Positions 1 to 36,535 of a stretch of 36,535 bases of DNA are shown in pieces. This stretch comes from Nitrospirota bacterium (GTDB taxonomy: Bacteria > Nitrospirota > Nitrospiria > Nitrospirales > Nitrospiraceae): contig JACQEY010000239.1 of assembly GCA_016200355.1 (NCBI GenBank), forward strand, positions 1 to 36,535, in the 5' to 3' direction. The notes under the pieces are model-generated. The model searched no databases and was not told where the DNA came from. It saw only the letters and a program-made list of their open reading frames with translations. The translations under genes were made by a program, and so were the position numbers. Position 1 is the stretch's first letter; every line of letters begins with the position of its first letter.

Positions 1-2
1 AT

Positions 3-86
3 AACCAGACATTTGACATGTATGGGACCCACAGCCATGGCAAAGAAATGAAGATGATGGAGATCATCTATACGCGGAAGCCCTGA
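3..86 (+). CDS. 3' end of a CDS (partial), possibly DUF1579-like
   Basis: Frame 3 reads NQTFDMYGTHSHGKEMKMMEIIYTRKP* from the window edge; the GKE-x-KMMEI-x-YTRK ending resembles DUF1579-type proteins. Confidence 0.55.
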   Translation, partial: NQTFDMYGTHSHGKEMKMMEIIYTRKP

Positions 87-147
87 GGAACCTGCTCACT
101 TTCGGTTCGACCGACGAGAATGGCCGAGTCTGCAAAGGAGGCTGCAG

Positions 148-447
148 ATGATTGCCGTCGTGTGGGACACTTGGTTGAAGCCTGGTACCGAAACGGAGGG
201 ACTCAGGCTCACCAGGCTAATCTGGTCCGACATGCGGAGTTTTGACGGCTACTTGTCTCATCAGATTCTAGTCGGTGAGGATGCGCCGGGTCATGTCATC
301 GCCATTGCGACATGGCGGAGCCGAGCGGATGCCGATGCTGTACGGGGAAAATACAAAGACTCCGAAACGATCCGTCAGCTGACCCCACTGCTTGCCCGCC
401 CTCGGGAACGTTGGGTGACACATGAGGATGGAGCAGGTTCGGACTGA
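148..447 (+). CDS. Antibiotic biosynthesis monooxygenase (ABM)-like small protein
   Basis: 99 aa ORF; dimeric alpha-beta barrel style sequence (VVWDTWLKPG...ATWRSRADADAVRGKYKDSETIRQL). Confidence 0.6.
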   Translation: MIAVVWDTWLKPGTETEGLRLTRLIWSDMRSFDGYLSHQILVGEDAPGHVIAIATWRSRADADAVRGKYKDSETIRQLTPLLARPRERWVTHEDGAGSD

Positions 448-527
448 CTCGACCAGATACTGGCTTGACCTCAGCCTCGGTTTTGCCGCGATGTGTGGCG
501 GTTGATCGATAGGCGAAGGACACGATC

Positions 528-1205
528 ATGCACATAGCCGCACAAGCCTGTCCTGTCCCAGAGAAAACACGGGGAGCCAGAAGTGTCGGGAGTATCCTCT
601 CGTCATGCGCGCTCCTCCTAGTACTGCTTCTTCCATCGGCTTGTGCCGGTCTGGCGTATCAACACATGAACGATCCCTCGCGGGATGAGTGGCAGAAACC
701 GCGGGAGGTGATCGCAGCGCTTGCCATCAAACCAGGTTCGCGAGTGGCGGACCTGGGCGCAGGCGGCGGATACTTTACCTGGCATCTTGCGGAAGCGGTT
801 AGTCTGCAAGGAAGAGTGTATGCCGTAGACATTGATGAGACCGCGTTGGGCATCATCCAAAAAGAAATGAAGTCCCGCGGAATTACCACGGTAGTGCCGA
901 TCCACGCCGAATCTCATGACGCAAAACTCACAGAGCCGGTAGATCTGATATTTACCTGCGATACCTACCATCACATGGAAGATCGCGTGACGTATTTTCG
1001 GTTACTGGCTCGCTACCTCAAGCCGGGAGGCCGGGTGGCAATTCTGGATTTCCACCCCCATGGGTTTTTTTCAGGCCTGCTCGGACACGGGACCGCCAAG
1101 GAAGACGTCAGACGTGAGATGGAAGCAGCCGGCTACCGACTTGTGAGCGATTACAATCTGGTCGATACCCAGCATTTCCAGATCTTCACGCGCAAAGATT
1201 CATAA
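528..1205 (+). CDS. Class I SAM-dependent methyltransferase with lipoprotein-like N-terminus
   Basis: VADLGAGGGYFTWHLAE motif I and LKPGGRVAILDFHP; N-terminal hydrophobic stretch ending LLPSACAG. Confidence 0.85.
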   Translation: MHIAAQACPVPEKTRGARSVGSILSSCALLLVLLLPSACAGLAYQHMNDPSRDEWQKPREVIAALAIKPGSRVADLGAGGGYFTWHLAEAVSLQGRVYAVDIDETALGIIQKEMKSRGITTVVPIHAESHDAKLTEPVDLIFTCDTYHHMEDRVTYFRLLARYLKPGGRVAILDFHPHGFFSGLLGHGTAKEDVRREMEAAGYRLVSDYNLVDTQHFQIFTRKDS

Positions 1206-1221
1206 GAAAGGATGGCCGACG

Positions 1222-1704
1222 ATGAGAGCGAATAAAGTGCATTTTGTGCCGAAGGGATACCACGTCGTGACTCCCTACTTGAGCATCAAGGGGGCAGCGA
1301 GAGCCATCGTATTTTACAAGAAGATCTTTGAAGCCAAGGAAGTGATGCGCATGCCAGGACCGGACGGCACCATTGGCCATGCCGAAATCCAAATCGGCGA
1401 CTCTCGCATCATGCTGGCCGACGAATATCCAGACATGAACTTTCTCGGTCCTCGAGCATTCGGTGGAACGCCGGTTCATATTCATGTGTACGTGAAGGAT
1501 GCGGGCAAGGTGGCAAAAAAGGCGGTGGCTGCCGGTGCAAAACTACTGAGACCAGTGGCAGATCAGTTCTATGGCGACCGGAGCGGTTCCCTGGAAGACC
1601 CCTTTGGACATATCTGGCATGTGGCAACCCATAAAAAAGATATTTCACTGAAAGAAATGAAGAAACGTGCCGCGGCGATGGCTTCGACTGCTGAGTGCCC
1701 ATAA
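1222..1704 (+). CDS. VOC family protein (glyoxalase/PhnB-like)
   Basis: VTPYLSIKGAARAIVFYKKIFEAKEVMRMPGPDGTIGHAEIQIGDSRIMLADE...DPFGHIWHVATHKKD is typical of PhnB-like VOC proteins. Confidence 0.9.
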   Translation: MRANKVHFVPKGYHVVTPYLSIKGAARAIVFYKKIFEAKEVMRMPGPDGTIGHAEIQIGDSRIMLADEYPDMNFLGPRAFGGTPVHIHVYVKDAGKVAKKAVAAGAKLLRPVADQFYGDRSGSLEDPFGHIWHVATHKKDISLKEMKKRAAAMASTAECP

Positions 1705-1998
1705 CAGCGGACGATAGACGTGGAGGTCACGGGAGCTTCAAACCGCTTGAACCTGCTTATCTTCGGTTCGACCGGCTCGTTTGATTTCTGGGCGTTGTTT
1801 GACCTTGTGCCTCGCGGTTTGGCTATTTGCGAAACTAGCTCTTGACTCACCCCTGGGCGACACTCGCGTGCGCCGCTAGCATCTAAACACCGTCGACTCC
1901 ATTTCCCGTGCCCGTAATCGAATCTCGCTCGCGCAATTCACATTTATACTCAACTCTTTCCTTCACTTCATCACCACCTTGACTCCCCTCCAACCGCT

Positions 1999-3099
1999 GT
2001 GATTAGGTCTCTCGCCGATCTTCATAGGACAGGCTGTTTTCTAATGATGACGATGCTTCGGACCTACCAGACCCAGCGGTTGTTCGCTTGCGCCCTTGCC
2101 CTATTCCTCTGCCTGGCCGGCGCCGGCTGCCAAAAAGAGAGCGAAGCGATCGTCTCCATCGCCTTGCATCCGACGAACGCGAACATTCTCTATGTGGCGA
2201 CGAACGACGCGGTCTATAAGTCGCGCGACGAGGGACAATTGTGGGAGCGCTTCCCGAGCTTCAGCGCAAGGCGGGTGACGACGCTCGCGATCGATCCTGA
2301 ATTCCCCGCCACGATCTATGCCGGCACGATGGCCGATGCCGTCTACAAGAGCCCGGACGGGGGGCAACATTGGCTCCCCCACAATGTCGGGCTCAAAGAG
2401 CACGTCTCTTTTATCAATCAATTCGTCTTTCATCCGACAGACCACGATCAAATCTACGCCGCCACGACCGTCGGCGCCTTTTATACCAAAGACGGCGGGC
2501 GCGAATGGGAAGAACGCATGGCAGGAATGAAGGAAGTCCACATCGTGGTCTCCATTGCCATTCATCCCCGCGATCCTCGGGTTCTCTATGCGGGAACGAC
2601 GGGAGGGGTCTACCGATCCGACAGCGCTGGAATGGGGTGGAAGAAAATCAACAACGGGTTGATTCCCGAACAGGAGCTGATGGGGGCAATGGCACTGGGG
2701 GTCAATGTCATTGTCTTCGATGTGGTCAACCCGGACATCGTCTATGCCGGAACCACGAAGGGCCTTTTCCGTACCGCGACGCGCGGGGAACAATGGGAGC
2801 GGATCGGGCAATCGCTCCCTGATCTGTTCGTGAGCAGTATCCTCCTCGACCCTGCCCAGCCGAAGACCCTCTATATCGGAGGGCCGGGGGGAGTTTGGAA
2901 AAGCCCCGACAGTGGACAGACCTGGACTGCCATTAACAGCGGATTGGCCTCATTGAACATTCGCACGCTCGCGATGAGCCAGCGCGATCCGCGACTTCTC
3001 TATGCCGGCACAAATGGGAGCGGGCTCTATCGCTCGACCGACGCCGGCGCGAGCTGGAAGCCCCTGCCGCTCAAGGCTGCGCCGATAAATGCTCAGTAG
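1999..3099 (+). CDS. BNR/YCF48-like beta-propeller lipoprotein
   Basis: Lipobox LAGAGC; repeated units such as VYKSPDGGQHW, FYTKDGGREW, VYRSDSAGMGW, VWKSPDSGQTW, LYRSTDAGASW. The start may be an internal ATG near 2044. Confidence 0.85.
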   Translation: MIRSLADLHRTGCFLMMTMLRTYQTQRLFACALALFLCLAGAGCQKESEAIVSIALHPTNANILYVATNDAVYKSRDEGQLWERFPSFSARRVTTLAIDPEFPATIYAGTMADAVYKSPDGGQHWLPHNVGLKEHVSFINQFVFHPTDHDQIYAATTVGAFYTKDGGREWEERMAGMKEVHIVVSIAIHPRDPRVLYAGTTGGVYRSDSAGMGWKKINNGLIPEQELMGAMALGVNVIVFDVVNPDIVYAGTTKGLFRTATRGEQWERIGQSLPDLFVSSILLDPAQPKTLYIGGPGGVWKSPDSGQTWTAINSGLASLNIRTLAMSQRDPRLLYAGTNGSGLYRSTDAGASWKPLPLKAAPINAQ

Positions 3100-3575
3100 C
3101 CGGCCTTTGGCGCCGCCTCGCCATGTTTATATCGGCTGCTGTAGGCCAGCATCTGGTCCGACAAGGTCTTCCACTCCTCGGCCGTCATAAGTTCCTTCAT
3201 CCTGAAACGGAGCAAGAGAATCTTCGTCGCCGACTGCATCCGCCGATTGTTCGTGTCATCCAGGACCTTGGTAAACTCCTCCAGAGTCGCCGCGTAGTTG
3301 GCGCTCAACTCATAGAGCTGGCGGTGCCCCGCGCGCTCCTGCTCGCGGCTGGCCTTCAACTCTGTGACAATCTCTCCCACAATCGATTTAACTTGCCCGG
3401 CCTTCTCCTGATCCTTGACGGTCCGATCGATCAAGCCTGCCATGTCCTGCTGACCCTTCTGCCAGTAGGCCTCCCCCTTCCCTTCGGCGCCCATCCCATG
3501 GTGACGATGGGACGAGCAACCGGCCAAGGCGAGCACGACAACAAGTCCGAGAACATATCCCTGAATCCACTTCAT
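3093..3575 (-). CDS. Hypothetical lipoprotein
   Basis: Start set at MKWIQGYVLGLVVVLALAGCSS (lipobox), preceded by an AAAGGGGG ribosome-binding site. The longer ORF call to 3665 runs into a repeat element. Confidence 0.75.
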   Translation of the reverse strand: MKWIQGYVLGLVVVLALAGCSSHRHHGMGAEGKGEAYWQKGQQDMAGLIDRTVKDQEKAGQVKSIVGEIVTELKASREQERAGHRQLYELSANYAATLEEFTKVLDDTNNRRMQSATKILLLRFRMKELMTAEEWKTLSDQMLAYSSRYKHGEAAPKAGY

Positions 3576-3592
3576 AAGAACCCCCTTTGAAA

Positions 3593-3740
3593 TTTGGTTT
3601 ATCTGGTCCATCTGGATTGTTTTGTCTATCTGGTTGATTTGGTTTATCTGGTTAGTTTCGTTCAACCAAACAAAGGAGACAAACCAAATAAAGCAAATAA
3701 CAGTCTTCTCCCCCTGGCGGACTTTTCCCGCATCCTGCTA
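3593..3740 (+). repeat. Nonamer inverted-array intergenic element, copy A (right terminus retained)
   Basis: Left arm of about 7 degenerate 9-bp units (TTTGGTTTATCTGGTCCATCTGG...), core GTTAGTTTCGTTCAACCAAACAAA, right arm, then CTGGCGGACTTTTCCCGCATCCTGCTA. Confidence 0.85.
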
Positions 3741-3788
3741 GCCCGTTGTCACAGCAATGGTTCTTCCCGTATCATCCTTCTGGCCACC

Positions 3789-4133
3789 ATGTCTGAATCG
3801 ACTCTTCCCGCACCCGATTATACCCTGGCGCTTCGAGAGGAGTTTCGTCATCACCTCGAAACATTCTACGCCCAGCTCAAGTTGGCGCCGCCCTATGAAA
3901 GCGTCGAGAAGGCTATTCGTTCCCTCACGACCTCAGTTCACGCATTGCCACCGCCAGAGCGCGCGCGTCTGGCCACCGACGCGACCGCGCGATGGCAGTA
4001 CTTTCGCCAGGCCTTTGAATCGTCCGGGCTCAGCAAGAAACATCGGGGCATTATTGCAGGTCTCGCCCGCAACCGGTCCAGTCTGAAACTCCCCGCCGAA
4101 TACGATCAGTTCTTGAATTTGTATCTCTCCTGA
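3789..4133 (+). CDS. Hypothetical protein (about 114 aa)
   Basis: ORF with start at MSESTLPAPDYTLALREEF; the upstream part of the longer ORF is repeat element A. Confidence 0.65.
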   Translation: MSESTLPAPDYTLALREEFRHHLETFYAQLKLAPPYESVEKAIRSLTTSVHALPPPERARLATDATARWQYFRQAFESSGLSKKHRGIIAGLARNRSSLKLPAEYDQFLNLYLS

Positions 4134-4134
4134 G

Positions 4135-4234
4135 CTTGTTCATTTGGTCTATTTGGTTTGTCTTGTTTATTTGGTTGAGCCAGACCGCTCGATGAACTAA
4201 ACAAACCAAATGAACCAGACAAACCAAACAAACC
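4135..4234 (-). repeat. Nonamer inverted-array intergenic element, copy B (minus orientation)
   Basis: Reverse complement reads GGTTTGTTTGGTTTGTCTGGTTCATTTGGTTTGTTTAGTTCATCGAGCGGTCTGGCTCAACCAAATAAACAAGAC, aligning with copy C. Confidence 0.85.
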
Positions 4235-4243
4235 GGGTTTGCC

Positions 4244-4864
4244 TCAGGATGGCAACTTTGTTCCTTCGAGCACCTCTCGGAGTTCTTGATACACCATCGT
4301 AAGCCGGGCATTCTCCAGCCGATACGCAAATACGACTGTAATGGCTCCTGAGAGTAAAAAAACAACTCCCAGCCCTACAACCCCGAGCGCCAGCACCACT
4401 CCACCGGATGCCGTCATTTCTCCCTCGATGAACAACGAGACCACAGCCCCCACCGTACCCACCGCCACCACGGCAAACCAGATACCGGTGAGAAGAGCCG
4501 AGGACCAGGGAGTGAGCTTTCGGCAGAGCACCGCGAGCGCATCGCCTTCCGGAGACAGGGAGATCAACCCTTTCAATGGCCACAGGGTTCGAAAGCCTAG
4601 AGCGAACAGCCGATATTTCTGACGAATCACAATCTGGTTCAGATCCTGGTACAACCGAGCGGTGCCATGCGGCAATGTCAAGAAACCGCCGGCATCGAAC
4701 CGGTCGGCTAGCTGCTTCATGGTCGTATGCGTGAATCGATCGTGTGTGCGGGCAATTCCACATCCGTACCGGCTCGCATCCGGCGTGAGACGCATGAAGT
4801 AGAACCAGTCTCCAAGAATGAGGCCGAGACACAACGCACCGGCGAAGAGACCAGCGAAAATCAT
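4244..4864 (-). CDS. Hypothetical membrane protein
   Basis: 206 aa with N-terminal and C-terminal hydrophobic helices (MIFAGLFAGALCLGLILGDWFYFM; LLTGIWFAVVAVGTVGAVVSLF; VVLALGVVGLGVVFLLSGAITVVF). Confidence 0.65.
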   Translation of the reverse strand: MIFAGLFAGALCLGLILGDWFYFMRLTPDASRYGCGIARTHDRFTHTTMKQLADRFDAGGFLTLPHGTARLYQDLNQIVIRQKYRLFALGFRTLWPLKGLISLSPEGDALAVLCRKLTPWSSALLTGIWFAVVAVGTVGAVVSLFIEGEMTASGGVVLALGVVGLGVVFLLSGAITVVFAYRLENARLTMVYQELREVLEGTKLPS

Positions 4865-5100
4865 GCCGGTACCTATCCCATAGGGGCCGTAGGTGAATCA
4901 AGGGACGAAACCGAGATAATCTGTTGACTCGTCGCAGTGAGTTGGCTAGAGTAGCTCACGTGCTGTTCAGGCGGGTCCCCTCGCTCCACTCAGGTGCTCC
5001 GCCGCACAAATTTTTCCACCCTGTAGTTGCGGCAGTCGACTCATCCCTCGCTTGTCGAGGAACGCAAGTCGCCATTCATTAATGTGGAGTCGGAGGTGAT

Positions 5101-5838
5101 ATGGATTTAGCGAAGATCGAGCGCGTCTATACGTCGTACGCCAAGATCTACGATCGGGTTTTCGGGAAAGTGTTTCACGAAGGGCGCCAGTCGATCATTC
5201 AGAATTTGAACGCCCAGCCTCAAGAAAAAATACTCGAAGTGGGAGTCGGAACCGGCTTGGCTCTGCCGATGTACCCCCGCCATTGCCAGATCGTCGGTAT
5301 CGATTTTTCAGAGGGCATGCTGGACCAAGCAAAACAGCGAGCGGTAGAACACCAGATGGGGCACGTGCAACTGCACCGAATGGATGCCGGCGAGATGGAA
5401 TTCAAAGACGATAGTTTCGATACCGTCGTCGCGGCCTACGTTGTTACCGCTGTCCCCGATTACCGCAAGGTGGTCAGCGAAATGATCCGCGTCTGCCGAC
5501 CCGGCGGACGGATCATCATGCTGAATCACTTCGCCAACGACAATAAGGTCATCGCCGCCGTGGAGAGAGTCCTTTCCCCTCTCACGAAGCACTTAGGGTG
5601 GCGCACGGACTTGGCACTCCAGACCGTGCTGGACGGGACGCCGCTGCACGTCGCCAGGAAGCAAAATGTGAATCCGTTGCGGCTCTGGGCCTTGGTGGAA
5701 TGTGTTAACAAAAAGAACAAGAACGTGAACGGCAAGACACACATCAATGGCGTGAAAAACGGCAACGGCACCGCGGCCTACGCACACATCAACGGCACAC
5801 GCCTGTCAGAACAGGCCAGCGGACAAGCATTGGGCTAA
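5101..5838 (+). CDS. Class I methyltransferase, PmtA-like (phosphatidylethanolamine N-methyltransferase-like), with Asn-rich C-terminal tail
   Basis: Begins YTSYAKIYDRVFGKVFHEGRQSIIQNLN; motif I ILEVGVGTGLALPMYP; IRVCRPGGRIIMLNHF. Confidence 0.8.
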   Translation: MDLAKIERVYTSYAKIYDRVFGKVFHEGRQSIIQNLNAQPQEKILEVGVGTGLALPMYPRHCQIVGIDFSEGMLDQAKQRAVEHQMGHVQLHRMDAGEMEFKDDSFDTVVAAYVVTAVPDYRKVVSEMIRVCRPGGRIIMLNHFANDNKVIAAVERVLSPLTKHLGWRTDLALQTVLDGTPLHVARKQNVNPLRLWALVECVNKKNKNVNGKTHINGVKNGNGTAAYAHINGTRLSEQASGQALG

Positions 5839-5958
5839 CTGGTTTGTTTGGTTGATCTGGTCTATTTGGTTTGTTTAGTTCATCGAGTTGGTCTGATTCA
5901 ACCAAACAAACGAGACACACCAAATAGCAGCCTTCTACCGCCTCGCCTTCACGCTCTA
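5839..5958 (+). repeat. Nonamer inverted-array intergenic element, copy C
   Basis: CTGGTTTGTTTGGTTGATCTGGTCTATTTGGTTTGTTTAGTTCATCGAG...TTCAACCAAACAAACGAGACACACCAAATAGCAGCCTTC; GG dinucleotides recur every 9 bp. Confidence 0.8.
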
Positions 5959-6774
5959 CACATCAGCCGCGCGGTGCTGTTCAAATGACTTCCAGTTCTG
6001 CCATTCCCCGCCTGGAATAATCGTATTGCCCACCAAGCACTGGCCGGAGAACCGTTGAGCGATCAGGTCAGCCAGGAGCGAGAGCACTTGACCCGTGCGG
6101 CGATCCTGCACCCCACGGACCCGCAGCACCACGCCAAACCCTGGCCCATCGAGCGGCCCGTACAACATACAGTGAACCCCTGTGGCGTTCGTGGTTCCCT
6201 GCATCGACGCCGGAAGCAGATCCCCTTCCCACTGAATGGAAGGATGACGCCCGGATGACGAAATCGTGGCCCGCCAGGTACAGGGAACACCCGCCACATC
6301 CAGTTCCGCCAAGAGCCATGTGACCGTCGGCCAATCCGGCATCTCACTTTGAAAGGTCCATTGAGCCACCTGCTCCAGCGACAGGGGTTCGAGACTCGGC
6401 GCCGCTACTTCCTCCAGCTGCGCTTCCTCGCACACCACATAAAGTTCGCCCTGCGGATCGAACCAAAAGCGGAGTCTCCCGTCGGTCAACTCCGCCTGGA
6501 TCACTCCCAGCGTCGAGCAATCAGCCCCTTCCTGTTCAAACATCGAGAAATCCGTCACGCCGATCATCGTAAGCTTTGCGACGCGAACCATTTGGCGAAT
6601 ACGATAGCGGATCACGACCGTGACTGTGGTCCCTGCCGGCACCTCGCGGCCAGACGCTTCGTCCAACAGACGTCGCTTCGACACCTGCACATCCGTCACA
6701 TAGCCGCCGCGAAACCCGCCAGTGTGGCCCAGCAGCCAACGTAAGTCTTCGATATTCACCACATGATATTGCAT
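5956..6774 (-). CDS. Hypothetical protein, no family recognised
   Basis: 272 aa ORF (MQYHVVNIEDLRWLLGHTGGFRGGYVTDVQVSKRR...); typical coding composition and no better overlapping candidate. Confidence 0.7.
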   Translation of the reverse strand: MQYHVVNIEDLRWLLGHTGGFRGGYVTDVQVSKRRLLDEASGREVPAGTTVTVVIRYRIRQMVRVAKLTMIGVTDFSMFEQEGADCSTLGVIQAELTDGRLRFWFDPQGELYVVCEEAQLEEVAAPSLEPLSLEQVAQWTFQSEMPDWPTVTWLLAELDVAGVPCTWRATISSSGRHPSIQWEGDLLPASMQGTTNATGVHCMLYGPLDGPGFGVVLRVRGVQDRRTGQVLSLLADLIAQRFSGQCLVGNTIIPGGEWQNWKSFEQHRAADV

Positions 6775-7074
6775 AACATGAATGCTCGCGAACTCCGAAC
6801 GATCTTAGTAGGCTTCGGGAAAACCTTTTCAACTCAAGGAACTTCGCTGGACGGGCACATCTGACATAAGAAAAGAACTCCTGCCGCAGGATGATGGAAC
6901 CGCCCATGACTTCCTCAAGCCCTGCTAGTATAAATCCAGGAAAAGCGGGCGTCTACCGAGACCTTCGACAATCAGACAGCCCTTGCTGTCAATACTGCGA
7001 CCATGTATGTTTCGACTAAAAGGGCCGTAGGGTACGAATAGTTATCATCCATTGTCGACGCACGAGGTCTTCTG

Positions 7075-7758
7075 ATGCGTGCAGTCTGTCTAAAACACGT
7101 TCCTTTTGAAGGGCCCGGAGCCTTCGCAACGGCGTTGACTGAACGCGGCGTGAGCCTGGAACGCTATCTTGTCCCGCAAGACGGGCTGCCGAAGGATGCG
7201 GGCGATGTGTTGATCGTGATGGGCGGGCCGATGTCGGTGAACGATTCAGATGGTTGGATCGCCGAGGAGACGGCCTTCATCAGATCCGCACTTCACGCTG
7301 GCACGCCCATGATCGGCGTGTGCCTAGGCAGCCAGTTCATGGCGAAAGCGTTGGGCGCCACCGTACGTTCCGGTAAGGCGCTGGAAATCGGCATGACACC
7401 GGTGAGGCTGACGGCTGAGGCGAAACAGGACCCGGTTTTCAGCACGCTGCCGGAGTCATTCGAAGTCTTTGAGTGGCATGGCGAAGTGTTTGACCTCCCC
7501 AAAGACTCTGTGCCCTTGGCCGGCTCCGACATCGCCCCACTGCAAGCCTTCCGCTATGCCACCCATGCCTACGGGCTTCTGTTCCATTTGGAGATGGAAG
7601 AGAACGGCATTGAATCGTTGTCCCGAGAATGTGCGCCTGATCTCGCGAAAGCACGCTTGACCGCGCACCATGTGAAAGCGGCTGCCCTCCCCCATCTACC
7701 GAAACTTCATCAGATCGCCGATCGGCTCATTGGTCACCTTCTCTCTCCTCAGCGTTGA
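7075..7758 (+). CDS. Class I glutamine amidotransferase domain protein (GMP synthase GATase-like)
   Basis: GGPMSVND and GVCLGSQFMAKALGA nucleophile elbow; HLEME...ESL. Confidence 0.9.
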   Translation: MRAVCLKHVPFEGPGAFATALTERGVSLERYLVPQDGLPKDAGDVLIVMGGPMSVNDSDGWIAEETAFIRSALHAGTPMIGVCLGSQFMAKALGATVRSGKALEIGMTPVRLTAEAKQDPVFSTLPESFEVFEWHGEVFDLPKDSVPLAGSDIAPLQAFRYATHAYGLLFHLEMEENGIESLSRECAPDLAKARLTAHHVKAAALPHLPKLHQIADRLIGHLLSPQR

Positions 7759-7798
7759 TTGCCGCCTCATTCCTGCTGTACTCTTAACGTTCCTCATC

Positions 7799-8017
7799 GC
7801 AGGATGGTCAAAACAGCCGTCCAGCGAGGCCGCAGCAAGCGAAGGGTCGAATCATACGTTCTTCAGTACGATTAGGATCTGAACGACGCGAGAACGAAGC
7901 CTGGTGATAGGCGCACCCTCTGGGCAAAGAGGCTGTCTTGGCAGCCTCGGGGTGGGTGGGTGAGAAGTAGCCGCCAGGGCCGGGCGGGTGAGAAAAGAGT
8001 TGTTTTCAACATCCTGC
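7799..8017. repeat. Intergenic element with imperfect terminal inverted repeats (MITE-like)
   Basis: Left end GCAGGATGGTCAAAACAGCCGTCCAGC; right end TTTTCAACATCCTGC (reverse complement GCAGGATGTTGAAAA). It fills most of the gap before dapL. Confidence 0.6.
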
Positions 8018-8036
8018 TGGAAAGGAGCCTGTTCGC

Positions 8037-9212
8037 ATGTCTGGTTTTCCCATCGAGGTTGCCACACGAATCAAGACACTGCCTCCCTATCTGTTCGCCG
8101 CCATCGATACGATGAAGCAAGCCGCGATTGCGAAAGGCGTCGATATCATCAATCTTGGCATCGGCGACCCCGACCTACCGACGCCGGCGCCGATCGTCGA
8201 AAGCCTCGGCAGGGCCGCCAAAGATCCGAAGCACCACCAGTATCCCTCTTATGAGGGTATGCTGTCGTTCAGGAAAGCCATCGCCGACTGGTACAAGCGG
8301 CGATTCAACGTGATGCTCGATCCGGCGAACGAAGTCCTGACACTGATCGGATCGAAGGAAGGCATCGGGCATATTCCACTCGCATTCGTCGATCCGGGCG
8401 ATATCGTGTTGGTCCCGAGCCCAGGCTATCCAGTCTATCCCGTCGGTACCAGCTTCGCCGGAGGCGTCTCGCACCTCATGCCGCTCACGAAGCAGAATGG
8501 TTTCTTGCCAGACTTGAAGGCCATTCCCAAGGACGTGGCAAAGAAGGCGAAGCTGATGTTCTTGAATTCGCCGAACAACCCGACATCGGTCATCATGAGC
8601 AAAGACTACTTTAAGCAAGTGGTGGACTTCGCCCAGGAGAACCAGATCATCGTCTGCCACGACGCAGCCTATTCGGAGATTTTCTACGACGGCAAGCCCC
8701 CTGCAAGCTTCATGGAAGTCGATGGCGCGAAGGATGTGGGGATCGAGTTCCACTCGCTGTCGAAGACGTACAACATGACCGGCTGGCGCATCGGGTTTGC
8801 TGTCGGGCACAAGCAGGTGTTGTCTGGACTCGGCAAGGTAAAGAGCAACCTCGATTCCGGCTGTTTCCAGGCCATTCAGGAGGCAGGCATTACCGCGCTT
8901 AGCCTGGATGATTCTGTGACGGATGGCTTGCGCAAGATCTATCAGGAGCGGCGCGACACTCTGGTCCCAGGCCTCAAACGGCTCGGGCTTGAGGTAGATC
9001 CTCCACCGGCCGCGTTCTACATCTGGGTCACCGTGCCGAAGGGATACACCTCCGCTTCCTTCACGGCTCACTTGCTGGAGAAAGCTGGAATCGTGACGAC
9101 TCCAGGCAACGGCTTCGGCGCGCCGGGCGAAGGATATATCAGGATGACTGTATGTACGTCGAAAGAGCGATTGGCGGAAGCGGTAGAGCGAATTAAGAAG
9201 GCGGGGTTCTAG
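8037..9212 (+). CDS. dapL: LL-diaminopimelate aminotransferase-like class I/II aminotransferase
   Basis: 391 aa; NLGIGDPDLPTP, HQYPSYEGMLSFRKAIADWY, NSPNNPTS, FHSLSKTYNMTGWRIGFAVG (PLP lysine motif). Confidence 0.85.
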   Translation: MSGFPIEVATRIKTLPPYLFAAIDTMKQAAIAKGVDIINLGIGDPDLPTPAPIVESLGRAAKDPKHHQYPSYEGMLSFRKAIADWYKRRFNVMLDPANEVLTLIGSKEGIGHIPLAFVDPGDIVLVPSPGYPVYPVGTSFAGGVSHLMPLTKQNGFLPDLKAIPKDVAKKAKLMFLNSPNNPTSVIMSKDYFKQVVDFAQENQIIVCHDAAYSEIFYDGKPPASFMEVDGAKDVGIEFHSLSKTYNMTGWRIGFAVGHKQVLSGLGKVKSNLDSGCFQAIQEAGITALSLDDSVTDGLRKIYQERRDTLVPGLKRLGLEVDPPPAAFYIWVTVPKGYTSASFTAHLLEKAGIVTTPGNGFGAPGEGYIRMTVCTSKERLAEAVERIKKAGF

Positions 9213-9218
9213 TGCAAT

Positions 9219-9298
9219 AAGGGGTGAAGGGTAAGGGGTAAGGTGAAGTAACTCTTGACCAACCCCTCACTCCTCACGCCTCACGCCTAACCCCTGAC
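9219..9298. repeat. Inverted array of degenerate 7-bp units
   Basis: Left arm GGGGTGA-AGGGTAA-GGGGTAA-GGTGAAG; right arm ACCCCTC-ACTCCTC-ACGCCTC-ACGCCTA-ACCCCTG (five consecutive heptamers). Confidence 0.8.
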
Positions 9299-9304
9299 TG
9301 ATTT

Positions 9305-9856
9305 ATGGAGACGGTCTTCATCGGGTTTGGGTCGAACGTCGGCGATCGAGTCGACTTCTGCGATCGTGCGGTGACCTTGCTGAGCCTGCTGCCACACTCC
9401 CAACTCTCGGGGATATCGCTGCTCTATGAAACCGAGCCCGTGAACGATCATGCCCAGCCTGGCGATGGCTGGTTCTTGAACGGCGTTGTTCAGCTTGAGA
9501 CAGATGTCACGCCGAAGAGCCTCTTGGATATACTCCGTGAGATCGAGCGCTCGCTCGGGCGTGATGAGGAAAACCGGTTAGGTCCCAGGACCATCGACCT
9601 GGACATCTTGTTCTACGGCCAACGAATCATCAACGAACCAGATCTCGTGGTGCCGCATCCTCGCATGCACAATCGCCGGTTCGTTCTCATGCCGCTGAGC
9701 GAACTCGATCCGCTGTTCGTACATCCGTTACTCCAGCGCACAATCAGCCAATTGCTCGCCGATGTCGGGAGGCAGCCTGAAGTCCACCTCCTCTTTCCTC
9801 AGCCCTCGACTCGCTACGGGTCTCGCCCTGCTTGCAGCCCACCCCCAGGCTCATGA
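9305..9856 (+). CDS. folK: 2-amino-4-hydroxy-6-hydroxymethyldihydropteridine pyrophosphokinase
   Basis: FIGFGSNVGDR, FLNGVVQLET, EIERSLGR, LGPRTIDLDILFYG, VPHPRMHNRRFVLMPLSEL. Confidence 0.95.
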   Translation: METVFIGFGSNVGDRVDFCDRAVTLLSLLPHSQLSGISLLYETEPVNDHAQPGDGWFLNGVVQLETDVTPKSLLDILREIERSLGRDEENRLGPRTIDLDILFYGQRIINEPDLVVPHPRMHNRRFVLMPLSELDPLFVHPLLQRTISQLLADVGRQPEVHLLFPQPSTRYGSRPACSPPPGS

Positions 9857-10752
9857 AGATTATACGCACCACGCGCTCCATGGCTGCATGGAGCGAACGA
9901 CTACGCCGGGAAGGCGTCACCATCGGGTTCGTGCCCACAATGGGTGCGCTGCATGACGGCCATCGCTCCCTCATTCGAGCCGCACGATTACGATGCGATG
10001 CGCTCGTCGTGAGTATCTTCGTAAACCCGGCACAGTTCAGTCCGACTGAAGACTTATCCGCGTATCCCCGCCCGATTGCCCGCGATCGTGCACTGTGCCG
10101 CGAGGAAGGGGTGGATGTCTGTTTTGAACCCACGGCCCTGACCATGTATCCCGAGGGCTTCCAAACGACCGTGACAGTGCCGGTGCTCGCGCGCCGATGG
10201 GAAGGCGAAGCCAGACCTCATCACTTCGCCGGCGTCGCCACGGTGGTGACAAAGCTCTTCGGAATCGTACACCCCCATCTCGCCTTGTTCGGCCAGAAAG
10301 ATTACCAGCAAGCCGCGCTGGTTCGGCAACTTGTGGGGGATCTCAATCTCGGCGTGACGATTCAAGTGCGCCCAACGGTCAGAGAGCAGGATGGTCTGGC
10401 CATGAGTTCGCGCAACGTCTATCTCAGCACCGACGAACGTCGGATTGCCCCCTTGCTCTCTCAGGCACTCCAAGCTGGTAAACAGATGATCGTGGGTGGG
10501 ATGCTCGATGTGGCTGCGATCGAGCGGGTCATGAGGCAGACCATCGAACAGGCCCCCACCATCCATGTCGAGTACTTGGCCGTCTGCGATCCGGACAGTC
10601 TGGAACCTCTGTCCGTCGTCTCGGCTCCTGCCGTACTCTTGGGCGCAGTCAGGATCGGGTCGATCCGCTTGATCGATAATCTGCTGGTGAAACTGCCTGG
10701 TGGAAAGAGTGGCCTACGCGTTGAGCGTGGAATCAAGCCCTTGACTGACTAA
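9853..10752 (+). CDS. panC: Pantoate--beta-alanine ligase
   Basis: GFVPTMGALHDGHRSLIRAAR, VVSIFVNPAQFSPTEDLSAYPR, LFGQKDYQQAALVRQLV, MSSRNVYLS; start overlaps the folK stop (ATGA). Confidence 0.95.
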   Translation: MKIIRTTRSMAAWSERLRREGVTIGFVPTMGALHDGHRSLIRAARLRCDALVVSIFVNPAQFSPTEDLSAYPRPIARDRALCREEGVDVCFEPTALTMYPEGFQTTVTVPVLARRWEGEARPHHFAGVATVVTKLFGIVHPHLALFGQKDYQQAALVRQLVGDLNLGVTIQVRPTVREQDGLAMSSRNVYLSTDERRIAPLLSQALQAGKQMIVGGMLDVAAIERVMRQTIEQAPTIHVEYLAVCDPDSLEPLSVVSAPAVLLGAVRIGSIRLIDNLLVKLPGGKSGLRVERGIKPLTD

Positions 10753-11223
10753 GAGCCCGAGGACGACCTGGCCTAGACGGCGGTGATGTTCCGGTGGAAC
10801 CTCCAGAAAACGGATACCTATTGATGACGGCTGGACGGAACAGACCATCGCCGTCTCAATACGGATCGTTTCCTCCTCCACCGTTGGCTTCAAGACCAAT
10901 TCGATAAAGGCCCCCTTCGAGAACCCCGTCGTTTGCAGGGCGCAGCCATCCATCGAAATATCAGTGATTTGGTTGGTCAGTGGCAGCTGCTTGTGGTCAA
11001 AGACCCGGGCTTCGATGGAGGCCCTAAGGCGTGCGTACTGACGCCGATCAAACGCCTGCGTATTATGGCGCGCACCGGAATGAAATGCACGAAAACGATT
11101 CGTACACAGCTGGCATCGAAATGGAAACATATTGACGCGGCTCAACAGGCGCTCGACCTTACCCTTCTGGTAGGTCACGCGAACGAACGGAGTTCCGCAA
11201 ATTGGACAGTGCAATTCTTTCAT
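10714..11223 (-). CDS. PilZ-domain protein with N-terminal zinc-ribbon-like motif
   Basis: CPICGTPFVRV...CQLC at N-terminus, then RRQYARLRASIEARV...ITDISMDGCALQT typical of PilZ. Confidence 0.8.
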   Translation of the reverse strand: MKELHCPICGTPFVRVTYQKGKVERLLSRVNMFPFRCQLCTNRFRAFHSGARHNTQAFDRRQYARLRASIEARVFDHKQLPLTNQITDISMDGCALQTTGFSKGAFIELVLKPTVEEETIRIETAMVCSVQPSSIGIRFLEVPPEHHRRLGQVVLGLLVSQGLDSTLNA

Positions 11224-11243
11224 GAACCAGAACGGGCCTTGCG

Positions 11244-11624
11244 CTACGCCGGCCCCTGCTCAGCCACAATCGGTTCAATGCGTGCCGGCGAATAGGTGGC
11301 CGGCTTCACCCATTTCCCATCTTCGCGTTTATAGCCACCGACTTTGCTCATGTTGGACCGATGGACTTCTCGAAAGACTGGATCCATATCGATGCCATAG
11401 GACACCGCGGTGCCGTAGACGACGTAGAGGAGGTCGGCCATTTCCTTGGCAATGGAGGAAAGATCTTCTGCCACGAGAGCCTCTTTCAGCTCATCGAATT
11501 CTTCCTGAATAAGTTTGATGCGCAGTTCGCGCGTCCGTCCATCGACGACCCTCGGGGTTGAATTGACGACGATATCGAACGTCTGATGGAAGGCTTCTAC
11601 CATCGCCTGCTCGTCGGCCATCAT
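11244..11624 (-). CDS. MazG-like nucleotide pyrophosphohydrolase
   Basis: IKLIQEEFDELKEAL...IAKEMADLLYVVYGTAVSYGIDMDPVFREVHRSNMSK (EExxE...ExxD pattern). Start at MMADEQ; the longer ORF overlaps rmuC. Confidence 0.85.
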   Translation of the reverse strand: MMADEQAMVEAFHQTFDIVVNSTPRVVDGRTRELRIKLIQEEFDELKEALVAEDLSSIAKEMADLLYVVYGTAVSYGIDMDPVFREVHRSNMSKVGGYKREDGKWVKPATYSPARIEPIVAEQGPA

Positions 11625-11631
11625 GAGCTCC

Positions 11632-13023
11632 TTATTCACTGTCAAACGGCAACGCCTTGCGCGAGACCAGTTCCACCGGGTCCAACATGGGGATCTCTTT
11701 CTCCGACGAGACGCCGAGCTCCTTGAACCGGCGGGCCGCCGGCAAGACTCTCGTTTCGAGCGACCCAATCGCTTTGTTGTAGGCCAGGACACTCTTCCCG
11801 AGTGCCTGCCCGACGTCGTTCAAATGCTCTGTCAGCACAGCCATCCGTTCGTAGAGATCCTTCCCCAACCGTCCGGCTTCCTCGGCATGCTCTGTCAATC
11901 GCTCCTGCCGCCATCCGTAGGCGACCGCCCGTAAGAGCGCCATGAGCGTCGTAGGGGTGGCAAGGACCACGCTTCGAAGGAATCCGTCCTCAATGAGTCG
12001 TGGATCATGTTCGAGTGCGGCGCCGAGAAACTGTTCGCCCGGTAAGAAGAGCACGACAAACTCCGGTGCCTGCGCGAACTGATTCCAGTAGGCTTTCAGA
12101 CTCAGTTCATCCATGCGTGACCGCACCTGCGCAGCATGACGGCGCATCCCTTCAAGACGTTGCTCCTCGGTCGAGGCTTCATGCGCATCCAGGTAACCTG
12201 CCAACACCGTCTTGGCATCCACAATGATCTGCCGCCCACCCGGCAACTGGACCACCATGTCGGGACGGAGTCGTCCGCCATCGACTGTGATGGATTCCTG
12301 CTCGAAAAAATCGCAATGCGCCACCATGCCGGCCAGCTCAGCCACGCGTTCGAGCGTGATCTCACCCCATTGGCCGCGGATGGCCGGTGCGCGTAGCGCC
12401 TTCACAAGGTTACCGGTCTCCGACTGCAGTCGCTGCTGCGACTCGGTCAGGAGCTTGAGATGCTGATCGAGGCCTCCATAGGCCGCTTGCCTCGATTGCT
12501 CCAGCTGCCGGAGTTGGTCGTCGTATCGAGACAGCGAGTCTTGGAGGGGCTTGACCAGACTATCGATCGCCTGCTGCCGCTGCGCGAGATCGCCCTTGGC
12601 CTCGGACTGGAGCGTTTCGAATGAACTACGCGCGAGGTTCAAAAAGGCTTCGTTATTCTGTTTGAGGGCTTCGCCGGAAAGCGCTTGGAAGGTCTCGGCC
12701 AATTCCTGCCGGGCCTGGCCCAGCAAAGCCTTTTGTTCATTGAGATGGAGCGCGGCCTCAGCGGCCCTCGTCTCCGCCACTGCACGGGCCTGAGAGGCCT
12801 CCGAAAGATCCTGTCTGACTCGATCGAGGTCGAGGCGATCTTGTAGTGCCTGGCGGCGCAATTCCTCTGCCAGCGATTCTGCCCGTTGTGCCCGTTCGCC
12901 GGCGGCCAGTAGTTGTGCTTGTACATTCGCGCGTACGCGGGACGCAATCCAGAACCCGATGATCAGCGCACCGAGGACAGCTCCGACGAGAACTCCCACA
13001 CCAAAGTCCGTGCCATCAATCAT
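11632..13023 (-). CDS. rmuC: DNA recombination protein RmuC
   Basis: N-terminal membrane helix, long coiled coil, then IRGQWGEITLERVAELAGM, RPDMVVQLPGGRQIIVDAKTVLAGYLDA, FVVLFLPGEQFLGAAL. Confidence 0.95.
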   Translation of the reverse strand: MIDGTDFGVGVLVGAVLGALIIGFWIASRVRANVQAQLLAAGERAQRAESLAEELRRQALQDRLDLDRVRQDLSEASQARAVAETRAAEAALHLNEQKALLGQARQELAETFQALSGEALKQNNEAFLNLARSSFETLQSEAKGDLAQRQQAIDSLVKPLQDSLSRYDDQLRQLEQSRQAAYGGLDQHLKLLTESQQRLQSETGNLVKALRAPAIRGQWGEITLERVAELAGMVAHCDFFEQESITVDGGRLRPDMVVQLPGGRQIIVDAKTVLAGYLDAHEASTEEQRLEGMRRHAAQVRSRMDELSLKAYWNQFAQAPEFVVLFLPGEQFLGAALEHDPRLIEDGFLRSVVLATPTTLMALLRAVAYGWRQERLTEHAEEAGRLGKDLYERMAVLTEHLNDVGQALGKSVLAYNKAIGSLETRVLPAARRFKELGVSSEKEIPMLDPVELVSRKALPFDSE

Positions 13024-13172
13024 GGGTGACCGTCCACGTCATGCCACCGCACCATATTCGACCCGGTTGTTGGAAGTTGCGATGAGGAAAAAACAAATTT
13101 GAAGAATACGTAAACTCCCTTGAAAGGTCAAGACCACAAAATGCTAGAGACATTCAGGCCTACAACATCGCA

Positions 13173-15839
13173 TCATGATTTGCTGGATGGTTCCGACCTC
13201 GCAAACAAATCTCCTTCTCGCCCTTGGACGATAATCTCTCCTCGCTCCGCATCCAAGCTAACTTGATCACCTTCCTTGAGCCTGCTGGTAATGCCTGGCA
13301 CATTCGCCACTGTCGGCAATCCGTATTCGCGGGCAATGATGGCCCCGTGCGAGAGTGTCCCGCCCATCTCGGCGACCAGCCCTGCTGCTATACCAAACAA
13401 TGGTGCCATGCCGGGGTCGATAACTGGGACCACGAGAATGTCGCCACGGCAGACTCGGCTCCAATCTTCCATCGATCGGACGAAACGGATCGGTCCCACG
13501 ACCTGTCCCCCACTGATGGGAATACCACGCAGTATCCCCTCCGAAGCCTCAACGGAAGAAGCGTCCTTGCCTCGGACCATATCATTCCAATCCTGAATCG
13601 TATCTGGAACACTGGTCGCGGCATAACGGTCCCGCTCGGCCCGGCGAGCCTGAATGATCCCTTGCCAGTGACTTGATCCTGTGGCTAACAGTTCTGGGCG
13701 TTCCTCGATCTTGAAGTAAAAAATATCTTCCTGCGACGAGAGTTGCCCCCGTTCGACCAGCCATTCACCCAAGCGAAGCAGGAGGCTACGTGCCGCTGCC
13801 GAGTAGTACATCAGATGATGCCGGTTCGCCTCCCGCAGGGCGAAGAACCGGCATAGCCGTCGATACCACCAAGAAAAAACGGCCCACCGATGGAGTCGCC
13901 ATCCGAACCTGGCGCGAATCTCTGCGAGCGCCTGTTCCCGTACCATTGTTTGGCGCTGAAGAATGTCCGCCGGAGTGGCGCTGGTTGGAGCCAGAATCTG
14001 CGTTCGCAATACCGTCAGCAGCAACTCGGGCCGATCTGCGAACCGAGGCGCCATGACATCCGACTCACCGACCCCTCGGTGGCCATAGTCGTCGAGGTAC
14101 CGGTTAAAGGCACGCAGTACGTCGGTTCCATCGAGCTTTTGACGAACCTCGATCGGGTTCCACCTCTCTGCGGTGAACAGCGAAGTCACTGAAGGGTCAC
14201 GTCGGACCATGTCCGCTATTTCCGCCAACCGGACAATCTGTTGCGCGCTGATCGCCGCCGCCTGGCCCTGCAAGGCCCCGTTCAGCAATGCTCTCCAGTC
14301 TTCGCCTAACCAGCGAGGCAGCAAGCCGCCCAACGCCTGCAAACACTGCGACACGCCTCCCGCAATGGCAAACGTCAGTTCGTGTTCATCAAGCCATTGT
14401 CCGATGGCATCGAGGCGCAGGACGATGTCTTCGCCGGAGAGAGTCCGAAGTCGATCGGCGCGATGCTCGGCCGCCATCGCTTTCATGTACGTAAACCAGG
14501 CCGGCCCGTAGTGCACCGCCTTTCTCATCTCGGCCATCATCACGACGCCGGCACGGGCGAGCGCGAACCACCCGAGCGGGCGAGCCTCCGGCACCCTGCC
14601 AAGGATTTCCCCTCCCATCTGCTCCACCAACAAGGAGGGATCTCCCCGTAGTTGTGTGATGAGGGAATGAAACAGCGTCATATTGATGTAGGGCCGTCCC
14701 TGGAACGTGCGGACCGATGAGATCCCTTCGGGAATTCGGCAGCCCAGGCGCCGATAGGGTAAAATAATGTGGCGCTCCATGAACAGCTCGAGAAACGACA
14801 GCCCAAGTGGGCTCGGCAGTTCCGGCATGGTCTCTTTGAAGTTGGCTCGCGACCATTCGCAGTCATCATTGGTCAGCGGCGTGGATCGAGTCAGAGTCGA
14901 GATGGGACGGGCTTGGAGCAGCCATAGTCTATGATCGTCGTAGAGCCATTCGATATCCATTGGATGCCCGAATGTCTTTTCAATCTGCTTGGCCGTACGG
15001 GCCAGGTCAAACAGTTGGTTGTCCGACAACGTTGCGCGCCCAACTGCATCCTGCGACAGCGGCACTTCGCAAAGACCCTGGCCGGTCCCCCGCAACGCCT
15101 GAGTCTGCCTGCTGATCATCCGTTCGCTGATCCGGTTGGGCTGACTGTTCTCGGCCATCTCGACCACATACTGGTCTGGGGTTGCGCGCCCATCGACGAG
15201 GGCTGCCGCAAGCCCCGCAACCGCATTGATCATCACCTGGGTCGTTCTGCCTGTGAGAGGATGGACGGAATAGGCGACACCGGCTGCTTGCGCCTCTAAC
15301 AGCGGTTGGATTACGACGGCCATGGCGGGAGGAGCTCCGCTCAATCCTGAGGCCGCATGATAATTCAGAACCCGCTCATCCCAGATCGACAGCCAGAGAT
15401 CCTTCACCGCCAAGCCCATTTCCTTCAGCGTGATACCAAGGCGCGTACGGTAGACTCCGGCAAAGCTCGCCTGCGCTCCATCCTCGTTCGTCGCAGACGA
15501 CCTCACCGCCCACAACCCATGCGATGGAAGATCCAACCGTCGCACCTGTTCGACGATCTGCGCCGTCAGTTCAGCGATGCCGTAGTTCCGAATGATGGTG
15601 TGACAGTGGGAAAGTATCCGTTGGCGTTCGACTCCGGAGGAATGCAGGGCAGCCTGCCACTGTTCTGCTGGAGAAAAGTCCGGCGCGCGAAGCGCGTGAT
15701 CGTAGGCCTCCGTCGTCACGCAGAATCCGGAGGGAACAGGGAATCCTCCGGCGAGCAGACGCGCTAAGCCTACGGCTTTCCCCCCAACAAGAGATGGTTG
15801 AGTGCAGGCGGCCAAGGGAAGAAGGAGAGGGCGATCCAT
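13173..15839 (-). CDS. PEP/pyruvate-binding phosphotransferase (PEP synthase / rifampicin phosphotransferase-like architecture)
   Basis: VGGKAVGLARLLAGGFPVPSGFCVTTEAY; WAVRSSATNEDGAQASFAGVY; C-terminal GGTLSHGAIIAREYGLPTVANVPGIT catalytic-His domain. Confidence 0.9.
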   Translation of the reverse strand: MDRPLLLPLAACTQPSLVGGKAVGLARLLAGGFPVPSGFCVTTEAYDHALRAPDFSPAEQWQAALHSSGVERQRILSHCHTIIRNYGIAELTAQIVEQVRRLDLPSHGLWAVRSSATNEDGAQASFAGVYRTRLGITLKEMGLAVKDLWLSIWDERVLNYHAASGLSGAPPAMAVVIQPLLEAQAAGVAYSVHPLTGRTTQVMINAVAGLAAALVDGRATPDQYVVEMAENSQPNRISERMISRQTQALRGTGQGLCEVPLSQDAVGRATLSDNQLFDLARTAKQIEKTFGHPMDIEWLYDDHRLWLLQARPISTLTRSTPLTNDDCEWSRANFKETMPELPSPLGLSFLELFMERHIILPYRRLGCRIPEGISSVRTFQGRPYINMTLFHSLITQLRGDPSLLVEQMGGEILGRVPEARPLGWFALARAGVVMMAEMRKAVHYGPAWFTYMKAMAAEHRADRLRTLSGEDIVLRLDAIGQWLDEHELTFAIAGGVSQCLQALGGLLPRWLGEDWRALLNGALQGQAAAISAQQIVRLAEIADMVRRDPSVTSLFTAERWNPIEVRQKLDGTDVLRAFNRYLDDYGHRGVGESDVMAPRFADRPELLLTVLRTQILAPTSATPADILQRQTMVREQALAEIRARFGWRLHRWAVFSWWYRRLCRFFALREANRHHLMYYSAAARSLLLRLGEWLVERGQLSSQEDIFYFKIEERPELLATGSSHWQGIIQARRAERDRYAATSVPDTIQDWNDMVRGKDASSVEASEGILRGIPISGGQVVGPIRFVRSMEDWSRVCRGDILVVPVIDPGMAPLFGIAAGLVAEMGGTLSHGAIIAREYGLPTVANVPGITSRLKEGDQVSLDAERGEIIVQGREGDLFARSEPSSKS

Positions 15840-15855
15840 TGAACTGGATACTACC

Positions 15856-16076
15856 TAGCAGGCTGCGGAAAAACTATGGGGGTGCGCCAGAACTTCACTG
15901 GTCCGCATGTCTGGGACAAGTCTGGTCTGTCTAGTCCATCCGGTTGGTCTGGTTCGTTTTGTGTATCTGCTTAATTTGGTTCATCTGGTTAGTTTCGTTC
16001 AACCAAACAAATGAGACAGACCAAACAAACCAAATAACGGTCTTCATACGCTGGCGGGTTTTTTCAGCGCCTGCTA
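15856..16076 (+). repeat. Nonamer inverted-array element, copy D, complete with terminal inverted repeats
   Basis: Left TAGCAGGCTGCGGAAAAACTATGGGGGTGCGCCAG; right CTGGCGGGTTTTTTCAGCGCCTGCTA; nonamer arms and conserved core between. Confidence 0.85.
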
Positions 16077-17444
16077 CAGCACGAGGAGAAGGTAAAGATC
16101 ATTCACGTTCGTACCGGTGGGACCGGTGACGATGAGCTGATGGAGCTGCTTCAATGCAGGATAGGTATTGTGGCATTTCAACGCCCCCTTGAGATCCACC
16201 GAGAGACCTTGTGCGCGCGCCAAGGTCTTGCCATCGATCACGGCGCCGGCCGCATCGGTTGGACCGTCGGTGCCGTCGGTGCCGATCGCCGCCACCCACA
16301 CCTTGGTCAGACCGGCGATCTCCAGAGCGGCAGCCACGGAGAATTCTTGCGCCCTCCCGCCAGTTCCCTTTCCGGTGACGGTCACGGTGGTTTCCCCACC
16401 GGCCACTACACAGCAGGGCCTCTGTAGCGGTTTGCCTTTGCGCACAATGTTTTTCGCCAGGGCACCAAACCGCTGCCCTTCTTCGCATGCCTCTCCTGTT
16501 AAAGCCGACCTAAGCACAAGGGTTCGCAGACCTGCCTCTCTGGCCGCGCGGGCCACAGCCGTAACGGCCGCTACGTTGTTCCCGATGATATGATGATGGA
16601 CGCGACGAAACAGAGGGGAGCCTGGTTTCGGAGTCTCACTCACGAGTCCCTGGCATCCACGGTCAAGATGCCGACGCACGCGTTGAGGGACAGCCTGCCA
16701 AATGCGATAGCGTTTTAGAATCGCGACCGCGTCTTGATAGGTTGTCGGGTCTGGGGCTGTCGGCCCTGAGGCAATGGCGCTGAGGTCGTCGCCCAGCACA
16801 TCGGACAGAATCACGGTTACAACGGTGGCCTCGGTCGACTCGGCGAGACGTCCGCCTTTAATGCGCGAGAGATGTTTCCGAACGGTATTGATGTCGCCAA
16901 TACTCGCCCCGCATCGCAAGAGTTTCTGTGTGGTCCGCTGCTTGTCGGCCAGCGTAACCCCTGCGACAGGTGCAGGCAGTAAACTGGACGCACCGCCCGA
17001 CAGGAGCACGATCAAGAGATCGTGTCGACCAAGTTCTGTCGCCATGGCACGGAGCCTGGCCGCCGCCCGCTGACCGGACCGATCGGGAACTGGATGACCG
17101 GCCTCCACCACGACGATCTGTTTCGTAGGCAAACCATGGCCGTGCTTGACCACGACAAATCCGCCCTGCAGCCGAGGTCCCAGCCGCTGTTCTATTGCCT
17201 GGGCCATGGAGGCCGTGGCCTTTCCAGCCCCGAGCACGACCACACGCTCATAGCGACGCAAGTCATACCGACGCCGGCCGATGACCAGCTCCTCGCCGTT
17301 TCTGGAGATGGCGCGACCGACCGCCTTCCGGGCATCGACCGCGTCCAGCCCTCGAACGATGAGTTTTTTCAGAAGTGGCCGGATAGCCGCGCGAGGCAGG
17401 CTGAGGTCAAGGTTAAGGTTGAGCGAAGACCTGACTTTCCTCAT
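16074..17444 (-). CDS. Glycerate 2-kinase (MOFRL/GckA family)
   Basis: LGAGKATASMAQAIEQRL, LIVLLSGGASSLLPAPVAGVTL, VLSDVLGDDLSAIASGPTAPDP, AIGTDGTDGPTDAAGAVID. Confidence 0.93.
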   Translation of the reverse strand: MRKVRSSLNLNLDLSLPRAAIRPLLKKLIVRGLDAVDARKAVGRAISRNGEELVIGRRRYDLRRYERVVVLGAGKATASMAQAIEQRLGPRLQGGFVVVKHGHGLPTKQIVVVEAGHPVPDRSGQRAAARLRAMATELGRHDLLIVLLSGGASSLLPAPVAGVTLADKQRTTQKLLRCGASIGDINTVRKHLSRIKGGRLAESTEATVVTVILSDVLGDDLSAIASGPTAPDPTTYQDAVAILKRYRIWQAVPQRVRRHLDRGCQGLVSETPKPGSPLFRRVHHHIIGNNVAAVTAVARAAREAGLRTLVLRSALTGEACEEGQRFGALAKNIVRKGKPLQRPCCVVAGGETTVTVTGKGTGGRAQEFSVAAALEIAGLTKVWVAAIGTDGTDGPTDAAGAVIDGKTLARAQGLSVDLKGALKCHNTYPALKQLHQLIVTGPTGTNVNDLYLLLVL

Positions 17445-17471
17445 CTCAGCCTTGGCCTCAGCCTTAACCTT
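17399..17471. repeat. Inverted array of degenerate 6-bp units overlapping the glycerate kinase 5' end
   Basis: Left arm GGCTGAGGTCAAGGTTAAGGTTGAG; right arm CTCAGCCTTGGCCTCAGCCTTAACCTT; GG/CC recur every 6 bp. Confidence 0.75.
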
Positions 17472-17491
17472 CCGATAACGCTGGTGATGGA

Positions 17492-18559
17492 CTAGGGAGT
17501 CTTATCCTGCTTGAAGCAACGGGTGGGACAAGTCTGCCGTGGGACTTTCATCTGATAGGTCCCGCGTGGGAGCATATCCTTCTTGAATTCAGGATTTAGC
17601 ATCTTAAGTTCCAAGAAGTACGTCCCAAATTCTTCGGCAATCGAGGTGAGGGCTCGTTGGGAGTCTTTCACGTTGACGGTAACCGTTTCAGTTTCCATCG
17701 GCATATACAAGTCTTTCTTGCTCAGACCCAAATACTTTTCCGGCTGCGAGTAGATTTCCTTGGCGGCGATGATTCTCGGGACATAGCGCATCGTCTCCCG
17801 TGGCCCATGCATCTTCCAATAGTCGGTAATATTCTGGTCCTTCAATAACCGACGAACTCGTTCTTCACCTGCATTGTACGAGGCCATGGCCATGAACCAA
17901 TCGTTTTCCTTGAAATCCTTGAGATAGCGCAAATACTTGACCGCTGCTTCCGTCGACATTTCTAAATTGCGGCGATCGTCGCGGACCGCGTCGCTCTTGA
18001 GACGATAGCGTCGCCCCGTGGAAGGGATAAACTGCCACGGCCCGGACGCTTTCGCCTTTGAATAGGCGGCGGCCACGCATTTGCTCTCCACCAGCAGCAT
18101 ATACTTGAGATCGTCCGGCAATCCGGCATCGGCCAGCTGTTTTTCGGCAGGAGGGAAACAGCGTCCGGTTCGTTTGGCGAGGATGATACTTTCGCCCTGG
18201 TCTTCTAAGAATTGATAGAACTCGTACTCGATGCGTTCACGCACCTGCCAATTATCCAGCGGGACCGGTTGGCCGGCAAAGGTCAGTTTGTCAGGCAGCT
18301 TGAACGAACTGAGAAAGTAGCGCTCTCCATCTCGCTTGATTTCCGGAAGAATGACGAGGCGATCTTCTGGCTCGTTGGGGTCGTCAAGGGGATCGAGCAA
18401 AGTAGCATCTCGCTCTGGTTCTCCATTGACTCCAGATCGAGGCGTGCTCTCCTTCGCCTCGGAATGTTCGGGTTGCGGCTGTGCTCCTGTCGCAATCGGA
18501 AGCGTGACCATCACCCACAACCCACTGAGCATTAGTATTCGTCTAACCCATGCCGTCAT
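17492..18559 (-). CDS. Lytic murein transglycosylase (SLT domain, MltD-like)
   Basis: LKYMLLVESKCVAAAYSKAKASGPWQFIPSTGRRYRL and MAMASYNAGEERVRRLLKD...YVPRIIAAKEIYSQPEKY. Confidence 0.9.
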   Translation of the reverse strand: MTAWVRRILMLSGLWVMVTLPIATGAQPQPEHSEAKESTPRSGVNGEPERDATLLDPLDDPNEPEDRLVILPEIKRDGERYFLSSFKLPDKLTFAGQPVPLDNWQVRERIEYEFYQFLEDQGESIILAKRTGRCFPPAEKQLADAGLPDDLKYMLLVESKCVAAAYSKAKASGPWQFIPSTGRRYRLKSDAVRDDRRNLEMSTEAAVKYLRYLKDFKENDWFMAMASYNAGEERVRRLLKDQNITDYWKMHGPRETMRYVPRIIAAKEIYSQPEKYLGLSKKDLYMPMETETVTVNVKDSQRALTSIAEEFGTYFLELKMLNPEFKKDMLPRGTYQMKVPRQTCPTRCFKQDKTP

Positions 18560-18675
18560 ACCAACCCTGCCTCCTACATGCGGTGAGCAATCCGAAATCT
18601 GGAATGTATGCTAACAGCCTGATGAGGGACCGGCAAGCATGATCGACTTTCAGATCCATGCTAAACTGCGCGACT

Positions 18676-19383
18676 ATGCATGCACTGACCCTCCTCAACG
18701 ATCGCATCACCCACTGCACAGCCTGTTCACGGCTTGTCACCTATCGGGAGACGATCGCCGCAGAGAAACGAAAGCAATTTGAGGACTGGACCTATTGGGG
18801 ACGTCCGGTCCCCGGATTTGGAGACTCGCACGCGCGCCTCTACGTACTCGGGCTGGCGCCGGCCGCCCACGGCGGCAACCGAACCGGGCGGGTATTTACA
18901 GGCGACCGCAGCGGGGATTGGTTGTATGACGCCTTATATCGATTTGGCTTCGCCAACCAACCCCACTCTCATCACCGGGATGATGGACTGAAACTATCGG
19001 ATTGTTACATTGGTGCCACGGTCCGTTGCGCACCGCCTGACAATAAACCAGCCCCTGAAGAATTTAAGGCCTGCCGCCCCTACCTGCGCGAAGAGCTCCG
19101 GTCGTTACAGAAGATTCGAGTGGTGGTGGCGCTGGGCAAGATTGCGTTCGATCACTATTTGAAAGTCTGCCGCGATGAGGGACAGCAACTTCCCTCACCG
19201 CTCCAGAAATTTTCCCATGGTATCGTCCAGATCCTTCCATGGGACATTACACTGATCGGCTCATACCATCCAAGCCAGCAAAACACCTTCACTGGACGAT
19301 TGACCAGGCCAATGTTTCACCACATCTTTGCCACTGCGCGACAGCAACTTGCCGGGTTGGCAGGCGCACAAGCCGGCCAATAG
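18676..19383 (+). CDS. Uracil-DNA glycosylase, family 5 (UDGb)-like
   Basis: CTACSRL, VLGLAPAAHGGNRTGRVFTGDRSGDWL, NKPAPEEFKACRPYLREEL, GSYHPSQQNTFTGRLT. Start moved to MHALTLLND. Confidence 0.88.
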   Translation: MHALTLLNDRITHCTACSRLVTYRETIAAEKRKQFEDWTYWGRPVPGFGDSHARLYVLGLAPAAHGGNRTGRVFTGDRSGDWLYDALYRFGFANQPHSHHRDDGLKLSDCYIGATVRCAPPDNKPAPEEFKACRPYLREELRSLQKIRVVVALGKIAFDHYLKVCRDEGQQLPSPLQKFSHGIVQILPWDITLIGSYHPSQQNTFTGRLTRPMFHHIFATARQQLAGLAGAQAGQ

Positions 19384-19386
19384 GCC

Positions 19387-20034
19387 TTACTTCTTGGTCT
19401 GAGCCTCCCAATCCGCCAGGAACTTCTTGAGCCCGCTATCAGTCAGTGGATGTTTCACCATCTGCTGAAAAATCGAAAAGGGCATTGTGCAAATATGCCC
19501 ACCAGCTAGCGCAGCCTCAACGACGTGCTGAGGATGGCGCACGCTGGCTACCAGCACCAGGGTTTTATAGTCATAATTGCGGTAGATGGTCAGGATCTGG
19601 CGGATCAATTCCATCCCGTTTGAACTGATGTCATCAAGCCGGCCGATGAAGGGTGAGACGCACCAGGCGCCAGCTTTCGCCGCGAGAAGCGCCTGGGTTG
19701 GAGAAAAGCACAATGTGACATTTACCTTGATACCCTCGGCTGCTAATCTTTTGGTGGCCTTCAATCCCTCCGCAATCAAAGGCACCTTTACGACAATATT
19801 CTTATGGATCTTCGCAAGTCCTTTCCCTTCCTTCACCATGGCATCGGCTTCAAGGCTGACGACTTCTGCACTGATCGGCCCATCCACGATGTTGCAAATT
19901 TCAACGAGCATTTCCTTAAAGCTGCGCCCTTCTTTGGCGACAAGCGACGGATTCGTGGTCACCCCGTCAAGAAGTCCGAGGCTGGCCGCCTCCTGAATTT
20001 CCTTAACATTGGCAGTATCAAGAAAGAATTTCAT
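19387..20034 (-). CDS. Transaldolase-family protein (fructose-6-phosphate aldolase/short transaldolase)
   Basis: [87 protein letters not shown]. Confidence 0.95.
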
Positions 20035-20228
20035 GGCCTTGTCCTTTCTGTCGAGATGAGAAATCCTTGTGATCGGTTCATTATCGGTTATTCTATGAAG
20101 AACTCAACCTGGCTGCAATCATCTGCCGACATACGCCAGTTTGACAGGCCCTAGACTGCCGGTTAAAATCCGGCCATTCATTATAGGCTCGTTTCTACGC
20201 TTGTATCTATAACGACCGAGGAGAGTGC

Positions 20229-20543
20229 ATGATGCAACGATTAGCTTGGTTGCTCCTATTCAGTCTGGCCCTGACCGGCTGCGGCGGTAGCAACCCCTAT
20301 CTTGAACAATCGCTCAAACCGGCTGAGCTTCAAGGCAAGGACAAGGCTTGGTTTGAGAAGAACTGGGGAGCACCGAGCGGCAAGGCCACGAGGTTTTTTG
20401 GCGGCGAAACCTGGACTTACTATCGCATCGCCGGTGGCAAATCAGGTCTGCCTCTCTTTAACTTCTCCCCTAATCAGTGCCAGATCACGCTCAAATTCGA
20501 CAAAGAAGAAAAGCTTTCTGACTCCAGCTATTCAGGTTGTTAG
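20229..20543 (+). CDS. Small lipoprotein, hypothetical
   Basis: MMQRLAWLLLFSLALTGCGGSNPY lipobox; GAGGAGAG upstream of the start. Confidence 0.75.
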   Translation: MMQRLAWLLLFSLALTGCGGSNPYLEQSLKPAELQGKDKAWFEKNWGAPSGKATRFFGGETWTYYRIAGGKSGLPLFNFSPNQCQITLKFDKEEKLSDSSYSGC

Positions 20544-20791
20544 CCCGCGAGTTTTTCCTGAAACTTGTGCGCGCAAGATCGGCTGCAGAAGTAATAGGTC
20601 TGCCCCCCAATATCTTCCGTCACCGCTACTCCCCTTGGAACAAACACCAGGCAGACGGGATCCTGGACCATCTGATCCTTTCCAGGAGCAAGACGCTCTG
20701 GCTGCCCTTGGCCCTTGAGCCCCCGAAGAGCCTTCCGAAGCAGGAAGTACAGCACTACAAGTAGCCCAAGAATGAGGATTACTCTATACAT
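20540..20791 (-). CDS. Membrane-anchored YHS-domain-like protein
   Basis: N-terminal TM helix; DPVCLVFVPRGVAVTEDIGGQTYYFCSRSCAHKFQEK. Confidence 0.75.
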   Translation of the reverse strand: MYRVILILGLLVVLYFLLRKALRGLKGQGQPERLAPGKDQMVQDPVCLVFVPRGVAVTEDIGGQTYYFCSRSCAHKFQEKLAG

Positions 20792-20987
20792 AGTGGGTGC
20801 TCTTCCTTATGCCACAATCCTATGGGACAGAATCACCGCTGTCAAGAACTCCAGACGTTGTTCTTTCAAGTAAGTTGCCGAATTCTCATTCATACCCTCG
20901 ACGCAAATGGCCTAGCTGTATGTGGGCGGAAGGCCCATTTTCACGCAGCACCCAGTACTTCAGATGGATATGCTTCTCTTTTCCAGC

Positions 20988-21155
20988 ATGGTAAAGTGCA
21001 ACATGACAATTTGCGATAAATGCCGCGGGGCAATGTTACCGGAACGGGCAGTGGATCTGAACGCAGGGCTTGCGATCACAGTGTTTGCGTGCTTGAACTG
21101 TGGACGCCGGAAATCAGCGGACCAAGAACCTCGGCCTATTACCGCGAGACATTAA
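20988..21155 (+). CDS. Small zinc-ribbon-like protein
   Basis: MVKCNMTICDKCRGAMLPERAVDLNAGLAITVFACLNCGRRKSADQEPRPITARH; two CxxC pairs. Confidence 0.5.
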   Translation: MVKCNMTICDKCRGAMLPERAVDLNAGLAITVFACLNCGRRKSADQEPRPITARH

Positions 21156-21163
21156 CCCGCGCG

Positions 21164-21358
21164 ATGACAGAGCCGAAACCGCTCACGTACGATGAGCGGA
21201 AAGCAGCCAAAGCCGCTTTCCGTGGGTATTCGCCCAATACTGATTGGGCGGACTCCGCCCAGGAGATTTACACGCGTCTATCTGCAGCAATCTCCAAACG
21301 AAGAACCACGGCTCTCAATCCCACTAGCAAGCGGGATCTTGAAGAAGTCAGTCGGTAA
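21164..21358 (+). CDS. Small hypothetical protein
   Basis: MTEPKPLTYDERKAAKAAFRGYSPNTDWADSAQEIYTRLSAAISKRR..., immediately downstream of the zinc-ribbon ORF. Confidence 0.5.
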   Translation: MTEPKPLTYDERKAAKAAFRGYSPNTDWADSAQEIYTRLSAAISKRRTTALNPTSKRDLEEVSR

Positions 21359-21551
21359 CTCGTGCTGTATTCCCCTCCCCCGCAAGCCTGCGCTAGTCCC
21401 AGAGATCATCCTGCTTCGCTCTTCATTCAAGCCCACATCTCCGCATTGCTTGGTTGATATAGACCGGAGGAGTTTCGGTAGAGACTCCCTTGCGGAAGCA
21501 GATTGATGCTGGCCAGGCTCACGATATAGGCTCTGGAACAGGAGCGAGGAC

Positions 21552-22355
21552 CTATCGGAGACTCAGCACATCCATCATGTCGTACAGGCCTGGTGGCTGC
21601 CGAACCACCCACCGAGCGGCACGCAAAGCGCCTCCCGCGAAGGTATCCCGGCTACTCGCTCGATGCGTCACTTCGATGCGTTCACCCATCCCGCCAAAGA
21701 GAATCGTGTGGTCCCCGACAATGTCGCCGGCGCGGATTGTTTGAATTCCAATCTCACCCTTCTTGCGTTCCCCGATAAGGCCTTTTCTGGCATAAACGCC
21801 GACCTGATCTAGATCACGACTCACGGCCTTAGCCAAGACTTCCGCAATCTTGAGCGCCGTCCCACTCGGCGCATCTTTTTTTAAACGATGATGGGCTTCA
21901 ATCACTTCAATGTCGTAGTCATCCCCCAGCGTTTTTGCCATCTCGCTGATGACCTTGTAGATCAGATTGATACCCACGCTCATGTTGGGGGACAACACGC
22001 AGGGAACTTGACTCGCCAACGATTTTAGCTCTTCGACTTGGGGAGCGGTAAACCCCGTCGTGCCGATCACCATGGCTCGTCGATGTTGCGCCACGGTACG
22101 TAAATGATCTAGGGTCGCCTCAGGAGCGGAGAAATCGACGACCACTTCGCCTCTGTCGAGGAGCGCTGCGAAATCGTCGGTGATCGGTATGCCGGCACGG
22201 CCACAACCCGCTGTTTCCCCGGCATCGTCACCCACAGCGTAATGGCCTTTCTCTTCGATCGCACCAGCAAGCGTGAGGGTGGTCGAATCTTTAATAAGGG
22301 CAACCAGCCGGCAGCCCATGCGACCGGCAGCCCCTGCGACAATGACGTTGATCAT
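21552..22355 (-). CDS. dapB: 4-hydroxy-tetrahydrodipicolinate reductase
   Basis: INVIVAGAAGRMGCRLVALI, VVDFSAPEATLDHL, VIGTTGFT, EAHHRLKKDAPSGTALKIAE. Confidence 0.96.
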   Translation of the reverse strand: MINVIVAGAAGRMGCRLVALIKDSTTLTLAGAIEEKGHYAVGDDAGETAGCGRAGIPITDDFAALLDRGEVVVDFSAPEATLDHLRTVAQHRRAMVIGTTGFTAPQVEELKSLASQVPCVLSPNMSVGINLIYKVISEMAKTLGDDYDIEVIEAHHRLKKDAPSGTALKIAEVLAKAVSRDLDQVGVYARKGLIGERKKGEIGIQTIRAGDIVGDHTILFGGMGERIEVTHRASSRDTFAGGALRAARWVVRQPPGLYDMMDVLSLR

Positions 22356-22388
22356 AGAATGAATATACGAGCCAAGGCCGTCGGGTTA

Positions 22389-23261
22389 CTAAATGAGGCC
22401 TGCATCCTTTAGTGCTCGTGTGAGTTGGTCCCTCGTCTCAGTCGCCATGGCACAGAGCGGCAGCCGCAATTCTGGATCGATTTTCCCCATCATGCCTAAC
22501 GCGGTTTTCACCGGAATCGGATTGGTCTCGTAAAAAAGCGCCGTAAAGAGCGGCGACAATGCGAAATGAATCCGACGCGCCTCTTCAATCCGCCCGCTTA
22601 GAAAAGCCTTAACCAATTGAGCCATCTCGGATGGGACGATGTTCGACGTGACGCTAATAACACCTTTTCCTCCGACTGCCATCATGGGCAATGTCAGGGC
22701 ATCATCGCCGGCAAGGACCGTCATCCGGTCGCCACACGTACTTGCAATCTCAGAAGCCTGCTGGACTGATCCGCTGCCCTCTTTGATCCCGACAATGTTC
22801 TGTAGTCCACAAAGCCTTGCGACAGTGGACGGCAGCATGTTCACGCCGGTCCGGCCGGGAATGTTATACAGGATCTGTGGAAGATCCACAGACTCCGCGA
22901 TTGTTTTGTAGTGCCGATACAATCCCTCCTGCGTCGGCTTGTTATAGTACGGCGTAATGAGCAGCGCCCCATCGGCTCCCGCCTGCTTGGCATGCTTTGT
23001 CAGTGACACCGCTTCCGCCGTGCTGTTGGAACCAGCCCCGGCGATCACGGGGATGCGCCGATTGACCACCTCGACGGTCAATTCGACCACGCGGTGGTGT
23101 TCCTGGTGTGAGAGGGTGGCGGATTCACCGGTGGTGCCGCAGGGCACAATCCCGCTCGTTCCGTTGGTAATTTGCCATTCTATAAGATCGCCGAAGGCCC
23201 GCTCGTCGACTTTGCCATTCCGGAACGGGGTCACAATGGCGATCAATGCACCCGTAAACAT
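22389..23261 (-). CDS. dapA: 4-hydroxy-tetrahydrodipicolinate synthase
   Basis: MFTGALIAIVTPFRNGKVDE, GIVPCGTTGESATLSHQEH, YYNKPTQEGLYRHYK, LYNIPGRTGVNM. Confidence 0.96.
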   Translation of the reverse strand: MFTGALIAIVTPFRNGKVDERAFGDLIEWQITNGTSGIVPCGTTGESATLSHQEHHRVVELTVEVVNRRIPVIAGAGSNSTAEAVSLTKHAKQAGADGALLITPYYNKPTQEGLYRHYKTIAESVDLPQILYNIPGRTGVNMLPSTVARLCGLQNIVGIKEGSGSVQQASEIASTCGDRMTVLAGDDALTLPMMAVGGKGVISVTSNIVPSEMAQLVKAFLSGRIEEARRIHFALSPLFTALFYETNPIPVKTALGMMGKIDPELRLPLCAMATETRDQLTRALKDAGLI

Positions 23262-23290
23262 GCTCACTCCTTCGCTGCAACGCTCACTCC

Positions 23291-24553
23291 TCAATCGAGG
23301 AATGCCGGAATCGTTTCGCCCTTTACCAAGTCGTCGTATGTCTCTCTGGTCTTGATGACGTGGATCTCCCCATCTCTGATCAGAACTTCCGGTACCCGCG
23401 GTCTCGAATTGTAATTGGAGGCCATCACAAATCCATAGGCCCCCGCGCTCATCACCGCAAGCATGTCCCCCGGATTAACCTCCGGCAATGACCGGTCCTT
23501 CGCCAGAAAATCGCCGGACTCACAGACCGGGCCCACAACATCAACCTGATGCTTGGGCCGCTGCAGCACCGCCTGTGACAAGGGGCGAATCTCGTGATAG
23601 GCCCCGTAGAGGCTTGGCCTGATCAGGTCGTTCATCGCCGCATCGACAATAATAAACCGTTTCGCTTCGCCATCCTTCCGATACAACACTTTCGTGACGA
23701 GAATGCCGGCATTGCCGACGATGACGCGGCCAGGTTCCATGATGAGGGTGACATTCAAGTCCTGCAGCAGCGGCGACACGGCATCCGCCAAATCTTGTGG
23801 TAACGGCGGCGTTTCATCCGAGTAGGTAATGCCGAGGCCTCCGCCGATATTGACGTACCGGATGTTGATTCCTTGAGCCTTCAAAGCTCCGACCAACTTC
23901 ACCACCTTCTTCACGGCCTCGACAAACGGCGTGACTTCCGTCAACTGTGACCCAATATGCTTATGAACCCCGACGACATCGATGTTGGCAAGCGAGGAAG
24001 CCAGTGTGAATTCTTCGAGCGCCCGGTCGGCGGCAATCCCGAACTTGCTCTTCTTGAGACCGGTCGAAATGTAGGGGTGCGTTTTCGGATCAATGTCAGG
24101 ATTGATACGGAGAGCAACTCGTGCCTTGGTCCCGACGGAGACAGCCACTTCATTAAGCGCCTGCAGTTCGGCCGAGGACTCGACATTGAACATGAGTACG
24201 TCGGCCTTCAAGGCTTCGCGAATCTCCTCCGCGCTCTTGCCGACACCCGCGAAGACAATCTTTGAGGGGGGAACGCCCGCCTTGAGCGCCCGAAAGAGTT
24301 CCCCGCCTGACACGATATCCACCCCGCTCCCCTCCTTTGCCATAAGGCGGAGGATCGCGATATTGGAATTGGCCTTCATGGCGAAGGCAATCACATGGGG
24401 TACGCTCTTGAAGGCCCCATCATAGGCCCGGAAATGACGAACGAGGGTCGCGTAGCTGTAGATATAGCACGGTGTGCCGACCTCCTTCGCAATCCGGCTG
24501 ACCGGCACCTGTTCACAATAGAGTTCGCCATGTCGATATTCGAAATTATGCAT
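23291..24553 (-). CDS. lysA: Diaminopimelate decarboxylase
   Basis: YRHGELYCEQVPVSRIAKEVGTPCYIYSYATL, AMKANSNIAILRLMAKEGSGVDIVSGGEL, GPVCESGDFLAKDR, GAYGFVMASNYNSRPR. Start moved to MHNFEY. Confidence 0.96.
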   Translation of the reverse strand: MHNFEYRHGELYCEQVPVSRIAKEVGTPCYIYSYATLVRHFRAYDGAFKSVPHVIAFAMKANSNIAILRLMAKEGSGVDIVSGGELFRALKAGVPPSKIVFAGVGKSAEEIREALKADVLMFNVESSAELQALNEVAVSVGTKARVALRINPDIDPKTHPYISTGLKKSKFGIAADRALEEFTLASSLANIDVVGVHKHIGSQLTEVTPFVEAVKKVVKLVGALKAQGINIRYVNIGGGLGITYSDETPPLPQDLADAVSPLLQDLNVTLIMEPGRVIVGNAGILVTKVLYRKDGEAKRFIIVDAAMNDLIRPSLYGAYHEIRPLSQAVLQRPKHQVDVVGPVCESGDFLAKDRSLPEVNPGDMLAVMSAGAYGFVMASNYNSRPRVPEVLIRDGEIHVIKTRETYDDLVKGETIPAFLD

Positions 24554-26474
24554 CCTGCAAATCTTCGTTGAGATGCTCGATGCCTGCGAGCGGGAAACCC
24601 TGCAAGGAGGCCTCGAACGCATCCTTGAATTTACGATAGCGGACCTTCACATTCGGAATGGCTACCTTCATTGCATTTGAATCCACTAACGCTTTGAGGG
24701 CGTCTGGCGTCGCCAGCTTGAGGTGTTCGAAGTTGACGATGATGTCCATGCGTGCCTGATTGGCCGCTTCCTTGATCCGCTTAATCAATTCCAAAGCATT
24801 CAGGCGATCAAGGGTACCCTCAAGATCCACGAACAGCGCAGCGAACTTATCATGCCGCTTGGCCTTGATGTGGAATATCAACTGTTGTGCCGAGAGCGTG
24901 TTCGGATCTAACGCCTGTTTCAGTGCATGCAGCGCGCTAGGAATCAATTGCTCCTTGTCCAACACCGGGAGCTTCGCTTGGAGATTCTTCAACACCCCCG
25001 CGAGCGGCGACAGGGACGCTTTGGGGCAGGTTCTCTTGACCAACTTCCGGAATTCCCGATTCATTTCCAATCGCGGAATGAATCGTTGACTCGTGCCCGA
25101 GAGCCGTTTCCAGATCGAGGGGATCGAATAGAACTCATGATTGGCCCAGTGGAATCCGTCCAGTAACTGCTCGACCGTCATCCGGCTCGGCTGGAACACC
25201 ACATGCTTGCCGTCGTACTTCGCCCAATCCCTATCGAAGATACGGCCGGACTTTTCGAAGCGGTCGAACAACTGCGTTCCAGGAAGAGGTGTCAACACGT
25301 TGAAGTACGCCAATTCCACCTTGTTCTTTGTCAAGAAATCGACGGCCCGTTCGAACACGGTCACATCGTCGCTGTCGAATCCGAATACGATCCCGGGATT
25401 CACCATGATCCCATAATCATGGAACATCTTGATCTCCTTGGAGAACTTCAGAACCCGGTTAAAGGGCTTGTTCGTTTCATCCAATGCATCTTCATCGAGC
25501 GATTCCATCCCGACGAAGACCGACACGCAGCCACTTTCTGCCGCAAGCTTGACCATCTCCTCGTCGTCAGCGAGGAACATCGTGGCCTGGCAGCCCCATT
25601 TAATCTTGAGCGGCTTCAGCGCGGCCCAGAGCTCACGACAATAGGCACGGTTGCTGTTGTGCAAGTCATCGACGAAGGCGACAATACTGCCGTCCTCGAT
25701 GCCGACCCGAATCCGAAGCGCGGTGAGCATGGCGCTCCACAGCGGCTCGTCGCCCAACCGCTCGACCAACTCGCTACGAATCCATCGCTGAACGTTTCGA
25801 AGCTCAGTGACCACTTCCTTCACCGGCCGGCGCCGCGTCGTCTTTCCGTTGAACGGGGACACGCTACAAAACTCGCAATCGAAATGGCACCCACGGGTCG
25901 TGAAACTACACTGTCTCGTCATGTACGAGTCGGGGCTTAGCAGTTCGACACGGGGACTCTTGTAATTCTCCAGAGAAGGGAAGGATGTCATCTTATACAT
26001 GCGCTGCATCTTTCCCGCCTCATAGTCCGCGACCAATTGCGGCCAGAGATCTTCGGCTTCTCCACAGACGATCGCATCCGCATGTTGAAGCGCTTCGTCG
26101 GGGCAGTAGGTGGGATGGACTCCTCCCATGACGATCGTCTTCCCTCTCTTGCGAAACTCTGCTGCGATCTCGTAGGCCCGGTGGGCATAGCAGGTAAACA
26201 TGGAGATGCCAACCATGTCGCAGGGAAAGTCGAAATCGATTTCGTGCACCGCTTCATCGACCAGACTGACTTCCCAATTCTCCGGCGTGTAGGCCGCAAT
26301 CGTCGGCAAACTCAGCTTGGGAAACCATACCGAACGGCGCTCAGAAGCGGTCAGTCGATAGGGATTGTTGAGCGGGTAGGGATCGACCAGTAAGAGCCGC
26401 TTGCCTGGTGCATGCTTGATCGTTGCCGTCTGCCCAATAAGCTGACTCTGCCGCACTGGTTGGATTAGCTCCAT
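24546..26474 (-). CDS. B12-binding-type radical SAM protein with STAS-like C-terminal region
   Basis: N-terminal cobalamin-binding-like region (VDEAVHEIDFDFPCDMVGISMFT...GGVHPTYCPDEAL); CHFDCEFC (CxxxCxxC) cluster motif; C-terminal FAALFVDLEGTLDRLNALELIKRIKEAANQARMDIIVNFEHLKLATPDALKALVD. Confidence 0.85.
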   Translation of the reverse strand: MELIQPVRQSQLIGQTATIKHAPGKRLLLVDPYPLNNPYRLTASERRSVWFPKLSLPTIAAYTPENWEVSLVDEAVHEIDFDFPCDMVGISMFTCYAHRAYEIAAEFRKRGKTIVMGGVHPTYCPDEALQHADAIVCGEAEDLWPQLVADYEAGKMQRMYKMTSFPSLENYKSPRVELLSPDSYMTRQCSFTTRGCHFDCEFCSVSPFNGKTTRRRPVKEVVTELRNVQRWIRSELVERLGDEPLWSAMLTALRIRVGIEDGSIVAFVDDLHNSNRAYCRELWAALKPLKIKWGCQATMFLADDEEMVKLAAESGCVSVFVGMESLDEDALDETNKPFNRVLKFSKEIKMFHDYGIMVNPGIVFGFDSDDVTVFERAVDFLTKNKVELAYFNVLTPLPGTQLFDRFEKSGRIFDRDWAKYDGKHVVFQPSRMTVEQLLDGFHWANHEFYSIPSIWKRLSGTSQRFIPRLEMNREFRKLVKRTCPKASLSPLAGVLKNLQAKLPVLDKEQLIPSALHALKQALDPNTLSAQQLIFHIKAKRHDKFAALFVDLEGTLDRLNALELIKRIKEAANQARMDIIVNFEHLKLATPDALKALVDSNAMKVAIPNVKVRYRKFKDAFEASLQGFPLAGIEHLNEDLQDA

Positions 26475-26562
26475 GAATTGATCCTCCTCACCTCTATCCA
26501 GCTGAGATTGTCAATACGTTCGTTGAAATGTTCTGCGCTGCGCTCGTGGTTGTCTCACGCCG

Positions 26563-26644
26563 TCCCTTCGACTACGCTCAGGACGGACTTCTTCGTCGGA
26601 GCGAACTTCGGCCCTGCCCGCTCTGTCCTGAGCCTGTCGAAGGA
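26563..26644. repeat. REP-like inverted repeat
   Basis: TCCCTTCGACTACGCTCAGGAC (26563 onward) and GTCCTGAGCCTGTCGAAGGA (to 26644) pair as imperfect inverted repeats. Confidence 0.7.
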
Positions 26645-26753
26645 TCGGCCTCGATAGCCGTAAGAACCTGTGCCATCCCTGCACAGCCGTTTACGCAATT
26701 AGGTAGTATAGCTTTATCCGGCTACACAGGTCCAGCAAATGACAGCCTCAACA

Positions 26754-27020
26754 TTACCGGGTTCCCACCGGTTGTACCGAGGGGAGATCGACATCCTGCC
26801 CCTGTAGCATTAGGTCCGGTTGTGATTCGGTCGATTCGGCTGCCGCTGCGGCCTCATGCTGTTTCTTTTCAAGCGCCTCTAACTTCTTTTGCCGCTCAAT
26901 GGTCGGAGTCACACCGACCATTTCAGGAGGAATCGGCGACCCCACGGTCCCGCAGGCCACCAACATTCCCATCGTCATACCCACGACGATAAACGTTGCT
27001 TGCGGCCTCCGCACCGTCAT
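26754..27020 (-). CDS. Small lipoprotein (possible LptM/YifL-type)
   Basis: MTVRRPQATFIVVGMTMGMLVACGTVGSPIPPEMVGVTPT; lipobox LVAC followed by CG-x-x-G-x-P; ATGA overlap with argH. Confidence 0.65.
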   Translation of the reverse strand: MTVRRPQATFIVVGMTMGMLVACGTVGSPIPPEMVGVTPTIERQKKLEALEKKQHEAAAAAESTESQPDLMLQGQDVDLPSVQPVGTR

Positions 27021-28429
27021 GAGAACATCCTCTCGAGTTCTTGAATGCGCTGTTCCACTCTCGCTCGGGCAGTGCCGCCTACCTGAGACTTCCGATCGAT
27101 GGCGGAAGTGACTGTCAACCGAGCGAACAGACCCTTTTCAATTCGTTCGGAAAATGTCCGCAGCTCCTCAAGCGAGAAACTCGTGAGTTCGCGGCCTTGA
27201 TCCAGTGCAGCCCGCACCAGCCGGCCCGTGATCGCATGCGCCTCGCGAAATGGTACGCCCCTGGTCACAAGGTAGTCCGCCACTTCCGTGGCCAGCATCC
27301 CACCACCCTGAACCGCTTGCTTGAGAACGTCCCGGTTGACGGTGAGTCGGCGCATCAGTTCCGTCAAGACTTTCACCGAGGCAGTGACGGTATCGAGGGC
27401 ATCGAAGAGTGCCGGTTTATCTTCCTGAAGATCTCGATTATAGCTCAAGGGGAGAGCCTTGAGCGTCGTCAACAGATTGACCAAATGGCCATAGACCCGC
27501 CCCGTCTTGCCTCGCACCAATTCCGGCACATCGGGATTCTTCTTCTGCGGCATCATACTGCTCCCGGTACAGAAGGCGTCGGGAAGCTCAACGAATTGAA
27601 ACTCCTGGGACGACCAGAGAATTAATTCTTCACTGAGCCGGGACAGGTGCATCATCGTGATCGACAGCGCCGAGGCCACCTCGATGATGAAGTCCCGATC
27701 GGACACGGCATCGAGACTGTTTTGCGTCACGGAGGGAAAGCCCAACAGACCAGCGATGAACCGGCGATCGAGTGGGTAGTTCGTCCCCGCAAGTGCGCCG
27801 GACCCCAACGGCATGACATTCAAGCGCATTGATGCATCGCGAAATCGCCCCTTGTCCCGCTCGATCATTTCCACATAGGCCAAGAGATGATGCGCGAACA
27901 GCACCGGCTGGGCACGCTGGAGATGCGTATAGCCCGGCATGGCAACCGTTCGATTCGCCTTTCCCTTCGCCACCAAAACCCGCTGAAAGTTTTCCAGATG
28001 CTCCACGAGCTGACTGAGGTGATCCCGCATATAGAGCCGAATATCCAGCGCGACCTGGTCATTCCGGCTCCGGCCCGTGTGCAACTTGCCGCCGAGCGGA
28101 CCGATCAATTCTGTCAGCCGGCGCTCGATCGCCATGTGAATATCTTCATCCTGCGGGGTAAAGCGAAAGCGGCCCCGATCCAGTTCCGTCTTCACCGACT
28201 CCAGGCCCCGCACGATCGTCCTGGTTTCAGAGGCGGTCAACACGCGCGCCTTCCCTAACGTCTTGCAATGGGCGATGCTACCCTGAATGTCATAGACGTA
28301 GAGACGGCGATCGACCGACACAGATACGGTGAACGATTCCACCAACCGGTTCGTCTTGTGTCTGAACCGCCCGCTCCAAGCTTTTCCACCTTCCGGCGTG
28401 GCAGGGCTGCGGCCCGTTGCTCGTGCCAT
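27017..28429 (-). CDS. argH: Argininosuccinate lyase
   Basis: AWSGRFRHKTNRLVESFTVSVSVDRRLYVYDIQGSIAH; GSSMMPQKKNPDVPELVRGKTGRVYG. Confidence 0.97.
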   Translation of the reverse strand: MARATGRSPATPEGGKAWSGRFRHKTNRLVESFTVSVSVDRRLYVYDIQGSIAHCKTLGKARVLTASETRTIVRGLESVKTELDRGRFRFTPQDEDIHMAIERRLTELIGPLGGKLHTGRSRNDQVALDIRLYMRDHLSQLVEHLENFQRVLVAKGKANRTVAMPGYTHLQRAQPVLFAHHLLAYVEMIERDKGRFRDASMRLNVMPLGSGALAGTNYPLDRRFIAGLLGFPSVTQNSLDAVSDRDFIIEVASALSITMMHLSRLSEELILWSSQEFQFVELPDAFCTGSSMMPQKKNPDVPELVRGKTGRVYGHLVNLLTTLKALPLSYNRDLQEDKPALFDALDTVTASVKVLTELMRRLTVNRDVLKQAVQGGGMLATEVADYLVTRGVPFREAHAITGRLVRAALDQGRELTSFSLEELRTFSERIEKGLFARLTVTSAIDRKSQVGGTARARVEQRIQELERMFS

Positions 28430-29640
28430 CAGGAGGAGGCCTTCTTTCTTTGGGCTCTGATTTTCAGCCGCAACGCGTTCAACCGAATAAAACCCTCGGC
28501 ATCTTTCTGGTTATAGACTTCATCCTCTTCAAATGTTGCGATGTCGAGACGATAGAGCGAATTCTTCGACTTGCGTCCAGCCAATGTGCAACTCCCCTTA
28601 TAGAGCTTCACCCGCGCCGTGCCGGTCACGTCCTTCTGCGCCGCATCGATCGAGGTTTGAAGCATCTCTCGTTCAGGGCTGAACCAATAGCCGTTGTAAA
28701 TCAGATCGGCGAACCTCGGGATCAAACTGTCCCTGAAGTGCAACACCTCGCGATCCATTGTCAACGACTCGATTCCGCGATGCGCCACATGGAGGATCGT
28801 CCCGCCCGGAGTTTCATAGACCCCGCGAGATTTCATTCCGACGTAGCGATTCTCCACCAGATCGACACGCCCAACTCCATGTGCGCCGCCCAACTTGTTG
28901 AGGTGCGCCAACAACGTCGCCGGGCTCATCTTCTTGCCGTCGACAGCCACCGGATTACCCGCCTCGTAGTCAATCTCGACTTCGAGTGGCTTGTTCGGCG
29001 CCTGCTCCGGCGACACCGTCATTTGAAAGATTTCATCCGGCGGGGATTCCCAAGGATCTTCGAGAATGCCGCCCTCATAACTCACATGGAACAAATTCAG
29101 ATCCATGCTATAGGGCTTGGCTTTCGTTGCCGTCACGGGAATGCCGTGCCGATCGGCATACTCGATCAATTCGCGCCGCGACTTCATCGTCCATTCACGC
29201 CAAGGCGCGATGATCTTGAGACTTGGAGCCAGCGCCGTATAGGTCAGCTCGAACCGCACTTGGTCGTTGCCCTTTCCGGTGGAGCCATGCGACACCGCCT
29301 CGGCGCCTTCTTTGAGCGCAATCTCAGCCTGACGCCGCGCAATGAGGGGCCGCGCGATCGAGGTCCCGAGCAGATAACAGCCTTCGTATATGGCATTCCC
29401 GCGTAACATCGGAAAGACATAGTCTTTCACAAAGGTCTCGCGCAGATCCTCGACATAGACCTTTTTCACGCCGAGCTTTTGCGCCTTTGCCTTGATCGCT
29501 TGCAGATCTTCGCCTTGCCCAAGATCGGCGCAGAACGCGATCACCTCGCAGTCGTAAGTTTCTTGCAGCCACTTCAAGATCACAGAGGTATCGAGTCCGC
29601 CTGAATAGGCCAGCACCACTTTCTTGATGACACGACTCAT
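28429..29640 (-). CDS. argG: Argininosuccinate synthase
   Basis: [57 protein letters not shown]. Confidence 0.97.
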
Positions 29641-30656
29641 CGTCTCGTTCGACTCCTCTTGCCTAATAGGTTCGTTAAGATGGCCTTCTGCATATGCAAC
29701 CGATTCTCTGCCTGGTCAATGATGACCGACTGCGGACCATCCAGGACGTCGGCACTGATTTCTTCACCCCGGTGGGCGGGTAAACAATGCATGACGATCG
29801 CATCGGGCTTGGCGCGATGCAACAGGCGGCTGTTCACTTGATAGGGCGCCAAGACTTTTAATCGTCGCGCATGCTCCCGCTCACGTCCCATGCTGATCCA
29901 GACGTCGGTGTAAATGACGTCCGCTTCCTTCGCCGCGATATGAGGGTCGTGCCCGATCTCGATCACCGCACCAGTTTTTGCCGCTTCCACTCTAGCCCGA
30001 TCCACAACATGCTGCTCCGGCTGATACCCCTCCGGACAACCGAGGGTGATGGTCATCCCCATCTTCGCCGCTGCCTCGATCAATGAATTCGCCACATTAT
30101 TGCCGTCGCCGATATAGGCGATCTTGATCCCCTGCAATCGGCCCTTCTTCTCACGAATGGTCAAGAGGTCTGAGAGGGCCTGACAAGGATGGCTCAGATC
30201 GGTCAGCCCATTGATCACCGGCATCGTCGCTTCCCGCGCCCATTCCTCCACGATCGCGTGGTCATAGGTGCGGATGACGATCGCGTCGAGATAGCGCGAC
30301 AATACACGCGCCGTATCGGCGACACTTTCTCCGCGCGAGAGTTGGATGTCGGCCATGGGCAGGACCAGAGCATGGCCACCCAACTGGTTCATGCCGGCCT
30401 CGAACGACACCCGCGTTCTCGTCGAGGGTTTCTGGAACAGGAGCCCCAACGTCCTCCCTGGCAACAGTGGATGAAGAACCCCGCGTTGCTGCTTGTCTTT
30501 CAACAGAGCCGCCGATGCCAGCAAACCCTCCACCTCCGCCTTGCTGAGGGCCGCCACATCCAGAAAATCTTTTTTGCCGGCCCGCAGGCCTGTCGCTCGT
30601 GTGGTCATTCCGGTTGTGTCCATTCGGCGGGAATATGCTTTATGCCGCCTGTTCAC
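29637..30656 (-). CDS. argF: Ornithine carbamoyltransferase
   Basis: [68 protein letters not shown]. The start may be internal (about 30623). Confidence 0.96.
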
Positions 30657-31836
30657 TGAAAATCTGACCGAGCGTATCGATCAAGCGATCGATTTCCAGT
30701 TGAGTGATGATGAGGGGCGGCACGAACCGCAGCACATGCTCACCGGTCCCATTGATCAAAATGCCTCGTGCCAAACACTCGCTCACGATGGTTTTCCCAT
30801 CCATATCGAGATCCATCCCCTGCAAGAGACCGAGACCACGCACCTCTCGCACCACCCGATGTCGCGCCTTACAATCGGATAAGCCCTTCGCAAAATACTC
30901 TCCCATTTGGCGCGCATGATCGAGTACCTTGCCCTCCAGCAAAGCACGACAGACGGCCAAGCCAGCCGCGCAAGCGAGCGGATTGCCGCCGAAAGTCGAG
31001 GCGTGACTGCCAGGTGAGAAGGCCTTTGCGACAGAGTCCGTCGCAAGACAGGCCCCGATAGGCACGCCGCCGCCCAATCCTTTTGCCAAGGTCATGATGT
31101 CCGGCTGCACCCCCAATTGCTCGTAAGCGAACAGCGTCCCAGTGCGTCCCATCCCGGTCTGTATTTCATCGAACATCAACAGCACATCTTTTTTCGAGCA
31201 CAGATCTCTTACCTGCTTCAAATACTCACGATCCGCGACGTAGACGCCCCCCTCACCCTGAATCGGCTCAAGCAGAATTGCCGCGGTCTTGTCGGTCACG
31301 GACCGTTCCAGTTCTTCCAGATTATTGAAGGCGACATAGCGAAAACCCGGGAGCAACGGCTCGTAGTCCTTCTGTACTTTCTCCTGGCCCGTTGCCGTCA
31401 ATGTCGCGAACGTCCGCCCGTGGAACGAGTTCTTCATCGTCACGATCTCGAACCTCCCGGCCCCATACTTGTCATGGGAATACAGGCGGGCCAGCTTGAT
31501 CGCCGCTTCATTCGCCTCCGCCCCGCTGTTGCAAAAGAACACCTTGTCGGCAAACGAGTGATCCACCAGCATCTGCGCCAGTTTCACTTGCGGTTCGGTG
31601 TAATAGAGGTTCGAGGTATGGATCAGCTGCGCAGCTTGGCGCTGGATCGCCTGAACCAGATCAGGATGGCCATGCCCGAGGACGTTCACCGCAATCCCGC
31701 CGACGAAATCGAGGTACTCTCGCCCCTCGAGATCGTACACCTTCGTCCCACGCCCTCGCACGATCGAGAGCGGTTGACGCGTATAGGTCTGCATCAAATA
31801 ACGTGCGGCGTCCTGCTTCAGTTCTTCTGTCGGCAT
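30640..31836 (-). CDS. argD: Acetylornithine aminotransferase
   Basis: FVGGIAVNVLGHGHPDLVQAI, FFCNSGAEANEAAIKLARLY, LMFDEIQTGMGRTGTLFAYE, TFGGNPLACAAG. Start at MPTEEL. Confidence 0.95.
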   Translation of the reverse strand: MPTEELKQDAARYLMQTYTRQPLSIVRGRGTKVYDLEGREYLDFVGGIAVNVLGHGHPDLVQAIQRQAAQLIHTSNLYYTEPQVKLAQMLVDHSFADKVFFCNSGAEANEAAIKLARLYSHDKYGAGRFEIVTMKNSFHGRTFATLTATGQEKVQKDYEPLLPGFRYVAFNNLEELERSVTDKTAAILLEPIQGEGGVYVADREYLKQVRDLCSKKDVLLMFDEIQTGMGRTGTLFAYEQLGVQPDIMTLAKGLGGGVPIGACLATDSVAKAFSPGSHASTFGGNPLACAAGLAVCRALLEGKVLDHARQMGEYFAKGLSDCKARHRVVREVRGLGLLQGMDLDMDGKTIVSECLARGILINGTGEHVLRFVPPLIITQLEIDRLIDTLGQIFSEQAA

Positions 31837-31980
31837 GACAGACGTATCCCTTCGTAAAGCAAGGGAAAGTAGCATAGGCTTGTCGGTGGAATCAACTTGG
31901 ATGAAGCAGTGGAGTGTGTGAGGCGCAGTCACGTCGCTTCTTTGCCCAGGTGGCACCTACATTGTGATACTCTCGGGTGG

Positions 31981-32631
31981 ATGAAACTCTGCGCACAGTG
32001 CCAACAGCAGAACCAAGACGACTCCAAATTCTGCTACCAGTGCGGAACCGCACTTGCCGTCGAGCCTGAACCACCGATCGCGAGCCCCGTGGCCCCCGCC
32101 ACCCCTACAATCCATCCCGATGAACATCTCTGGCGCCAATTCATCGGCCCCTACGCCGATCAATATCTGAAACATTTTAAAAAGTTTGGATTAGGGGGAG
32201 AACCGAAGTTCGCCCTGACGTGGAATTGGCCGGCCTTTCTCTATATTTCCTTCCTCTGGTTTCTCTACCGAAAAATGTATGTGTACGCGGCGGTCTACGC
32301 CCTCGGTCCGATGATCTCGACCTACTTGACCGGCGATATGACCGTGGGTCTCGTCTGGAGCATCATGGCCGGAGCGACCGCGAATTATGTGTATTACTGG
32401 CACTGCCGTGAACGTATCGGTGAGATCAAGAAGAGCGCAGGGATCGATCCGGCAAAGCAGGATGAAGCACTGAGGGAGGCTGGAGGAGTCCAGCCCTATG
32501 TGATCTGGATCGGAGTCGCCTTGTACGTGTTATTCGCAATCACCATGTTCAAAATGCTTCAGGATGGCCTGCCGGATGGTGAACGGCCGCTAGAGAAGCC
32601 AGCAAAACCGACTGCAGCGAGCAGCGTGTAA
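31981..32631 (+). CDS. Zinc-ribbon plus DUF2628-like membrane protein
   Basis: MKLCAQCQQQNQDDSKFCYQCGTAL, then an inner-membrane region (WPAFLYISFLWFLYRKMYVYAAVYALGPMISTYL). Confidence 0.8.
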   Translation: MKLCAQCQQQNQDDSKFCYQCGTALAVEPEPPIASPVAPATPTIHPDEHLWRQFIGPYADQYLKHFKKFGLGGEPKFALTWNWPAFLYISFLWFLYRKMYVYAAVYALGPMISTYLTGDMTVGLVWSIMAGATANYVYYWHCRERIGEIKKSAGIDPAKQDEALREAGGVQPYVIWIGVALYVLFAITMFKMLQDGLPDGERPLEKPAKPTAASSV

Positions 32632-32728
32632 GTATGGGTGCGCTTGCGTCTGTATGGTGTCAGCCGGTCGGTGCCGTGGGCAATTGAGCCAACAATCCTC
32701 TTCCCACATTTCATTTTTCTGCATCGAA

Positions 32729-32758
32729 GTATCAAGTCAAGCAACGATCCCATCGCGC
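32729..32758 (+). repeat. Direct repeat copy 1 (TCAAGTCAAGCAACG family)
   Basis: GTATCAAGTCAAGCAACGATCCCATCGCGC. Confidence 0.8.
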
Positions 32759-32841
32759 GTCATTGACCCACCAAGTGAGGCTTGCTAATATGAGCACGTC
32801 GTCGTGTGTGAGCCACGATGTCCGCTCTTGGAGGGTCGTCC

Positions 32842-33066
32842 ATGCGCTACGAACGAATCAGCATCGATCCGCAGATCTGTAGCGGCAAACCCTGTATTCG
32901 TGGGACTCGAATTATGGTGACGAACATCCTCGGGTTGATCGCCGGGGGCTACACGAACGAGCAGATTCTTCACACCTACCCGGAGCTGACCCGCGAAGAT
33001 CTTGCCGCCGCGCTGGACTATGTCAGTCACGTGGTCGACGAAGACAAAGTGATTCCTCGTGCCTGA
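32842..33066 (+). CDS. DUF433 family putative antitoxin
   Basis: MRYERISIDPQICSGKPCIRGTRIMVTNILGLIAGGYTNEQILHTYPELTREDLAAALDYVSH is a canonical DUF433 pattern. Confidence 0.92.
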   Translation: MRYERISIDPQICSGKPCIRGTRIMVTNILGLIAGGYTNEQILHTYPELTREDLAAALDYVSHVVDEDKVIPRA

Positions 33067-33436
33067 GGCACTCACCGGTCTGCTGGATCAAAATGTCCCC
33101 CGTGCAATCGCTCACTGGCTCCGCGCCCGACGCGCACCGTGAACGATCTACCATACCTCAGATGTCGCCCTGTCGGGACGTCCCGATGCAGAAGTCTTTG
33201 CCTGGACGCAGCACCGACACGCCATCATTGTGACCTTCGACGAAGACTTCGCCGATCAACGGTCCTTTCCCATGGGCTCCCACGCAGGGATCATCCGGCT
33301 CCGAGTCTGGCCGACCACCATCGAAGAAACCCAAGACGCGCTCGAGCGACTCCTCGCAGAAGTGCCCGATGCGGAACTCGCGGGGGCACTCGTCATCATC
33401 GACCGTGACGCGATTAGGGTCCGTCGGGGTCAATAA
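33059..33436 (+). pseudogene. DUF5615 (PIN-like) putative toxin interrupted by in-frame TGA at 33140-33142
   Basis: GTG start overlapping the antitoxin stop: VPEALTGLLDQNVPRAIAHWLRARRAP*TIYHTSDVALSGRPDAEVFAWTQHRHAIIVTFDEDFADQRSFP...RVRRGQ*; one frame apart from a single TGA. Confidence 0.82.
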
Positions 33437-33530
33437 TCTGTAGGCTATGTCATTGGGACGTTCTGCAACATCTGTCATGTCGTGTGACCGTGGAAGCATG
33501 AATCGACCGGGCGACTAGAAGCAGCAGGTC

Positions 33531-33557
33531 TCAAGTCAAGCAACGACCCCACCTCGC
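33531..33557 (+). repeat. Direct repeat copy 2 (TCAAGTCAAGCAACG family)
   Basis: TCAAGTCAAGCAACGACCCCACCTCGC. Confidence 0.8.
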
Positions 33558-33564
33558 ACGCCCC

Positions 33565-33598
33565 TTGAGTCTGTGAAAATTATGCGCTATATTATGCG
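33565..33598 (+). promoter_or_regulatory. Putative promoter and tandem operator of the Phd/RelE-type module
   Basis: TTGAGT - 17 bp - TATATT; direct repeats ATTATGCG at 33579-33586 and 33591-33598 overlap the -10. Confidence 0.5.
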
Positions 33599-33624
33599 TA
33601 CAATTTATCACAATGAGGTGCGCC

Positions 33625-33918
33625 ATGGCCGTCGCATACAAGAAAGATGAAATACTCAGCGCTTCCAAAGTAGCGCGTTCCTTCGGACAGGTATTGGCTG
33701 ATCTAAGCGGTAAACGCCGCCGCCGCGTGGCGGTCGTCAAGAACAACCACTTGGAGGCGATTCTCCTCCCCATTGAGGACTACGAAACGATGGCGGAGGC
33801 CCTTGCCATTCTGGAACATCTTGAGATCTATCGTCTCGTACAGGAACGGAAAGGCAAGAAACGTCCCAACACCATTAGCCTCGATGCCTTGCTGAAGGAA
33901 CAACGCCTTGCCGTATAG
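33625..33918 (+). CDS. Phd/YefM-type antitoxin
   Basis: ILSASKVARSFGQVLADLSGKRRRRVAVVKNNHLEAILLPIEDYETMAEALAILE. Confidence 0.88.
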   Translation: MAVAYKKDEILSASKVARSFGQVLADLSGKRRRRVAVVKNNHLEAILLPIEDYETMAEALAILEHLEIYRLVQERKGKKRPNTISLDALLKEQRLAV

Positions 33919-34216
33919 AGTCACCCTTACGGCGGAGGCTGCCGACGACTTTCGGCACCTCGATGGTTCCCTGAAAAAACAGGTCGCCAAGCAGCTTAAA
34001 AAGCTCGAAACGTCTCCCCTTCTCGGCGAGCACTTGGGAAATAGGGCAGGTCTCGACCTCACAGGCTATTACAAGCTCTATGCGGCAAAGAAGGGGGTCA
34101 GAATCGTCTACCGCATCATTGAACAGAACATAATTGTGGAAGTGGTGGCGATCGGGAAACGTGAGGACATGAGCGTCTACCAAACCTCGCTCAAGCGAAT
34201 CAGCTCAACATCCTGA
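33908..34216 (+). CDS. RelE/ParE-superfamily toxin
   Basis: TTG start overlapping the antitoxin; YRVTLTAEAADDFRHLDGSLKKQVAKQLKKLETSPLLGEHLGNRAGLDLTGYYKLYAAKKGVRIVYRIIEQNIIVEVVAIGKRED. Confidence 0.92.
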   Translation: MPYRVTLTAEAADDFRHLDGSLKKQVAKQLKKLETSPLLGEHLGNRAGLDLTGYYKLYAAKKGVRIVYRIIEQNIIVEVVAIGKREDMSVYQTSLKRISSTS

Positions 34217-34236
34217 TTAATCACCCTCAGCCAGGC

Positions 34237-34258
34237 AAGACAGATCCGCATCTGTCTT
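34237..34258. other. Perfect 9-bp inverted repeat with 4-nt loop downstream of the toxin gene
   Basis: AAGACAGAT-CCGC-ATCTGTCTT. Confidence 0.6.
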
Positions 34259-34393
34259 AACGATGCGTTGGCGCGCATTGCCGCGACTGGTGATGTGGTA
34301 GATCGCGTGGAAAATTCAATTCGCAGCGGACGGGCCATGGTGGGATAGTCCACCGATGAGCATGTCGTTTTGTAAGACCCACCTGGTGGCGCA

Positions 34394-34416
34394 GTATCAA
34401 GTCAAGCAACGCCCCA
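34394..34416 (+). repeat. Direct repeat copy 3 (TCAAGTCAAGCAACG family)
   Basis: GTATCAAGTCAAGCAACGCCCCA. Confidence 0.8.
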
Positions 34417-34574
34417 GGTGATCCACCCAAAAGCCTTCTTTCCATGCTAATCCCAGCAGGATTGAACGCGAGTGCCAGGGAGGAATGGGTCCATCTCTAG
34501 GGCAAACTCGCTCCCAAGTTGGGGTGCTTTCCCATGGGGAAAGGGGTATTCTGCAGCGGTCTATTGGATTGCTC

Positions 34575-36512
34575 ATGGAAAATATCGAAGCTATCGAAAA
34601 GCGTCTCTGGTCTAGCGCCGACAATCTTCGCGCGAACAGCAACTACGCCAGCAACGAATACTTCCTGCCCGTTATGGGCCTCATCTTCCTGCGCCATGCC
34701 TATAGCCGATATCTAGCGGTTAAGGACAAGCTTGAAGCGAATCTCCCCAAGCGCGGTGGCAAGCCGCGTTCCCTGGCCAAAGAAGATTTCTCGGGCAAAG
34801 GTGCAATCTATCTCAGCCCAGAATCGCAGTTTGACTATTTGGTTGAGCTGCGAGATGCAGACGACCGTGCGGCTGCGATCATCCATGCCATGGAGACGAT
34901 TGAGAAGAGCTACGAAACCCTCAAAGGGGTGCTCCCCAAGGCAGAATATCGAGAGCTGGACAATGATGTTATCGGTCAGCTCCTACGCACGTTCAACGAT
35001 CCAGCTCTGAAGAGCGCCTCGGGCGATGTATTTGGTCGCATCTACGAATACTTCCTCACAGGCTTTGCCGACCAAAAGGCCCATGACAACGGTGAGTTCT
35101 TTACGCCGGTGTCGCTGGTGCAGATGATCGTAAACGTCATCGAGCCGGACCATGGCACAGTGTTGGATCCGGCCTGTGGTTCAGGTGGCATGTTTGTTCA
35201 GAGCGCTCATTTCGTCGAACGTCTGCACCACAATCCAACCGAAGAGCTGACCTTCTTTGGAATGGAGAAAAATGCCACAACGATTCGCCTTGCAAAGATG
35301 AATCTGGCCGTGCATGGCTTGGAAGGAAACATCCAAAAGGCGATCACATACTACGATTGGGAAACCCATGAATTAGTGGGCAAGGCCGACTTCGTCATGG
35401 CTAATCCGCCATTCAACGTGGATGAGGTAGATGCGGAGAAGATCAAGAATGATCTGCGCTTGCCGTTCGGTCTACCCGGTGTGAATAAGGCCAAGAAGGT
35501 CTCCAACGGCAACTACCTCTGGATTTCCTATTTCCATTCGTACCTAGGAGCAAAAGGCAGAGCAGGGTTCGTCATGTCCTCGCAGGCCAGTAGTGCGGGC
35601 CATGGGGAGGCTGAAGTCCGCCGCAAGCTCATCGAGACTGGCGACGTGGATGTGATGATCGCCATTCGCTCAAATTTCTTCTACACCCGCACCGTCCCCT
35701 GCGAACTGTGGCATTTCGACAGAGGGAAACCTGTCGGCCGCCGAGATCAGGTACTGATGCTTGATGCCCGCAACGTTTACCGGAAAGTCACACGGAAGAT
35801 TTATGATTTCTCTCCCGAACAGTTAGCCAACCTCTCGGCGATCGTGTGGCTCTATCGTGGCGAAGCAGGCCGCTTCGTTGACATAGTCCAACGCTACCTC
35901 GGCCGTACACTCATCGAAGCGGTTAAGCTCACTGAGCTGGTCATGACGTTCCATAAAGCCTATGACGCTATGGCCGATGCGACAATACCTTTCCTCAGAG
36001 CCGTTCACAAGAACCCAACGCTGAATGATCTGGCAAAAGAACGAGAAGATGCAGCCAAGGCGTGTTTCCAGGAACTTGAAGTATGGATTGCCCGCATCGC
36101 CAAGGATTGGAAGAAACCTTGTGAACAGAAGCTCGCTGCCCAGAAAAAACGGACTACGGAGCTTGATGCATTGGCTACGGCCTGTCGGGACCTCGTCAAG
36201 GATGTGGATCTTGTTTGCAAGCTCGCGGCGCGATTGGTGGATACCGCTGAGAAGGACGCTGGGGCACGGGAACAAGAAGCTTGGGACGGCCGCTTAATCA
36301 ATCGTCTCGAAAAAGAGTTAGACGCTCACCGTAAAGAGTTGGTCGAACAGCTCAAACAGACTGCCTATTTCCAACGACAGGCCCATTGGCTCCTCTCGCG
36401 CTTCCCTGACGCGAAGCTCGTACCGGTGCCAGGGCTTTGCAAAGTTGTCACACGCGCCGTGATCAAGGCAGCTGACTGGGTTCTACCCCGATATCACGGA
36501 CGGTTGAGTTAA
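34575..36512 (+). CDS. hsdM: Type I restriction-modification system methyltransferase subunit (HsdM)
   Basis: MENIEAIEKRLWSSADNLRANSNYASNEYFLPVMGLIFLRHA; GEFFTPVSLVQMIVNVIEPDHGTVLDPACGSGGMFVQS; VMANPPFNVDEVD (NPPF). Confidence 0.95.
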   Translation: MENIEAIEKRLWSSADNLRANSNYASNEYFLPVMGLIFLRHAYSRYLAVKDKLEANLPKRGGKPRSLAKEDFSGKGAIYLSPESQFDYLVELRDADDRAAAIIHAMETIEKSYETLKGVLPKAEYRELDNDVIGQLLRTFNDPALKSASGDVFGRIYEYFLTGFADQKAHDNGEFFTPVSLVQMIVNVIEPDHGTVLDPACGSGGMFVQSAHFVERLHHNPTEELTFFGMEKNATTIRLAKMNLAVHGLEGNIQKAITYYDWETHELVGKADFVMANPPFNVDEVDAEKIKNDLRLPFGLPGVNKAKKVSNGNYLWISYFHSYLGAKGRAGFVMSSQASSAGHGEAEVRRKLIETGDVDVMIAIRSNFFYTRTVPCELWHFDRGKPVGRRDQVLMLDARNVYRKVTRKIYDFSPEQLANLSAIVWLYRGEAGRFVDIVQRYLGRTLIEAVKLTELVMTFHKAYDAMADATIPFLRAVHKNPTLNDLAKEREDAAKACFQELEVWIARIAKDWKKPCEQKLAAQKKRTTELDALATACRDLVKDVDLVCKLAARLVDTAEKDAGAREQEAWDGRLINRLEKELDAHRKELVEQLKQTAYFQRQAHWLLSRFPDAKLVPVPGLCKVVTRAVIKAADWVLPRYHGRLS

Positions 36513-36535
36513 GAGTCGGTCTGCTTGTTGCTGCA

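Follow-up and report, generated by a model that had tools for sequence, protein, structure and literature searches.

Element D, a 215-bp element lying between two genes of a Nitrospirota bacterium, is very probably a decayed but complete MITE of the IS5 family that was moved in trans and whose interior seems to be exchangeable hairpin cargo. The ends of D are the ends of a ~1.3-kb IS5-type IS found in related Nitrospiraceae. Moreover, D sits in a CTAG duplication of which one base has decayed, and orthologous loci without D exist. Judging from these sequences, the transposase that spread D was most likely an ordinary one of the IS5 family, with CTAG as the 4-bp target that it duplicates.

Location and anatomy of element D

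The window (the whole stretch of DNA that was analysed, 36,535 nucleotides) is the entire contig C101 of the MAG G000, which comprises 2.94 Mb in 242 contigs and is 92.6% complete. D lies between two ORFs on the minus strand, a PEP-synthase-like ORF (13173-15839; PPDK_N and PEP-utiliser domains) and a glycerate kinase ORF (16074-17444; DUF4147 and MOFRL), the latter being 80-85% identical to its counterparts in named Nitrospira/Nitrospiraceae MAGs, which places the host in this lineage. The gap between these ORFs is 234 bp; D, at 215 bp and without transposase coding capacity, takes up almost all of it. In another part of the window (32729-34423), a methylase gene of a type I restriction-modification system (34485-36512) is preceded upstream by three 30-bp direct repeats GTATCAAGTCAAGCAACG... 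at intervals of ~800 bp.

The first-pass annotation had described a structured unit of 221 bp (15856-16076) bounded by TAGCAGG termini, with TAGCAGGCTGCGGAAAAACT as its left end and GTTTTTTCAGCGCCTGCTA as its right end. Both ends, the TGGTTTRTY arm, the core TCTGGTTAGTTTCGTTCAACCAAACAAA, and the complementary arm were all found as described. The outermost TAG at either end, however, is part of the target and does not belong to the element. Given a 4-bp duplication, the first base of D is C15859 and the last is G16073, so that the element proper (CAGG...CCTG, 15859-16073, no strand assigned) measures 215 bp; these limits were drawn from the sequence, from empty orthologous sites, and from termini common to autonomous IS5-family elements. 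The flanking target copies (likewise without strand) are CTAG on the left (15855-15858), identified from the CTAG empty sites in the relatives L034 and L035 and from the 4-bp flanks of IS copies, and CTAC on the right (16074-16077), which is CTAG with one silent base decayed. The stop codon of the glycerate kinase gene is the right-hand TAG (reverse complement of 16074-16076), within the right target copy.

The left terminal inverted repeat, CAGGCTGCGGAAAAAC (15859-15874, plus strand), is identical to the IS ends. The right terminal repeat (16058-16073, minus strand) matches the left at 12 of 16 positions, in agreement with the initial description of the right end as an imperfect reverse complement of the left. 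Next comes a subterminal segment (15875-15924, plus strand); of the first 68 bases of this end, 61 recur in the L033 element described below. It is followed by the long arm of degenerate 9-bp units TGGTTTRTY (15925-15991, plus strand), which keep a 9-bp register. The core or loop region TCTGGTTAGTTTCGTTCAACCAAACAAA (15984-16011, plus strand) was assigned by sequence and is conserved in an anchored family alignment. The complementary arm, also built of 9-bp units (16001-16041, minus strand), is shorter than the TGGTTTRTY arm.

Copies of the element and its modules

If D were mobile, as first proposed, further copies should occur, and they do. A search with D returned 40 related places in the same genome at E<=1e-18. 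Arrays of the 9-bp unit were found at 75 loci in a sample of 1,054,727 bp, consisting of the window and 37 other contigs or contig parts that were partly picked for carrying matches, so that densities in it are not genome averages. At the same threshold, a single array match was obtained in one simulated sequence that had the length and dinucleotide content of the sample. The copy number of the D-type structure is far beyond chance. Both arms were present in 62 of the 75 array loci, with the TGGTT arm first in every one. The terminal-repeat pattern gave 117 matches at <=3 mismatches, compared with 0 for the reversed pattern. At the threshold used, terminal repeats were recognised at both ends of 10 arrays, at one end of 19, and at neither end of 46. 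Subterminal MITE sequence was recognisable in 30 of the 75 arrays (compared with 3 when random flanks were used), and 38 arrays had neither terminal nor subterminal sequence. Three related copies lie within the window itself, none with an assigned strand: copy A (3595-3740) is a nonamer hairpin with only the right terminal repeat (to 3740), and copies B (4136-4244) and C (5831-5922) are nonamer hairpins without terminal repeats.

The terminal repeat was present in all 32 genomes of the genus that were searched; at <=2 mismatches, each had between 5 and 185 matches, and the reversed control gave none. Most of the genus and a few sister genera were rich in nonamer matches, and most other genera had none; for this pattern the reversed control matches the same arrays and is an invalid null, and only between-genome contrasts were used.

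The interior bounded by these terminal repeats varies. Among 40 TA-flanked terminal-repeat pairs from G000 and the loci fetched from relatives, 22 held a GCGGCCTTGCTGGACGG-type hairpin, 8 a nonamer hairpin, and 10 another interior. Because mixed interiors occur in shared terminal repeats, the nonamer element is one variant of a larger MITE family. A second module, GTTCTCGCATCGCTCAGAGGCTCAACGTACC...GCTGCGGCCTTGCTGGACGGCC, was seen inside the same terminal repeats in L037, L041, L043, and others; it forms 53 clusters in the 1.05-Mb sample and is commoner than the nonamer module among complete elements.

The ends of D are shared with autonomous IS5-family elements

A DUF772 search led to L108 (genome G021) and L105 (genome G020), elements of ~1.33 kb whose inverted repeats TAGCAGGCTGCGGAAAAAC are perfect or nearly so. 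In L108/L218 the inverted repeat, with CTAG, is perfect over 21 bp, and the 372-aa ORF, which contains the Pfam domains DUF772 and DDE_Tnp_1, is uninterrupted. When compared with the NCBIfam model NF033581 (IS5; cut-off 140 bits), the L108-type transposase scored 280.5 bits; L105, L108, and L125 passed at 236-280 bits, and L110 fell just under at 136. Scores below the cut-off were also obtained by these transposases against the IS1182 model, so the IS5 subgroup of the partner is not firm. Relatives of the L108-type transposase were found in 64 of 175 family genomes (E<=1e-10). No transposase of the L108/DUF772 type was detected in G000, which speaks against the reading favoured here, although this MAG is 92.6% complete in 242 contigs and repeats are often lost from such assemblies.

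The first 19-20 bases of D, counted from TAG, are identical to the ends of L108, L218-L222, L224, L225, L240, L253, L254, and others. Beyond ~20 bp, D did not match the autonomous IS copies, and interior homology to the IS is absent. Autonomous transposons that share the terminal repeat, which the first-pass annotation had suggested looking for, are therefore these ~1.3-kb IS5-family elements in relatives; its view of D as a non-autonomous element with terminal repeats also agrees with an element of 215 bp that has no transposase ORF and has the ends of an IS5-type IS. Related IS5/IS1182-like IS with a terminal repeat CAGGCTGTTGACAAAC (L110, L112, L119, L120, L264, and L265) were also located in CTAG.

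Target duplication and choice of target

D is flanked by CTAG and CTAC (one base decayed), and the orthologous empty site reads CTAG. Identical 4-bp flanks were found in 26 of 32 IS copies, and four of these were TTAG, CTAA, CTAT, and ATAG. The 4-bp flanks were unequal in 6 of the 32 IS copies and in 23 of 43 short pairs, which must reflect decay if the duplication is 4 bp. Given that CTAG is palindromic and is the commonest target, MITE copies alone could not separate a 2-bp from a 4-bp duplication. A duplication of TA only was first favoured on the basis of 23 pairs, and was dropped when the IS copies with TTAG, CTAA, CTAT, and ATAG duplications were considered. The TA targeting that had been proposed for D thus gives way to a 4-bp duplication of the CTAG type. 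In Paracoccus, IS5-group elements measure 1282-1485 bp, have 16-18-bp terminal repeats, and duplicate 4 bp, except for one that duplicates 6 bp, whereas IS427-group elements mostly have 2-bp duplications (PMC3281130).

CTAG was observed 967 times in the 1.05-Mb G000 sample, compared with 3995 expected from base composition, and is therefore about fourfold under-represented. In the same sample, terminal repeats exactly abut the TAG stop of a called gene in 39 cases, and 90 of the 967 CTAG sites are such TAG stops (genes being simple ORF calls). CTAG is scarce, and its TAG can serve as a stop codon; for these reasons, many of the insertions fall exactly at gene ends, with frame and stop kept. 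Selection against insertion inside genes contributes to this gene-end pattern.

Empty sites, scars, and turnover of the interior

The glycerate-kinase/PEP-synthase junction is element-free in four relatives, reading ...CTCTAGGTAGTATCC... in L034 and L035 and ...CCTATAGGTACTATCC... in L031 and L032. The occupied junction in the window reads CTGTAG-CAGGCGCTGAAAAAA...TTTTTCCGCAGCCTG-CTAGGTAGTATCC. As the orthologous junctions in four relatives are empty, D is an insertion; as the glycerate kinase stop is TAG in both the occupied and the empty state, the insertion left the gene intact. The junction differs between relatives and is not identically conserved, as would be anticipated for a mobile element.

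At the same site, L033 carries an element that agrees with D at 61 of 68 bases of its end; among 154 ends compared in all, D included, the next best match to the L033 element was 53 of 68. The interior of the L033 element is another hairpin, GTTCTCGC...GCGGCCTTGCTGGACAGCC. With the same end and a different hairpin at an orthologous site, the interior seems exchangeable. The simplest reading of these sequences is that D and the L033 element represent one ancestral insertion whose interior was later swapped, although they may be two independent insertions of related elements.

At the site of another complete copy (C206:17039), G026 reads CTAGCAGGCTGCTAG, and near-identical short sequences were found in G027 and G028. 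In all three, the two target copies survive together with the tips of the two terminal repeats, and the interior is gone; such a scar would be the expected remnant of a deletion between the CTGCT motifs of both ends, or of excision. At the site of copy C231, relatives differ by more than the element, and this is not a clean second empty site; no alignable junction was found for the C134 site.

In relatives, the gaps of copies B and C are either empty or occupied by nonamer arrays or by other hairpins that bear the same terminal repeat. For gap B, about half of the compared relatives have nonamer arrays of differing unit content and of about 91-158 bp in length, suggesting that the insertion is old and that its units have turned over. 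In gap C, L199 has no element, and other relatives have a different module. A further short-period hairpin, GTGAAATGTGAGATGTGAAA / CATTTCACGTTTTACGTTTCACC, was noted beside the same terminal repeat in L202 and L203 (orthologous to 4136-4244 and 5831-5922); its unit forms 23 clusters in the 1.05-Mb sample.

Alternative explanations

We considered whether D could have been mobilised, as the first-pass annotation had suggested, by an IS630/Tc1-mariner transposase with duplication of TA. TA flanks both ends of D, duplication of TA alone fits the unequal short pairs, and IS630-type transposases were found in 20 of the 32 genus genomes. However, no IS630-type (DDE_3) transposase was found in G000, none of 30 loci fetched around the IS630-type transposases of the genus was bounded by the D terminal repeat, and the IS that bear this repeat belong to the IS5 family and include non-CTAG 4-bp duplications. 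IS630/DDE_3 was dropped as the partner on the first two grounds, and mobilisation of this type is extremely unlikely. The IS630-type loci L070 and L086 have inverted repeats beginning CTAGAGCATTTTT that are unrelated to D. It is also improbable, if somewhat less so, that D is a conserved structured RNA or a bidirectional terminator that selection maintains at gene ends. Depending on the species, one and the same gap is empty or holds a nonamer array or another hairpin; no Rfam family matched the window at the gathering score, and a search of D for terminator- or promoter-like sites found none. Array contexts (40 codirectional, 12 divergent, and 10 convergent) follow those of all intergenic gaps (307, 94, and 89, respectively). 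What speaks for a structured RNA is the strong fold of D, both strands of which, as single-stranded RNA, fold better than all 200 shuffles (z -4.9 and -4.1), together with the presence of nonamer arrays at gap B in about half of the compared relatives. Nevertheless, when arms were swapped among 55 oriented copies, no preference for a copy's own arm was seen (p 0.16, 0.90, and 0.81 for three arm lengths); as own arms pair no better than swapped ones, there is no evidence for selection maintaining individual hairpins.

Another possibility, which we regard as unlikely but less so than either of these, is that the hairpin of nine-bp units forms a separate repeat family, which spreads by its own means and was captured by IS5-type MITEs, D being a hybrid. 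The 46 arrays with no terminal repeat at either end, and the 38 that lack subterminal sequence as well, are consistent with this, and from one species to another the number of array matches does not follow that of terminal repeats (134 terminal repeats and 53 array matches in G004, compared with 91 and 554 in G019). On the other hand, the subterminal MITE sequence kept by 30 arrays (3 with random flanks) and the eroded ends of several copies without terminal repeats argue against a separate family, and bare arrays showed no boundary motif or duplication of their own. We would likewise give only a small chance to the view that the hairpin is a self-standing Nitrospiraceae repeat family, in which units amplify and hitch in and out of IS5-type MITE frames, the frames are carriers with exchangeable cargo, and arrays persist and turn over after frame decay.

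Discussion

On the reading that we favour, in which D is an IS5-family MITE, an IS5-type transposase acting in trans would have bound the 16-bp terminal repeats and pasted D into CTAG, duplicating 4 bp. The interior hairpin of degenerate 9-bp units would then be swappable cargo, the same frame holding other hairpins elsewhere and at the L033 site. Lying between co-directional genes, D would be transcribed as a long hairpin, and RNase III may, by analogy with Correia elements, cleave such a transcript. The two co-directional genes are ~18 bp apart in L035, which lacks the element, and D, by separating them, could alter their joint transcript.

The partner of D resembles the IS5 group of the IS5 family in its ~1.3-kb length, 16-bp terminal repeats, 4-bp duplication, and DDE transposase; D itself has no transposase and has only the ends in common with these IS. 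RUP and MITEs of the IS630-Spn1 type are small non-autonomous elements with TA at their ends, to which D may be likened, but the partner of D is of the IS5 family and the duplication is 4 bp. D may also be likened to the BOX elements of Streptococcus pneumoniae, modular small repeats with a variable number of internal units; their sequence and unit length differ from those of D, and we know of no IS5 ends in them. Transcripts of the Correia repeat enclosed elements of Neisseria are cleaved by RNase III (PMC10969869). Correia elements, like D, are short, hairpin-forming MITEs present in many copies near genes, whereas the interior of D consists of 9-bp units and no promoter was found in it. To our knowledge, Correia elements and D have no sequence relation. 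No paper describing the present repeats was found among open-licence full texts; they represent a new MITE family of a known kind.

Nitrospira are central nitrite and ammonia oxidisers, many of them known from MAGs alone. The present findings name an abundant source of Nitrospira repeats, whose terminal repeat occurs in every one of the 32 genus genomes searched, together with its IS5-type partner and its target. CTAG targeting explains the frequent insertions at TAG stop codons. Finally, at one orthologous site hairpin modules have apparently been exchanged within a single MITE frame, an evolutionary process that can be put to the test.
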